Source of the DNA: a bacterium
GTDB lineage: Bacteria > Desulfobacterota > Deferrisomatia > Deferrisomatales > Deferrisomataceae
Assembly (NCBI GenBank): GCA_027021615.1
Contig: JALUTY010000053.1
Coordinates: 1-38,919 of the forward strand
DNA length: 38,919 bases
Reading direction: 5' to 3'
Below, piece after piece: positions 1 through 38,919 of the stretch (position 1 is the stretch's first letter; every line of letters begins with the position of its first letter). Below the pieces are notes generated by a model. It searched no databases. It was not told where the DNA came from and saw only the letters and a program-made list of their open reading frames with translations. The translations under genes were made by a program, and so were the position numbers.

Positions 1-109
1 CCTTCGCCAACTTCACCAACGGGTGCCCCATGTCCAGGATTTGCTCCAGCCGCGCCCGGAACAGGTCCCCTTGCACTCGCCCGCTTTGCTCGCTTCTCTT
101 CGGTCGCAT
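1..109 (-). CDS. IS5-type transposase, N-terminal fragment cut by window edge
   Basis: Reading from an ATG at 109 toward the window edge gives 36 residues beginning MRPKRSEQSG and continuing DLFRARLEQILDMGHPLVKL. This Met-Arg-Pro-Lys start followed by a D-L-F-R-x-R-L-x-Q-I-(L/I)-x(2-3)-HPLVxLA segment is typical of the N-terminus of IS5-group DDE transposases. The rest of the gene lies outside the window, so intactness cannot be judged. The IS end should lie between 110 and about 200, but I could not recognise its terminal inverted repeat. A compositional break occurs here: GC-rich transposase, then AT-rich DNA up to 1620. Identification rests on family resemblance of a short stretch. Confidence 0.7.
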   Translation of the reverse strand, partial: MRPKRSEQSGRVQGDLFRARLEQILDMGHPLVKLAK

Positions 110-239
110 GAATCACCAGAAATCGAAAGTAGGTTGTCAGTTTCTGGCAATCATCTCATACAGTGCAATTTAACCTCATCAATAAAATTTATGAATAGAT
201 ATAAGATACAATATCTTCACTTAAATCACCTAGAGGAGT
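110..239. other. AT-rich spacer between transposase and flippase
   Basis: About 130 bases of strongly AT-rich sequence with no coding signal. It probably contains the outer end of the insertion sequence and the 3' flank of the flippase gene. No terminator with a T-run could be recognised. Confidence 0.4.
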
Positions 240-1595
240 TCATACCGGAAAAGCGAAAGCTGTGGTGTCTATCCCTATGGACTTCCGCACCGATAGCCAC
301 AACAAAACATTCCACATGACTGTTGTAAATGCCGTAGAAGCGGCTGCACCATAGATCCCGTATAGAGGGACAAGAAATAGATTTAGAAATATGTTTGCAA
401 CTGAAGTTAACGCAAGCCATCGAACAGTAATTCGTTCAAACCCTGTCATATTCAAAAGTAATGCTACAGATCCAGCCGTAGCATCGACTAGATTTCCTAA
501 CGCGAGAATCGCCATTGGGGCATATGCAGATACGAATTCGGCTCCGAACACGACGGAAAGGATGCGGTTCCCCCAAACGACAAGAATTAAAACGACGGGG
601 AGGGCCAAGGCAAGTATCACCCTAGCACTCCCAGTAACGACCTTTTGGAGGCGACGCACATCTCCGGAGGTGTAGAGTTGAGAAAAGAAAGGCGCAACTG
701 CCGTGTTCATCGCCTGAAGACCAAAACCTATCAACGCAGAAACCTGAGCTGCGATTCGATACACACCGACACTGGTGCTATCTGAGAAAATACCCAAAAC
801 AACAATGTCGGCCTGACTGTTAATAACGGATACACCGGCTATAAGAGACATCGATATCGCGCTCGACAGCCAGACCTTGGTGTCATATTTAGGAGAAGCA
901 TTTATTGCCTTCCTTGGCAAATTCCTCATCAAAAGGAAAATCCCCACACAAAAAGACAAAGCAGAGGCTACTACATAGCAAGACATTGCCAAGGGAGGAG
1001 ATATTTTCATGTTTGGGAGAAGCGATTTTATCAACAAAAGAATGACAAGAAAAAGAGCGGGACAAAGTATTTTTTCTGGAAGCAGACCTAAGACAATTTT
1101 TCGCAACCCTCTTAAAGTCGCCCCGCGGACTTCCCCTAATCCTATTAATGGTATAAGGAACACACCGCAAACAAACGTAAAGAATACTCCGCTTTTGTAT
1201 GAATCCGTCAAAAAATAAACAACCACTACAGCAAGCAGGCCAATCACAATACCAGAAAGGGCAGATACTTTAAAGGCCCAGCGCAATATTCCATTCATTA
1301 ATCCATATTCTGAACGTGTCTGACATGCCGCCACCTCTCGAACTAGAAGATTGGGCAACCCGAGCTGTGCAGGAATACCTAAAATAGTAATCCACGCAAA
1401 AACATACGCGTAGACTCCGTATTTAGCCGCCCCCAACAAGCGGGCCAGGACTACAGAAACTGACAACAAAAGCAGCACGTTTCCTATTTTAACAATAAAG
1501 CTCCCAACCCCTCCGCGTAATACTTTTACAAAAATATCATCTCTATTAAAAAAACGAACAGAGGAGTATCCCCGCCTGACTGATAGCAACCCCAT
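240..1595 (-). CDS. Polysaccharide flippase (MATE/Wzx-like, RfbX family)
   Basis: 451-residue integral membrane protein with about 12-14 hydrophobic helices, beginning MGLLSVRRGYSS. It has the hallmarks of Wzx-type O-antigen/polysaccharide translocases: an early GSFIVKIGNVLLLLSVSVVL helix, the motif ARLLGAAKYGVYAY near the N-terminus and a C-terminal segment ending in GIYGAAASTAFT. Such proteins flip lipid-linked oligosaccharide repeat units across the inner membrane. I chose the ATG at 1595, which has GTGAGG about 9 bases upstream; a longer reading back to 1868 would only add residues translated from GC-rich repeat DNA. The gene is clearly AT-rich relative to everything downstream, as is usual for transferred O-antigen genes, and sits next to an IS5 transposase. 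It points the same way as the rhamnose genes but is separated from them by the toxin-antitoxin island. Confidence 0.85.
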   Translation of the reverse strand: MGLLSVRRGYSSVRFFNRDDIFVKVLRGGVGSFIVKIGNVLLLLSVSVVLARLLGAAKYGVYAYVFAWITILGIPAQLGLPNLLVREVAACQTRSEYGLMNGILRWAFKVSALSGIVIGLLAVVVVYFLTDSYKSGVFFTFVCGVFLIPLIGLGEVRGATLRGLRKIVLGLLPEKILCPALFLVILLLIKSLLPNMKISPPLAMSCYVVASALSFCVGIFLLMRNLPRKAINASPKYDTKVWLSSAISMSLIAGVSVINSQADIVVLGIFSDSTSVGVYRIAAQVSALIGFGLQAMNTAVAPFFSQLYTSGDVRRLQKVVTGSARVILALALPVVLILVVWGNRILSVVFGAEFVSAYAPMAILALGNLVDATAGSVALLLNMTGFERITVRWLALTSVANIFLNLFLVPLYGIYGAAASTAFTTVMWNVLLWLSVRKSIGIDTTAFAFPV

Positions 1596-1799
1596 ATCTG
1601 GGAACCTCACTTTATTATTACCCCGTCCGAAGGCAGACCGGAATCCGAGAAGGGTGAAGGAGGAGCAGGGGGTTCGGGTTGCTGCATAGTTGCCTGCCCG
1701 CCCCTCCTCGCCGCCATGTCGCACCCCCGTCCGCAGGACGCGTAACGGGCCGCACCCCGTCGGGACGAGCCCAACGGACAACCCGGATTGCGGAAGAAG

Positions 1800-1955
1800 G
1801 GAAACTGCCGTGACGAGTGACAGGTGACGGGTGACGAGGGAGGGACCGGCCGCCTTGCCGCCCACCAACGACGAACGACCAACGACCGCATTTCCGTGAC
1901 GAGGGGGAAAGGCAGTGACAGGTGACGCGTGACCCGTGACGGGTGAGAAAGGCTC
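1800..1955. repeat. Degenerate 7-bp tandem arrays (GTGACGR, ACGACCA types)
   Basis: Three blocks of degenerate heptamers: GTGACGA/GTGACAG/GTGACGG-type units at about 1808-1836 and 1896-1945, and units reading (C)AACGACG/AACGACC at about 1863-1890. No spacer structure is present. The same word families recur in other gaps of the window. The surrounding stretch 1620-2160 has no convincing gene. Confidence 0.75.
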
Positions 1956-2165
1956 GTCGCGGGGGCTGGCGCTCTGTTTCGGTCATGACCGCTGCCCCTC
2001 CCTGGGATTCGGCTGGAAAGCCGGAAGGCTAGAATGCTGGGAGGCCAGGATGCCGGAGCACGGGGAGGCCGATCTCTCCCGCTCGTTCTCCGGCGGACGC
2101 CGAATGATACGGAAAACGGCGGTTGGGGACAAGGGGGGCGGTGGGCCGTTCGTCGTGGGAAGGGC

Positions 2166-2245
2166 CGTGAATCGTGAATGGTGAATCGTAAATCGTTGGA
2201 CGCTGGAACGCTGGAAGGCTTTCTAGCTTGCCAGCTTGCTAGCGA
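2166..2245. repeat. Degenerate 7/8-bp tandem array
   Basis: Heptamers of the form GTGAATC (2166-2195) pass without a break into octamers of the form GCTGGAAG and then their reverse complement (CTTGCCAG, CTAGCTTG). The joining of two word families and both orientations in one array is characteristic of these loci. The stretch from here to 2367 shows no gene. Confidence 0.7.
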
Positions 2246-2367
2246 TCCGCGGAGCGAGCCATGGGTGGCTGCGAGCGCGTTGACCGTAGGGGTGTGGACG
2301 GCTATGGTGGATTGTGTGATGGACCCTTCTGGTCCGCGAGAGACCGGGACGAGATGGGATCGGGGCG

Positions 2368-2610
2368 ATGAAAACGACGCGTTATTTTCGGTTCGTCCGG
2401 AAGCGGCCCGACCGGGCACGCATCCGGGAAGACTGGATCGTGCGTGTGCTGCGGGATCCCCAGTATGAAGAACGACAGTCCGATGGGAGGATCCGGAGGT
2501 GGGCGTGGATCGAGGAGGAAGGGAAGCACCTCCGAGTGATCGTCCTGGAAGACGGGGAGACGATGCATAACGCCTTTTTCGATCGTTCGTTCAAGGAGCA
2601 GGGGCGATGA
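2368..2610 (+). CDS. DUF4258-like small protein (putative toxin of a toxin-antitoxin pair)
   Basis: 80 residues, basic N-terminal half (RKRPDRARI), then RRWAWIEEEGKHLRVIVLEDG and a terminal HNAFFDRSF. The layout resembles DUF4258 proteins, small RelE-like folds proposed as RNase toxins: the pattern of a short basic helix, a strand with arginines and tryptophan, and a LRVIVxxD strand is visible. It overlaps the next gene by four bases (ATGA at 2607-2610), which implies translational coupling. DUF4258 genes are commonly paired with DUF2283 genes, as here. A weak GGATCGGGG lies upstream of the ATG. Toxicity is an inference from pairing; no catalytic residue can be assigned from sequence alone. 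Confidence 0.7.
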   Translation: MKTTRYFRFVRKRPDRARIREDWIVRVLRDPQYEERQSDGRIRRWAWIEEEGKHLRVIVLEDGETMHNAFFDRSFKEQGR

Positions 2611-2831
2611 GGGTGACCTATTTTTCGGACACGGACACGGCGTTGATCGAGTTTCGGGATGCGGAGGTCGCCGAGACGCGGGAGCTGGGTGAGGACATCT
2701 ACGTGGACTTGGACGAGAAAGGGAATCTGGTGAGCCTCACGATCGAGCACGCACGAGCGAACGCTCGGCTGGAGGAGTTCTCGTTTCGGGAGATGCCCGA
2801 GGGGGTCCCGTCTCGAGCCTCAGCAGGCTGA
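2607..2831 (+). CDS. DUF2283 protein (putative antitoxin partner)
   Basis: 74 residues, acidic, with the DUF2283 pattern: Y-F-S-D-T-D-T-ALIEF near the start, a central GEDIYVDLDEKGNLVSLTIE segment, and then the helix HARANARLEEF. This family is a small beta-rich protein often found next to DUF4258 genes and predicted to act as antitoxin. The start overlaps the stop of the upstream gene by ATGA, with GGAG present 9-12 bases upstream. The last residues (PSRASAG) run into non-conserved sequence, so the C-terminus may be slightly altered. Function is inferred from family pairing. Confidence 0.75.
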   Translation: MRVTYFSDTDTALIEFRDAEVAETRELGEDIYVDLDEKGNLVSLTIEHARANARLEEFSFREMPEGVPSRASAG

Positions 2832-2861
2832 AACCGCGGGGCCGCGGCCTCCTGCCCGGGA

Positions 2862-3221
2862 TTGACTGCGGGAGGTAGAGATCGATACCCGCACCGCCTG
2901 CTCCCACAGCCGCACCACGTACCGGAGCAGCTGAAAGGCCACCCAGCGGTCCGGGTGGCTCTTGTGCTCGATCAGCACGTATACGAACGCCTCGCCGCCC
3001 CCCCGTAGCGCCACCCGGAAGATCACATCCGCCAGGTGCGCCCGAAGCTCCGGATCCACGAACGTGCGCGGCACGGCCGACACCGAGGAAACGTCCAGGC
3101 ACGCCACCACCTCGGCCGGCAGTAGTGGCGCAAAAAGTCCCGGGCCGCCTCGGGCAGGGGGAACACCTCGCGCACAAACCGGTCGTGGGGGTTGGAAAGG
3201 AAAGGTCGGGCAAAGGGCCAT
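2862..3221 (-). pseudogene. Rpn-family nuclease/transposase remnant (frameshifted and truncated)
   Basis: Reverse-strand frames contain the N-terminal half of an Rpn/YhgA-like PD-(D/E)XK protein. One frame reads NPHDRFVREVFPLPEAARDF then LRHY; the family pattern continues in a neighbouring frame as LPAEVVACLDVSS, then DPELRAHLADVIFRVALR and YVLIEHKSHPDRWVAFQLLR. A one-base loss near 3119-3122 explains the shift. The sequence ends after WEQAV at about 2880, whereas Rpn proteins run to about 300 residues, so the C-terminal half is gone. Active Rpn proteins cut DNA and promote RecA-independent recombination; this copy cannot be functional as read. Confidence 0.8.
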
Positions 3222-3245
3222 TCTAGCCCGGGACGTTGCGGGCCG

Positions 3246-3344
3246 CTACCTTTGGGCCTCGCGCAACGATGCAACGGACGCCGTGTGTGGGCGGTTTTCG
3301 GCGAGCAGATGGGCCAAGGCCACCTAGGTGTCCAGGTAGATCAC
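3246..3344 (-). pseudogene. PIN-domain (VapC-like) toxin remnant with internal stop
   Basis: From a GTG at 3344 the reverse strand reads IYLDT, an in-frame TAG, then VALAHLLAENRP. PIN-domain toxins start (V/I)IYLDTSVALAHLLAEDR, so the stop replaces the Ser after the first catalytic Asp. The reading continues only about 15 more codons to a second stop at 3246, and nothing of the later acidic residues remains. A tandem-repeat tract (about 3360-3420) lies directly upstream where an antitoxin gene would be expected. This is a dead fragment. Confidence 0.7.
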
Positions 3345-3359
3345 GGCTCTTCCCGGCGG

Positions 3360-3422
3360 GGTGGCGGCGTTGGGACGCTGGGCGGCGGGGCCTTCATCCG
3401 TCACGGGTCACCCGTCACCGCC
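3360..3422. repeat. Short degenerate heptamer/octamer tract
   Basis: Contains one GTTGGGACGCTGGG octamer pair and a tract of CGTCACGGGTCACC-type heptamers (reverse complement of the GTGACGG family). It lies between the PIN remnant and the end of hepT. Confidence 0.6.
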
Positions 3423-3425
3423 TTT

Positions 3426-3887
3426 CTATTCTACCGGTGCATCGAAGCGCTCCGGGTGCCCGCGGCACCAGGACAGCATGGCGTCCAAGACGTCCTCCAC
3501 GTCCCCGAGCCGCCGGGAGCACACCTCGTAGAGCTCTTGGGGCCCGACCTCGTGGTAAAAGTGGACCATCCGGTTCCGATAGCCCGCCAGAACGACGAGG
3601 GTCCGGGCAACGTCGGGTGTGAGCACGCCGACCCGCTCGAGTCCCCTCGCCACCTCCTTGTACTCGGAGGGCGCCACCCCAAACCCCTTTGCGAGCACGT
3701 GGCGTCCCAGGTCCAGCAACGCCTCCAGGGCCCGGCGGAGGTACGACTCTGCCGCGGCCACGTTCCTAGCGTCCGAGAAGAACTCGTCGGCGCTCCCCAG
3801 GGGAAGCCCCCGCACGCAGGCCAGCATCTCCCGCACCCAGGCCACTCTTTCGGCCACCACGGCCGCCCGAAGAGTCGACGGGGTCAT
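3426..3887 (-). CDS. hepT: HepT-like ribonuclease toxin (DUF86/HEPN)
   Basis: 153-residue all-helical HEPN protein. The diagnostic RX4HXY motif is present as R104-NRMV-H109-F-Y111 in GYRNRMVHFYHEV. In characterised HepT/MntA systems this motif forms the RNase site and its Tyr is AMPylated by the partner. The ATG at 3887 has an excellent GGGAGGGAG ribosome site, so the longer reading from 3932 is rejected. The start overlaps the stop of the MntA gene by four bases (3884-3887), the usual arrangement. Expected activity is RNA cleavage held in check by the partner nucleotidyltransferase. The gene appears intact, unlike the neighbouring toxin remnants. Confidence 0.88.
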   Translation of the reverse strand: MTPSTLRAAVVAERVAWVREMLACVRGLPLGSADEFFSDARNVAAAESYLRRALEALLDLGRHVLAKGFGVAPSEYKEVARGLERVGVLTPDVARTLVVLAGYRNRMVHFYHEVGPQELYEVCSRRLGDVEDVLDAMLSWCRGHPERFDAPVE

Positions 3888-4309
3888 CGAGCTCCCTCCC
3901 GGTAGATCGCCCGGAGCCTCTCCTTGTGCCAATGGGCCAGGTCTCCGGCCCGCGCCAGCACGTAGAGTTCGTACCGGGCCTGGGCATCCGGGTCGGTGCA
4001 GGCCAGGATCTCACCCCGGATCACTTCGTACGCCAGAAACGCCGGCGCCTCGGTCACCACGACGAGGTCCACCCGGCCCGCCCCGAACAGGTCCTCCAGG
4101 GCCTGGGCCAGCTCCACCTTCTCGAAGGCTCCCAGCCGCCGACCCGGCCTCGGCTGCACCCCGATGTCCAGGTCGGACGCGCCGGGTTCGGGCTGCACGT
4201 CCCCACCCCGCACCCTCGCCGCCGCCTCAGCGGCCCGGCTGCCGAACGCGTAGATCGCCACTAGGTCGTGGCGACGGCACAGGTCCAAGAGGCGCTCGGA
4301 GAGGGACAT
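3884..4309 (-). CDS. mntA: MntA-like nucleotidyltransferase antitoxin
   Basis: 141-residue minimal nucleotidyltransferase. G23-S24 in YAFGSRA and D46-L-D48 in SDLDIG form the metal and nucleotide site, with a third acid D81 in VDLVVV. Family members AMPylate the Tyr of the HepT RX4HXY motif and so neutralise it. The spacing between GS and DxD is 21 residues, about ten more than the usual GSX10DXD; the extra segment is AEAAARVRGGDVQPEPGA. The ATG at 4309 is preceded by GGAG seven bases upstream. Expressed together with hepT. The insertion could affect the active-site loop, but the acids are intact. Confidence 0.85.
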   Translation of the reverse strand: MSLSERLLDLCRRHDLVAIYAFGSRAAEAAARVRGGDVQPEPGASDLDIGVQPRPGRRLGAFEKVELAQALEDLFGAGRVDLVVVTEAPAFLAYEVIRGEILACTDPDAQARYELYVLARAGDLAHWHKERLRAIYREGAR

Positions 4310-4335
4310 GGAAAAGCTCCGTTGGGACGATAGAC

Positions 4336-4400
4336 TGCCGTGACGAGTGGGAACTGCGGTGACGAGTGACGAGTGTCGACGCTTCGCGTCGGCTGGAAGG
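4336..4400. repeat. Degenerate heptamer array at a broken toxin gene
   Basis: Two or three GTGACGA-type units interrupted by short sequence, followed by CGACGCTTCGCGTCGGCTGGAAGG. The array begins exactly where the DUF5615-like reading frame loses family resemblance. Confidence 0.65.
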
Positions 4401-4401
4401 C

Positions 4402-4431
4402 GCTGATGCACTCGTCTGCCAGAATCCTCAC
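4402..4431 (-). pseudogene. DUF5615 PIN-like toxin, only the first ~10 codons remain
   Basis: The DUF433 stop overlaps a GTG at 4431 (GTGA). The frame reads MRILADECIS, the standard start of DUF5615 PIN-like proteins (M-R-I-L-x-D-E/A-x-I/L), and then immediately departs into repeat-derived sequence (AFQPTRSVDT). DUF433 and DUF5615 genes normally form an overlapping antitoxin-toxin pair. The toxin has therefore been deleted except for its first ten codons, with a tandem-repeat tract occupying the junction. Call rests on position, overlap and short but characteristic sequence. Confidence 0.7.
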
Positions 4432-4664
4432 GCCGCCTCCTCGGAAACCGGATGCACGATGTCGGTTCCCAGGATCTGCGCCGCAAAACGCAGAGCAGCC
4501 CGAACGTCTTCGACCTCAAGCCCGGGATGCTCGCGAGCCAGGTCCTCAGGCGTCCGGCCGGCAGCGAGTTCCTCTAAGATGAACTCCACCGTGATCCGAG
4601 TCCCCTGAATCACCGGTTTTCCGAACATGACGTGCGGGGTGGAAATGATCCGGGATGAAGGCAT
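4428..4664 (-). CDS. DUF433 antitoxin-like protein (orphan)
   Basis: 78 residues with the family core HVMFGKPVIQGTRITVEFIL, then a helix-turn segment TPEDLAREHPGLEVEDVRAAL and FAAQ. DUF433 is a short winged-helix or helix-turn-helix domain found as the antitoxin of DUF5615 PIN-like toxins. The ATG at 4664 has GGGGAG 8-11 bases upstream; a longer reading to 4709 adds unrelated residues. Its toxin partner is reduced to ten codons downstream, so this is a solitary antitoxin. It may persist as an anti-addiction gene against related systems, which is speculation. Confidence 0.82.
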   Translation of the reverse strand: MPSSRIISTPHVMFGKPVIQGTRITVEFILEELAAGRTPEDLAREHPGLEVEDVRAALRFAAQILGTDIVHPVSEEAA

Positions 4665-5160
4665 GGCTAGGCTCCCCGAGTAGCAAGGTACGTTTCTCCT
4701 GGTAGCCAACGGGAGGTCCTTGACGATGTGGCTGACCCCTCCTGCCGGCGACCACCTCGAGCAGGTGCTCGGCGGGCCGGCGACGCCACCCCCAGGCGAG
4801 GTCCTTCCTCATGGAAGTCGTCTTCCTCGAGCCGTTCCGGGCTCCGTTCCGCGAGCGCCACCGCACGGGAAAGCCGTGCCAAGTGCGCGTTTCAGAGTGT
4901 ACCCTTTGCCTCTCCATCTGTCACGACGGACACGTGCGGAACTGCCGTGACAAGTGATCAGTGACGGGGAACGGCCGTGACGAGTGATCAGTGACGGGTG
5001 ACGGCCCGGCGTTCCAACGGCCCCCGACAAACGACGAACGACTCACGACCCGCGGCCTTTCCCAACGATTCACGATTTACGATTGACGATTCACGGCCGT
5101 TCATCCCGCCCGGGATCGCCTGCAGGAGCAGGCTCCTACCGATGTGGGCCCTCGTGCCCG
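4665..5160. other. Gap with no intact gene; heptamer arrays at 4930-5105
   Basis: 4665-4925 has a protein-like but broken reverse-strand composition (a helix-like reading LARLSRAVALAERSPERL that shifts frame) which I cannot assign to a family. From about 4930 the stretch is filled with heptamer arrays: GTGACRA/GTGATCA units (4943-5000), ACGAACG-type units (5026-5050) and CACGATT/TACGATT units (5066-5098). Confidence 0.55.
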
Positions 5161-5183
5161 TCGCCTAGCCTCCGCGATTCATC

Positions 5184-5298
5184 GGCCACAGATTTACATA
5201 GATGAACACAGATGTGGGAAAAGCGGGAGGGGCCCACCACCGGTGGATGGGGGCGTCCGCACCCCAAGATCCGCGCAAATCCGTGTTCATCTGTGGCT
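5184..5298. repeat. CACAGAT dyad repeat, copy 1
   Basis: Left arm GCCACAGATTTACATAGATG and right arm ending CCGTGTTCATCTGTGGC are imperfect inverted repeats around a GC-rich centre. Inside each arm the word ACAGAT/CATAGAT recurs every 10 bases. A second copy lies at 18764-18873. Repeats of this kind are seen in intergenic regions of other bacteria, but I know of no established function. Confidence 0.7.
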
Positions 5299-5316
5299 TT
5301 CTGGCCTTTCCGCCTC

Positions 5317-6963
5317 CTAGCCTCCCAGCGGACTCCCCCTCACCTCGTCCTTGATCCGTTTCACGTGGCCCCGGCCCAGGCCCTTGACCTCGCAACCCAG
5401 CTCGAAGTAGCGCCGGATCTTGGCGTCGTCGAGGATGCCGAAGCAGTCGATCACGGCCACGGGCTGGCCGGTGCGCGCCACCACCCCCTCCGGATCCAGG
5501 TCGAGGTAGGGGGCGTGACGCACGGCGAACACCACGGCGTCGGCCCCTGCCAGGGCCTTGTCCAGGTCCTTCTCCACCCGAAGCTCCTTGAGCTTCTCCT
5601 GGTTGCGGAAGAACCGCTTCCAGCTGTACTCGGGCGAGGGGTACTCGTCCTGCTTCTCGAACTCCCACCAGTGGTCCACGTAGGGGTCGTGGACCCGGGG
5701 CTCGGCGCCCATCTCGGCGAGCCGGCGCACCAGGAGCTCGGACCCGCTGTAACGGGTGTCGCCCACGTCCTCGCGGTACGAGGCCCCGAGCACCAGCACC
5801 TCGGCCGCGGCCACGGGCCGGCCCATGTTCCTGAGGGCGTCGCGCACCAGCTGGGAGGCGTGCAGGGATCGGGTGTCGTTGATGTCGATGGCCAAGGGGG
5901 TGATCCGGAAGATGTCGTCCTCGAACCCGTGGATGTGGTGGTAGGACCACACCCCGAGCCCTCCGTCCTTGGGCAGGCAGTAGCCGCCGATGCCCGGGCC
6001 CGGGAAGATGATGTTCGAGTGGGTGGGCCGCACCTTGATCGCCTCGATCACCTTGATCAGGTCCACGCCGTTGCGCTCGGCGAACAGGCTCCACTCGTGC
6101 AGGAACGCCAGGATGGTGGCCCGGAAGCTGTTTTCCACGATCTTGGCGGTCTCGGACTCGATGGGCCGGTCGAGCACGGTGAGGGGGTACTCGTCCACGT
6201 TGAGAACGTCGCTCAGGAACCGGACCACCCGGTCCCGGGCCTCGTCGTTGATGCCGCTGCACACCCGCCAGAAGTTGCGGATGCTGTCCACGTACTGCCG
6301 GCCCGGCATGACCCGCTCGTAGCTGTGGGCCAGGAGGGGGTCGGACTCGATGCCCCGCCGCCGGAACACCTTGCGCATGATCGGGTAGGCCACCTGCTCG
6401 GTGGTGCCCGGGGCCACGGTGGTCTCGATCAGCACCAGGGCGTCGGGCCGGATGTGCTGGGCGATGATCTCCAGGGACTGCTCCAGGGCGGCCATGTCGG
6501 CCCGGCCGTTTCGCACGTTGCCCAGGTCTTCCTTCAGGTAGTCGCACTGGACGTCGACCACCACCACGTCGGCCAGCTTCAAGGCGTCGTAGGTGAAGGT
6601 GGCGGTGAGGGTCTTCTTCTCGTGGACGCACCGGCGGATCAGCTCGTCCACCTTGGGGTCCTCGGACTTGACCGGGGAGAGCCCCCGGTTCAGCAGCGGG
6701 ATCTTCCAGTAGCTGCGCACGCTGGGCCGCTGCATGCCGATCACGAACTTGGTGGGGTTGCCCTCCGCGTCCTCGGCGTCGGCCACCACCGCGGCCATGA
6801 CCGCGCCCACGAACCCGACGCCCACCACCACCACGACCTCCCGGCCCCGGGCCCGCTGCTCGGCCGCCAGGCGCTCGAGCCGGGCAAGCTCGGTCTGGTA
6901 GGCCTCGGGATCGGGCAGCGGGAACCGCTCGCCGTCGGGACTGACGGAGTAGAGCATGCTCAT
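5317..6963 (-). CDS. Nucleotide-sugar dehydrogenase (UDP-glucose/GDP-mannose dehydrogenase family)
   Basis: 548 residues. It oxidises C6 of a nucleotide sugar to the uronate in two NAD steps. Visible motifs: Rossmann loop GVGFVG (48-53), ETTVAPGT (180-187), the conserved Lys in ESETAKIVENSFRA (K274), and the catalytic thiol in GPGIGGYCLPKDG (C329). Length exceeds the usual 430-450; the excess is an N-terminal ~40-residue lead-in before the Rossmann fold and a longer C-terminal domain with HWWEFEKQDEYPSPEYSWKR. Substrate cannot be told from sequence (UDP-Glc, UDP-ManNAc and UDP-GlcNAc are candidates). The start at 6963 has AAGGAGGGG, ideally spaced. The stop TAG lies inside an octamer repeat (CTGGGAGGCTAGG). 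Same strand as rfbBACD, 245 bases downstream of rfbD, and presumably the same envelope polysaccharide pathway. Confidence 0.88.
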   Translation of the reverse strand: MSMLYSVSPDGERFPLPDPEAYQTELARLERLAAEQRARGREVVVVVGVGFVGAVMAAVVADAEDAEGNPTKFVIGMQRPSVRSYWKIPLLNRGLSPVKSEDPKVDELIRRCVHEKKTLTATFTYDALKLADVVVVDVQCDYLKEDLGNVRNGRADMAALEQSLEIIAQHIRPDALVLIETTVAPGTTEQVAYPIMRKVFRRRGIESDPLLAHSYERVMPGRQYVDSIRNFWRVCSGINDEARDRVVRFLSDVLNVDEYPLTVLDRPIESETAKIVENSFRATILAFLHEWSLFAERNGVDLIKVIEAIKVRPTHSNIIFPGPGIGGYCLPKDGGLGVWSYHHIHGFEDDIFRITPLAIDINDTRSLHASQLVRDALRNMGRPVAAAEVLVLGASYREDVGDTRYSGSELLVRRLAEMGAEPRVHDPYVDHWWEFEKQDEYPSPEYSWKRFFRNQEKLKELRVEKDLDKALAGADAVVFAVRHAPYLDLDPEGVVARTGQPVAVIDCFGILDDAKIRRYFELGCEVKGLGRGHVKRIKDEVRGSPLGG

Positions 6964-7009
6964 GGGACCCCTCCTTCGGGTAGGCGTTGGGACGGTATCA
7001 CTGTTGGGA

Positions 7010-7222
7010 ACGGCCGTGAATCGTTGGGACGCTAGGACGGTAGGACGCTGGGACGCGAAGCGTCGTCACCCATCCCTCGTTACTGGTCACCGCCAAGCTG
7101 CCGTGGATCGTTGGGACGCTTCGCGTCCGCTGGGCAGCGGAGCGGCTGGGCGGCCGGGGCGCCCCCCCATGGCCGGCTACGCGGGCCGCCTCCCAGCCTC
7201 CCAGCTTCCTAGCCTCCCAGCG
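7010..7222. repeat. Octamer/heptamer tandem arrays between rfbD and the sugar dehydrogenase
   Basis: Octamers of ACGCTAGG/ACGGTAGG/ACGCTGGG type (7027-7060), a TCGTTACTGGTCACC tract, and reverse-complement octamers CCTCCCAG/CTTCCTAG (7188-7222) that run into the last codons of rfbD. Confidence 0.75.
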
Positions 7223-8066
7223 TCCGTCTGAGGGCCTCGCGCCAGTGGGGCGGGTCGAGATCCAGAGCCCGGCGGGTGGCGGTCTTGTCGAGCACCGAGC
7301 AGGCCGGCCGGAGAGCCGGGGTGGGGTAGTCGCTCGTGGGGATCGGGCGGATCCGGGGGGCCCGCCCGAGGAGCCCCAGGGCCACGGCCTCCTCCGCGAT
7401 GGCCACGGCGAAGTCGTACCAGCTGGCCACGCCCGCGTCGGTCCAGTGGTGGAGCCCGGTCACGCCCCGGTCCACCGCCCGCAGCACCGCCCGGGCCAGC
7501 GACCGGGCTGCCGTGGGCGTGCCCACCTGATCCTCCACCACGCCGAGCTCGTCCCGATCGCGGAACAGCCGGAGCATGGTCGTCAGGAAGCTCGGCCCCT
7601 CCACCGAGTACACCCAGGCCGTGCGCAGGATGAGCGCCCGGTCCCCCAGCACCGACCGCACGGCCTCCTCCCCGGCGAGCTTGCTCCGGCCATAGGTGTT
7701 GACGGGTGCCGGGGGGTCCCCGGGCCGGTAGGCGCGCCCCTTGGTTCCGTCGAACACGTAGTCGGTGGACACCTGGACCATGTAGCAGCCGGCCCGGCGG
7801 CACGCCTCGGCCACGATCCCCGCGCCCTCGCCGTTCACCGCGAACGCCCGGTCCGGCTCGGCCTCGGCCTGGTCCACCCGGGTGTAGGCGGCCGCGTTCA
7901 CCACCCAGCCCGGCCGCAGCTCCTCCAGCAGCCGCGCCACGGCTGCCGGCTCGGTGACGTCGAGGCGGCTCCGGGGCACGGCGACGACCTCGACCCCCCC
8001 GGCCGCCTCGGCGGCGAGGGCCCGGCCCAGCTGGCCCTCGCCCCCGGTCACCAGCACCCGGATCAT
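7209..8066 (-). CDS. rfbD: dTDP-4-dehydrorhamnose reductase
   Basis: 285 residues, last enzyme of dTDP-L-rhamnose synthesis: NAD(P)H reduction of dTDP-4-keto-rhamnose. Short-chain dehydrogenase features are clear: GGEGQLGRAL nucleotide loop at the N-terminus, STDYVFDG, and the catalytic Y-x3-K in NTYGRSKLAGE. Starts at 8066 with an ATGA overlap of the rfbC stop (8063-8066), so it is translationally coupled. The final codons (TLGG and TAG) are read from an octamer repeat, so the C-terminal four residues are repeat-encoded. Confidence 0.95.
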   Translation of the reverse strand: MIRVLVTGGEGQLGRALAAEAAGGVEVVAVPRSRLDVTEPAAVARLLEELRPGWVVNAAAYTRVDQAEAEPDRAFAVNGEGAGIVAEACRRAGCYMVQVSTDYVFDGTKGRAYRPGDPPAPVNTYGRSKLAGEEAVRSVLGDRALILRTAWVYSVEGPSFLTTMLRLFRDRDELGVVEDQVGTPTAARSLARAVLRAVDRGVTGLHHWTDAGVASWYDFAVAIAEEAVALGLLGRAPRIRPIPTSDYPTPALRPACSVLDKTATRRALDLDPPHWREALRRTLGG

Positions 8067-8629
8067 CGAGGCTCCGCTCCATACGGCGGGAGCCGCTCCG
8101 GGGGAACCTCCCGCAGCCGCGGCGCGGCCGCGTCCTTGGCCGACAGCGCCGGCCCGGCCACGGGCCACCCGATGCCCAGGTCCGGGTCGTCCCAGCGGAT
8201 GGTGCCCTCGGCCTCGGGCGCGTAGTAGTCGGTGCACTTGTAAGTGAACAGCGCGGTCTCGCTCACCACGCAGAACCCGTGGGCGAACCCCGGCGGGATC
8301 CAAAGCTGGCGCTTGTTCTCGGCCGACAGCCGCACCCCCACCCACCGACCGAACGTGGGCGAGCCCCGTCGGATGTCCACGGCCACGTCGAACACCTCGC
8401 CCTGGAGCACCCACACCAGCTTGCCCTGGGGCCGGGGGTGCTGGTAGTGGAGCCCCCGCAGCACCCCCTGCTGGGAGAACGACAGGTTGTCCTGCACGAA
8501 CGGGCCGGCGATGCCCGCCTCGGCGTACCGGCGGGCCTGGAAGGTCTCGAGGAAGTACCCCCGCCGGTCCCCGAACACGCGGGGCTCCACCACGAGCACC
8601 CCGGGAATCTCGGTGGGCACCACCCGCAT
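8063..8629 (-). CDS. rfbC: dTDP-4-dehydrorhamnose 3,5-epimerase
   Basis: 188 residues, cupin-type epimerase acting on dTDP-4-keto-6-deoxyglucose. Family signatures: GYFLETF, FVQDNLSFS, RGLHYQ with the catalytic His, and IPPGFAHGF. Full length for the family (about 180-190). The ATG at 8629 overlaps the rfbA stop by one base (TGATG). Order rfbB-rfbA-rfbC-rfbD on the reverse strand makes one transcription unit. Confidence 0.96.
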   Translation of the reverse strand: MRVVPTEIPGVLVVEPRVFGDRRGYFLETFQARRYAEAGIAGPFVQDNLSFSQQGVLRGLHYQHPRPQGKLVWVLQGEVFDVAVDIRRGSPTFGRWVGVRLSAENKRQLWIPPGFAHGFCVVSETALFTYKCTDYYAPEAEGTIRWDDPDLGIGWPVAGPALSAKDAAAPRLREVPPERLPPYGAEPR

Positions 8630-9507
8630 CAGAACACCCGTTCCCGGAGGATCTGAAGCAGGTACTGGCCGTACCCGCTCTTGGCCAACGGCTCGGCCAG
8701 GGCCCGGAGCTGGTCGGCCGTGATGTAGCCCATGCGGTACGCCACCTCCTCCGGGCACGCCACCTTGAGCCCCTGGCGTTTCTCCAGGGTCTGGATGAAC
8801 GCCCCGGCCTCCAGCAACGACTCGTGGGTGCCGGTGTCGAGCCAGGCCATGCCCCGGCCCATCACCTCGACCCGCAGATCTCCCTCCTCCAGATACCGGC
8901 GGTTCAGGTCGGTGATCTCCAGCTCCCCCCGAGCCGAGGGCCGCAGCGCCTCGGCGAACTCCACGACCCGTTCGTCGTAGAAGTACAGCCCGGTCACGGC
9001 GTAGCGGCTTTGGGGCTTCTGGGGCTTCTCCTCCAGGCTCACGGCCCGGCCCTCGGCGTCGAACTCCACCACGCCGTAGCGCTCGGGGTCCCGCACAGGG
9101 TAGGCGAACACCGTGGCCCCCCGATCGGTCTCGGCGGCCCGGCGGAGCATCTTCACGAGGTCGTGGCCGTAGAACAGGTTGTCCCCCAGCACCAGGGCGC
9201 TGGGCGCCCCGTCCAGGAACTCCTTCCCGATCCGGAACGCCTGGGCGATCCCCTCGGGCCGGGGCTGCACCGCGTAGGCGAGCCGGGTGCCCCACCGGCT
9301 GCCGTCGCCCAGCAGGGCCTGGAACCGCGGGGTGTCCTCGGGGGTGGAGATCAGCAGAATCTCCCGGATGCCCGCCAGCATCAGGGTGCTCAGGGGGTAG
9401 TACACCATGGGCTTGTCGTACACCGGCAGGAGCTGCTTCGACACCGCCAGGGTGATGGGGTGCAGCCGGGTGCCGGCCCCGCCGGCCAGGATGATGCCTT
9501 TGCGCAT
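8629..9507 (-). CDS. rfbA: Glucose-1-phosphate thymidylyltransferase
   Basis: 292 residues, makes dTDP-glucose from glucose-1-phosphate and dTTP. N-terminal nucleotidyltransferase motif [20 protein letters not shown], then [18 protein letters not shown] with the metal-binding Asp, and EKPQKP. ATG at 9507 has GGAGG five bases upstream; the longer reading to 9522 has no better site. It lies 34 bases downstream of the rfbB stop, a gap made of octamer repeats. Confidence 0.96.
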
Positions 9508-9531
9508 GGAACCTCCGTTCATACGTGCGAA

Positions 9532-9580
9532 CGTTGGGACGTTAGGACGCTGGGACGTTGGGACGTTGGGACGCCTCGCT
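9532..9580. repeat. Octamer array ACGTTGGG/ACGTTAGG overlapping the rfbB stop
   Basis: Five to six units of ACGTTGGG, ACGTTAGG or ACGCTGGG with exact 8-base period. Read on the reverse strand, the array encodes the last ten residues of RfbB and its TAA stop. Confidence 0.85.
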
Positions 9581-10654
9581 TCCCAGCCCCAGCCGTTCCC
9601 GGCGGTAGGTGCCGTCCTGGACCCGCCGCCACCAACCCGGGTTGTCCAGGTACCACCGCACGGTTTTGGCCAGGCCGGTCTCGAAGGTCTCGCGGGGCCG
9701 CCACCCCAGCTCCCGCTCGATCTTGGCCGTGTCCATGGCGTAGCGCCGGTCGTGGCCCGGCCGATCGGTCACGAACCGGATCCGCCGCTCCCGCGGCCCC
9801 TCCGGGTCGGGCCGGAGCTGGTCCACCAGCCGGCAGATCGCCCGGACCACCTCCAGGTTCGTGCGCTCGGCCCCACCGCCGATGTTGTAGGTCTCGCCCA
9901 CCCTGCCCTCGTCCAGCACCCGACGCAGGGCCCGAGCGTGGTCCTCCACGTACAGCCAGTCGCGCACGTTGTCCCCCCGGCCGTACACCGGCAGGGGCTT
10001 GCCCTCCAGCGCGTTCAGGATCATCAGGGGGATCAGCTTCTCCGGGAACTGGTACGGGCCGTAGTTGTTGGAGCAGTTGGTGATCACCACCGGCAGGCCG
10101 TAGGTGCGGTGCCAGACCCGCACCAGGTGGTCGCTGGAGGCCTTGCTGGCCGAGTAGGGGGAGCTGGGGGCGTAGGGGGTGGTCTCGGTGAACGCGGAGT
10201 CCTCCGGGCCCAGGTCGCCGTACACCTCGTCGGTGGACACGTGGTGGAAGCGGAACCGCTCGCGCCGCTCCCCCTCGAGCCCGCTCCAGTAGGCCCGGGC
10301 CGCCTCCAGCAGGGTGTAGGTGCCGAACACGTTGGTGCGAATGAACTCGGCCGGCCCGTCGATGGAGCGGTCCACGTGGGACTCGGCAGCCAGGTGCATC
10401 ACCGCGTCGGGCCGGTGCTCCCGAAACACCCGGTCCAGCTTGGCTCGGTCGCAGATGTCCACCCGCTCGAACCGGTGCCGCGGGTCGTGCCGGGCGGGCC
10501 CCAGGCTCTCCAGGTTGCCCGCGTAGGTCAGCTTGTCCACGTTGACCACCACGGCAGAGGTCTCGGCCACGTACTGCCGCACCACGGCGGAGCCGATGAA
10601 CCCGGCCCCGCCGGTGACCAGAATGGTGCGAGCCGGTTCGGACGTGTCGGACAT
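9542..10654 (-). CDS. rfbB: dTDP-glucose 4,6-dehydratase
   Basis: 370 residues, converts dTDP-glucose to dTDP-4-keto-6-deoxyglucose. Visible: GGAGFIG (15-21), catalytic TDE (141-143) and Y167-SAS-K171, plus [12 protein letters not shown]. The ATG at 10654 is preceded by GAGAGGGGAG; the longer reading to 10675 is unlikely. The C-terminal tail ([11 protein letters not shown]) is translated from an octamer tandem repeat, so the native end has been replaced or extended. First gene of rfbBACD. Upstream sequence GGAACTTATATGGAA could hold a -10, but no matching -35 is evident. Confidence 0.95.
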
Positions 10655-10685
10655 GGAGGCTCCCCTCTCTTCCATTCCATATAAG

Positions 10686-10722
10686 TTCCGCTGGGACGCT
10701 AGGACGCTAGGACGCTAGGACG
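10686..10722. repeat. Octamer array ACGCTAGG upstream of rfbB
   Basis: Four successive ACGCTAGG-type octamers with little divergence, 32 bases upstream of the rfbB start. An almost identical tract sits at the same distance before the FAD oxidoreductase gene (15765-15798). Confidence 0.8.
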
Positions 10723-10794
10723 CATAAAACCTACCTGATTTCAGAGCATTCCAAGTATGGCTCCGCCTCTTTGGCGCCACCTCACGATCTCGGG

Positions 10795-10979
10795 GGGCAT
10801 GGGGTCTGCTGGAGAGCCGCGTGCGGCTCCTTGGCTCGCCGCGCAGCACCTCCAACGTTCGCACCGTGAGTTCGTTCGTGCCCCGCCGAACGGTCATGAA
10901 GCCACCGCCGGTGCCCCGTGCCTGCGTGGCGAATCTCCATGCCCGGCTTCGCGCGCGGCCGGAAGCAGGCCCCATGCCC
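10795..10979. mobile_element. MITE-like element, copy A (subfamily A/C)
   Basis: 185 bases bounded by inverted ends GGGCATGGGGTCTGCT and AGCAGGCCCCATGCCC. No transposase. It is closely related over its whole length to copy C (25256-25440) in the opposite orientation. Homology with copy D continues outward on both sides (CCACCTCACG before; the GTTAC block at 11002 after). Confidence 0.75.
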
Positions 10980-11001
10980 GCCGCAGCTACCCGGTTCAGG
11001 G

Positions 11002-11040
11002 AAAGTTACTCTCCCCGTTGTAGGCCCCCCAGGACCGACG
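11002..11040. repeat. Conserved AAAGTTAC block, copy 1
   Basis: Reads AAAGTTACTCTCCCCGTTG then TAGGCCCCCCAGG. Related copies lie at 34171-34240 and 35951-36024. In copies 1 and 2 it follows the right end of the GGGCATGGGG element. Confidence 0.55.
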
Positions 11041-11249
11041 GGGGCTTCCATGGAACCTCGGTCGACGGTCTTCGGTCTCCTGGCCCCCAGGGCAAGTGAC
11101 TCTCGCCAACCCGGGGGCGGCCCCCCCGTCGTGCCCGCGCAACGCCCGGATGGTACGGAAAACGGGGGTGCCAGGCAAGCGCACGCCCTCATCTCGACGG
11201 GCACGCGGACCGATACAGAGGGACACCCCTTTTTCCGGAGGACATCCCA

Positions 11250-11786
11250 ATGAGAGCACGGGCCCGGATGGGCAGACTGGCCGTGGTGGTTGCGATGGCC
11301 GTGTGCGCGGCAGGGTGCGCGGGCCGGCTCGAGGTGCGCACGGACGACGAGGTCCCTCCGAGGTACGAGCAGCTCCTGGCCGAGGCGCCCGAGCGCGTGG
11401 GCCGGTTCGTGGTGGTCGGCGGGGTGCTCCAGCAGGTGAGCAGGAGGCACGGGACGACCGAGATCGTGCTCCTACACAAGCCGATCGACGGCCGGGACCG
11501 GCCCCGGCTCGACCTGCTGGGTCATGGCCGGATTCTGGCCCGCTACGAAGGGAAGTTGGCTCCGAAGCTCTTTGCCCCGGGCCGGCCGGTGACGGTTGTG
11601 GGAGAGATCGCGGGCGTGGTGGAGCGCTCCGAGGGCGGCGCGAAGCGCAGATACCTGGCGGTCCGGGCCTCGGAGGTGAGGGCCTGGACCCGCCGGGAGA
11701 TGGCCCGCTCCCCGTTCGGCCGGCAGGAGCTGTGGTACCCCCCCTGGTACGACCCGGCCGTGGGCACCCGGCCGTGGTGGTGGTAG
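11250..11786 (+). CDS. Slp-family outer-membrane lipoprotein
   Basis: 178 residues. Signal peptide MRARARMGRLAVVVAMAV then lipobox CAAGC, so it is lipidated. The mature part matches the Slp pattern: a start with PPRYEQLL, RFVVVGGVLQQV, TEIVLLHKPID, GRILARYEGKL and a final RYLAVRASEVRAW, followed by a Trp/Pro-rich tail ending WYPPWYDPAV. Slp proteins are starvation- or acid-inducible outer-membrane lipoproteins of unknown mechanism. ATG at 11250 has GGAGG eight bases upstream. It stands alone on the plus strand between two reverse-strand operons. A palindromic TGCCAGGCA lies at about 11170 in its upstream region. Confidence 0.85.
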   Translation: MRARARMGRLAVVVAMAVCAAGCAGRLEVRTDDEVPPRYEQLLAEAPERVGRFVVVGGVLQQVSRRHGTTEIVLLHKPIDGRDRPRLDLLGHGRILARYEGKLAPKLFAPGRPVTVVGEIAGVVERSEGGAKRRYLAVRASEVRAWTRREMARSPFGRQELWYPPWYDPAVGTRPWWW

Positions 11787-11789
11787 GAC

Positions 11790-11862
11790 CGTGCGAACGT
11801 TAGGATGCGTGGACGTGCGAACGTAACGTCCTAACGTCCTCGCGTCCCAACGTCCTAACATC
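11790..11862. repeat. Octamer array with both orientations
   Basis: ACGTTAGG/ATGCGTGG units then reverse-complement ACGTCCTA/ACGTCCCA units up to the radical SAM stop codon, which is contained in the array (TGTTAGG). Confidence 0.75.
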
Positions 11863-12928
11863 CCGCCCCCCGGAACGGTACCGCGAGCCAGCGCTCCACG
11901 TCGCCTTCGAGTTCGGGCCCGCAGCCGAGCGCCGCCTGCCACATGGCGGGGGTCTCCATGCAGAGGTAGAGCCGCAGGCCCGGGCCGGTCCGGCGACGGA
12001 TCTGGCCGGCCAGGAACCGGTAGGCGTCCCGGCGCAGGGGCCAGAAGTACCGAAGCTTCCCGTCCTCCCCCGCCACCTGCTCCCCGAAGAACGCCGTCCG
12101 GCCCCGGAGCGCCGGCCCCCACCGCTCCAGGAACCGGCGGGGAAACCGCAGGGTGCCCAGGCTGATCCAGGCGACCCGCTCCGGCGGCACCGCATCGAAG
12201 ATCGCCTCCACCACCCCAGCGTACGCCGCGCGCCAGCCCCCCTCGAGGATCACCGGGTCGAAGTGGAACGCGACCCGGAAGCCGACCCGAACCGCCTCGG
12301 CAGCCGCCGCCAGCCGCCGTTCCAGAGGGGCCGTTCCCGGCTCGTCCGTGCGGATCCGGGACGGCGGGTTCACGGACCAGGCCAAAACCACGTTCGGCGC
12401 GGGCCCGTCCTCGAGCACCCCCTCGATCCGGTCGCTCTTGGTCTTGAGCTCCAGGAGCACCCGGGGGTGGAGCGCCACCAGGTTTCGGAGCCAGCGGGCA
12501 TGGCGGGTCCAGGGGTCAAGGGCCAGGCTGTCGGCGAACTCCCCCGTGCCCAGCCGCACGGGCCCGGGCCACCGGGCCAGCGCGTCCCGGAGCTCGGCCT
12601 CGGCGTCGGCCAGGTTCGCGTACAGGGTCAGGGGCTCGTCCGGGGCGTAGAACCGCAGGAAGCAGTACGCGCAGGCGAACGGGCACTGGAACGCCGGGGA
12701 GAGCACCCAGTACCCACACCGCACCACCCCGGGGCTGCAGGGGCACGGCTTCAGGAACCGGCCGGGCTCCCGGGTCAGGTGCACCGTGGTGCGGCCCCGG
12801 GGCGGGGGGGCTCCGGGGCCGAGGATCTCCACCGGCACGGCCGACCCGACCCGGTCCAGGAACTCCCGCGTGAACCGGAGGTCGGCCACCTCCCGGTCCA
12901 CCACCACCCGGGCGAACGGGGGCCTCAC
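11855..12928 (-). CDS. Spore-photoproduct-lyase-like radical SAM protein
   Basis: 357 residues. Radical SAM cluster motif CX3CX2C is C82-PFA-C86-AY-C89, in the form seen in spore photoproduct lyase relatives, with an extra Cys-rich lead (CPCSPGVVRC, 62-71). Later family marks: RIRTDEPGT, RRLAAAAEAVRVGFRVAFHF, PVILEGGW, SLGTLRFP and LYLCMETPAMW near the end. The segment aligned with the H-donor cysteine of Bacillus SPL reads GTGEFADSLALD and has no Cys, so SP-lyase chemistry itself is doubtful. GTG at 12928 overlaps the ParB-like stop (GTGA), giving the usual coupling. Its last codons lie in an octamer repeat. Likely a DNA- or nucleotide-acting radical enzyme; substrate unknown. Confidence 0.82.
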   Translation of the reverse strand: MRPPFARVVVDREVADLRFTREFLDRVGSAVPVEILGPGAPPPRGRTTVHLTREPGRFLKPCPCSPGVVRCGYWVLSPAFQCPFACAYCFLRFYAPDEPLTLYANLADAEAELRDALARWPGPVRLGTGEFADSLALDPWTRHARWLRNLVALHPRVLLELKTKSDRIEGVLEDGPAPNVVLAWSVNPPSRIRTDEPGTAPLERRLAAAAEAVRVGFRVAFHFDPVILEGGWRAAYAGVVEAIFDAVPPERVAWISLGTLRFPRRFLERWGPALRGRTAFFGEQVAGEDGKLRYFWPLRRDAYRFLAGQIRRRTGPGLRLYLCMETPAMWQAALGCGPELEGDVERWLAVPFRGAGC

Positions 12929-13875
12929 CCCAGGAACTCCGCGAGGGGCGCCCACGCCCCCTCCTCGACCGCACGATAGACCCGGTCGAGCCGGCCCTTC
13001 AGCTCGGCGAGGCTACCGAACGTCACGACGCACCGCAGCCGGCCGCCCTCGAAGTGCTGGGGGGCCTCCACCCGGACCCCCTCGGGCACCGGGATCTCGG
13101 CCGAAACCCGGGCGAACCGCCCCTCCCACCCGACCAGGGTGGGGTACCGCCGTCGCCGCAGCTCCTGGCGTAGGGCCTGAGGATCCCCGGCCCACCGGTC
13201 CAGCCCCTCGTCCCGCAGCCACGCCCCCACGTCCCGACCCCGGCGCCAGGCACACTCCAGGGCCAACCGGGCCAGCTCGGCGAACCGGTTCCCGCCCAGG
13301 CGCCACCGGCCCAACCAGTCCAGGATCGCCACGGCCTCGGCCTCAGGCAGGTCGCCCAGCACCCGGGCCGCCGCCACGGGCAGCCGGCCCCCGGCTGCGG
13401 CGTCCCGGTGCCGGGGCGGCAGGGCCGCGAACCACAGGGGGCCCGCCGCGGCGCCGATCCGGGGCGCCAGGCCGAGCCGGGGGAACACCCCCTTGGTCAA
13501 CGCCTCCAGGGGCTCGCCGGTGTCGGCCTGCCGCCGGACGAGGTACAGACCCACCTCCACCGCGTTCCACGGCCGGTGGTCCGTGTGGTCGTCCAGAAGC
13601 CGGTCCCACAGGGCCGGGCCACGGACCTCGGTCACCCGCACCGGGGCCACGGCCGCCCCTTGCGCCCGCAGGGCCGCCGCCCGCCGGGCCCCCGCCAGAA
13701 CCACGAACCCGTCGCCCTCGGGGCGGGCCCACAGCGGCCGCAACACCCCTGCCCGGGCCAGGCTCTGCTCCAACCGGGCCCGCTCGTCCGCCGACGGCCA
13801 GGAGAACGAGTACCGGTCCGGCTCGGCCCGCAGCCGGCTCAGCTCGACGGTTTCGATCCGATCCGTCCCAACCAC
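12925..13875 (-). CDS. ParB/Srx-like domain protein paired with the radical SAM gene
   Basis: 316 residues. N-terminal 90 residues look like a ParB/sulfiredoxin fold: ERARLEQSLARAGVLRPLWA, then VVLAGARRAAALRAQG (box-II-like GxRRxxA at 62-68) and DDHTDHRPWNAVEVG. The remaining 200 residues are Arg/Leu-rich helices with no family I recognise. There is no ParA nearby, and the box that binds parS is unclear, so a chromosome-partition role is not supported. GTG at 13875 has a strong GGAGGGAGG; it lies inside the glycosyltransferase end (37-base overlap). The 4-base overlap with the radical SAM gene suggests that the two proteins act together, possibly with the ParB-like part guiding the enzyme to DNA or binding nucleotide. 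Confidence 0.7.
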   Translation of the reverse strand: MVGTDRIETVELSRLRAEPDRYSFSWPSADERARLEQSLARAGVLRPLWARPEGDGFVVLAGARRAAALRAQGAAVAPVRVTEVRGPALWDRLLDDHTDHRPWNAVEVGLYLVRRQADTGEPLEALTKGVFPRLGLAPRIGAAAGPLWFAALPPRHRDAAAGGRLPVAAARVLGDLPEAEAVAILDWLGRWRLGGNRFAELARLALECAWRRGRDVGAWLRDEGLDRWAGDPQALRQELRRRRYPTLVGWEGRFARVSAEIPVPEGVRVEAPQHFEGGRLRCVVTFGSLAELKGRLDRVYRAVEEGAWAPLAEFLG

Positions 13876-14702
13876 GCCAGAGCCTCCCTCCGGGAGTGTT
13901 CGAAGACCTCGGCCCGCTGCCTGGCGCCCCGCTTTCGGGCGCCCTGGGCCACCACCCGGGCCTTGGCCGCCAGGGTCTCCAGGGCCTTGGCCCGCAGGTC
14001 GTCGGGCACCTCGGGGTCGTGGGCCACCTTCCACAGGGCCCGCACCCGGAACCGGTCGAGCCCGAAGTGGGCCTGGGAGAGCTGGCCCGAGTGGCCGTTT
14101 CGCTTGACGATCAGCCGCTCGCGCACCAGCAGCACCGGGTGGCGCGCGGTCAGGCGAAGCCAGAGGTCGTAATCCTCGCAGGCCGGCAGGCTCTCGTCAA
14201 AGCCGCCCAGCTCCTCGAACACCTCCCGCCGCAGGATCACCGACGAGGGGCTGATGATGCACAGGGGCAGGCACCGCTCGAAGATCCAGCCGGAGTGCTT
14301 GGCATGGATCTTCCTGGGGTTGGCCCACCGCCCCCGGCGGTACCAGACCTCCTCGGTGTACGCGGCCGGAAACTCCGGATGGGCGTCCAACGCCGCCAGC
14401 TGCCTTTCCAGCTTCTCGGGCCGCCACAGGTCGTCCGAGTCCAGGAACGCCAGCCACTCGCCCGAGGTCTCGGCCGCGCCCCGGTTCCGGGCCGCGCTGG
14501 CCCCCCGGTTCTCCTGGACCACCAACCGGAGGCGGGGGTCCGGGAACCGCCGCGCCAGGTGCTCGGCGGTGCCGTCGGTGCTGCCGTCGTCCACCACCAC
14601 CAGCTCCAGATCAGGGAACGTCTGGGCCAGAACGCTCGCGACCGCCTCGCCCACGAGGCCGAGGCGGTCGCGGGTGGGGATCACCACCGAAACCCGAGGC
14701 AT
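13839..14702 (-). CDS. Family 2 glycosyltransferase
   Basis: 287 residues, GT-A fold. SVVIPTRDR, VVVDDGSTDGT (nucleotide-sugar site), ENRGASAARNRG and the metal-binding FLDSDDLW are all present, followed by EDYDLWLRLTARHPV, the usual acceptor/catalytic region (ED). Cytoplasmic, no membrane helix. Donor and acceptor cannot be told. ATG at 14702 has AAGGGAG. It is the second gene of a four-gene reverse-strand operon, 26 bases after the FAD oxidoreductase. Its C-terminus overlaps the ParB-like start. Confidence 0.92.
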   Translation of the reverse strand: MPRVSVVIPTRDRLGLVGEAVASVLAQTFPDLELVVVDDGSTDGTAEHLARRFPDPRLRLVVQENRGASAARNRGAAETSGEWLAFLDSDDLWRPEKLERQLAALDAHPEFPAAYTEEVWYRRGRWANPRKIHAKHSGWIFERCLPLCIISPSSVILRREVFEELGGFDESLPACEDYDLWLRLTARHPVLLVRERLIVKRNGHSGQLSQAHFGLDRFRVRALWKVAHDPEVPDDLRAKALETLAAKARVVAQGARKRGARQRAEVFEHSRREALAWLGRIGSKPSS

Positions 14703-14728
14703 GGGGCTCCCTTCCCCCTGCGCCTACG

Positions 14729-15739
14729 CTAGTCTCCCCAACGCTCCAGCAGGGCCGTGCCCGTGAGCCTGCGAAAGTGGGCCTCCGAGGCTCCCACCCG
14801 TCGGCCCCCGCCGTGGACGAGGTTGTACCCGGCCACCCTTCCCTGCTCCCGGGCGCTCTGCCAGCCGAAGTTCCCCCGTGTCCACCCGTTCTCGCTGTCG
14901 AACACCCGGGCCGCGTCGCCCGCCGCGAAGATGTTGTCGAAGCTCGTGCGCAGCTCCCGGTCCACCACCACCCCCCGGTCCACCAGCATCCCGCTGCCCT
15001 CCAGGTACCCCACGGCCGGCTCCAGGGCGCCGGCCTCGCACACCAGGTCCACGTCGATGGCGCGCCGGGTCGAGGTGACCACCCGGTACCCGTCGCCGTT
15101 GCGGTCGAGAATGTCCAAAACCGTCTCGTCGAACAGGACCTCCACCTTCTCGGACAGGAGCTTCTCGAGCACGTCGGCCCGGGCCACCGGGGACCCCGGC
15201 GGCCAGAACCGGGTGTGGTTGGTGAGATACACCACCCGGCATCCCCGCATGGCGAAGGCTCGGACCACCTCGAGCCCCGTGTGCCCCTCCCCCTCCACCA
15301 GGACCCACGCGCCCTTGCCCACCCCGGTGCCGGCGATCCGCACCGCATCGGCAAACGAGTTCAAGGTGTGGACCTTGTGACGCAGCTCCGTGGCCCGGCG
15401 CCCCATGCGGGACACAGCGCCCGTTGCCACCAACAACCGGTCGAAGTACAGGCTGGTGCCGTCGCTCAGCAGCACCCGCGACTCGTGGGGGAACACCCGG
15501 TACACCCGGGCACCCGCCCGCACCTCGGTGTACGGGTCCTTCAGCACGGGGGTGTCGGGCCGAATCAGCCGGTCCCGCTCCAGCCGGCCTGCCACGAACA
15601 CCGCAAGGGCCGGCTTGAGATAGAAGGGGGTGAACTCCCGGCTCACCAGGGTGATCCGGGCCTTCGGGTCCTCCTGCCGCACCACCTCGGCCGCGGCCGT
15701 GCCGGCCGGTCCGGTCCCCAAGATCACGTACTGGCGCAT
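14729..15739 (-). CDS. FAD-dependent pyridine-nucleotide-disulfide oxidoreductase family protein
   Basis: 336 residues. FAD loop GTGPAG (8-13), FTPFYLKPAL in place of the redox Cys region of CoA-disulfide reductases, LLVATGAV, and the flavin-closing FAAGDAA (271-277). The fold resembles NirB-type or rubredoxin-reductase flavoproteins lacking a redox-active cysteine. The second dinucleotide loop is G-E-G-H-T-G (150-155) in place of GGGxxG, so NAD(P)H binding may be changed. Full length for the FAD/NAD part. ATG at 15739 with AAGGAGGG. First gene of the operon with the glycosyltransferase, ParB-like and radical SAM genes; it could feed electrons to the radical enzyme, an inference from position only. 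Confidence 0.82.
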   Translation of the reverse strand: MRQYVILGTGPAGTAAAEVVRQEDPKARITLVSREFTPFYLKPALAVFVAGRLERDRLIRPDTPVLKDPYTEVRAGARVYRVFPHESRVLLSDGTSLYFDRLLVATGAVSRMGRRATELRHKVHTLNSFADAVRIAGTGVGKGAWVLVEGEGHTGLEVVRAFAMRGCRVVYLTNHTRFWPPGSPVARADVLEKLLSEKVEVLFDETVLDILDRNGDGYRVVTSTRRAIDVDLVCEAGALEPAVGYLEGSGMLVDRGVVVDRELRTSFDNIFAAGDAARVFDSENGWTRGNFGWQSAREQGRVAGYNLVHGGGRRVGASEAHFRRLTGTALLERWGD

Positions 15740-15764
15740 GGTTCCCTCCTTCTATGTGACTTCC

Positions 15765-15800
15765 GCTGGGACGCTAGGAAGCTAGGAGGCTAGGAGGCCC
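15765..15800. repeat. Octamer array ACGCTAGG/AAGCTAGG
   Basis: Four octamers upstream of the FAD oxidoreductase start, closely matching the tract upstream of rfbB, including the flanking CGCTGGGACG. Confidence 0.8.
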
Positions 15801-15875
15801 AAAACCCCTTTGCTCCCGGCACGTTCGAGCCCTCGGCCCGCTAGACGGCTCCCCAGCCGACGCCAAACTCTCGGT

Positions 15876-16050
15876 GGGCATGGGGCCCGGGGGAGCGCCG
15901 GGCGCGGCCCCTTCGCTCGCCGCGCCCCCGGACGTTCGGAGTACTACCAGATTCTCAGGGGTTCCGCCATCGCCACCTGGACCGACGACCCAGAGGACGG
16001 CATGCGAAGGCGCGGCGAGCGCACCCGGCCGGAACCAGGCCCCCGCCCCG
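15876..16050. mobile_element. MITE-like element, copy B (subfamily B/D)
   Basis: About 175 bases with ends GGGCATGGGGCCCG and (reverse) GGGGGCCTGG. Shares CGGCATGCGAAGGCGCGGCG and both ends with copy D (33983-34173), while the central part differs. No coding capacity of note. Confidence 0.7.
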
Positions 16051-16099
16051 CCCGCCTCGTCAGGCTACTCGGGCGGGGCGGCTCGTCAAGGAAGAGCGG

Positions 16100-16215
16100 C
16101 GGTGACGCGGTGACGAGTGGGGACTGGGGTGACGGGGAACGGCCGTGACGCGTGATCCGTGACGGGTGGCGGGTGACGGGTGACGGCCCGGCCGCCCCTC
16201 GGCCCGACGTCCCAA
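16100..16215. repeat. Heptamer arrays GTGACGN
   Basis: Units GTGACGC, GTGACGA, GTGACGG, GTGATCC and relatives in several runs, ending with AACGCTCCGCGACCAACGACC. They lie between element B and the ferredoxin promoter. Confidence 0.75.
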
Positions 16216-16272
16216 CGCTCCGCGACCAACGACCCACGGCATCCTCAAGCTTGACCGACAACCTCCCGATTC

Positions 16273-16286
16273 TTGACCCGAGTCAA
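16273..16286 (+). promoter_or_regulatory. CRP/FNR-family operator-like dyad
   Basis: Perfect dyad TTGACCCGAGTCAA (TTGAC-N4-GTCAA), the shape bound by CRP/FNR-family regulators such as FNR or HcpR. Its centre is about 41.5 bases before the predicted transcription start, the standard position for class II activation. Confidence 0.6.
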
Positions 16287-16314
16287 TTGCGGGAAATGCG
16301 GGCCGCGTTATGCT
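16287..16314 (+). promoter_or_regulatory. Predicted sigma-70-type promoter of the ferredoxin gene
   Basis: TTGCGG, 16-base spacer, TATGCT. The -10 is good and the -35 weak, as expected for an activator-dependent promoter. Predicted start near 16321, leaving a leader of about 30 bases with the GAGGAG ribosome site. Confidence 0.5.
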
Positions 16315-16350
16315 TCTGCCGCCCCAAACCAGCCCAACGAGGAGAGCCCC

Positions 16351-17076
16351 ATGAAACGAGCCATCATCCGCATCGACGAAGACAAGTGCACCGGCTGCGG
16401 CGAGTGTGTACCCAACTGCGCGGAGGGCGCCCTGGAGATCCGCAACGGCAAGGCCGTGCTCGTGAAGGAGGCCCTGTGCGACGGTCTCGCCGCCTGCCTG
16501 GGCCACTGCCCCGAGGGGGCCCTGATCATCGAGGAGCGCGACGCCGAGCCGTTCGACGAGGAGCTCGTGGAGAAGCGGCTGGCCGAGATCGGCCGTAAGG
16601 CTGCCCGGCCCCAGCCCACCGGCTGCCCCTCGGCCCAGATGTTCGAGCTGCGGCCCGGCACGTCCGCCGCTCCGACCGCGCAGGCCGGGGACCAGCCCTC
16701 GCGGCTCGGCCAGTGGCCGGTCCAACTCGCGCTTCTTCCCCCGACCGCCCCGTTCTTCCGGGGCGCCGAGCTGCTCGTCACGGCCGACTGCGTGCCGTTC
16801 GCGCTTGCGGGGTTCCACGATCGGTTCCTCGCCGGCCGGGCCATCGCCGTGGCCTGCCCCAAGCTCGACGACCCCGGCGCCCACTTCCGCAAGCTGATCC
16901 AGATCTTCGAACAGGGCGACCCGAAGTCCGTTACCGTCGTGCGCATGGAGGTGCCCTGCTGCGGAGGGCTCACCGGTATGGTGACCCAGGCCCTCCAGGA
17001 GGCCGGGGCCCAGATCCCGGCCCGCGAGGTGGTCGTGGGCCGCAACGGACGCATCGTTTCCGAGCGGAGCCTGTAG
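16351..17076 (+). CDS. 7Fe-type ferredoxin with C-terminal Cys-rich domain (Hcp-associated ferredoxin-like)
   Basis: 241 residues. N-terminal ferredoxin domain: first motif C13-TG-C16-GE-C19-VPN-C23; second motif C43-x5-C49-x3-C53-P, where Leu46 replaces the second Cys, as in ferredoxins with one [3Fe-4S] and one [4Fe-4S] cluster. The remaining ~180 residues carry conserved-looking cysteines in TADCVPFA, AVACPKLDD and EVPCCGGL. This two-part architecture resembles the ferredoxins encoded beside the hybrid-cluster protein in Desulfovibrio and relatives, an assignment from memory. Electron carrier in the cytoplasm; no signal peptide. ATG at 16351 with GAGGAG six bases upstream. It has its own promoter with a CRP/FNR-type dyad. 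No hcp gene is in the window. Confidence 0.8.
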   Translation: MKRAIIRIDEDKCTGCGECVPNCAEGALEIRNGKAVLVKEALCDGLAACLGHCPEGALIIEERDAEPFDEELVEKRLAEIGRKAARPQPTGCPSAQMFELRPGTSAAPTAQAGDQPSRLGQWPVQLALLPPTAPFFRGAELLVTADCVPFALAGFHDRFLAGRAIAVACPKLDDPGAHFRKLIQIFEQGDPKSVTVVRMEVPCCGGLTGMVTQALQEAGAQIPAREVVVGRNGRIVSERSL

Positions 17077-17130
17077 CCCGCATACCTGTCAAACCGGCAA
17101 CGAAATGAGCGTACTTGCTCCCATGGCCGG

Positions 17131-17274
17131 GGGGCAAGGGGCCTACCAGAGAACCGGGCGCGGCCGTTTCAGTGGGCCGAGTTCTGAATTCAGCGAACAG
17201 GATACCCGAGGGCGCGGTTCGCCCCCGTCTTCTGTCCACTGATCCCTGGTCCCTGAACCGCAGGCCCTTGCCCC
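17131..17274. mobile_element. MITE-like element, copy E (GGGGCAAGGGGCC type)
   Basis: 144 bases with inverted ends GGGGCAAGGGGCCTAC and GCAGGCCCTTGCCCC. The left part (CCAGAGAACCGGGCGCGGCC) resembles the GGGCATGGGG family. The inside holds TTCTGAATTCAG and a heptamer run of CTGTCCA/CTGATCC units. It fills the gap between the ferredoxin and cytochrome genes. Confidence 0.7.
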
Positions 17275-17322
17275 GCCCTCGGAGAGACGAGCCTGCTTTG
17301 TCGCCGGGTTGACACCGGGCTA

Positions 17323-17356
17323 GCCGGCGGGGTCCCGAAGCCCGGCGGGGTCCCAC
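17323..17356. repeat. Direct repeat CCGGCGGGGTCCC
   Basis: Two copies of CCGGCGGGGTCCC separated by five bases, in the leader of the octaheme cytochrome gene. A TTGACA at 17310-17315 upstream has no acceptable -10 partner. Confidence 0.5.
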
Positions 17357-17400
17357 AGGAGCTGGCTGGAAACCACGTCCGGGCGAGGAGGAGTGGGAAC

Positions 17401-18633
17401 ATGGGGAAACGAGTCGGCTTTCACATCACCGTGGTGGTCGCGGCCGCGGCCGCGCTGGTGCTCGCAGCGGGCCCGTCCTGGGCCGGTGAGAGCGCCTGTA
17501 TGGAGTGTCACCGGAAGGTGACGCCCAACATCGTCAAGGACTTCCTGTCGGGCGAGATGGGCAAGGCCGGGATCGACTGCTCCAACTGCCACGGGTCGGA
17601 TCACCAGAGCGCCGACGACGTGGCCAAGGTGAAGCTGCCCACCGAGAAGACCTGCGCCCAGTGCCACCAGGAAAAGCACGACGAGTACATGGCCGGCAAG
17701 CACGCCGCCGGCTGGATCGCCATGGCGGCCATGCCCAAAACGGGGTTCCAGCCCCACGCCTACATCCAGGGCCTCAAGGGCTGCGGCGGCTGCCACAAGG
17801 TGGGTGTGCGGGACGAGTCGGTCCGCGCCGAGTCCCGGTACGGATCGCCGTGCGACTCGTGCCACACCCGCCATAAGTTCTCCAAGGCCGAGGCCCAGCG
17901 GCCCGAGGCGTGCCGCACCTGCCACATGGGCTTCGACCACCCCCAGTGGGAGATGTGGTCTAGCTCGAAGCACGGCGTGATCTACCTGACCGAGGGCGAC
18001 ACCGGCCGGGCGCCCAAGTGCCAGACCTGCCACATGGAGAACGGCAACCACAACGTGATGACGGCCTGGGGCTTCCTGGCCCTGCGGCTGCCCGAGGACG
18101 ACAAGGAGTGGATGAACTACCGGCTCACCATCCTCAAGGGCCTCCACGTGCTTGACCCCGACGGCAAGCCCACGGCCCGCCTCGACGTGGTGAAGGCCGG
18201 CAAGGTGGCCCGGTTGACCAAGGAGGAGTGGCAGGCCGAGCGGGATCGGATGCTCAACGTGTGCACCAAGTGCCACAGCCGGTCCTACGCCGAGACCAAC
18301 CTCAAGAACGCCGACGCCATGATCAAGGAGGCCGACAAGCTGATGGCCGAGGCCATCGAGATCGTGGCCGACCTCTACAAGCGGGGGATCATCGAGCCCG
18401 AGCCCGGCAAACCCGCCTATCCGGACATTCTGACCTTTTACGAGGCCAGGACCCCGATCGAGCAGACCCTGTACGTGATGTTTCTGGAGCACCGGATGCG
18501 GGCGTTCCAGGGGGCGTTTCATATGAACCCCGACTACGTCACCTGGTACGGCCTGGCCGAGATGAAGAAAGACCTGGTGGAGATCAAGGAGGAGGCGGCC
18601 CGCATGATCCGCGAGGCGGCCCGCCACAACTAG
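17401..18633 (+). CDS. Octaheme c-type cytochrome, hydroxylamine-oxidoreductase family
   Basis: 410 residues with a signal peptide (hydrophobic 8-24, cleavage after SWA), so periplasmic. Eight CXXCH haem sites at 33, 60, 85, 128, 151, 171, 207 and 288. Haem spacing, the CHM-x-H pattern after haems 6 and 7, and a helical C-terminus with YVMFLEHRMRAFQGAFHMNP and DYVTWYG match octahaem HAO-family cytochromes. Members either oxidise hydroxylamine or, when the catalytic haem lacks its Tyr crosslink, act as reductases of nitrite or hydroxylamine; which applies cannot be fixed without alignment. ATG at 17401 has GGAGGAG. Downstream lies a strong terminator; upstream is the ferredoxin gene, suggesting a shared role in nitrogen-oxide metabolism or stress. 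Confidence 0.88.
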   Translation: MGKRVGFHITVVVAAAAALVLAAGPSWAGESACMECHRKVTPNIVKDFLSGEMGKAGIDCSNCHGSDHQSADDVAKVKLPTEKTCAQCHQEKHDEYMAGKHAAGWIAMAAMPKTGFQPHAYIQGLKGCGGCHKVGVRDESVRAESRYGSPCDSCHTRHKFSKAEAQRPEACRTCHMGFDHPQWEMWSSSKHGVIYLTEGDTGRAPKCQTCHMENGNHNVMTAWGFLALRLPEDDKEWMNYRLTILKGLHVLDPDGKPTARLDVVKAGKVARLTKEEWQAERDRMLNVCTKCHSRSYAETNLKNADAMIKEADKLMAEAIEIVADLYKRGIIEPEPGKPAYPDILTFYEARTPIEQTLYVMFLEHRMRAFQGAFHMNPDYVTWYGLAEMKKDLVEIKEEAARMIREAARHN

Positions 18634-18663
18634 CACGACCGGTGCCGCGGCAAACCGCGCGAG

Positions 18664-18698
18664 ACGGGGAGGCCCTGAATGGGCCTCCCCGTTTCTTT
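18664..18698 (+). terminator. Intrinsic terminator after the octaheme cytochrome
   Basis: Perfect 12-bp stem ACGGGGAGGCCC / GGGCCTCCCCGT with a five-base loop (TGAAT), followed by TTCTTT. It starts about 30 bases after the stop codon at 18633. Confidence 0.9.
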
Positions 18699-18763
18699 GC
18701 TCAACAGTCGCCAAGCCGGCTACCGTGTGGCAGAATCGGCCTTCGGCCCGCTGGGAAGCTGGG

Positions 18764-18873
18764 GGCCACAGATGAACACAGATTGGCACGGATTCTGGGA
18801 TGCGGACGGCTACCGATGGAGCCGGAACCATCGCCTTTCCACCATCCGTGTCCGTCTGTGTAGATCTGTGGCC
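18764..18873. repeat. CACAGAT dyad repeat, copy 2
   Basis: GGCCACAGATGAACACAGAT on the left and TCTGTGTAGATCTGTGGCC on the right form imperfect inverted arms, as at 5184-5298. The centres of the two copies differ. Confidence 0.7.
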
Positions 18874-18966
18874 GATAGGCCGTAAAGGGTGGAAGGGTAT
18901 GCAAAGTCTGTGACCCGCAAACAGGCCGCCCCGCGGCCTACCGCACCCGACAAGAGAGGGGCTGCC

Positions 18967-20373
18967 GTGCGATATCGCCGCCTTCCGCCCACCGTCCTCC
19001 TTCTCGCCCTGGCCGTCCTCGCCGGATGTGGGGGCGGATCCTCCGACGACGGGCTGGTGGTGGGCGCGGGCGAGGTCACCCGGCCAGGTGCCGAGCTCGT
19101 CCTCGAGGTGCCGGACGGCGCCTTTGGGGCGTCGAGCGCATACCTGGCCTCGGTGTACGACCGAACCCTGGCCGAGCCCGCCTGCCAGGACCCGGCCGAC
19201 CAAAGGGTGCCGTTCCTGGTGGCCGAGACCTGCCTGGAGTTCCACGACCGGTACCTGGAGCCGGATCGCCTGCCCCCGGACGTGGCCGACATCGAAACCC
19301 CCGCCGGGTACCTGAGAGCCCTGTCCCCGGAGGACCGGTTCGCCGTGTACTACACGGCCGAGTCGTTCTCCGGCACTGTGGAACCCGGGATCACTGGAGA
19401 GCGGGCTTACATCGGCATCGTGCTGACCCTCGCCGAGGGGGACACGGTGCCCAGTGTGGAGGCGGTGCTGCCGTACACCCGGGGTTGGTGGGACGGCCTT
19501 CGGGCAGGAGACCGGATCCTGGGGATCCGGGACCCCGCTACGGACGTGGAAACCTCTCTCGACGGGCTTAGCCTGGACCAGGCCCGGGCCCTCTTGCCCC
19601 ACACCGAGGGAGCCGAGACCATCCTCGTGCTGGATCGCGACGGAGCCGCGGTGGAGACCGCCACCGCGGCCGAGACCCACATCGGCCGGATCCTCGACGG
19701 CGACGTGGCGTACCTGGGGGTGCGGAAGTTCACCACCGAGACGGCCCAGCGGGTCTGGGACGACTACCAAGAGATCGTGAGGACCGCAGGCCCGGTCTCG
19801 GGGGTCGTGCTCGATCTCCGACAGGACGGGGGAGGGAGCCTCGATGGGGCCGTACGGCTGGCCGATCTGCTGGCCGGGGGCGCTCTGGACGGGCAGGAGA
19901 TGTTCCACATGGTGGACGCTTATGACCTCAGGACAAGCTACCGGTTCGGGGAGTGGTTCTCCAAAAACGTGGAGCCGGTTCCCCTCGCGGTCCTCGTGGA
20001 CGCGGGCTCCGCCTCGGCCTCGGAGATCGTGGCCGGCGCGCTCCGGTACTCCGGAGCAGTCACCCTGGTGGGGGAGCGCACCTTCGGCAAGGGGGTGGCC
20101 CAGGACGTGGCGGTCCTGGCAGATGGGTCGGCCCTGTTCGTGCCGTCGCTTCGCATCCTCTTGCCGGACGGGTCGTCCTGGCACGACGTGGGGCTCACGC
20201 CCGACCGGGAGGTCGCGGCCCCCGACGGTGGTGCCACGCCGGACAACGATCCACAGCTCCAAGTCGCCCTCCAGGTTCTCCGGAGCAACAGCGCGGCCGG
20301 GGTGGCGCGCTCCGCGACCTCCCCGGCCGAGCACCCAGAGGGGACGGCGAGGAGGGCCGCCGGACTCTTTTGA
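18967..20373 (+). CDS. S41-family (C-terminal processing) protease, lipoprotein
   Basis: 468 residues. Signal peptide with lipobox LAVLAGC near residue 20, so membrane-anchored in the periplasm. A PDZ-like region (IGIVLTLAEGDTV, GLRAGDRILGI) precedes the tail-specific protease core: VSGVVLDLRQDGGGSL, the nucleophile Ser in GSASASE, and the Lys in VGERTFGKG, i.e. a Ser/Lys dyad. It would trim or degrade exported proteins. I chose GTG at 18967, which has AGAGAGGGG and begins right before the signal peptide; the alternative GTG at 18889 would place 26 unlikely residues in front. Linked to the next gene by a 32-base gap. Confidence 0.87.
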   Translation: MRYRRLPPTVLLLALAVLAGCGGGSSDDGLVVGAGEVTRPGAELVLEVPDGAFGASSAYLASVYDRTLAEPACQDPADQRVPFLVAETCLEFHDRYLEPDRLPPDVADIETPAGYLRALSPEDRFAVYYTAESFSGTVEPGITGERAYIGIVLTLAEGDTVPSVEAVLPYTRGWWDGLRAGDRILGIRDPATDVETSLDGLSLDQARALLPHTEGAETILVLDRDGAAVETATAAETHIGRILDGDVAYLGVRKFTTETAQRVWDDYQEIVRTAGPVSGVVLDLRQDGGGSLDGAVRLADLLAGGALDGQEMFHMVDAYDLRTSYRFGEWFSKNVEPVPLAVLVDAGSASASEIVAGALRYSGAVTLVGERTFGKGVAQDVAVLADGSALFVPSLRILLPDGSSWHDVGLTPDREVAAPDGGATPDNDPQLQVALQVLRSNSAAGVARSATSPAEHPEGTARRAAGLF

Positions 20374-20405
20374 CGCCTCTTCCCCTTTCACACCGGAGGG
20401 TTCCC

Positions 20406-22298
20406 GTGAGCACTCCCCGCCCCGACGCCCCCATGCCCGAGGCCCTCTTCGCGAGGCTCCGACGCCAGGAGCCGTTCGCGGGGCTGTCCGAGCCCGACCT
20501 GGACTGGATCGCCGGCCGGCTGCGCGAGGTGTGCTACCGGCAGGGGAGCCTGATCCTGGGCCCGGACGACGTGCCCCAGCGGCTGCGGTTCATCCAGGAG
20601 GGCACGGTGGCCGTGGAGGTGAACGGCCGGACGGTGGCCGAGCTGGTGGAGGGCGAGTGCTTCCCGGTGGAGGCCCTGGAGGGGCACCGGCCCTCTGGCG
20701 CGGCCTGGCGGGCCCGCACCGACGTGTGGTGCCTGGAGATCCCGGTGGAGGAGTTCTCCGCCCTCAAGAAGCGCAACCCGGGGTTCGAGGCGTTCTGCCG
20801 GTGCCGGCTCGAGTCGTTCCTTGGGGCGTCCGGGTCGGAGGGGGCGGTCCCGGAGCCGGAAGCGGACCTGGGGCTCGGCTCGCCGGTGGGCAATCTGATG
20901 CGGCCCGATCCTCCCACCTGCCCCCCCGAGACGCCGATCCGGGATGCCCTGACGGTCATGGACCGCCAGGACTCCAGCGTGGTGATCGTAGCAGACTCGG
21001 CCGGCGGCCCACGGGGGTTGTTCACCCTGCGGGACGTGCTGCGGCGGGTCGCCCTGCCCCAGCACGACGTGTCCCGGCCGGTGTCCGAGGTGATGACCCC
21101 GGACCCGGTGACCCTAGGCCCCCAGGCCGACGGGTTCGAGGCCGCCCTGGTGATGGCCCGTAACGGGTTCCACCACATCCCGGTGGTAGGGGGAGGAAAG
21201 GTGGTGGGCCTGGTGTCCGAGGAGGAGCTGTTTCGGCGCCAAGGGCTGCGGCTGACCGACCTGCGAAACCGGATCCGAACGGCCCCCCACGTACGCGACC
21301 TGGCCCGCCTCGCCCCCGAGGTGAAGGCCCTGGCCCACCGGCTCCTGTCCCAGGGGGTGTCGGCCGAGCAGCTCACCCGCCTGATCTCCACCCTCAACGA
21401 TCAGGTCACCACCCGGGTGCTGGAGCTGGTTCTCGCGCCGGCCGAGCTGGGGGGAGTGCGCCTGTGTTGGATCGCCCTCGGGAGCGAAGGCCGCATGGAG
21501 CAGACCCTGAGCACCGATCAGGACAACGGGATCGTGTTTGCGGCTCCGGAAGGGGCCGAGGATGCCGGGCGGGAGCGCCTGCTGCCCCTGGCCCGCCGGG
21601 CCAACGAGGCCCTGGCCGAGTGCGGGTTCCCCCTGTGCAAGGGCCAGGTCATGGCCTCGAACCCGGCCTGGTGCCTGAGCCTGTCCGAGTGGAAGGACCG
21701 GTTTCACCGGTGGATGGACACGCCGTCGCCCGAGGCCTTGCTCAACGCCACGATCTTCTTCGACCTGCGGCCCCTGTTCGGCGACCTGGCCCTGGGCGAG
21801 GAGCTCCGGGCCTGGCTTGCGGCCGAGGCCCCCAAGCGGGAGATGTTCCTCCACCTGCTCGCGGCCAACGCCCTGGGCCGCACCCCGCCCATCGGGTTCT
21901 TCCGCGACTTCGTGGTGGAGAGCCGGGGCCCCCACCGGGGCACCCTGGACCTGAAGACCCACGGGGTGGCCCTGTTCGTGGACGCGGCCCGGGTGCTCGG
22001 CCTGGCCCACGGCGCGCCCACCAGCAACACGGCCGAGCGCCTGCGGTTCGCGGCCGGCCCCCGGCGGCTCGCCCGGGCCGACGTGGAGGCATGGATCCAT
22101 GCCCACCTCTTCGTGCAGATGCTCCGGCTCCGCCACCAGTACGAGCAGGAGCGAGCCGGCCGGGAGCCCGATAACCGGGTCGTTCCCGACCGGCTCAACA
22201 GCCTGGACCGGCGGTTCCTGCTGGAGTCGCTGCGGCAGGCCAAGAAGCTCCAGCGGCGGCTGGCCGTGGAGTACCGGGTGGGGGGGATGGGGCTGTAG
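20406..22298 (+). CDS. Cyclic-nucleotide-binding/CBS-pair/DUF294 nucleotidyltransferase-like protein
   Basis: 630 residues, cytoplasmic. Order of domains: cNMP-binding-like (about 10-135), two CBS motifs (about 165-280: NLMRPDPPTCPPETPIRDAL and VSEVMTPDPVTLGP), DUF294 nucleotidyltransferase-like (about 300-450, with GSEGRMEQTLSTDQDNGI containing G-S and D-x-D), and its helical C-terminal substrate-binding domain. The family is thought to be a signalling enzyme that modifies or releases a target in response to nucleotides; related GlnD-like chemistry is possible. GTG at 20406 with GGAGG. Cotranscription with the S41 protease is likely. Its stop codon is only two bases from the end of the convergent sugar-kinase gene. 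Confidence 0.9.
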   Translation: MSTPRPDAPMPEALFARLRRQEPFAGLSEPDLDWIAGRLREVCYRQGSLILGPDDVPQRLRFIQEGTVAVEVNGRTVAELVEGECFPVEALEGHRPSGAAWRARTDVWCLEIPVEEFSALKKRNPGFEAFCRCRLESFLGASGSEGAVPEPEADLGLGSPVGNLMRPDPPTCPPETPIRDALTVMDRQDSSVVIVADSAGGPRGLFTLRDVLRRVALPQHDVSRPVSEVMTPDPVTLGPQADGFEAALVMARNGFHHIPVVGGGKVVGLVSEEELFRRQGLRLTDLRNRIRTAPHVRDLARLAPEVKALAHRLLSQGVSAEQLTRLISTLNDQVTTRVLELVLAPAELGGVRLCWIALGSEGRMEQTLSTDQDNGIVFAAPEGAEDAGRERLLPLARRANEALAECGFPLCKGQVMASNPAWCLSLSEWKDRFHRWMDTPSPEALLNATIFFDLRPLFGDLALGEELRAWLAAEAPKREMFLHLLAANALGRTPPIGFFRDFVVESRGPHRGTLDLKTHGVALFVDAARVLGLAHGAPTSNTAERLRFAAGPRRLARADVEAWIHAHLFVQMLRLRHQYEQERAGREPDNRVVPDRLNSLDRRFLLESLRQAKKLQRRLAVEYRVGGMGL

Positions 22299-22300
22299 CC

Positions 22301-23296
22301 TCAGGGGGAACGGGACGCCCACGCCTCCCGGGCCCGGGTCACCGCCTTGCGCACGGCGGCCACGCCGTCGACCCGGGCCAGGTGATCGTTCAGGAGGTCC
22401 AGGGCGGCGGGCACGTGCTCCCGGAACCCCGGCTTTTTCATGCGCCAGCCCAGCTTGCCGAACGCGCCCAGGACCTGGAGCAGCCGGAACGTGCCCACGA
22501 CCGCCCAGGCCTCCGGCTGCCAGGCGTGCCCGGCCCCCGCCTTCCGAAGACGGTGCAGGTACTCGGCCATCAAGACCTCCCGCACCTCTTTAGGATTGTT
22601 GGCATAAGGGTCCAGGATCAAAGCGGCCGCGTCGTATGCCAGCGGCCCGGGTCTCGCCCCCTGAAAGTCGATCACGGCCGGCCCGTCGGGTAGGAGGTGG
22701 ATGTTGCGGCTCTGGAAGTCCCGGTGGAGGAAGAACCGCCCCGCCTCCCGGGGCACCCGTCGGGCCAGGGCCTCCAGGTCCGTGCCGAGCCCGGCCGGGG
22801 CACGGAGGCCCAGCACCCCCTCCAGGAACTCGCGGACAAAGTAGAGCCCTTCGTCCTCCACCATGGTCCGGGCGTCGTAGGGCCGAGGCGCGAACCCGGT
22901 CTCGAGCCGGAACCCCTTCGAGCCGGCCACCTGCATCCGTACCAGCAGGTCGAGCACCGGCCGGTACAGGCCCACCCGGTCGGCCCCGGGCTCGCGCAGC
23001 GCACCGAACAGGCTGCGGTCCCCCAGGTCCTCCGCCAGGACCCATCCCCGGGCCGGATCGAGCCCGAGCACCTCCGGCACCCGCACCCCCCGCGCCCCCA
23101 GGTGCCGGGCGATCCGCACATAGGCCGCGTTCTCCTGCGGGTCGGGCCCCACCAGGAGCACCCGGCTCCCCTGCCCCGTCCGGATCCGGAAGAACCTCCG
23201 GGTCGAGCCGTCCCCGGCCAGGGGCACCACCGACTCGACCCGCCCCAGGTCGGGGAACACTCGGGCCAGCTCCCGGGGCTCCGGCCTTCGGGTCAC
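22301..23296 (-). CDS. APH-family sugar kinase, AmgK-like
   Basis: 331 residues of the aminoglycoside-phosphotransferase fold: VVPLAGDGSTRRFFRI (substrate/ATP loop), catalytic HRDFQSRN (191-198) and metal-binding DFQ (210-212). The G-x-STRxF start and HxDxxxxN loop are those of anomeric MurNAc/GlcNAc kinases (AmgK), which phosphorylate C1 of recycled wall sugars. GTG at 23296 overlaps the nagZ stop (GTGA) with GGGGGGAAG upstream. Operon with ldcA and nagZ strongly supports a wall-recycling role. No murU-like uridylyltransferase lies in the window, so the next step is not shown. Confidence 0.75.
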   Translation of the reverse strand: MTRRPEPRELARVFPDLGRVESVVPLAGDGSTRRFFRIRTGQGSRVLLVGPDPQENAAYVRIARHLGARGVRVPEVLGLDPARGWVLAEDLGDRSLFGALREPGADRVGLYRPVLDLLVRMQVAGSKGFRLETGFAPRPYDARTMVEDEGLYFVREFLEGVLGLRAPAGLGTDLEALARRVPREAGRFFLHRDFQSRNIHLLPDGPAVIDFQGARPGPLAYDAAALILDPYANNPKEVREVLMAEYLHRLRKAGAGHAWQPEAWAVVGTFRLLQVLGAFGKLGWRMKKPGFREHVPAALDLLNDHLARVDGVAAVRKAVTRAREAWASRSP

Positions 23297-24273
23297 GGCG
23301 CTTCCCCCCGCCGCACCCGGCCCACCCGGCGGCCCGCCTGCTCGGCCCGATCCGGCCCGAGGCGCCTGCCGAGGGCCTCGGTCACCGGTTCCAGGGGGAG
23401 ATCGGGTCGGAGGGTGCGGCCGTAGATCAGCAGGTCGCACCCCGCGGCCACGGCCCGGACCGCCAGCTCGGCCGGCGCCCCCAGCCCGTCCAAGGCCCCC
23501 ATCTCCATGTCATCGGAGATCACGGCGCCCGCAAACCCCATGCGCCTCCGGAGCACCTCCTCGATCCACGCCCGAGACAGGCTGGCCGGCCGCGGGTCCA
23601 CGGCAGGGAACCGCAGGTGGCCGGCCATGACCAGGGGCGCGCCGGCGGCCACCGCGGCCCGGAACGGCACCAGGTCCCGCCCCCACAGGTCGTCCCACCC
23701 GGACCGGACCGTGGGAAGCCGACGATGGCTGTCCGCCCGGGCCCGGCCGTGGCCGGGGAAGTGCTTGGCGCACGGGGCCACCCCGCCCCCCAGGCACGCG
23801 CGCACGTGGGCCCGCACGCACGCGGCCACGGCCCGGGGATCGCTGCCAAACGCCCGGTTGCCGATCACCCCGCTCTCGCCCTCGGCCGGCAGGTCGCACA
23901 CCGGGGCCAGGTTGACGTCGATGCCCAGCCCGGCCAGGGCCCGGGCCTGGGCCTCCACCCGGGAGGCCAGCTCTGCCAGGGGCCGGGCGCCCAGCTCCCG
24001 GGCCGGGGGCAGCCGGGGGACGCCGTGGCGGATCCGTTCCACCCGGCCGCCCTCCTGGTCCACCAGGACCAGGGCCGGAGAGCCGGGGTCGGCCTCGGCC
24101 AGGCCCTGGCGTACGGAGGCCACGAGGCGGGCCACGTCTGTGCCCTCGGGCACGTTGCGGGAGAACAGGATCACCCCGGCCAGGCCCCACTTCCTGGCGA
24201 ACGAGAACAGCTCCGGCGGGGGCGTGGTTCCCGGAAACCCCACCACCAGGAGCCGGCCCGGCCGCTCGATCAC
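23293..24273 (-). CDS. nagZ: Beta-N-acetylhexosaminidase, glycoside hydrolase family 3
   Basis: 326 residues. Signatures of NagZ: KHFPGHG (170-176) with the general-acid His in ADSHRRLP, and the nucleophile Asp in ISDDMEMGA (252-260). NagZ removes GlcNAc from anhydro-muropeptides in the cytoplasm; no signal peptide is present. GTG at 24273 overlaps the ldcA stop by GTGA; the ribosome site is poor, consistent with translational coupling. Between ldcA and the AmgK-like kinase. Confidence 0.92.
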   Translation of the reverse strand: MIERPGRLLVVGFPGTTPPPELFSFARKWGLAGVILFSRNVPEGTDVARLVASVRQGLAEADPGSPALVLVDQEGGRVERIRHGVPRLPPARELGARPLAELASRVEAQARALAGLGIDVNLAPVCDLPAEGESGVIGNRAFGSDPRAVAACVRAHVRACLGGGVAPCAKHFPGHGRARADSHRRLPTVRSGWDDLWGRDLVPFRAAVAAGAPLVMAGHLRFPAVDPRPASLSRAWIEEVLRRRMGFAGAVISDDMEMGALDGLGAPAELAVRAVAAGCDLLIYGRTLRPDLPLEPVTEALGRRLGPDRAEQAGRRVGRVRRGEAP

Positions 24274-25193
24274 GGCCCCACCGCCGGGTCGATCCAGGCC
24301 AGCCGGCCCTCGACCGGATCCAGGAGGGCTCGCCCGCCCAGGGGAAGGGGAAGGTTGGGCCGGCAGTGGCCGGCGGGCAGGCCCGACAGGACCGGGAACG
24401 GGGCCTGCCGGGCGAACTCCTCCAGCAGGGGCTCCAGCGCGGCCGTGCCCTCGCCCTCGGGCACGAAGGTCTCGGGGCGCCCGAACACCACCCCCAGGCA
24501 CCCCTCGAACGCGCCGGCCGCGCCGAGCTGCCACAGCAGCCGGTCGATGCGGTAGGCCGGCTCGGCCACGTCCTCCAGGAACGCGATGCACCCGTCGAAC
24601 CGGGGCGCGAACGGGGTGCCCTGGAGCGCGGCCACGAGCGCCAGGCAGCCCCCCTCCACCGGCCCGTGCCGGGGCTCCCACGGGTCCGGGTTCCACAGCC
24701 TCAACCCCCTCGCGGCCGGACGGGCCGGCTCGCCCCAGAACCCCAGGGTTCCCAACACCGCGTCGATCCCGTCCGGATCGGCCGGGTCCGGGTGGGGGCC
24801 GTGGACCGCCGGCCAGCCCCACCGGCTGCGCACGAACCACAGGAGGGCGGTGTTGTCGGAGAACCCGACGATCGGCTTGGGGCGGGCGGGCGGATCTCGG
24901 CGGGCCAGGCGGGCAAGGAGCCGGACCGTGCCGTACCCGCCCCGCAGGCACCACACGGCGGCTACCTTCGGATCGGAGAGGGCGTCCCAGAGCTCGGCCC
25001 ACCGGCGATCGTCGCCGCCGGCCAGGTAGCCGTGCCGGGCCCCGGCGTCGGGCCGCAAGCGCACCCGCAGGCCCCGGGCCTCGAGCAGCCCGCGGGCCCC
25101 CTCGATCCGCTCGGGATCCACGGGCCCGGCCGAGGCCACCAGGGCCACCGCGTCGCCGGCTCGAAGAGAGGGTGTGGGGAGGCAGCGGATCAT
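24270..25193 (-). CDS. ldcA: LD-carboxypeptidase (S66 family)
   Basis: 307 residues. Catalytic triad is visible: Ser112 in GFSDNTALL, Glu207 in AFLEDVAEPAY, His276 in GLPAGHC. Cleaves the terminal D-Ala from L,D-linked tetrapeptides released from peptidoglycan; the absence of a signal peptide fits cytoplasmic recycling. First gene of the operon. The chosen ATG (25193) has no clear Shine-Dalgarno sequence (upstream CCGGTAGAATCCCCTGC), so initiation may be weak or leaderless. The longer reading to 25316 would start inside a MITE-like element and is rejected. Confidence 0.9.
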   Translation of the reverse strand: MIRCLPTPSLRAGDAVALVASAGPVDPERIEGARGLLEARGLRVRLRPDAGARHGYLAGGDDRRWAELWDALSDPKVAAVWCLRGGYGTVRLLARLARRDPPARPKPIVGFSDNTALLWFVRSRWGWPAVHGPHPDPADPDGIDAVLGTLGFWGEPARPAARGLRLWNPDPWEPRHGPVEGGCLALVAALQGTPFAPRFDGCIAFLEDVAEPAYRIDRLLWQLGAAGAFEGCLGVVFGRPETFVPEGEGTAALEPLLEEFARQAPFPVLSGLPAGHCRPNLPLPLGGRALLDPVEGRLAWIDPAVGP

Positions 25194-25255
25194 GCAGGGG
25201 ATTCTACCGGAAAGCAACGAACCCAGCACCTGCGGGGCCGTCAGCCCGGCGCCGA

Positions 25256-25440
25256 GGGCATGGGGCCTGCCTCCGGCCGGGCGCGAAGCCGCGCATGAGA
25301 TTCGTCGCGCAGGCACAGAACGCCGGCGGTGGTTTCATCACAGCTCAACGCCGCACAGACGGTTTCGCGGTACGGACGTCGGAGGCGCTGCGCGACGAGC
25401 GAAGGGGCCGCGCCCGGCTCTCCAGCAGGCCCCACGCCCC
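25256..25440. mobile_element. MITE-like element, copy C (subfamily A/C, inverted)
   Basis: 185 bases bounded by GGGCATGGGGCCTGCC and GCAGGCCCCACGCCCC. Reverse complement matches copy A over its full length with scattered differences. It lies just upstream of ldcA and just after the ABC ATPase gene region, outside any gene. Confidence 0.75.
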
Positions 25441-25467
25441 CTAGGTCTTGGCGTCGGGGCTCAGGAG

Positions 25468-25502
25468 CTGCCCAGCCTTCCAGCTTTCCAGCCTCCCAGC
25501 CG
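25468..25502. repeat. Octamer array (CTTCCAGC/CTCCCAGC)
   Basis: Three to four reverse-complement octamers that end at the stop codon of the ABC ATPase gene (25503). Confidence 0.75.
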
Positions 25503-26237
25503 TCACAACACCTGGCTCAGGAACAGTTTCGTGCGGTCGTGCTCGGGGGCCGAGAACAGCTTGTCCGGCGGGCCCTCCTCCACGATCTTGCCCTCGTCCA
25601 TGAACAGCACGCGGTCGGCCACCTCGCGGGCGAAGCCCATCTCGTGGGTGACCACCACCATGGTCATGCCCTCGCGGGCCAGCTGCTTCATGACGTCGAG
25701 CACCTCGCCCACCATCTCCGGGTCCAGGGCGCTGGTGGGCTCGTCGAACAGCATCACCTTGGGGTCCATGGCCAGCGCCCGGGCGATGGCCACCCGCTGC
25801 TGCTGCCCGCCGGACAGGCGCGAGGGGTACTCTGACTCCTTCTCCGCGATGCCCACCTTGGCGAGGAGCTGCCGGGCCTTGGCCTCGGCCTCCTGCCGCG
25901 AGCGCTTCCGGACCACCTCCTGGGCCAGGCAGATGTTGTCGAGCACCGTCTTGTGGGGGAACAGGTTGAACTGCTGGAACACCATGCCCACCTCGCGCCG
26001 GACCAGGTTGATGTCGGTCTTCTTGTCCGCGAGGTCCATGCCGTCGATGACCACGTGGCCTTCGTCGAAGGTCTCCAGGCCGTTCAGGCACCGCAGAAAG
26101 GTGGACTTGCCCGAGCCCGACGGCCCGATCACCACCACCACCTCGCCCCGGGCGACGTGGGTGCTCACCCCGTCCACGGCCCGGACCACGTGGCCCCGGG
26201 CGTGGAAGATCTTGACGAGATCCCGAACCTCAATCAC
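25503..26237 (-). CDS. Polar amino-acid ABC transporter, ATP-binding protein
   Basis: 244 residues, GlnQ/HisP type. Walker [11 protein letters not shown]-loop [10 protein letters not shown], signature LSGGQQQR, Walker [13 protein letters not shown] and switch His in VVTHEMGF are intact. GTG at 26237 overlaps the permease gene by eight bases, with GGAGG 10 bases upstream. Third gene of SBP-permease-ATPase. Couples ATP hydrolysis to import of a polar amino acid; the exact substrate cannot be told. Confidence 0.96.
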
Positions 26238-27189
26238 TGACCGCGAGCCTCCGTTCCATCCACAGGATCACCTGGCTCAGGAGCGAGGTGATCAGCAGGT
26301 ACAGGGCCGCCACCGTGAACCAGATCTCGAAGGTGGCGAACGTGGAGGTGATCACCTCACGGCCGCTCTTGGTGAGATCGGTGATGGCGATGACCGACAC
26401 CAGGGACGAGTCCTTGATCAGGCTGATGAACTGCCCCGCCAGCGGCGGCAGGATCCGCTTGAACGCCTGCGGCAGGATGATGTAGCGCATGGCCTGGGGC
26501 AGGGTCATGCCCAGCGACCGGGCCGCCTCCATCTGGCCCCGGGGGATCGACTGGATCCCGGCCCGCACGATCTCGGCGGTGTAGGCGCCGGCAAAGATCG
26601 CAAGGGCCAGGATTCCCGCGACGATCCGGTCCAGGTTCAGCACGGTTCCGATGAAGAAGTAGAAGATGAAGATCTGCACCAGCAGGGGGGTTCCCCGGAT
26701 CAGCTCCACGTAGAGGATCGCCAGCCCCCTGAGGGTGGGGTTTTTGGAGACCCGGGCGAGCCCGGCCACCAGGCCCAGCACGAGCCCGAGCACCCCCGAG
26801 AAGAACGAGATCCAAAGGGTGGTCCACAGCCCCTTCGTCAGCGGGCCCACCCGCCACCGGAACCGGGCTCCCACCGGGTCGCCCTCGAACAGGTCCTCCC
26901 CCTCCGAGACCTGCACCGTGCCGACGTCCACCCGGATCTCGGTACGCTCTCCCGTGTCGCTCTCGAACACCACCACGGCGTCGTCGCCGTCGGTGCGGAC
27001 CTCCACGACCCGGCCGTCGGCCGGGGCGTGCTCCACCAGCTCGGCCCGGTACACGAAGTACTGGGGCACCCGGTTCCAACGCCAGGTGTAGTCCACCCGC
27101 TTCGTGGCCCACCAGATACCGCCGGCCACGGTCAGGAGGATCAGCCCCAGCAGGAGGGTCCAGGGCCACGTGGGGGTCTTTTGCTTCAC
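26230..27189 (-). CDS. Polar amino-acid ABC transporter permease with extra periplasmic domain
   Basis: 319 residues, about 100 more than usual for HisM/GlnP-type permeases. After the first helix (11-28) comes a soluble, beta-rich segment of about 85 residues (30-115) with [20 protein letters not shown] and [12 protein letters not shown], then the standard permease helices with EAA loop [20 protein letters not shown]. The inserted domain would face the periplasm. GTG at 27189 with AAGGTGAG. Separated from the binding-protein gene by a 186-base gap with a hairpin and octamer repeats. Confidence 0.93.
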
Positions 27190-27224
27190 CGTTTCTCACC
27201 TTGCGGGAACATTGGGCCTTCGGG

Positions 27225-27330
27225 CCCTAGGAAGCTGGAAGGCTGAAAAGCTGGAAGGCTAAAAGCCTCTCCCCCGCGTTGTGGTGCAGTTTCCGGCTTC
27301 CCAGCCTCCCAGCGTTCTAGCCTTCCAGCG
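27225..27330. repeat. Two octamer arrays in inverted orientation
   Basis: AAGCTGGA/AGGCTGAA units at 27230-27265 and their reverse complements (TTCCCAGC, CTCCCAGC, TTCTAGCC) at 27297-27330. Opposed arrays could pair in the transcript between the binding-protein and permease genes. Confidence 0.75.
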
Positions 27331-27343
27331 GGCCGAAGGTCCG

Positions 27344-27367
27344 AGGGCCCCGGCACGCCGGGGCCCT
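27344..27367 (-). terminator. GC-rich hairpin after the binding-protein gene
   Basis: Perfect stem AGGGCCCCGGC/GCCGGGGCCCT, starting nine bases after the stop of the binding-protein gene. There is no T-run, so it more likely protects the upstream mRNA or gives partial termination, a common arrangement after binding-protein genes. Confidence 0.6.
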
Positions 27368-27375
27368 TCCAACGC

Positions 27376-28179
27376 CTACTTCTGCAGCTCCCTGAGCCAG
27401 GCGTCGCTCCTGAACCACTTCCGGTAGATGCGGTCGTAGGTGCCGTCGTTCTTGATCTGGCGCAGGAAGTTGTTGAGCCAGTTGACGAAGTCGTAGTCGC
27501 CCTTGCGCACGCCCCAGGCCAGGGGCTCGTAAGTGAACGGCTTGTCCAGGAACACCAGCTTGCCCTCGCCCTTCTGGGCGTTGGCCACGGCGCAGTAGGG
27601 CGAGTCGTACACGAAGGCGTCGGCCTTGCCGTTGACCACCTCCATCACGCCCTCCTGCTCGGTCTCGAACGAGATGTACTTCGCCTTGGGGATCATCCGC
27701 TTCACGGCCTGCTCGCCCGTGGTGCCCAGCTTCGACACCACCTTGTACTCGGGGTCGTTCAGGTCCTTGTAGGACCTCACCTTGCCCGCGAGCTCCTTAC
27801 GCAGCAGGATCGTCTGCCCTACCACGATGTAGGGCTCGGCGAAGTTGATCCGCAGGTTGCGCTCCTGGGTCAAGGTCATGCCGCTCATGATAATATCGAA
27901 CTTCTTGGTGAGCAGGGCCGGGATGATGCCGTCCCAGGCCGTGCTTACCAGCTCCAGCTTCACGCCCATGGCCTTGGCCATGCGCTTGGCGATGTCCACG
28001 TCGAACCCGATGATCTGGCCCTTCTGGTTGGTCATCTCGAACGGCATGTACCCGGGTTCCAGGCCCACCCGCAGGCTGCCCCGGTCGAGGATCTCGTCTA
28101 GGGTGCCGGCCGCGGCCAGGGGAGCGGCGACCACCGCCGCGACGACCAGGACGGCAAGGGTGCGGAAGATGCGTCTCAT
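27376..28179 (-). CDS. Polar amino-acid ABC transporter substrate-binding protein
   Basis: 267 residues. Sec signal peptide (MRRIFRTLAVLVVAAVVAAP, cleavage near AAA-GT), then the SBP_bac_3 fold: LDEILDRGSLRVGLEPGYMP, GFDVDIAKRMAKAMGV, LVSTAWDGIIPALL, DIIMSGMTLTQER, and AYVYDSPY-like FVYDSPYC. Periplasmic binding protein of the same importer. ATG at 28179 has AAAAGGAGGT, ideally spaced. Preceded by a 51-residue zinc-ribbon gene at 51 bases. Confidence 0.95.
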   Translation of the reverse strand: MRRIFRTLAVLVVAAVVAAPLAAAGTLDEILDRGSLRVGLEPGYMPFEMTNQKGQIIGFDVDIAKRMAKAMGVKLELVSTAWDGIIPALLTKKFDIIMSGMTLTQERNLRINFAEPYIVVGQTILLRKELAGKVRSYKDLNDPEYKVVSKLGTTGEQAVKRMIPKAKYISFETEQEGVMEVVNGKADAFVYDSPYCAVANAQKGEGKLVFLDKPFTYEPLAWGVRKGDYDFVNWLNNFLRQIKNDGTYDRIYRKWFRSDAWLRELQK

Positions 28180-28230
28180 GGCAGACCTCCTTTTCGGAAC
28201 GAAGGGGGTGGGGAAGGCACTCCGGCGGGG

Positions 28231-28386
28231 TCAGTAGGACTTGCCTTCGTCGAGCAGCTCCTCGATCACCATCCCCGTGCCGCACTCCGGGCACTGGGGC
28301 AGGTCCTCGACCGGGAGGTAGATGATCTGGGTGAACCGGCACCGGGGGCACACGACCTGGATCGGCTCCTTTTCCCCGCGCTCCAT
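28231..28386 (-). CDS. 51-residue zinc-ribbon protein upstream of the amino-acid transporter
   Basis: Short gene with start MERGEKEPIQ and two CXXC pairs: CPRC (13-16) and CPEC (32-35), 15 residues apart, ending IEELLDEGKSY. This is a rubredoxin-like/zinc-ribbon spacing, and no known family name fits. ATG at 28386 has GAGGTG five bases upstream; it stops 51 bases before the binding-protein gene and lies just after a good promoter. Conserved-looking and well placed, so I take it as real. It may bind zinc and act as a regulator or partner. Confidence 0.78.
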   Translation of the reverse strand: MERGEKEPIQVVCPRCRFTQIIYLPVEDLPQCPECGTGMVIEELLDEGKSY

Positions 28387-28442
28387 GGCAACACCTCGGC
28401 CGTTGTGGCATGACGAAACCAGATTTGATAAAAGGGAAGCCG

Positions 28443-28471
28443 CTTATACCACAGCCCTTTGGACCCGGCAA
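28443..28471 (-). promoter_or_regulatory. Predicted sigma-70 promoter of the zinc-ribbon/amino-acid importer operon
   Basis: Reverse-strand TTGCCG (28466-28471), 17-base spacer, TATAAG (28443-28448). Start would be near 28436, with a leader of about 50 bases to the ATG at 28386. Confidence 0.6.
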
Positions 28472-28580
28472 GCCAAGCCCAGGCGATTGAAGCCCCCTGC
28501 CGCAGTCGGCGGCTGCGCGGCGAGCGCCCTTGAGCGAGTCGCCCGGGCGAGGGGCAACGGGTCACCGGGAAGGAGCCCCC

Positions 28581-29609
28581 TTGTCCCTGTCTCCCACCCG
28601 AGGCCGACGCCTGCGGGCCGAGTTCCTCCTGGCCACGGTCACCGTGTTCTGGGGCAGCACCTTCCCGGTGGTGAAGGACGCCGTGGCCCAGGTGCCCGTG
28701 CTGTGCTTCCTGTGGGTCCGGTTCGCCCTGGCCGCCCTGCTGCTGGCCGCCCTGGCCGGCCCCCGCCTGGCGGGGCTGGGGTGCAGGGGCTGGACCCGGG
28801 GGGTGGTGCTGGGCACCGTGCTGTTCCTGGCCTACCTGTTCCAGACCTTCGGCCTCGAGCGCACCAGCGCGGCCAACGCCGGGTTCCTCACCGGGCTCAA
28901 CGTGGTGTGGGTGCCGCTGCTGGCCGGCCCGCTCCTGGGCAAGCGGCCGTCGGCCGGCGCCAGGGTCGGTATGGTCTGCGCCGTGGTCGGGCTGTGGCTC
29001 CTGACCGGCAGCACCCCCTGGGGGCTGGGGCCGGGGGACCTTCTGGTGCTGGGATGCTCGGTGTTCGTGGCCTTGCACGTGCTGGGGCTCGACGCCCTGA
29101 CCGACGGCACGGACGCCCGGGCCCTGGCCTTCGTGCAGGTGGCCACCATGGCCGTGTGGGCCTGGGCCGGAAGCGCCGCGTTCGAGCCGGTGACCTGGCC
29201 CCCAGCCTGGGCCCCGGACCTCGTGACCGCGGTGGTGGTGACCGCGGTCTTTGCCACGGTGTACGCCTTCTGGGTGATGACCACGTACCAGCGCTACACC
29301 ACGCCCGCCCGGGCGGCGCTCATCTACACCCTGGAGCCGGTGTTCGCGGCGGTGTTCTCGGTGTGGCTGGCCGGGGAGCGGCTCTCGGCCACGGCGTGGG
29401 TGGGCGGGCTGCTGATCGTCGCCGGCACCCTGACGGCCGAGCTGTGGCCCCAGCCGAACGCGGAGGACGCGCAGGGTGGGGCTAGGCCCGACGGGGCGGG
29501 GGGATGGGGTAGAACTCCTCCAGGATCCGGTGATTTCGGAACCCCAGCGCCTCCCGGTGGATCACCAGCTCCCACAGCCGCTCCTTGGCGACCCGACGCT
29601 TTGCGTTGA
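28581..29609 (+). CDS. EamA-family (DMT) transporter
   Basis: 342 residues with ten hydrophobic helices in two EamA repeats (about 10-140 and 150-290): TVTVFWGSTFPVVKDAV, FLAYLFQTFGLERTSAANAG, YAFWVMTTYQRYTTPARAAL, ALIYTLEPVFAAVFS. Exports or imports small metabolites; substrate unknown. The TTG at 28581 with AAGGAG is the best start; a TTG at 28530 would add 17 doubtful residues. The last ~45 residues are Pro/Gly-rich, outside the family, and overlap the convergent gene at 29482-29892, so the frame may have lost its original stop. Confidence 0.88.
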   Translation: MSLSPTRGRRLRAEFLLATVTVFWGSTFPVVKDAVAQVPVLCFLWVRFALAALLLAALAGPRLAGLGCRGWTRGVVLGTVLFLAYLFQTFGLERTSAANAGFLTGLNVVWVPLLAGPLLGKRPSAGARVGMVCAVVGLWLLTGSTPWGLGPGDLLVLGCSVFVALHVLGLDALTDGTDARALAFVQVATMAVWAWAGSAAFEPVTWPPAWAPDLVTAVVVTAVFATVYAFWVMTTYQRYTTPARAALIYTLEPVFAAVFSVWLAGERLSATAWVGGLLIVAGTLTAELWPQPNAEDAQGGARPDGAGGWGRTPPGSGDFGTPAPPGGSPAPTAAPWRPDALR

Positions 29610-29892
29610 ACGCCTGGATCTCCTCGGCCGGCACGGGCCGGCCCTCCTGCTCCCACCGGTCGATTCGACGACCCTGCACCTCCAGCTCCAGCAGGGCCAC
29701 CAGCACCTTCTCCTCGGCCCGGCCCACGGCCGCGGCCATCTCCCGGAGGATCTCCTTCTCGAGCTCGTCCTGGGCCTGGTACACGTCAAGGCGCTGGCGC
29801 AGCCGGTCCAGGTAGGGGCTGTCGTACCCCTCGTCGGTGAGCTGATCTACCAGCCGCTTCCAGGGAACGTCGGTCTTCGGTCTACGGTCCAC
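29482..29892 (-). CDS. Conserved-looking charged helical protein of unknown function
   Basis: 136 residues, mostly helical with heptad-like charge pattern (EKEILREMAAAVGRAEEKVL, RRVAKERLWELVIHREAL), ending PIPPPRRA. No membrane segment and no family I recognise. The only acceptable start is GTG at 29892, which lies inside a 7-bp tandem repeat (GACCGTA, GACCGAA), so its first eight residues (MDRRPKTD) are repeat-encoded; there is no clear ribosome site. The 3' part overlaps the end of the EamA gene by 128 bases. Confidence 0.6.
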   Translation of the reverse strand: MDRRPKTDVPWKRLVDQLTDEGYDSPYLDRLRQRLDVYQAQDELEKEILREMAAAVGRAEEKVLVALLELEVQGRRIDRWEQEGRPVPAEEIQAFNAKRRVAKERLWELVIHREALGFRNHRILEEFYPIPPPRRA

Positions 29893-29965
29893 GGTCGTCG
29901 GTCGGGGGCCTTCGGCCCGCTGGAAGGCTGGAAGACTAAGAGGCTGGGAGGCTGGGAGGCCATGA
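29876..29965. repeat. Heptamer then octamer tandem arrays
   Basis: GGTCTAC/GGTCCAC/GGTCGTC heptamers (29876-29905) followed by GCTGGAAG/GCTGGGAG octamers (29920-29965). The first array overlaps the start codon of the gene at 29892. Confidence 0.75.
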
Positions 29966-29992
29966 GGCTGAAGCCCGTTGGTCGCGGGTCGT

Positions 29993-30150
29993 CATACCAA
30001 TTTGCGATCAAGATGAGCTCATAGAGGGGCGATTTGGGGGCCGTTGGTCCTCCGCCGGAAAAGACGGCCTCGCCGAAGCCGCTACGGCTCGGCCGTAGCG
30101 CTCCGGGCCAACGGCCCCCAAATCGCTGGCTTCGAATGCGACTTGGTATC
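29993..30150. mobile_element. Palindromic MITE-like element with ATACCAA ends
   Basis: About 157 bases. Left end ATACCAATTTGCGATCAAG and right end (reverse) ATACCAAGTCGCATTCGAAG match, and both arms continue with CGATTTGGGGGCCGTTGG, giving inverted arms of about 52 bases (29994-30045 and 30098-30149). The centre holds another perfect hairpin CGCTACGGC-TCG-GCCGTAGCG. No open reading frame. Confidence 0.75.
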
Positions 30151-30191
30151 AGTCGTGCGTCGCGGGGGCATGGCCTCGGCCGTCGCAGGGC

Positions 30192-30887
30192 CTACTCGTC
30201 GCTGCCCCCCAGCATGCCGGAGCGCAGCAGGAAGTAAAGGAGCTGCATCACCGAGGTGACCGCGGCGGCCACGTAGGTGAGGGCCGCGGCCGTGAGCACC
30301 TGCCGGGCGCCGGACATCTCGTCGGGCCCCAGGATGCCCACGCTCTCGACCGCGGCCAGGGCCCGACGGCTCGCGTTGAACTCCACGGGCAGGGTCACCA
30401 GCTGGAACGCCACCGCCGCCGCGAAGAACACCACTCCCAGCTTCACCAGGGCCGTGGCCTGGAGGAGGAACCCGAACACCAAAAGGGGCCAGGCCAGCTG
30501 GGACCCCACCGACGCGGCCGGCACTAAGGCCGTGCGAAGGCTGAGCGGCGCATAGCCGGCCGCGTGCTGCAGGGCGTGGCCCGCCTCGTGGGCGGCCACC
30601 CCCACGGCCGCGAGGCTGGGCGTGGCGTACACGTCCGGGCTCAGCCGCAGCACCCGGGACCGGGGATCGTAGTGGTCGGAGAGGAACCCCTGGGCGGTCT
30701 CGATGCGCACGTCGTGGAGCCCAGCCCGGGCCAGGATCAGCTCCGCGGCCCGGGCGCCGGTGACGCCCCTCCGGTTCATCCTCTCGCCGTACTTTCGGAA
30801 CGCCGACTGGACCCACATCTGGGCCGCCAAGGACAGAAGGAACGCCGGACCGATCAGGATGAAGTACAAGGGGTCGAAGTAGAACAT
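30192..30887 (-). CDS. Membrane zinc metallopeptidase (YugP/Zn_peptidase_2 family)
   Basis: 231 residues. N-terminal membrane helix (YFILIGPAFLLSLAAQMWVQ), QSAFRKYGERMNRRGVTGA, then HExxH in GVAAHEAGHALQH with the neighbouring PLSLRTALVPA, and three more helices. This matches the YugP neutral zinc metallopeptidase family (PF04298), thought to cleave membrane proteins. ATG at 30887 with AAGGAGAG; the reading back to 31082 would use repeat-rich DNA. Stand-alone gene; downstream is the 29993 palindromic element. Confidence 0.9.
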   Translation of the reverse strand: MFYFDPLYFILIGPAFLLSLAAQMWVQSAFRKYGERMNRRGVTGARAAELILARAGLHDVRIETAQGFLSDHYDPRSRVLRLSPDVYATPSLAAVGVAAHEAGHALQHAAGYAPLSLRTALVPAASVGSQLAWPLLVFGFLLQATALVKLGVVFFAAAVAFQLVTLPVEFNASRRALAAVESVGILGPDEMSGARQVLTAAALTYVAAAVTSVMQLLYFLLRSGMLGGSDE

Positions 30888-30907
30888 GGACCGTCTCTCC
30901 TTAAGAA

Positions 30908-31028
30908 GCCAGAAGGCTGAGAAGCGGTGACACAGTGACCAGTGGGAACTTCGGTGACGGGTGACAGCCTCGCCGCCTAGCCACCCCTCGTCCCAACGTC
31001 CCAGGAACTTCGGTCTTCGGTCGTCAGT
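30908..31028. repeat. Heptamer/octamer arrays upstream of the YugP gene
   Basis: Contains AGAAGGCTGAGAAGCGGTGACAC, GTGACCA/GTGACGG heptamers and GGTCTTC/GGTCGTC units. Separate from the GC hairpin at 31166. Confidence 0.65.
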
Positions 31029-31165
31029 CAAAAGCCGTGAACCCCCAAGCTCCCAGGCCGCCGCCGGGGCCTCCGGGAGCATGGAGCCTGACTCCGATGG
31101 TGAGTCTGGGGCCTCCGACGGAGCGCGACGCCCGAGCAGCCAGGGCCGCCCGGTGCAGGGGAGCG

Positions 31166-31195
31166 GCCGCGGCGCGTGCTCTCACGCGCCGCGGC
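31166..31195. repeat. Strong GC hairpin in the 30905-31285 gap
   Basis: Perfect arms CCGCGGCGCGTG and CACGCGCCGCGG around CTCT, extendable by one pair. No T-run on either strand. The rest of this gap holds GGGGCCTCCG twice and no gene. Confidence 0.7.
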
Positions 31196-31285
31196 GGACC
31201 GAACCGTGGCGGCCCCTGCGAGGGCGTACAGAGGAGGAGGAGGCCCCAGATTCACCCCTACCGCAATAGTATACGTAACACCTCG

Positions 31286-31897
31286 CTACCCGTCGTACCA
31301 CCGGGCCCGGTGCAGCAGGTCGGCGGCCGAGAGCTTGCCGGCCCGGAACAGCCGGCAGTCCATGGTCTCCAGGGCCACCCGGCCAGTGCCCTCCGGGGCC
31401 TCCACCTGGATCCAGAGCCGATGGGAGCCGAAGTCGCTCTTGAGCGTACCCTCCCCCACCAGGAACGCCACGATCAGGAACGGGTCGGCGGCCACGTCCT
31501 CATCCCACCGCACCCACACCCGGATGTCCCACCGGCCCTCCCGGGCCCGTTCCGGATCCAGGGACCGCACCAGCTTGCAGTCCGACACCGGCACGCCCGC
31601 TCCCCGGGCCACCTCCTGCAGGGTCCGGGCCATCGCCAACCGGCGCCAGGACGATCGCCGGACCCCCGCCAGGGCCGCCACGAGCCGGGAGCGCACCGCT
31701 GGGTCGAGGTCCGTGGCCGCGTTCACCGCCGATGCGAACCGCTCCGCCAGGGCGGCCGGGGCCCCCCGCCTCCCCCCTTTGGGGCCCGCCGGAAGCGCGA
31801 TCCACACGAGCAAAGCATGGAGGGCCAGGCTCACCCCCACGCACAGGGTCAACAGCCTGCGTTCCCGGGTCCCCATGGGCCGCAACACGGTCTGCAT
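31286..31897 (-). CDS. Membrane-anchored protein of unknown function, last gene of the peptide-importer operon
   Basis: 203 residues. One N-terminal transmembrane helix (LLTLCVGVSLALHALLVWIA, about 15-34), then a soluble domain presumably in the periplasm with VRRSSWRRLAMARTLQEVAR, SDCKLVRSLDPERA, RWDIRVWVRWDED and LHRARWYDG. I do not recognise a family. ATG at 31897 with GGAGG nine bases upstream, 22 bases after the peptide-importer ATPase stop, so likely cotranscribed. Homology is untested. Confidence 0.65.
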   Translation of the reverse strand: MQTVLRPMGTRERRLLTLCVGVSLALHALLVWIALPAGPKGGRRGAPAALAERFASAVNAATDLDPAVRSRLVAALAGVRRSSWRRLAMARTLQEVARGAGVPVSDCKLVRSLDPERAREGRWDIRVWVRWDEDVAADPFLIVAFLVGEGTLKSDFGSHRLWIQVEAPEGTGRVALETMDCRLFRAGKLSAADLLHRARWYDG

Positions 31898-31919
31898 GGG
31901 CCTTGGCCTCCGGTCGGGG

Positions 31920-32873
31920 TCAGCGAAACAGATGGCAGCGGACGCGCCGGCCCGGCTCGGGCCGGGTGTCCTCGGGCACATCCCGATCGCAGGGGCCGAA
32001 CCGCTCCGGGCACCGGGGGTGGAACGGGCAGCCGGGGGGCGGGGCGATCGGGTTCGGCACGTCGCCCTCCGGCACGGTGGGCTCGGTGCGCCGGTCGGGG
32101 TCCGGCACGGGCACGGCCGAGAGCAGGGCCCGGGTGTAGGGGTGGAGGGGCCGAGGAAACAGGGTCTCGGCCGGGGCCTCCTCCACCACCCACCCCAGGT
32201 ACATCACGGCCACCCGGTCGGACACGTGCTCCACCACCCTGAGGTCGTGGCTGATGAACAGATACGTGAGCCCCCGCTCCTCCTTCAGGTCCTGGAGCAG
32301 GTTCAGGATCTGGGCCTGCACCGACACGTCCAGAGCCGATACCGGCTCGTCGGCCACGACCACCCGGGGCTCCACCGCCAGCGCCCGGGCGATCCCGATC
32401 CGCTGGCGCTGCCCTCCGCTGAACTCGTGAGGGTAGGCCTCGGCCGCCTCCGGGGGAAGCCCCACCTGCTCCAGCAACCGCTCCACCCGCGTACGCCGCT
32501 CCCGGCCCCGGGCCAGGTCGTGAATCGCCATGCCCTCACCCACGATGGCGCCCACCCGCATCCGCGGGTTCAGGGAGGCGTGGGGATCCTGGAACACCAT
32601 CTGGACCTCCCGCCGGAACCCACGGACGCCGGCGCGGTCCAGGGCCCAAAGGTCCTGGCCTCGGTACCGGATCTCGCCGGCCGTGGGCCGCTCCAGCCGC
32701 AGCAGAAGTCGGGCCAGGGTGCTCTTTCCGCACCCCGACTCCCCCACCATGGCCAGCGTCTCGCCCGGCTCCAACACCAGGTCCACCCCGTCCACGGCCC
32801 GCAGCCACCGGCGGGGCGCGAACGCCCCCTGCCGCACCGGGTAGTGGCGCCGGACCCCCCTGGCCTCAAACAC
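31920..32873 (-). CDS. Peptide ABC transporter ATP-binding protein (OppF/DppF type)
   Basis: 317 residues. Walker A GESGCGKST, VFQDPHASLNPRM, signature FSGGQRQR, Walker B VVVADEPVSALD, FISHDLRVV, and the C-terminal oligopeptide-ABC domain with the Cys cluster CPFHPRCPERFGPCDRDVP. GTG at 32873 overlaps the preceding ATPase gene by eight bases. One of two ATPases of the same importer. Confidence 0.96.
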   Translation of the reverse strand: MFEARGVRRHYPVRQGAFAPRRWLRAVDGVDLVLEPGETLAMVGESGCGKSTLARLLLRLERPTAGEIRYRGQDLWALDRAGVRGFRREVQMVFQDPHASLNPRMRVGAIVGEGMAIHDLARGRERRTRVERLLEQVGLPPEAAEAYPHEFSGGQRQRIGIARALAVEPRVVVADEPVSALDVSVQAQILNLLQDLKEERGLTYLFISHDLRVVEHVSDRVAVMYLGWVVEEAPAETLFPRPLHPYTRALLSAVPVPDPDRRTEPTVPEGDVPNPIAPPPGCPFHPRCPERFGPCDRDVPEDTRPEPGRRVRCHLFR

Positions 32874-33843
32874 GGCGCTCCACCCTCACGCACCGGGCCC
32901 GGTGACCCGGCCGCTTCTCCTCCAGGACCGGCACCGCGGCCACACACTCCTTCACCGCCTCCGAGCACCGGTCCCGGAACGGGCACCCCGACGGCACCCG
33001 CGAGGGGTGGGGCACGTTCCCGGGGATGGCCCGCAGCCGCTCCCCCCTCCGGAGGCCCGGGGCGCCGGGAAGGGAGCCCAGCAGGCCCCGGGTGTAGGGG
33101 TGCAGGGGTTCCTCGAACAGCATCTCGGTGGTCGCCTCCTCCACGGCATACCCCGCGTACATCACCACCACTCGGTCCACGTTCTGGGCCACCAGCCCCA
33201 GGTCGTGGGTGATCAGCAGCAGGGACATGCCCCGGTCTCTCCGGAGCCGCCCCAGGAGCCGCATGATCTGGGCCTGGATCGTCACGTCCAGGGCCGTGGT
33301 GGGCTCGTCCGCCACCAGCAGCTTGGGCCGACAGGCCACCGCGATGGCGATCATGACCCGCTGCCGCAGCCCCCCGGAAAGCTGCGCCGGGTAGGCCCGC
33401 AGCCGCTCCGCCGGGGCCGGGATCCCCACCTCCATCAGGAGCTCCACGCACCGGCGCCTCGCCTCGTCCCGGGACAGATCGAGATGGGTGCTCAGGGCCT
33501 CCCCCACCTGGAACCCCACCGTGAACACCGGGTTCAGGCTGGTCATGGGCTCCTGGAACACCATGCCGATCTCCCGGCCCCGAACCTTCCGGTACTCCTC
33601 GGGGGGCAGCCCCACCAGCTCTCGACCGTCCAGCCGGATCGAGCCGGCCCGGACCCGGCCCGGCTCGGGCACGAGCCCCATCAGGGACAGGGCGGTCACG
33701 CTCTTGCCGCACCCCGACTCGCCCACCAGCCCCACGGCCTCGCCGGCCCCCACCCGCAGGTCGAGCCCGCGCACCGCCGGCACCTCGCCCGCCGGCGTGT
33801 GGAACGAGACCTGGAGATTCTCGACCTCGAGGAGTTCGGGCAA
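32866..33843 (-). CDS. Peptide ABC transporter ATP-binding protein (OppD/DppD type)
   Basis: 325 residues. Walker A GESGCGKSVTAL (the D-type Val after GKS), MVFQEPMTSLNPVFTVG, signature LSGGLRQRV, Walker B LLVADEPTTALD and Cys-rich C-terminus CPFRDRCSEAVKEC. The start codon is TTG at 33843, well supported by AAGGAGT. An upstream gap of 440 bases containing a MITE-like element separates it from the permease gene; transcription may still read through. Confidence 0.95.
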   Translation of the reverse strand: MPELLEVENLQVSFHTPAGEVPAVRGLDLRVGAGEAVGLVGESGCGKSVTALSLMGLVPEPGRVRAGSIRLDGRELVGLPPEEYRKVRGREIGMVFQEPMTSLNPVFTVGFQVGEALSTHLDLSRDEARRRCVELLMEVGIPAPAERLRAYPAQLSGGLRQRVMIAIAVACRPKLLVADEPTTALDVTIQAQIMRLLGRLRRDRGMSLLLITHDLGLVAQNVDRVVVMYAGYAVEEATTEMLFEEPLHPYTRGLLGSLPGAPGLRRGERLRAIPGNVPHPSRVPSGCPFRDRCSEAVKECVAAVPVLEEKRPGHRARCVRVERRV

Positions 33844-33889
33844 GCACGCACTCCTTATCGGGCCTCCGGCCCACTGAGCGGCGGGGCAG

Positions 33890-33920
33890 ATGGGAGGCTA
33901 GGAGGCTAGGACGCTTGCCC
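33890..33920. repeat. Octamer array (GAGGCTAG/GACGCTTG)
   Basis: Three to four octamers AGGCTAGG/AGGCTAGG/ACGCTTGC in the leader of the OppD-type gene. Confidence 0.7.
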
Positions 33921-33982
33921 CCCCGGATTCCCACGCGTTCTAGGAATCACCATGCCACTTCGCCTCCACCTCACGGTCCGGG

Positions 33983-34173
33983 GGGCATGGGGCCTGCTGG
34001 AGCGCCGGGCGCGGCTCCTTGGCTCGCCGCGCCCCCCGAACATCCGTAGCTTTGTCGAATTCTAGGGCCCTCCGCTGCCGCCGCCCGAACAAGCTGCTCC
34101 GGCAACGGCATGCGAAGGCGCGGCGATCGGATGTTGCACTCGCGCCCGGCCGGAAGCAGGCCCCATGCCCCGC
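33983..34173. mobile_element. MITE-like element, copy D (subfamily B/D)
   Basis: About 190 bases with ends GGGCATGGGGCCTGCTGG and CCGGAAGCAGGCCCCATGCCC-type right arm (20-base core AAGCAGGCCCCATGCCC). Shares CGGCATGCGAAGGCGCGGCG with copy B. It splits the peptide-importer gene cluster between the permease and the ATPase genes. Confidence 0.75.
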
Positions 34174-34240
34174 CGTCGGCAATGGGCCCCGAACCAAAAA
34201 GAGTTACCCTTTCCCGGTGTCCGCCCCCCAGGGGCCTGAG
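34171..34240. repeat. Conserved GTTAC block, copy 2
   Basis: GGCAATGGGCCCCGAACCAA followed by GAGTTACCCTTTCCCGG and CCCCCCAGGGGCCTG, homologous to 35951-36024. The CCCC/GGGG arms around CCAG could form a small hairpin. Confidence 0.55.
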
Positions 34241-34283
34241 CGACTTCCATCGTCGCCTGACCCCACAGGAGCCTGGGGGCTTC

Positions 34284-35141
34284 TCAGTCGTTGACCTTGG
34301 GGTCCAGGGCGTCCCGCAGCCCCTCACCCAGGAGATTGTAACCCAACACCGTCAGAAAGATCGCCATGCCCGGGAACACAGTGACCCACCACCCACTGGC
34401 CAGGTTGTCCCGGGCCCGGGCCAGCATGTTCCCCCAGGAGGGCTGGGGCGGCTGCACCCCCAGCCCCAGGAACGACAGGCTCGACTCCACCAGGATGGCG
34501 CCGGCGATCCCCAGGGTGGCCGACACCAGCACCGGCACGAGGGCGTTGGGAAGCAGGTGAAGGAACAGGATGCGCAGGTCCCCCGCCCCCTGCACCCGGG
34601 CCGCCAGCACGAACTCCCGCCCCTTGAGGCTGAGCACCTCGGCCCGGACCAGCCGGCACACCCCCATCCAGCCGGTGGCCCCGATGATCACCATGATCAG
34701 CCAGATCGACGGCTTCAAAAACGCAATGGCCGAGAGGATCAGGAAGAACGTCGGGATGGACTGCATGAGGTCCACGAACCGCATGACGAGGCTGTCCCAC
34801 CAGCCCCCGTAGTAGCCGGCCGTGCACCCCAGCACCGTGCCGATGCCCACCGAGATTCCCACCGCCACGAACCCCACCAGAAGGCTGATGGGGGCTCCGT
34901 ACACCAGGCGTGAGAACACGTCCCGGCCCAGCTCGTCGGTGCCGAACCAGTGGCGGGCGCTCGGCGGCTCCAGGATGTGGCGGACATCCACCTGGGCCGG
35001 GTCATAGGGAGCGATCCAGGGGTGGAGCACGGCCACCACGGCCAGGATCAAAACGATCGCCAACCCCGCCACGGCCTGCCGGTTCCGGCGAAGACGGCGC
35101 CACAGCGTCTTCCAAGGGCCCACGTGGGGGATCTGGGTCAT
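34284..35141 (-). CDS. Peptide ABC transporter permease (OppC/DppC type)
   Basis: 285 residues, about six helices. N-terminal RRNRQAVAGLAIVLILAVVA, the OppC_N segment HWFGTDELGRDVFSRLVYG, and the EAA loop REFVLAARVQGAGDLRILF. ATG at 35141 overlaps the stop of the MshEN-domain gene by ATGA, so these two are translated together. Forms the membrane channel with the OppB-type permease. Confidence 0.95.
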   Translation of the reverse strand: MTQIPHVGPWKTLWRRLRRNRQAVAGLAIVLILAVVAVLHPWIAPYDPAQVDVRHILEPPSARHWFGTDELGRDVFSRLVYGAPISLLVGFVAVGISVGIGTVLGCTAGYYGGWWDSLVMRFVDLMQSIPTFFLILSAIAFLKPSIWLIMVIIGATGWMGVCRLVRAEVLSLKGREFVLAARVQGAGDLRILFLHLLPNALVPVLVSATLGIAGAILVESSLSFLGLGVQPPQPSWGNMLARARDNLASGWWVTVFPGMAIFLTVLGYNLLGEGLRDALDPKVND

Positions 35142-35815
35142 CGTTGGGATCGCAGGGCTGCTTCCAGTTCTTTGCGGGTGAGCACCCCTTTGGCCTCCAG
35201 CACCCGGATCAGCACCTTCAGCAGCTCGCCGGTGTCCAGCCCATCGAGCGCACCCACCCTCCGCTCCTCTCCTTTCTGGAGGATCACCATCTCATCCTCC
35301 CCTCCCGGGCCCCCGGCCGCCCCCACGGGCACCCGTTCGGACCGGGGGGTCTGGGCCGCAGGGTCCTTGCCCTGCTTCCGGTAGTAGTAGTTGATGGCCC
35401 GGGTGATGCCGGACTCGGTGGCCACCACCGGCCGCACATTTACACCGGTCTGGAACTCGATCTCGCTGATCGCATCCAGGTTGGTGGGATCGGCCATGGC
35501 AAGGATCACGGCCCTCTTGCCCAGCTCCTCCTTTAGGGCCACCGGCATCACATGGTACTTCTCGGCGATCCGCAGGGGCACGGCCGCCACGGCCCGAGGA
35601 GAGATCCGGACCTTCCGGAAGTCCACGGCGGGCAGCCGCAGCTGGGCCGACAGGCACCGGAGGATGTCCTCCTCCCTTGCGAACCCCATGCGCACCAGGG
35701 TGGATCCCAGCTTCCCCCCCCAGGTCTTCTGGCTGCTCAGGGCCGCCTGGAGCTGGGTCTCGGTGATGAGACCAGCGTCCATCAGGATCTCCCCCAGCCG
35801 CTTTCGTCGAGGCAC
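35138..35815 (-). CDS. Stand-alone MshEN (GspE_N) domain protein, candidate c-di-GMP receptor
   Basis: 225 residues. The N-terminal pair of 24-residue motifs fits the c-di-GMP-binding MshEN pattern: motif 1 spans 6-29 (RLGEILMDAGLI start, LQAALSSQ end), a five-residue spacer KTWGG (30-34), and motif 2 spans 35-58 (KLGSTLVRMG start, CLSAQ end). Motif 1 has the Arg; motif 2 has Lys. The middle of the domain (to ~150) continues as in GspE_N (VPLRIAEKYHVMPVAL, MADPTNLDAISEIEFQTG), but no ATPase follows. A third, motif-like C-terminal piece (VLEAKGVLTRKELEAALRSQ) is present. GTG at 35815 with AAGGGGA. It overlaps the OppC-type permease start (ATGA) and lies after the OppB-type gene. Possible c-di-GMP control of peptide uptake. 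Confidence 0.85.
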   Translation of the reverse strand: MPRRKRLGEILMDAGLITETQLQAALSSQKTWGGKLGSTLVRMGFAREEDILRCLSAQLRLPAVDFRKVRISPRAVAAVPLRIAEKYHVMPVALKEELGKRAVILAMADPTNLDAISEIEFQTGVNVRPVVATESGITRAINYYYRKQGKDPAAQTPRSERVPVGAAGGPGGEDEMVILQKGEERRVGALDGLDTGELLKVLIRVLEAKGVLTRKELEAALRSQR

Positions 35816-35827
35816 CGTCGTCCCCTT

Positions 35828-35876
35828 CCCAGTAACTTCGGTCGTTGGTCGTCAGTCGTTGGTCGTCGGTCGAAGG
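35828..35876. repeat. Heptamer array GGTCGTY
   Basis: Units GGTCGTT, GGTCGTC, AGTCGTT in exact 7-base period, just upstream of the MshEN gene start. Confidence 0.8.
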
Positions 35877-35950
35877 CCCGCCCCGACGTCGGAGCCGGGG
35901 GACATGGGTTTCAGGGGCCAGAATTCATCTGGTTCCTGACCCCCCTGTCC

Positions 35951-36024
35951 CGCCGCCAGCAATGGCCCCCGGACCAACCAAAGTTACCCTTCCCGTTGTA
36001 GGGCCCCGCAGGGGCCTGCTGGAG
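35951..36024. repeat. Conserved GTTAC block, copy 3
   Basis: GCAATGGCCCCCGGACCAA, then CAAAGTTACCCTTCCCGTTG and AGGGGCCTGCTGGAG, closely related to 34171-34240. Here it is not attached to a full MITE-like element but to a fragment with GGGGCCAGAATTC as in copy F. Confidence 0.55.
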
Positions 36025-36028
36025 CTTT

Positions 36029-37009
36029 TTACGTCCTCCCGAACCGGATCCGCGGGTCCACGAGGGCGTACGCCACGTCGGCCACCAGGTTGCCCAGCAG
36101 GGTGAGCCCGCTGCCCAGGAGAAGGATGCCCTGGATCACCGGGTAGTCGCGGGCCATCACGCTCTGGTAGAACAGCTGCCCCATGCCCGGGATGGCGAAG
36201 ATCGTCTCGAAGATCACGCTGCCCCCGATGAGGGCAGGGATCCAGAACCCCATGAGCGTCACGATGGGCAGCAGGCTGTTGCGCAGGGCGTGCACATAGA
36301 CCACCCGCCACTCCGGCAGCCCCTTGGCCCGGGCCGCGGTGACATAGTCCTGACGAATCACCTCGAGCATCGAGCCCCGCATGTACCGGCTGATGCCGGC
36401 CAGGCCCCCAACGGCCGACACGAACACCGGCAGGATCAGATGCTGCACCCGGTCCCAGAACCGGGCCAGGGGCGGCAGGTTGGCCGCACCCAGAGACTCG
36501 AGCCCCGAGATCGGCAGCCAGCCCAGGTCCACCCCCAGCCACTTCATCAGCAGCAGGGCCAGCCAGAAGCTGGGCACCGAGAACCCCGCGAACACCAGTA
36601 CCGTGGTGGTCCGGTCGAACCGAGAGCCCCTGCGCACCGCCGAGATCACCCCCAGCGGCACGGCCGTGGCCAGGATCAGCACCAGGCTCAGCAGGTTCAG
36701 GAGCAGGGTGACCGGCAGCCTCTCCCGGATCTTGTCCCACACCGGGCGCTTGTCCGGGCTGAAGCTGACTCCCAGGTCCAGCCGGGCGACCCGGCCGAGC
36801 CAGGTCACGTACTGGACCGGCAACGGCTTGTCCAGCCCGTAGTACGCCTCGAACCGCTCCCGGAACTCGGCGCCCACCTTGGGGTTGAGCTCGGTGTAGA
36901 GCTCGGTGGGGGAGCCCGGCGCCATGTGCATCAGCAGAAACGAGATCAGGGTGATCCCGAAGAGCATCGGGATCATGAACGCGATCCGCTTCGCGATGTA
37001 CCCCAGCAT
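36029..37009 (-). CDS. Peptide ABC transporter permease (OppB/DppB type)
   Basis: 326 residues, six helices. N-terminal [28 protein letters not shown], and EAA loop [20 protein letters not shown] with [19 protein letters not shown] at 37009 follows the binding-protein stop by three bases and has no clear Shine-Dalgarno sequence, suggesting translational coupling. Second gene of the importer operon. Confidence 0.96.
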
Positions 37010-37012
37010 GGA

Positions 37013-38674
37013 TCAGGGCGTCTCCGCGTGGCGCTGGAGCGCCTTGGGCACGTACCAGCGCTCGAAGTTGTAGGTGATGCCGGCCGGGGCCGGTCGGATG
37101 CCGTGGACCCGGTTCGACACGGCCACCAGCGCGTAAGGCACGTACAGGAACGTGTAGGGCTGGTCCTCGGCCAGGATCTCCTGGAACCGGTCGTAGAGCC
37201 GCTTGCGCTCGGCCCGGTCGAAGGTCTTCCGGGCCCGCACCAGGAGATCGTCCACCTCCGGGTTCCGGTAGTGGGTGTGGTTCAGCCCCCCCGGCACCGC
37301 CTTGGACGAGTGCCACACGTCGTACAGGTCCGGGTCCTGGGTGATCGTCCACCCCAAGATTACGGCGTCGAACTTACCGGGTTTCACGAACTCGTTGATG
37401 AACGCGGCCCACTCGAGCACCCGGATCTCGATCTGGATCCCCACCGCCTTGAGGCGCTGCTGGATGATCTCGGCGGTCTTGAGCCGCTGGTCGTTGCCCT
37501 GGTTGGTGAGCACCGTGAACCGGAACGGTTTCCCGTCCTTGTCGAGCACCCCGTCCCCGTCGGTGTCGGTCCACCCCGCCTCGGCCAGGAGCTCGCGGGC
37601 CCGGTCCGGGTCGTAGGGGTACTTGGGAACGTCGGGGTTGTACACCCAGGTCCCCGGCTTATACGGACCGGTGGCCGGTACCCCGAGTCCCTGGAGCACC
37701 CCTTCCACGATCTCGTTCTTGTCGATGGCGTGGGTCAGGGCCCGGCGCACCCTCACGTCTTGGAACATCGGCTTTTCGAGGTTGTAACCTAAGTAGGTGT
37801 ACGCATTGGCCAGGTACTTGTACTTGTTGTACTGGCTGCGGAACCGCTCGTTGTCGGTCTGACGGGTCCACTGCAGGGGTTTCAGCCCCATCATGTCGAT
37901 CTTGCCGGCCATCAGTTCGTTGAACTGGACCCCCAGATCCGGAATGATCCGGAACACGTACCGGCTGAGGTAGGGCAACTGCATGCCGGTGTCCGGATCG
38001 GTGTCGAAGTAGTCAGGGTTTCGCTCCAGCACGATCCGCTGGCCGGTGAGCCACTCCACGAACCGGAACGGGCCGGTGCCCACGGGCTTGCGGCCCAGCT
38101 CCGAGGTGTTGATGTCCTTGCCCTCGAGCAGGTGCCGCGGAAGCACGGCCGCGCCCCACGAGATCAGGGCCGGCGCGAACGGCTCCTTGTACCGCACCCG
38201 AAGGGTGTAGTCGTCCACCACTTCGACCGACTCCACCGGCTCGAAGTCTCCCCGGTAGGCGGTGAGGGTGTTCGGGTCCATGGTGACCCGGTAGGTGAAC
38301 TCCACGTCCCGGGCCGTGAGCGGCGCCCCGTCGTGGAACCGCACCCCCTTTCTCAGATGGAAGGTGATCGTCAGGTTGTCGTCGCTGACCTTCCACGACT
38401 CGGCCAGGTCCCCCACCACGTTGTACTCGCCGTCGTACTTGACGAGCCCGTTGTACACGAGCCCCGCCACCGAGTGGGACGCAGAGTCCGTGGCCAGGAT
38501 GGGGAGCAGGGTGGACGCGTCCCCGATCGAGGCGTCCACAAAGGTGTCGCCATAGGCGGGCGAGAGATCCACCTGGGCTTCGGTCTCCTTCGAGGCCTGG
38601 GCCTTTTCGGGCTCTCCCCCCTTGGTGCAGGCCGCCAGGGCCGCGAGCAGCACAACGAGCCAGATCCTCTTCAC
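37013..38674 (-). CDS. Peptide ABC transporter substrate-binding lipoprotein (OppA/DppA type)
   Basis: 553 residues. Signal peptide with lipobox LAAC (MKRIWLVVLLAALAAC), so membrane-anchored in the periplasm. SBP_bac_5 landmarks: LAESWKVSDDNLTITFHLRK GVRFHDGAPLTARDVEFTY split over residues ~85-125, TGPFRFVEW, DVRVRRALTHAIDKNEIV, YDPDRARELLAEAGW. Binds peptides or similar solutes. GTG at 38674 with GGGAG. First gene of the cluster, order A-B-(MshEN)-C-D-F-unknown on the reverse strand. Confidence 0.95.
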   Translation of the reverse strand: MKRIWLVVLLAALAACTKGGEPEKAQASKETEAQVDLSPAYGDTFVDASIGDASTLLPILATDSASHSVAGLVYNGLVKYDGEYNVVGDLAESWKVSDDNLTITFHLRKGVRFHDGAPLTARDVEFTYRVTMDPNTLTAYRGDFEPVESVEVVDDYTLRVRYKEPFAPALISWGAAVLPRHLLEGKDINTSELGRKPVGTGPFRFVEWLTGQRIVLERNPDYFDTDPDTGMQLPYLSRYVFRIIPDLGVQFNELMAGKIDMMGLKPLQWTRQTDNERFRSQYNKYKYLANAYTYLGYNLEKPMFQDVRVRRALTHAIDKNEIVEGVLQGLGVPATGPYKPGTWVYNPDVPKYPYDPDRARELLAEAGWTDTDGDGVLDKDGKPFRFTVLTNQGNDQRLKTAEIIQQRLKAVGIQIEIRVLEWAAFINEFVKPGKFDAVILGWTITQDPDLYDVWHSSKAVPGGLNHTHYRNPEVDDLLVRARKTFDRAERKRLYDRFQEILAEDQPYTFLYVPYALVAVSNRVHGIRPAPAGITYNFERWYVPKALQRHAETP

Positions 38675-38765
38675 GATCGTCTCCCACGGATTCCGCCCGC
38701 TGGGGGCGGAGAATGAAAGGCTATTAACCCGGCGGATAAACAGGCACTATCGCTTCCTGCTCGGA

Positions 38766-38919
38766 GGGGCAAGGGGCCTGCCGGAGAGCCGGGCGCGGCC
38801 TTATCAGGGGCCAGAATTCAGATGCCAGTGGACAGAGGGGGACTACCCCGGCAGTCGGGGGAGCATTTTTGAACACCTGTCCTCTGTCCGCTGAAGTCTG
38901 TCTCCTGAAATCCTTGCCC
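38766..38919. mobile_element. MITE-like element, copy F (GGGGCAAGGGGCC type), reaching the window edge
   Basis: Left end GGGGCAAGGGGCCTGCCGGAG and right end TCCTTGCCC at the last bases. Inside: CAGGGGCCAGAATTCAG, TGGACAGAGG and a CTGTCCT/CTGTCCG heptamer run, as in copy E. It sits upstream of the binding-protein gene, so it could supply or disturb its promoter. Confidence 0.65.

Follow-up and report, generated by a model that had tools for sequence, protein, structure and literature searches.

The minus strand of the window (here the whole stretch of DNA that was analysed, 38,919 nt from a bacterium of the family Deferrisomataceae) carries, side by side, genes for a flavoprotein, a glycosyltransferase (GT), a ParB-like protein and a radical SAM enzyme resembling spore photoproduct lyase (SPL). 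Does this neighbourhood reflect a common function and, if so, what could such proteins do together?

Organization of the operon

We could confirm an operon of four open reading frames in the 5'->3' order flavoprotein, GT2-type glycosyltransferase, ParB-like protein and SPL-like enzyme (Table 1). The initial annotation had treated the four genes as a single unit on account of two overlaps, and both are present in the sequence: the GT2 and ParB-like genes share 37 bases, and the ParB-like and SPL-like genes share the GTGA at 12925-12928. A gap of 26 bases separates the flavoprotein gene from the GT2 gene. Pfam searches assigned the flavoprotein to Pyr_redox_2 (PF07992, E 7e-34), the GT to Glycos_transf_2 (PF00535, E 5e-35) and the SPL-like protein to SPL (PF20903; 46.7 bits, the cut-off being 27); the ParB-like protein scored 17.4 bits for ParB_N, which is under the cut-off of 26.3.

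Table 1. Positions of the operon genes and of the short tandem repeats in the window
Feature	Position	Strand	Remarks
SPL-fold radical SAM enzyme	11855..12928	-	GTG start, 357 aa; core of the module; CxxxCxxC = C82, C86, C89
ParB-like protein	12925..13875	-	GTG start, 316 aa; ParB NTP-binding fold, helix-turn-helix and conserved C-terminal region; core of the module
GT2-type glycosyltransferase	13839..14702	-	ATG start, 287 aa; DSDD and CEDYDLW motifs; co-inherited with the ParB-like and SPL-like proteins
FAD/NAD-dependent oxidoreductase (flavoprotein)	14729..15739	-	ATG start, 336 aa; first gene of the operon; lineage-specific, not core
8-base tandem runs	7021-7055, 9523-9573, 10688-10722, 11797-11861, 15767-15795, 33891-33911

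Tandem runs of an 8-base unit (of the ACGTTNGG / TCCTAGCN type) are found at many gene boundaries, including both ends of the operon, with 16-17 matches against 0.04-0.13 expected. In a PADLOC search none of the four proteins matched any anti-phage defence model, and the SPL-like protein had no match in 50,697 phage records; an origin in defence or in phages was set aside on these grounds.

Gene order in related genomes

We searched 59 relatives with each of the four proteins and found the ParB-like and SPL-like genes adjacent in most of those that possess them. Altogether, the ParB-like gene lies immediately upstream of the SPL-like gene in 72 sampled loci, with an in-frame NTGA overlap in 16; they stem from 24 families in the phylum to which the window belongs and from Aminicenantes with its phylum-mates, and include three Desulfobacter-type loci. 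Desulfobacter species possess the GT in addition to the ParB-like and SPL-like proteins. Immediately upstream of the ParB-like gene, the GT gene is found in 23 loci from 12 families. Homologues standing singly in unrelated contexts, which would have pointed to an accidental order, were not seen, and the GT gene, though mobile, still occurs in nearly the same genomes. The neighbourhoods of the homologues together with their co-occurrence (see below) thus speak for a non-accidental order and for a single module of GT, ParB-like and SPL-like proteins.

The flavoprotein is a local addition. It is present in 6 of the 59 relatives, its conservation being limited to a few families from the order of the window itself, and it also occurs in a genome (G007) in which neither the GT nor the SPL-like enzyme was found; it is therefore not a core part. 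On account of this distribution we rejected it as the core electron donor, and the dedicated electron-supplying role once proposed for it is not supported, since most module-bearing genomes lack it.

Outside the common arrangement, purC instead of the GT gene precedes the ParB-SPL pair in nine lineages, directly 5' of it, at the place taken by the GT gene in other families, in loci L064, L065, L070, L091, L092 and L102. Eight families have the GT homologue behind the ispH gene (a dusB-ispH arrangement), which is mostly fused to a UbiA-type prenyltransferase gene; such a fusion stands directly 5' of the GT homologue in L119, L120, L129, L212, L221, L222, L227, L233 and L238, with dusB before it in several families. 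In family f14 the SPL-like gene shares 4 bases with the gene for a ThiI-like sulfurtransferase-type protein (L097:9535-10509, L100:4056-5030), the ParB-like gene being located elsewhere. Family f5 has a divergent SPL-like gene which the ParB-like gene adjoins downstream, not upstream, and has no GT (L105; genome G071, C4:2091-4111). Scans of the neighbours for a fourth core partner returned only PurC, IspH-UbiA and mixed housekeeping genes.

Some of these neighbours bear on the possibility of a small-molecule or lipid pathway, in which the SPL-like enzyme and the GT would build a nucleoside, a cofactor or an isoprenoid-linked glycoside and the ParB-derived protein would serve as scaffold or nucleotide sensor. 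The position of the GT behind IspH, mostly as IspH-UbiA fusion, would fit an isoprenoid-linked acceptor, and PurC in front of ParB-SPL, occasional neighbours from the nucleoside-phosphorylase family and the futalosine pathway, as well as the dispensable N-terminal half of the ParB-like protein (see below), point in the same direction. However, no single extra enzyme is kept beside the module, and PurC and IspH are encoded by common housekeeping genes that may simply have stayed where they were. We consider such a pathway rather doubtful.

Co-occurrence of the three genes

Across 158 genomes of the window's phylum (completeness at least 90%), the SPL-like enzyme and the GT occur together in 82 genomes and are both absent from 68, while 4 contain the SPL-like enzyme alone and 4 the GT alone. 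For the SPL-like and ParB-like proteins the figures are similar: both in 85, a single one in 1 + 5, and neither in 67 genomes. The thresholds behind these presence calls were chosen after the scores were seen; weak or divergent SPL hits in G012, G015, G039, G071, G160, G173 and G180, none of which has the GT, were left out of the SPL set, and weak hits in G042 and G138 out of the GT set. The few exceptions are G099 and G124 (from one family) and the fragmented genomes G101 and G122 for the SPL-like enzyme without GT, and G057, G070, G126 and G163, all of them fragmented, for the GT without SPL-like enzyme. As the ParB gene lies at a contig edge in G070, G126 and G163, the SPL gene may be cut off there. 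At the family level both genes are present in 36 families, the SPL-like gene alone in f53 (where SPL and ParB occur without GT) and the GT alone in f34 and f70, of which f34 contains the SPL gene in another genome (G041). Even within one genus (g22) the three genes are present or absent jointly: the closed genome G025 lacks all of them, whereas G076, G128 and G171 have all three.

The same pattern was observed in a second phylum, reached via an Aminicenantes genome. Its 119 genomes contain both genes in 15 cases, SPL only in 7, GT only in 0 and neither in 97, with the ParB-like gene directly upstream in 15 of the 20 SPL loci fetched. Here the GT is nearly always encoded on a different contig from the SPL-like enzyme, so that neighbourhood alone cannot account for the co-occurrence. 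Fisher tests of the co-occurrence gave p-values of 2e-34 and 4e-14, which are naive because related genomes are not independent.

Could the association be a by-product of shared ancestry or of an anaerobic life style, the genes having no common function? All genes are indeed inherited mainly vertically, and the p-values ignore phylogeny; but the joint absence at genus level and the recurrence of the pattern in a second phylum make this highly improbable, and so does the fact that almost every genome without the SPL-like enzyme also lacks any other GT2 homologue of that strength. Taken together, the genes for the GT2, ParB-like and SPL-like proteins constitute a chromosomal module that is inherited as a whole. 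We are thus confident that the three proteins form one functional module, their co-inheritance strongly suggesting that they serve one pathway.

The SPL-fold radical SAM enzyme

The predicted model of the SPL-like protein (pLDDT 89) matches the SPL structure 4fhf with a Z-score of 32.8 over 316 residues (2.2 A rmsd), the next radical SAM family in the fold search being MqnE with Z 14.6. The kinship to a DNA-lesion lyase that had been suggested for this enzyme is hence borne out by its fold. In SPL, a donor cysteine and a relay tyrosine have assigned roles (PMC3742179). According to a profile alignment, the Bacillus-type donor cysteine (C140 in Geobacillus, C141 in Bacillus) corresponds to the near-invariant E130 of our protein, with Glu in 25 of the 26 sequences; position 90, the counterpart of the relay tyrosine Y98/Y99, is occupied by F, I, V or A. 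The same alignment contains, besides the invariant cysteines of the CxxxCxxC motif, invariant C62, C71, C323, E160, K162, H222 and D224. Unlike the Bacillus enzyme with its C141, clostridial SPL uses C74 (PMC5368176). C62 aligns to position 76 of Geobacillus SPL, at which the mutant structure 4rh0 (S76C) carries a cysteine, and we infer that the clostridial C74 occupies this very position.

As far as can be read from the alignment, a hydrogen-atom donor is possible at C62, the known relay not being conserved. Given the clostridial C74, we dropped the loss of C141 alone as a decisive argument against classical SPL activity; it counts only in combination with the missing tyrosine. Because both the Bacillus-type cysteine and the relay tyrosine are missing, while a cysteine at the probable clostridial position and family-specific residues are kept, the enzyme is probably not a classical spore photoproduct lyase; its score for the TIGR04070 equivalog is 48.6 bits, far under the cut-off of 400. 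The invariant E160, K162, H222 and D224 suggest a substrate other than spore photoproduct. Compared with SPL (SplB; PF20903, TIGR04070), the module enzyme shares the overall fold, the CxxxCxxC motif and the cysteine at the S76C-mutant position, but it has Glu for C140/C141, no tyrosine at Y98/Y99, further invariant cysteines outside the CxxxCxxC motif (C71 and C323), an invariant HFDP motif and a pairing with ParB-like and GT genes.

These comparisons bear on a role in DNA repair, in which non-sporulating anaerobes would use the SPL-like enzyme to reverse a thymine-type lesion. The ParB-like protein would act as a DNA clamp, and the role of the GT would be a separate, though correlated, one. 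The SPL fold as such would agree with repair, as would the invariant C62 with its presumed counterpart in the clostridial enzyme (PMC5368176) and the occurrence of SplB-like enzymes in SOS regulons elsewhere (PMC3765255, PMC8565304). However, the replacement of the Bacillus donor cysteine and of the relay tyrosine does not match this role, and a GT so tightly co-inherited would be unexpected in a repair pathway; we regard repair as unlikely.

The ParB-like partner

A profile of 27 relatives of the ParB-like protein finds the structures of Myxococcus, Thermus and Bacillus ParB and of Noc with E-values of 1e-20 to 1e-25 (Myxococcus ParB 1e-25), and the fold search with the predicted model (pLDDT 92.5) likewise led to ParB and Noc structures. 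As profile search and predicted fold agree, the assignment to ParB holds despite the Pfam score under the cut-off. A 2025 survey of ParB-fold proteins relied on Pfam cut-offs that the protein of the window does not reach; radical SAM enzymes are not mentioned in the main text of that survey (PMC12704722). With the ParB/Noc CTPase-fold proteins the module protein shares the N-terminal NTP-binding fold, the G-x-x-R and R..N..E boxes and the helix-turn-helix region, and G62, R65 and E107 of the nucleotide-binding boxes are invariant in the 27-sequence alignment. It differs from them in its low Pfam score, in its SPL-like partner and in the GERRxRA motif, which it does not match, the Glu of GERR being lost and the position variable. 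It also differs in the lack of an adjoining ParA, which was noticed initially: none of the neighbouring genes in the window encodes one. Contig C92 of the same genome encodes a separate ParB homologue, for which the match is restricted to the N-terminal part.

A further difference is that the N-terminal half is absent in some lineages. In families f41 and f61 the partner beside the SPL-like enzyme has only 168-178 aa and corresponds to the C-terminal half (profile positions about 150-322). Partners of this kind were seen at L095, L154, L155, L162 and L194, followed by an HDOD-looking gene in L154, L155 and L162. As both the N-terminal half and the helix-turn-helix have been lost in some lineages, parS-like DNA targeting is not essential to the common function. 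Judged from the sequences compared, the C-terminal half is the part that is always kept; its region resembles the ParB dimerisation domain by eye only, the fold search having barely covered it.

A possible route to a glycosylated nucleobase

The GT shares the GT2 domain and the acidic motifs with its family (PF00535), within which it differs as a distinct subfamily; the closest solved structures are generic GT2 enzymes, e.g. chondroitin synthase. GT-A type enzymes that act on nucleosides in nucleic acids exist, as in the galactosylation of queuosine in animals and in base J.

A nucleobase or nucleotide as substrate is suggested by the SPL fold of the radical enzyme and by its partner's descent from ParB, and we hold it to be somewhat probable that the module acts on a nucleic acid or nucleotide. 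Co-inheritance would in turn suggest that the GT glycosylates the product of the radical enzyme, a step to which we give tentative credence. The explanation we prefer, with similar caution, is that a nucleobase is modified (or repaired) by radical chemistry under the direction of the ParB-derived protein and is then glycosylated. The SPL-fold enzyme would act with the 5'-deoxyadenosyl radical on a nucleobase that most likely belongs to DNA or RNA. The partner derived from ParB would dock on this enzyme, perhaps via its C-terminal half, and its N-terminal half, where kept, would add nucleotide-gated nucleic-acid binding. The GT would then attach a sugar to the radical product, yielding a glycosylated base through an oxygen-independent radical step.

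Several observations qualify this explanation. The position of the GT behind IspH in eight families, which would fit an isoprenoid-linked acceptor, and that of purC before ParB-SPL in nine lineages count against it. The dispensable N-terminal half and helix-turn-helix of the ParB-like protein argue against an essential DNA targeting through them. Moreover, the GT step is not universal, since f53 (SPL and ParB) and f5 (divergent SPL and ParB) have no GT. The initial annotation had suggested a unit that modifies DNA or nucleotides and may glycosylate bases; this idea is partly supported and survives in modified form, without the flavoprotein.

The glycosylated base might also reside in tRNA, e.g. 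as a queuosine derivative. Single loci with the GT or the SPL-like gene near dusB, tyrS, mnmA, mtaB, sua5, rsmE or release factor 2 (several of them named by eye) would be in line with such a tRNA modification, but the scan of direct-neighbour families revealed no enrichment of translation genes except for the dusB-ispH arrangement, and we consider this improbable. TGT is present in 155 of the 158 genomes and thus so nearly universal that its co-occurrence is uninformative about a link to queuosine. The radical SAM queuine lyase QueL was considered as a relative and rejected, no sequence link having been found in open-access papers.

Implications

Apart from one unrelated genome paper, we found no paper on the ParB and SPL pair in the open-access literature, and a shared pathway of GT, ParB-like and SPL-like proteins appears to be undescribed. 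The novelty lies in the combination of the three proteins into one system; the folds have been described before, and the chemistry could turn out to be of a known kind. In its most far-reaching form, which we put forward with considerable reservation, the glycosylated-base explanation would amount to a way of making a sugar-bearing nucleobase without oxygen, comparable to base J or glycosylated queuosine but anaerobic. The SPL-fold enzyme would activate the base and the GT2 enzyme would glycosylate it, the two being guided by a repurposed ParB protein, and the route would be widespread on chromosomes in at least two phyla. Three families with separate annotations, namely glycosyltransferase, ParB domain protein and spore photoproduct lyase, turn out to be one co-inherited module, in which a ParB protein has been diverted from chromosome partition. 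Present in more than half of the genomes sampled from a large phylum, this module offers a concrete, testable handle on the pathway.
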